From contig PAZI01000027.1 in NCBI GenBank assembly GCA_002715545.1, positions 29,221 through 34,307 of the forward strand: a DNA stretch of 5,087 nt. Reading direction: 5' to 3'. Below the pieces are notes generated by a model. That model ran no database searches. It worked only from the letters and a program-made list of their open reading frames with translations, and was not told where the DNA came from. Both the position numbers and the translations under genes were made by a program. This document shows, one piece after another, positions 1 to 5,087 of this stretch. This stretch comes from Methanobacteriota archaeon (GTDB lineage: Archaea > Thermoplasmatota > Poseidoniia > Poseidoniales > SP79). Within the stretch, counting starts at the first letter, position 1. Every line of letters begins with the position of its first letter.

Positions 1-89
1 CCGCGGACCGTCGCGTCCTGCTTTTCATACTTAAGCTTGTCGTTAAAACTCCAAGGTGGATCAGCTACAATCAGACCAAATTTCTTCAT
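1..89 (-). CDS. MT-A70-family DNA N6-adenine methyltransferase, N-terminal part (gene runs off the left edge)
   Basis: Only the first 29 codons are inside the window, starting at the ATG at 89-87. They read MKKFGLIVADPPWSFNDKL and continue in a basic, polar stretch. The DPPW tetrapeptide at residues 10-13, preceded by a hydrophobic strand, is the catalytic motif IV of adenine-N6 methyltransferases. The DPPWSF-DKL context resembles MT-A70 enzymes of phages, which transfer a methyl group from S-adenosylmethionine to adenine in DNA, usually to evade host restriction. A moderate Shine-Dalgarno sequence (AAAGGA) lies about 9 bases upstream, and a strong promoter-like sequence sits at 114-142. It is the last visible gene of the leftward series. 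The SAM-binding motif and the target-recognition part lie outside the window, so specificity cannot be judged. Confidence 0.8.
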   Translation of the reverse strand, partial: MKKFGLIVADPPWSFNDKLKYEKQDATVR

Positions 90-113
90 AGGGAGGTTTC
101 CTTTCTTTTAGAA

Positions 114-142
114 ATTATAATTGTAGTTAGTGAAGTTTTCAA
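114..142 (-). promoter_or_regulatory. Sigma70-type promoter for the MT-A70 methyltransferase gene
   Basis: On the minus strand the sequence reads TTGAAA (142-137), a 17-bp spacer, then TATAAT (119-114). This is a 5/6 match to the -35 consensus, optimal spacing and a perfect -10. The -35 box directly abuts the TGA stop of the 68-aa gene. The predicted transcription start is near 107, about 18 bases before the methyltransferase ATG, leaving room for its Shine-Dalgarno sequence. The gene could therefore be expressed independently of the operon upstream. AT-rich DNA produces chance matches, but the position in the only real gap of this gene series supports it. Confidence 0.6.
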
Positions 143-349
143 TCAAGTTATTAAGTACATGAACCTTTTAACCATTGGGATCGGGATATTCATGATCCCT
201 TTATTGGCAAAATGGAATGTGACAAAATACTCTTGGCTATTATACTCATATCCCTCTTTAATTCCCATAACAATTCCGGGCCCATAGATCTCTTGACATC
301 CAGAGTCATCACGATGCCATTGCCATATTTCACCTACCTTGGGTTCCAT
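143..349 (-). CDS. Small SH3-like phage protein, 68 aa, function unknown
   Basis: This gene encodes a 68-residue soluble protein. Residues 4-11 (KVGEIWQW) open with the V-G-[DE]-[LI]-hydrophobic pattern of small SH3-barrel-like phage proteins. GPGIVMGI (about 24-31) and a strand-like FVTFHF with a closing IPIPMVKRFMYL follow in the order of beta strands in that fold. I do not recognise a named family. The start ATG at 349-347 lies 20 bp inside the 3' end of the metallopeptidase-like gene, and no good Shine-Dalgarno sequence is visible, so translational coupling is likely. It ends in TGA directly before the methyltransferase promoter. Three other proteins of this general shape lie within 2 kb. 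Function could be nucleic-acid or protein binding, but this is not shown by the sequence. Confidence 0.7.
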   Translation of the reverse strand: MEPKVGEIWQWHRDDSGCQEIYGPGIVMGIKEGYEYNSQEYFVTFHFANKGIMNIPIPMVKRFMYLIT

Positions 350-971
350 CTACGTCTTCATCATCTCTTTCAAGAGCCCACTCGAAGTAGCTTTTCAGAT
401 TACGATTTCTAAAATCCATATATTTTAGCTTGTCCACGCCTAGGCCCAATTTATGCGCCAGCTTGATTCCGTGTTCCCATGTTTTAATTTCATCGATAAC
501 AACGGCAACACGGTGGCGCAGGGTCCTCTCGTTGACGGTTGCGTACCACAAGTCAAGGTAACCATGGGGTTCTCCGCTTCGTGTCTCTGGAGGGCCTGCC
601 AGGAGGTCGACGTGGGCGCACTCGTGTAGAAGAGAATAGTAGCGATGTCGTGGGATTTGACGTTTGTTTATTGTAACTAATCGAGTAGCGAGAGTGGCGG
701 CATCTATGTGATCACCCGAGGAATACCATTGTACCGTCCACCCCATTTCTCCCAACCACTCCGTAAGTACTTCAATAGGCTTGTCGTAGTTTAAATCCCT
801 ACCGCCTTGAGTAGTATTATGCTTAGCATTATCCCTAACGCTATTATCGGAATCGCTGCCTGCCAATTCAACATTGACCTCCTGTTCACCCTTTTGTTGG
901 GCGCCTATAAATATAGTGGACGATTCGAGAGAGACACCTTGGGGTGTACTATCGAGAAACGACCGCTTCAA
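330..971 (-). CDS. HExxH zinc-metallopeptidase-like protein (about 178-213 aa; start uncertain)
   Basis: The core is SLLHECAHVDLL (about 113-124 if counted from the TTG at 971). It gives an HExxH zinc site with H116, E117 and H120, preceded by a strand (RLVTINKRQ) as in IrrE/ImmA-like and SprT-like peptidases. A later helix, VVIDEIKTWEHG (157-168), offers E161 as a plausible third zinc ligand, giving a gluzincin-like layout. Substrate is unknown; candidates are a host regulator or a virion protein. Residues 1-60 are polar, low-complexity and outside the recognisable domain. The only available in-frame starts ahead of the domain are TTG codons. The one at 971 lacks a Shine-Dalgarno sequence and overlaps the upstream gene by 23 bp. 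The one at 866 lies 11 bases after AGGAGG (883-878). The gene is markedly GC-rich (about 54% at 481-660) compared with pckA and DUF4385, which suggests separate ancestry. Confidence 0.72.
   Translation of the reverse strand: MKRSFLDSTPQGVSLESSTIFIGAQQKGEQEVNVELAGSDSDNSVRDNAKHNTTQGGRDLNYDKPIEVLTEWLGEMGWTVQWYSSGDHIDAATLATRLVTINKRQIPRHRYYSLLHECAHVDLLAGPPETRSGEPHGYLDLWYATVNERTLRHRVAVVIDEIKTWEHGIKLAHKLGLGVDKLKYMDFRNRNLKSYFEWALERDDEDVDGTQGR
791..874 (-). CDS. Possible nested 27-aa single-pass membrane peptide (speculative)
   Basis: In a different frame inside the poorly conserved 5' part of the metallopeptidase-like gene, an ATG at 874-872 follows a perfect AGGAGG (883-878) by three bases. It opens a 27-codon frame ending in TAA at 793-791. 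The peptide starts MLNWQAAIPIIALGIML and is almost entirely hydrophobic, long enough for one membrane span, with a single lysine near its C terminus. The Shine-Dalgarno spacing is shorter than ideal, and the same AGGAGG could serve the TTG start at 866 of the overlapping gene. No family is recognised. It may be a chance frame. Confidence 0.2.
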   Translation of the reverse strand: MLNWQAAIPIIALGIMLSIILLKAVGI

Positions 972-1146
972 CTTTTACGAGGCTTTCGATTTTTATCCAT
1001 TCCGCTCTTTCTTCATCCGGCCAAAGAACATATGCTCCTGGCACCGGACCCCTGGCTTGTACCTCAATAATTAAACCAACGTTATCTGAAGCGCTTGGCA
1101 TAGTATTAGCACTATTACGAAATAATACTAGATCACCTTTCTCCAT
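949..1146 (-). CDS. Small SH3-like phage protein, 65 aa, function unknown
   Basis: The protein begins MEKGDLVLFRN, the GD-[LI]-V opening of small SH3-barrel phage proteins. It continues with VGLIIEVQ and a strand-like AYVLWPDEERAEWIKIESL, where the 'xVxWPD...W..IxSL' ending is also typical of this group. I chose the ATG at 1146-1144 because AGGAG (1155-1151) lies four bases upstream. A longer reading from a TTG at 1179 would add a charged MRKEK-like stretch and enlarge the overlap with DUF4385. With the chosen start the overlap with DUF4385 is 14 bp, and the gene overlaps the metallopeptidase-like gene by up to 23 bp. This points to one polycistronic unit. The function is unknown. Confidence 0.75.
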   Translation of the reverse strand: MEKGDLVLFRNSANTMPSASDNVGLIIEVQARGPVPGAYVLWPDEERAEWIKIESLVKVEAVVSR

Positions 1147-1561
1147 ATCGCTCCTGCTCTTGGTTTTTTCTTTTCTCAAATTCTTTTCTTAAAGAAAAAT
1201 ACTTTATATTATCTTTAATCTCTTTGTAGGCTAACTTAAAATATTTTTTAGACTTCTTTGGAATTGCATCTCTAATGGATCCAGCACGTAAATACTTTAG
1301 AGCCAGGTCTGCCCCAACGAAATCACCTTCATTTAGATAATCAAAAAACATACCTTTAATTGATTTAGAGCTTTCCTTTGAGGCAGCCGGTGTTGAAAAG
1401 CGCCAAAGTTTTAATAACTTTGTTTTATATGGTTCACATGTGTACATACCACCGCAATCATCTGTTACCTCATACTTTAGTGGATTCACGCTATAATTAA
1501 TATCATGTTTCCATCTATTAGCGTTTTCTACAATTTTAAGAAATTCCTTAGTACTTACCAT
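1133..1561 (-). CDS. DUF4385 family protein, 142 aa
   Basis: The protein carries the signature of the DUF4385 family, which is frequent in T4-like marine phages and some bacteria. A YSVNPLKYEV segment lies near residues 23-32, EPYK at 43-46, then LLKLWRFSTPAA (the conserved WRF-TP element, WRF at 53-55) and DYLNEGDFVGADLALKYLRAG (about 74-94). A lysine-rich C-terminal helical tail follows. No biochemical function is established for the family. The ATG at 1561 is preferred over the ATG at 1600. It has AAAGG six bases upstream, whereas the longer form has no ribosome site and would overlap the start of the divergent plus-strand gene. The gene is very AT-rich (about 22% GC at 1201-1260), in sharp contrast to the next two genes. 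It appears to be first in the leftward operon. Confidence 0.85.
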   Translation of the reverse strand: MVSTKEFLKIVENANRWKHDINYSVNPLKYEVTDDCGGMYTCEPYKTKLLKLWRFSTPAASKESSKSIKGMFFDYLNEGDFVGADLALKYLRAGSIRDAIPKKSKKYFKLAYKEIKDNIKYFSLRKEFEKRKNQEQERYGER

Positions 1562-1578
1562 AGCTTGCCTTTCAAAAT

Positions 1579-1908
1579 ATGATTCTAATACCCGGGACAT
1601 TAGTAAAGCTGAACTTTAATAAAAGTGTTAGTCCTGAAAGCCTTGTTCTTGCGCCCACCGAAGGTGATTTTATTAAGCTATATGAAAAAATCGATATTGA
1701 ATCATATCCAGGCTGGAATGACTTTAGGGGATATAGCAAATTATTTAAAGATGAAACTCTTCTTGTGGTCGCCAAGAAGGGACGCCCTCTTAGCTTTAGT
1801 AAAAAAGAAAAATGGGATCTTTATGACGTTTATTGTGTGTCTTACGCAAACAGAATATACGAATGCTTTTCGTATTGTATGGAAGGCATCAACGTCGATC
1901 AACCTTAA
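1579..1908 (+). CDS. SH3-like phage protein, 109 aa, function unknown
   Basis: This is one of only two plus-strand genes. The product opens with MILIPGTLVKLNF, a P-G-[TD]-LV start like the small SH3-type proteins nearby. It is longer, with an insert rich in aromatic and charged residues (residues 30-60: KLYEKIDIES..GWNDF.GYSK), then TLLVVAKKGRP, DVYCVSYANRIYECFSYCMEGI. The 'TLLVV' and 'YCVSYANRIYECFSYCMEGI' elements resemble the middle and final strands of phage proteins that read G-LxxVxx...hhVhhxGxxhxhhxxxLExI. Three cysteines cluster in the last 25 residues. No good Shine-Dalgarno sequence precedes the ATG at 1579, and a TAG just upstream (1561-1563) rules out a longer form. It diverges from DUF4385 with a 17-bp gap and converges with the 54-aa gene, overlapping it by 20 bp. 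The function is unknown. Confidence 0.7.
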   Translation: MILIPGTLVKLNFNKSVSPESLVLAPTEGDFIKLYEKIDIESYPGWNDFRGYSKLFKDETLLVVAKKGRPLSFSKKEKWDLYDVYCVSYANRIYECFSYCMEGINVDQP

Positions 1909-2053
1909 ACAAGTTTCTCAATAAAATATTAGCTGGTTTTCCCCTTAAAAGAACCAAACAACGCCTTTCTGGTGTCTTTTTTTCATCAATGCTTAAAACA
2001 ATACCGACCCTTCCATCTTTATTCTTAACAATATCGCCTGGTTGTATTTCCAT
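1889..2053 (-). CDS. Very small SH3-like phage protein, 54 aa, possibly leaderless
   Basis: Reading from the ATG at 2053-2051 gives MEIQPGDIVKNKDGRVGIVL and continues to CLVLLRGKPANILLRNLFKV, ending in TGA at 1891-1889. The PGD-IV...GRVGIVL...LVLL...I...L pattern is a compact SH3/KOW-like strand order and matches the other small proteins in the window, so it is very likely a true gene despite its length. No Shine-Dalgarno sequence exists upstream. Instead a promoter-like pair at 2062-2090 ends eight bases before the ATG, which predicts an mRNA starting at or next to the start codon. It lies 43 bp downstream of pckA, so read-through is the alternative. Its 3' end overlaps the convergent 109-aa gene by 20 bp. 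The function is unknown. Confidence 0.7.
   Translation of the reverse strand: MEIQPGDIVKNKDGRVGIVLSIDEKKTPERRCLVLLRGKPANILLRNLFKVDRR
1961..1983 (+). terminator. Weak candidate rho-independent terminator for the plus-strand 109-aa gene
   Basis: ACGCC (1961-1965) and GGTGT (1971-1975) can pair with one G-U wobble around a five-base loop. A C and then seven T residues (1977-1983) follow. It lies about 50 bp after the stop of the 109-aa gene, in the right orientation. The stem is short, and the same bases encode part of the 54-aa protein, including its Glu-Lys-Lys run, so the T tract may only reflect lysine codons. Confidence 0.25.
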
Positions 2054-2061
2054 ATAAAAAA

Positions 2062-2090
2062 ATAATATTTGTTTATTAATAGTTTTTCAA
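2062..2090 (-). promoter_or_regulatory. Sigma70-type promoter for the 54-aa gene
   Basis: On the minus strand TTGAAA (2090-2085), a 17-bp spacer and TATTAT (2067-2062) form a 5/6 plus 5/6 match with optimal spacing. The box starts six bases after the pckA stop codon and ends eight bases before the 54-aa start. The spacer contains the palindrome TATTAATA (2074-2081), which shares the ATTAAT core of the palindromes at the pckA promoter. The region is extremely AT-rich, which lowers confidence. Confidence 0.45.
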
Positions 2091-2096
2091 TTAAAT

Positions 2097-3545
2097 TTAA
2101 ATGCTTAAATTTGACAATACGCTGCGCATATTATCCAACAAATTGCCACATACGCTCTCATATTCCTTTATATTATTCCACCCCAGCTCCGGCTTCAATA
2201 ATGTCAAGTCCACTGTAACATCTAAAGGAATATTCAATCCTGTGTAGCTATGTTCAAAAGTCTTTAGTTTTGCCAATGTACCATCATAAATCTTATTTAA
2301 GATATCTCGAGTGTCTTCTAGAGAAATTCTCTCTCCCACCCCATAGGGTCCTCTATTCCACCCGGTATTTAGCATCCAACAATTTATATCTGAATTTTCT
2401 AAATTCTTCTTTAACATATCTGCATATTCTTTTGGTTTTCTTGTCATAAAAGGTAATCCAAAACAAGGTGAAAATGTTGCTGTTGGCTCATTTATCCCCT
2501 TTTCTGTTCCAGCGATTTTAGAAGTATATCCAATAATAAAAAATTTCCACGCTTCTTCCGGTGTTAGTCTTGCCACTGCTGGTAGTACACTAAATGCATC
2601 GCACGTCAATAAAATAACATTTTTGGGCTGGAGCTTTGTGCTTTTACTTGAGACAGAATTTTCAATATATGATATTGGATATGACGCCCTTGTATTTTCT
2701 GTTTTTGAATTATCAAAAAAATCTAAGGTACCATCGCCTTTTAAAACTACGTTCTCTAAAACAGCGTCCTCTTTTTGACATGCTGACCAGATCTCTGGTT
2801 CGTCCTCTTGGCTTAAGTTTATGACCTTTGCGTAACAACCATTTTCAAAATTAAAAAGACCCGAACTTGACCAACCGTGTTCGTCATCACCAATTAATCT
2901 CCTATTTGAATCTGCTGATAATGTAGTTTTACCGGTTCCAGATAATCCAAAAAACACCGTTGGGCTTTCTAGATTAGAGTCTAAATTAATAGAGCAATGC
3001 ATCGGAAATATATTTTCTTCTGGTAATATATGGTTTAAAATAGTGAATACGCTTTTCTTCATTTCTCCTGCGTATTGTGTACCAGAAATTATTATTAATC
3101 CATCCTCAAAAGAAATTAATACAAAAGGCTCTGCGGTAAATGACGGTACATAATAAAGAGAAAAATCGTATTTATCACAATCATCAATTTCTTGGAACAT
3201 GTTTAATGATGCGATTGAATGCCAAGCTAGCTCGCAATGAATCTTAACGCTAATCCCTCCAAAATCTTTATGGCCGGCATAAACAGAAGATTCGAATAAA
3301 CCCTTCTTAAAATTTTCACTAGCGAAAAAATCCCCTTTTATTTCTTCCCACACCTTTGGGTCCATACCCCTTACATATGCCCAATCTATACTATCTTTAA
3401 CGCTATCATCTTTTACTATAAACTTCGCATTGGGAGATCTTCCAGTATGCTCACCTGTCTCAACGACTAATGCCCCAGACGGAAGTGGCGTCGCGCGCTC
3501 TTTTTTTATTGCTATTTCACGTAATTCAATTCTAGATTTTTTCAT
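2097..3545 (-). CDS. pckA: ATP-dependent phosphoenolpyruvate carboxykinase, 482 aa
   Basis: This enzyme converts oxaloacetate plus ATP to phosphoenolpyruvate, CO2 and ADP in the cytoplasm, the first committed step of gluconeogenesis. Catalytic motifs appear in family order: TGRSP (R36, oxaloacetate contact), GTQYAGEMKK (Y158, K163, K164; metal and substrate), MHCS (H183), P-loop GLSGTGKT (200-207), IGDDEHGW (D220, D221; metal), ENTRASYP (R286) and GERISLEDT (R406, T412; adenine site). These correspond to E. coli R65, Y207, K212/K213, H232, K254, D268/D269, R333, R449 and T455. It is shorter than the 540-aa E. coli enzyme, lacking about 29 N-terminal residues and roughly 20 before the KK motif. 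An in-frame TGA 15 bases upstream of the ATG shows the N terminus is truly short. GGAG lies seven bases before the ATG. E405 replaces the lysine usual beside the adenine-site arginine. An active enzyme is predicted. In a phage this is an auxiliary metabolic gene. Confidence 0.97.
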   Translation of the reverse strand: MKKSRIELREIAIKKERATPLPSGALVVETGEHTGRSPNAKFIVKDDSVKDSIDWAYVRGMDPKVWEEIKGDFFASENFKKGLFESSVYAGHKDFGGISVKIHCELAWHSIASLNMFQEIDDCDKYDFSLYYVPSFTAEPFVLISFEDGLIIISGTQYAGEMKKSVFTILNHILPEENIFPMHCSINLDSNLESPTVFFGLSGTGKTTLSADSNRRLIGDDEHGWSSSGLFNFENGCYAKVINLSQEDEPEIWSACQKEDAVLENVVLKGDGTLDFFDNSKTENTRASYPISYIENSVSSKSTKLQPKNVILLTCDAFSVLPAVARLTPEEAWKFFIIGYTSKIAGTEKGINEPTATFSPCFGLPFMTRKPKEYADMLKKNLENSDINCWMLNTGWNRGPYGVGERISLEDTRDILNKIYDGTLAKLKTFEHSYTGLNIPLDVTVDLTLLKPELGWNNIKEYESVCGNLLDNMRSVLSNLSI

Positions 3546-3560
3546 TAAGGTGCTCCAATA

Positions 3561-3610
3561 TCATTAATGATTCTATATCTGGAATTATAGTTTTACATAT
3601 ACATTAATGT
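3561..3610. promoter_or_regulatory. Paired palindromes, candidate operator of pckA
   Basis: TCATTAATGA (3561-3570) and ACATTAATGT (3601-3610) are both perfect 10-bp palindromes with the same CATTAATG core. Their centres are exactly 40 bp apart, close to four helical turns. One overlaps the -35 box and spacer of the pckA promoter, and the other lies just after the predicted transcription start. This is the geometry expected for a dimeric repressor binding both sites on one DNA face. The regulator is not identified. Confidence 0.4.
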
Positions 3611-3613
3611 TAA
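3584..3613 (-). promoter_or_regulatory. Sigma70-type promoter for pckA
   Basis: On the minus strand TTAACA (3613-3608), an 18-bp spacer and TATAAT (3589-3584) give a 5/6 -35 and a perfect -10. The stop codon TAA of the upstream virion-like gene is embedded in the -35 box. The predicted start near 3577 leaves a leader of about 30 bases with a GGAG ribosome site (3556-3553). pckA could therefore be transcribed separately from the virion-like gene. Confidence 0.55.
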
Positions 3614-4053
3614 GTGGAAACAGTAAATATCTCTAAATCGCTTGCAGCTGTTGACGCTGTACCCTTAATCGACACAATGTCTTCAAGGGTTACATCACCA
3701 CCCGTAGTTACGTCACCTTGCTTATGGGTTAGCATATGGGTCTTTTTTGGACCTAGAACAACTTCGTAAGTATGACTACTTGTAAGAGTAAATGTTAATT
3801 GAATATCATTGGCGTCATCTAAGTTAGTTAGTCTAACGTATTGCATTCTTACTTTGTCAATGGCACCGCCCGCGTCGGCGGCTGCGAGAGTTAGAAGAGT
3901 TGTGGCAGTCGTAGCTACAGACATAATTCTATGACTATAGTCGGTGACATTTGGGATTGAAAGCATTGTATAAACCTGCTGTTGCTGGCCATTGATTGTG
4001 ATCGATTCCAAAATTCTACTAGTGAAAGTCGTTTTTGTAACTGTTGTTGCCAT
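3610..4053 (-). CDS. Putative virion structural protein, 147 aa
   Basis: The product is rich in Thr, Ser, Ala and Val, has no cysteine, and alternates short hydrophobic strands with polar turns, as expected of a beta-rich virion protein. It has an N-terminal TTVTKTTFTSRILESITINGQ, a hydrophobic middle (TTATTLLTLAAADAGGAID), then VRMQYVRLTNLDDANDIQLTF and YEVVLGPKKTHML. The 'hRYxRhTNLDxxNDhxL....xYxVxLGxxKxhhL' sequence resembles small structural proteins of marine myoviruses. I recognise the style, not a named gene, so a decoration, tail or fibre-associated role is inference. The start is secure: AGGAGG (4067-4062) lies eight bases before the ATG at 4053, the strongest ribosome site here and consistent with abundant synthesis. 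It diverges from the Fe-S carrier gene across 47 bp and is followed by the pckA promoter. Confidence 0.6.
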   Translation of the reverse strand: MATTVTKTTFTSRILESITINGQQQQVYTMLSIPNVTDYSHRIMSVATTATTLLTLAAADAGGAIDKVRMQYVRLTNLDDANDIQLTFTLTSSHTYEVVLGPKKTHMLTHKQGDVTTGGDVTLEDIVSIKGTASTAASDLEIFTVST

Positions 4054-4072
4054 GTAAAAATCCTCCTGAGCA

Positions 4073-4080
4073 GTTATAAC
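4073..4080. promoter_or_regulatory. Palindrome GTTATAAC in the divergent intergenic region
   Basis: The 47-bp gap between the virion-like and Fe-S carrier genes must hold both promoters if they are independently transcribed. GTTATAAC is a perfect 8-bp palindrome that supplies a TATAAC -10-like hexamer on both strands. No convincing -35 partner is visible on either side, so this could be a phage-modified promoter needing only a -10 element, or chance. Confidence 0.2.
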
Positions 4081-4100
4081 TATTCTATAAGGAGACTAAG

Positions 4101-4424
4101 ATGATTAAGTTAACAAAAAATGCTAGCAATAAAGTAAAACAAATTATGGAAAACAAAGAAAAGACACCATTGGGATTACAGGCAGGTGTTAAAGGCGGAG
4201 GTTGCTCTGGGTTTAGCTACTATTTAGATTTCGTTTACGAAAAACAAGAAAAAGATCGCGTAATAGAAAGTGAAGGAGTAACCATATACGTGGATCCCAA
4301 AAGCTACCTTTACTTAATGGGGACTGAAATTGATTATATAGACGGATTGTCTGGTAAGGGCTTCAAGTTTATTAATCCAAATGCCAAGAGAACTTGTGGA
4401 TGCGGTGAAAGCTTTAGCGTTTAA
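4101..4424 (+). CDS. A-type iron-sulfur cluster carrier (IscA/ErpA/HesB family), 107 aa
   Basis: Proteins of this family hold a 2Fe-2S or 4Fe-4S cluster and pass it to apo-enzymes in the cytoplasm. The length is typical, and the three cluster-binding cysteines are present: C35 in GGGCSGFSY, and C99 and C101 in the C-terminal CGCGESF. The intervening DPKSYLYLMGTEIDYIDGLSGKGFKFINPNAK is the conserved family core. A good AAGGAG (4089-4094) lies six bases before the ATG. The gene stands alone on the plus strand, divergent from the virion-like gene. Its 3' end overlaps that of the convergent Smr gene by 11 bp. Such carriers are known as auxiliary genes of marine myoviruses. Which client it serves cannot be told; no Fe-S enzyme is visible in the window. 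IscA, ErpA and SufA cannot be separated from sequence alone here. Confidence 0.95.
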   Translation: MIKLTKNASNKVKQIMENKEKTPLGLQAGVKGGGCSGFSYYLDFVYEKQEKDRVIESEGVTIYVDPKSYLYLMGTEIDYIDGLSGKGFKFINPNAKRTCGCGESFSV

Positions 4425-4638
4425 TATCACTTATAATCAAAGCGCCAAAATTATGGGCACTTTCAAAATGAAATTCATACTCATATTCATTAATAATTGC
4501 CAGTACAATCTCCCTCATTTGCTTAGACCTACCAGTAATAATTCTAACTGGTAGGTCGGCGAAATTTAAAAATTCCCTCACCTTATCATCTACATACGCA
4601 TGACGTACCATGTGTAAATCCAAAGTTTTAATTTTCAT
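4414..4638 (-). CDS. Small Smr-domain-like protein, 74 aa
   Basis: The protein is a minimal Smr domain. It begins MKIKTLDLHMVRHAYVDD, containing the LDxH motif (LDLH, residues 6-9), followed by a helix. VRIITGRSKQMREIVLAIINEY (about 31-52) is the strand-TGxG-loop-helix element, and it ends in NFGALIISDI, the last strand. Smr domains bind or cut nucleic acids, for example in MutS2 and stand-alone bacterial and phage proteins. Here the usual TGxG is TGRS, so the second glycine is missing and nuclease activity is uncertain. The start overlaps the stop of the vWA gene as ATGA (4638-4635), with no good ribosome site of its own, indicating coupled translation. A perfect 11-bp inverted repeat lies inside the gene at 4526-4557, over the TGRS codons. 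Confidence 0.75.
   Translation of the reverse strand: MKIKTLDLHMVRHAYVDDKVREFLNFADLPVRIITGRSKQMREIVLAIINEYEYEFHFESAHNFGALIISDIKR
4526..4557. repeat. Perfect 11-bp inverted repeat inside the Smr gene
   Basis: GACCTACCAGT (4526-4536) is the exact reverse complement of ACTGGTAGGTC (4547-4557), with a 10-base loop between. Either strand's RNA can form the hairpin. No T tract follows on either side, so it is not a standard terminator. On the sense strand it covers the codons of the DLPVRIITGRS segment. Confidence 0.6.
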
Positions 4639-5087
4639 CTACATATTTTGTTCTTATAGTCATAATGATATTTAGACACGTTATAATCATACATGCTCAC
4701 ATATGTATAGCTAGAATCAGAAAAGTTCATTGCACCTTGCTCTTCAACCGGTTGATCTCTTGGTAAGCAAGCTTCATCGATTATTGACATTAGATCATTA
4801 TACATGCTAACTGCGTTTGACGTCAAATCAAATAAAGCACCGTTCCCAGCCAGGGTTAAGCTCTCCCAAAATCTACCTTGAACCCCAAACCCGCCATCGG
4901 AAAATGCATAAACTTTTAAGTTTATTCCTGCTCGAACTGCGTCTTCAACTATTGCTTTCGTTATTGGTCGATTTGGCCCTTCCGGATCATTTAAATCTCT
5001 AAGATATGATTGCTCTACTTCATCGCTAAATACAATCACAATTCTTTCCGAAGTTGGCCTCCAATTGATATTAAAGTTTTCTTTCTC
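4635..5087 (-). CDS. von Willebrand factor A (vWA)-domain protein, C-terminal 150 aa (5' end outside the window)
   Basis: The frame is open to the right edge of the window, so the gene starts upstream of it. A GTG at 5039 is internal, because it cuts through the strand RIVIVFSDE. The visible part has WRPTSERIVIVFSDEVEQSY, a buried beta strand followed by an acidic FSDE turn. It occupies the place of the TDG-type metal-site motif in vWA/MIDAS domains. A helix (ITKAIVEDAVRAGINLKVYAF), a further strand and FDLTSNAVSMYNDLMSIIDEACLP, the closing helix of such domains, follow. The last 35 residues are Tyr- and Asp-rich (YTYVSMYDYNVSKYHYDY) and probably a tail. vWA domains bind proteins through a metal ion. 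In phages they occur in structural or assembly proteins, so a virion role is inferred. The stop overlaps the Smr start by four bases (ATGA). Confidence 0.7.
   Translation of the reverse strand, partial: EKENFNINWRPTSERIVIVFSDEVEQSYLRDLNDPEGPNRPITKAIVEDAVRAGINLKVYAFSDGGFGVQGRFWESLTLAGNGALFDLTSNAVSMYNDLMSIIDEACLPRDQPVEEQGAMNFSDSSYTYVSMYDYNVSKYHYDYKNKICR

Follow-up and report, generated by a model that had tools for sequence, protein, structure and literature searches.

What is a gene for phosphoenolpyruvate carboxykinase (PEPCK) doing in DNA that looks like that of a phage, and is its product a working enzyme that the virus could use? Most metabolic genes known from phages concern photosynthesis, nucleotides, sulfur or the pentose phosphate route. 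The gene lies within a stretch of 5,087 nucleotides, here called the window, for which a first-pass annotation made from the letters alone had proposed a complete ATP-dependent PEPCK in a phage-like context. To answer the question we take in turn the integrity of the gene, its surroundings, the residues and predicted fold of its product and its relatives, and then discuss the direction in which such an enzyme would work in an infected cell.

Gene integrity and family assignment

The PEPCK open reading frame (ORF) encodes 482 amino acids (aa) from an ATG start with no internal stop, and a GGAG resembling a Shine–Dalgarno sequence sits seven bases before the ATG. In a Pfam profile search it matches PF01293 at 536 bits (cut-off 26.5, E 9.9e-161), with residues 5–443 covering positions 9–459 of the 465 in the profile, and phmmer matches it to 20 distinct PEPCK sequences of the PDB (E 4e-110 to 1.5e-88), values which together exclude chance as the source of the identification. 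The intact ORF and its Pfam score thus uphold the proposal of a complete ATP-dependent enzyme. The GTP-dependent type (PF00821) was rejected for the window, at 12.5 bits against a cut-off of 23.8, and was found in none of 23 PEPCK records. Among six NCBIfam PEPCK models only the subfamily NF006821 exceeds its cut-off (376.1 versus 369); the pckA equivalog TIGR00224 scores 489 bits, under its cut-off of 590.05, and the protein is therefore filed as a member of the PF01293 family and not as a pckA equivalog. GC content in 500-base windows is 0.33–0.37 across the gene, similar to that of neighbouring genes. The sigma-70-like promoter match upstream (Table 1) is no evidence of function, as the window has 24 such sites compared with 16.4 (sd 4.0) in shuffled sequence.

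Table 1. Features of the window, with coordinates counted from its first base
Feature	Coordinates	Strand	Basis
DUF4385 protein downstream of PEPCK	1133..1600	-	PF14328, 81.9 bits; phrog_5325
PEPCK ORF, compact phage-type ATP-dependent form, 482 aa	2097..3545	-	PF01293, residues, predicted fold
P-loop GLSGTGKT, PEPCK residues 200-207	2925..2948	-	Alignment with Salmonella PEPCK; place computed from the ORF
Shortened mid-protein loop region, PEPCK residues 115-156	3078..3203	-	42 residues in the window
Sigma-70-like promoter match (11 of 12) just upstream of PEPCK, suggestive only	3584..3613	-	
147-aa ORF upstream of PEPCK, earlier called virion-like	3610..4053	-	No profile match
A-type Fe-S carrier, ErpA/IscA family	4101..4424	+	PF01521, 76 bits; ErpA model, 121.6 bits (cut-off 117)
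Large predicted lipoprotein, C-terminal end, MopE-type motifs	4635..5087	-	Relatives upstream of PEPCK in two phage contigs

The phage genome around the gene

The window corresponds to bases 164069–169155 (minus strand) of a virus record of 188,264 bp. This record has a gene for the T4-type major capsid protein gp23 (E 1.9e-65) and a terminase gene (E 1.7e-17), an ORF of 533 aa that lies upstream of gp23; the ORFs between the two are putative portal, protease and scaffold genes, roles read from gene order alone. The gp23 protein has 2,500 matches among 50,697 phage records, all below 60% identity; among the best of them are an uncultured phage of 484 kb (37.0%), Microcystis phage Mel-JY01 (40.0%) and several from Flavobacterium (44.6%). 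ThyX, a thymidylate synthase, lies on one flank of PEPCK together with a series of genes that have a common leader; on the opposite flank are genes for a DNA methyltransferase, a T4-type RNA ligase, one protein resembling a tail fibre and one resembling an endolysin. As the record has both hallmarks and PEPCK is flanked on either side by phage-type genes, the phage-like context suggested by the first-pass annotation is supported and the surroundings are not a bacterial chromosome devoid of phage hallmark genes. What is found is a metabolic gene within a genome having phage hallmarks, as expected of a phage auxiliary metabolic gene. The description of the nearest upstream neighbour as virion-like was not confirmed, since this ORF is without a match in Pfam, PHROG or NCBIfam and has no relative among the compared loci.

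The record encodes several enzymes of nucleotide metabolism, namely ThyX, thymidine kinase, dCMP deaminase and an IMP dehydrogenase (IMPDH)-type protein. As a separate observation, its load of Fe-S assembly and chaperone genes is striking, comprising IscU, ErpA/IscA, a YfhL-type ferredoxin, DnaK, Hsp20 and GroEL-type genes (L003 8784-9170 and 12434-14757; L185 3688-5259; L002 7538-7864; and 4101-4424 of the window), and genes for a sigma-70-type factor and a peptide deformylase are also present (L185 5610-6374 and 7139-7741).

The stretch L002, bases 145001–164500 of the same record, contains about 12 neighbouring genes (approximately 941–11569) which, judged by eye, have a common short N-terminal leader before unrelated bodies, of the form M-K/N-LLREYIRELL-x-E or MK-x-x-K-x-QLR-x-x-IRE. 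A script pattern written from these L002 genes themselves finds eight such starts in L002; viral loci totalling about 0.79 Mb give two, and cellular loci totalling 1.20 Mb give none. The leader resembles the T4 capsid-targeting leader with its L/I-x-E cleavage site, and because of this resemblance the genes may encode proteins packed in the phage head. The lipoprotein-like protein that ends in the window has 752 aa within L002 (17245–19500), and its MopE-type metal-binding motifs presumably recall secreted proteins like those of Myxococcota, which may hint at the host.

Catalytic residues and predicted structure

The earlier mapping of 11 catalytic residues (R36, Y158, K163, K164, H183, K206, D220, D221, R286, R406 and T412) proved sound: Salmonella PEPCK, whose numbers we take to be one lower than those of the E. 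coli enzyme, has the same residue at each aligned position. The titles of PDB entries for mutants (Arg65, Y207, K212, Lys213, Lys254, Asp269) agree with the E. coli numbering assumed here. The first ten do not vary in any of the 66 viral, 116 metagenomic or 82 cellular rows, and T412 is replaced by serine in three of the viral and three of the metagenomic rows. By the roles that established PEPCK chemistry gives them, Arg36 holds oxaloacetate, Lys164, His183 and Asp221 the metal, and the P-loop residues Lys206 and Thr207 ATP. Such conservation implies that the protein would carry out the normal PEPCK reaction, giving PEP and CO2.

The AlphaFold2 model of the protein (mean pLDDT 90.1, pTM 0.88) has the PEPCK fold. 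Foldseek aligns this model with chain B of the Thermus enzyme 1j3b at a TM score of 0.93 and with chain A of 9a4u at 0.95, and the listed chains of solved ATP-PEPCKs match at 0.87–0.95 by query length.

Relatives in viral, cellular and metagenomic collections

In IMG/VR, 84 of 104 pattern-matched stretches encode PEPCK relatives, 80 of which were kept as 79 loci, and the best DNA relative there is about 51% identical to the window's enzyme in protein. None of the viral PEPCK ORFs extracted has an internal stop, and seven are cut by contig ends. The non-redundant protein set supplies relatives that are 60–77% identical and 476–483 aa long (the 26 best matches, among the best 120 of 7999 scored candidates). 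At least 595 stretches of GTDB contigs match, and none of the best 80 exceeds 46% identity over its best segment. Matches were also present in 201 of 296 genomes from the phylum of locus L150 (titled Bacteroidota); among those listed none exceeds 49% identity and the shortest open frame has 518 codons.

A tblastn search of the phage collection, which may leave out near relatives of the window's record, found PEPCK in eight records. One of these, LR756504 (uncultured, 636 kb), is a real phage match. One Salmonella contig, where pckA lies next to an envZ-type gene, looks like host DNA, as does the record titled 'Staphylococcus phage UPMK_1', in which a hypothetical protein and a dipeptidyl aminopeptidase lie beside PEPCK; the rest are one Salmonella contig by title and four records of 1.5–3.2 kb. 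Since seven of the eight matches are, or may be, host DNA, no isolate phage in this collection convincingly carries PEPCK. In MG543995 and AGRM01000003, both from this collection, host chromosome apparently surrounds pckA.

Hallmark genes were searched for in 49 of 81 PEPCK records, and further families in 23 of those 49. Terminase (Terminase_6N, E<=0.001) was matched in 20 of the 49 and gp23 in 16, the window's own record included in both counts. Many of the records lacking a match to Terminase_6N (29) or gp23 (33) are short; three of 267–348 kb (G025, G041 and G047) match neither.

Neighbouring and partner genes

Two gene families near the window's PEPCK recur near PEPCK in independent contigs. 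A cysteine-synthase-like gene, which ends about 5.3 kb before PEPCK in the window's record, begins after it in four other loci, at about 0.8 kb in L016 and about 2.3 kb in L013, L021 and L024, and genes related to the large lipoprotein-like one at the window edge are found upstream of PEPCK in L018 (41%) and L014 (27%). Counting against synteny, none of the compared loci has a relative of PEPCK's nearest neighbours in the window, the ErpA/IscA, 147-aa and DUF4385 genes.

An IMPDH/GMP reductase-type gene occurs in 12 of the 23 records; its distance from PEPCK is about 2 kb in G002 and G020 but about 21 kb in the window's record. This co-occurrence, seen among PEPCK-carrying records alone, may reflect a functional link or a lineage trait; it fits nucleotide supply and does not fix the direction of flux. 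A PEP-consuming or pentose-phosphate partner gene was rejected, neither PF00793 (DAHP/KDO8P-synthase type) nor PF00923 (transaldolase) being found in any of the 23 records, so that no wider PEP or pentose-phosphate module is seen. A general link to IscU was likewise rejected, NifU_N being present in only four of the 23.

A compact clade of PEPCKs

The window's enzyme differs from cellular ones in a mid-protein loop (residues 115–156). The equivalent region has 41–48 residues in 24 of 66 viral rows and in all 116 metagenomic rows, a count which is not independent because these rows were picked by likeness to the window, and 53–56 residues in all 82 cellular rows; the other 42 viral rows have 53–64. 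The N- and C-termini also tend to be shorter in the compact clade than in cellular enzymes.

Sequences below 400 aa (loci) or 440 aa (proteins) and 11 duplicates were dropped before trees were built. In a FastTree phylogeny of 265 distinct sequences the 80 rows from GTDB contigs form one clade and the window lies elsewhere, with viral and metagenomic rows only. In two smaller trees, with rows chosen by hand, the cell-free clade of the window comprises 32 of 53 rows (support 99/90) and 26 of 60 rows (93/97), the latter with a core of 23 (12 viral, 10 metagenomic and the window) at 100/98. The 60-row tree adds 12 enzymes from the phylum search, one being a second copy of L150, and omits P0005, L033, L052, L064 and L158. 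A long-loop viral group (L045 and kin) falls inside the cell-free clade in the 53-row tree and outside it in the 60-row tree, where the branches linking that clade to the nearest cellular rows are weak (48/77 and 42/66). As the long-loop group moved out with sampling and the joining branches are weak, only the short-loop core is counted as a clade. The window's PEPCK is thus a member of a compact viral and metagenomic clade with no cellular member among the compared rows. Other long-loop viral rows, LR756504 and kin and L031, branch elsewhere, and since in addition the starred branches force at least three changes of cell label, more than one acquisition of PEPCK by viruses is suggested.

A second viral group, L039–L080, has a long loop, a very short C-terminus and an unstable position in the tree. 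In this group 39 loci have one methyltransferase family in common, just upstream of PEPCK in L048, and 39 have in common a family whose L079 member bears an endolysin domain.

A strictly joint descent of PEPCK and the capsid gene finds no support in distances over 14 records, which do not correlate (r 0.10, a value reached in 434 of 2000 permutations). Some small groupings are nonetheless common to the two trees, namely G002 with G020 (joined by G014), G022 with G043, and G015 with G016 and G019.

Viral relatives of the enzyme that are close to one another show strong purifying selection. Of 243 viral pairs at 70–98.5% protein identity, 139 have dS below 1.5, and in these, none of which includes the window, dN/dS has a median of 0.095 and a maximum of 0.161.

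Possible role in infected cells

We consider it probable that the gene specifies a functional phage-encoded ATP-PEPCK, retained as an auxiliary metabolic gene by a lineage of large T4-like phages, which would drain the tricarboxylic acid (TCA) cycle towards gluconeogenesis. The enzyme would be expressed during infection, bind oxaloacetate and the ATP–metal complex, and decarboxylate and phosphorylate oxaloacetate to yield PEP, CO2 and ADP. The TCA cycle would in this way be drained into gluconeogenesis and pentose phosphates, and the latter would feed the synthesis of nucleotides, and of surface sugars, in a host living on organic or amino acids; this, we infer, is the benefit to the phage. 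The PEPCK reaction is reversible and runs towards oxaloacetate in some CO2-rich fermenting bacteria. Because of this reversibility sequence cannot give the direction of flux, and the gluconeogenic direction is judged the likelier of the two on the grounds that bacterial ATP-PEPCKs usually serve in this way. Flux in infected cells from PEP, CO2 and ADP to oxaloacetate and ATP, which would refill the TCA cycle and provide ATP and aspartate, from which purines draw nitrogen and pyrimidines are made, seems unlikely to us, yet it has points in its favour. The solved relatives of the window's enzyme include those of Actinobacillus and Anaerobiospirillum, and the IMPDH-type and other nucleotide genes of the phages require aspartate as well as ribose; the sequence itself does not tell this direction from the other.

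Explanations that deny the phage a working enzyme fare less well. The shorter loop and termini of the compact clade would suit a catalytically dead or moonlighting relative, for example a nucleotide-binding protein or a decoy for a host regulator, but T412 is the only one of the 11 listed residues that varies in the 66 viral rows, being serine in three, and the purifying selection among viral relatives is strong, and we regard such a loss of function as quite improbable. It is more improbable still, to the point of being barely credible, that a bacterial pckA was joined to phage sequence by contamination or a chimeric assembly. Contamination is real in public data, as the seven doubtful matches of the phage collection (three long records and four of 1.5–3.2 kb) illustrate. 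Against it, cellular loci are no more than 46% identical (best 80), and those of L150's phylum no more than 49% (matches listed), compared with up to 77% for metagenomic relatives; the clade of the window contains no cell row; phage genes lie on both sides; and the two neighbouring families are common to independent contigs in which PEPCK also lies beside phage genes, which makes a chimeric joint at the edge of the gene, a possibility raised by the first-pass annotation, unlikely. Host DNA and chimerism were rejected on this evidence of clade, flanks and neighbouring families.

A functional phage PEPCK would let the virus decide the fate of host carbon, because the enzyme governs the step that links the TCA cycle with gluconeogenesis, and our results suggest that PEPCK-carrying T4-like and related uncultured phages reroute host carbon flow during infection. 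In a bolder form of this idea, which we put forward tentatively and rate as rather unlikely, the compact subfamily is an old possession of T4-like phages, reshaped into its compact form and free of host control, which together with the phage IMP dehydrogenase captures the PEP–oxaloacetate node for nucleotides. If so, several uncultured phage lineages would have arrived by convergence at this node as a principal site for capturing host carbon. The presence of a compact subfamily in many uncultured large phages makes the idea of carbon control testable by ordinary enzymology, and the compact phage-type enzyme provides a marker with which to detect such phages in metagenomic data.

Comparison with known systems

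PEPCK as a viral gene is already in print. In the accessible text of a study of hadal trench viromes, pckA is named among viral auxiliary metabolic genes and given a gluconeogenic reading (PMC12448302); there the gene is named only, and that text is silent on clade, gene context, phage lineage and any compact form. PEPCK of giant viruses is named in a review, as far as its available sections go (PMC9270025). The modelled enzymes of Catovirus CTV1 and Klosneuvirus KNV1 are virus-borne like that of the window, but these are viruses of eukaryotes and not phages; the Catovirus protein (480 residues, 33% identity) is the best fold match in BFVD. In the sections seen of a paper on Caldarchaeales, PEPCK is mentioned as a host gene (PMC10547907), and the main text of two ocean virus papers (PMC4053976, PMC11360552) contains none of the terms sought. 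Within the accessible text of the open-licence PMC literature, we found no description of a phage PEPCK clade.

A phage can also act on this metabolic step by the opposite logic. According to the excerpts available, the lambda repressor CI represses host pckA (PMC6359870), and a phage repressor that shuts off host pckA is mentioned elsewhere too (PMC12724203); in the case of CI the host gene is shut off and the phage brings no enzyme, whereas in the window the enzyme itself is carried.

The cellular ATP-PEPCKs (pckA; PF01293; TIGR00224; PDB 1j3b, 1aq2, 1ygg) have the same fold, P-loop and metal and substrate residues as the window's enzyme. They are longer, at 518–576 aa in six rows and 529–554 aa in 12 against 482 aa, the window's form having a shorter loop and termini and falling below the pckA equivalog cut-off. 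A further parallel is the phage LR756504, which has gp23 and terminase matches and an intact PEPCK of 524 aa, 39% identical to that of the window. With its separate branch in the tree and a loop of 55 residues, unlike the compact form described here, the LR756504 enzyme is likely to represent a separate acquisition.
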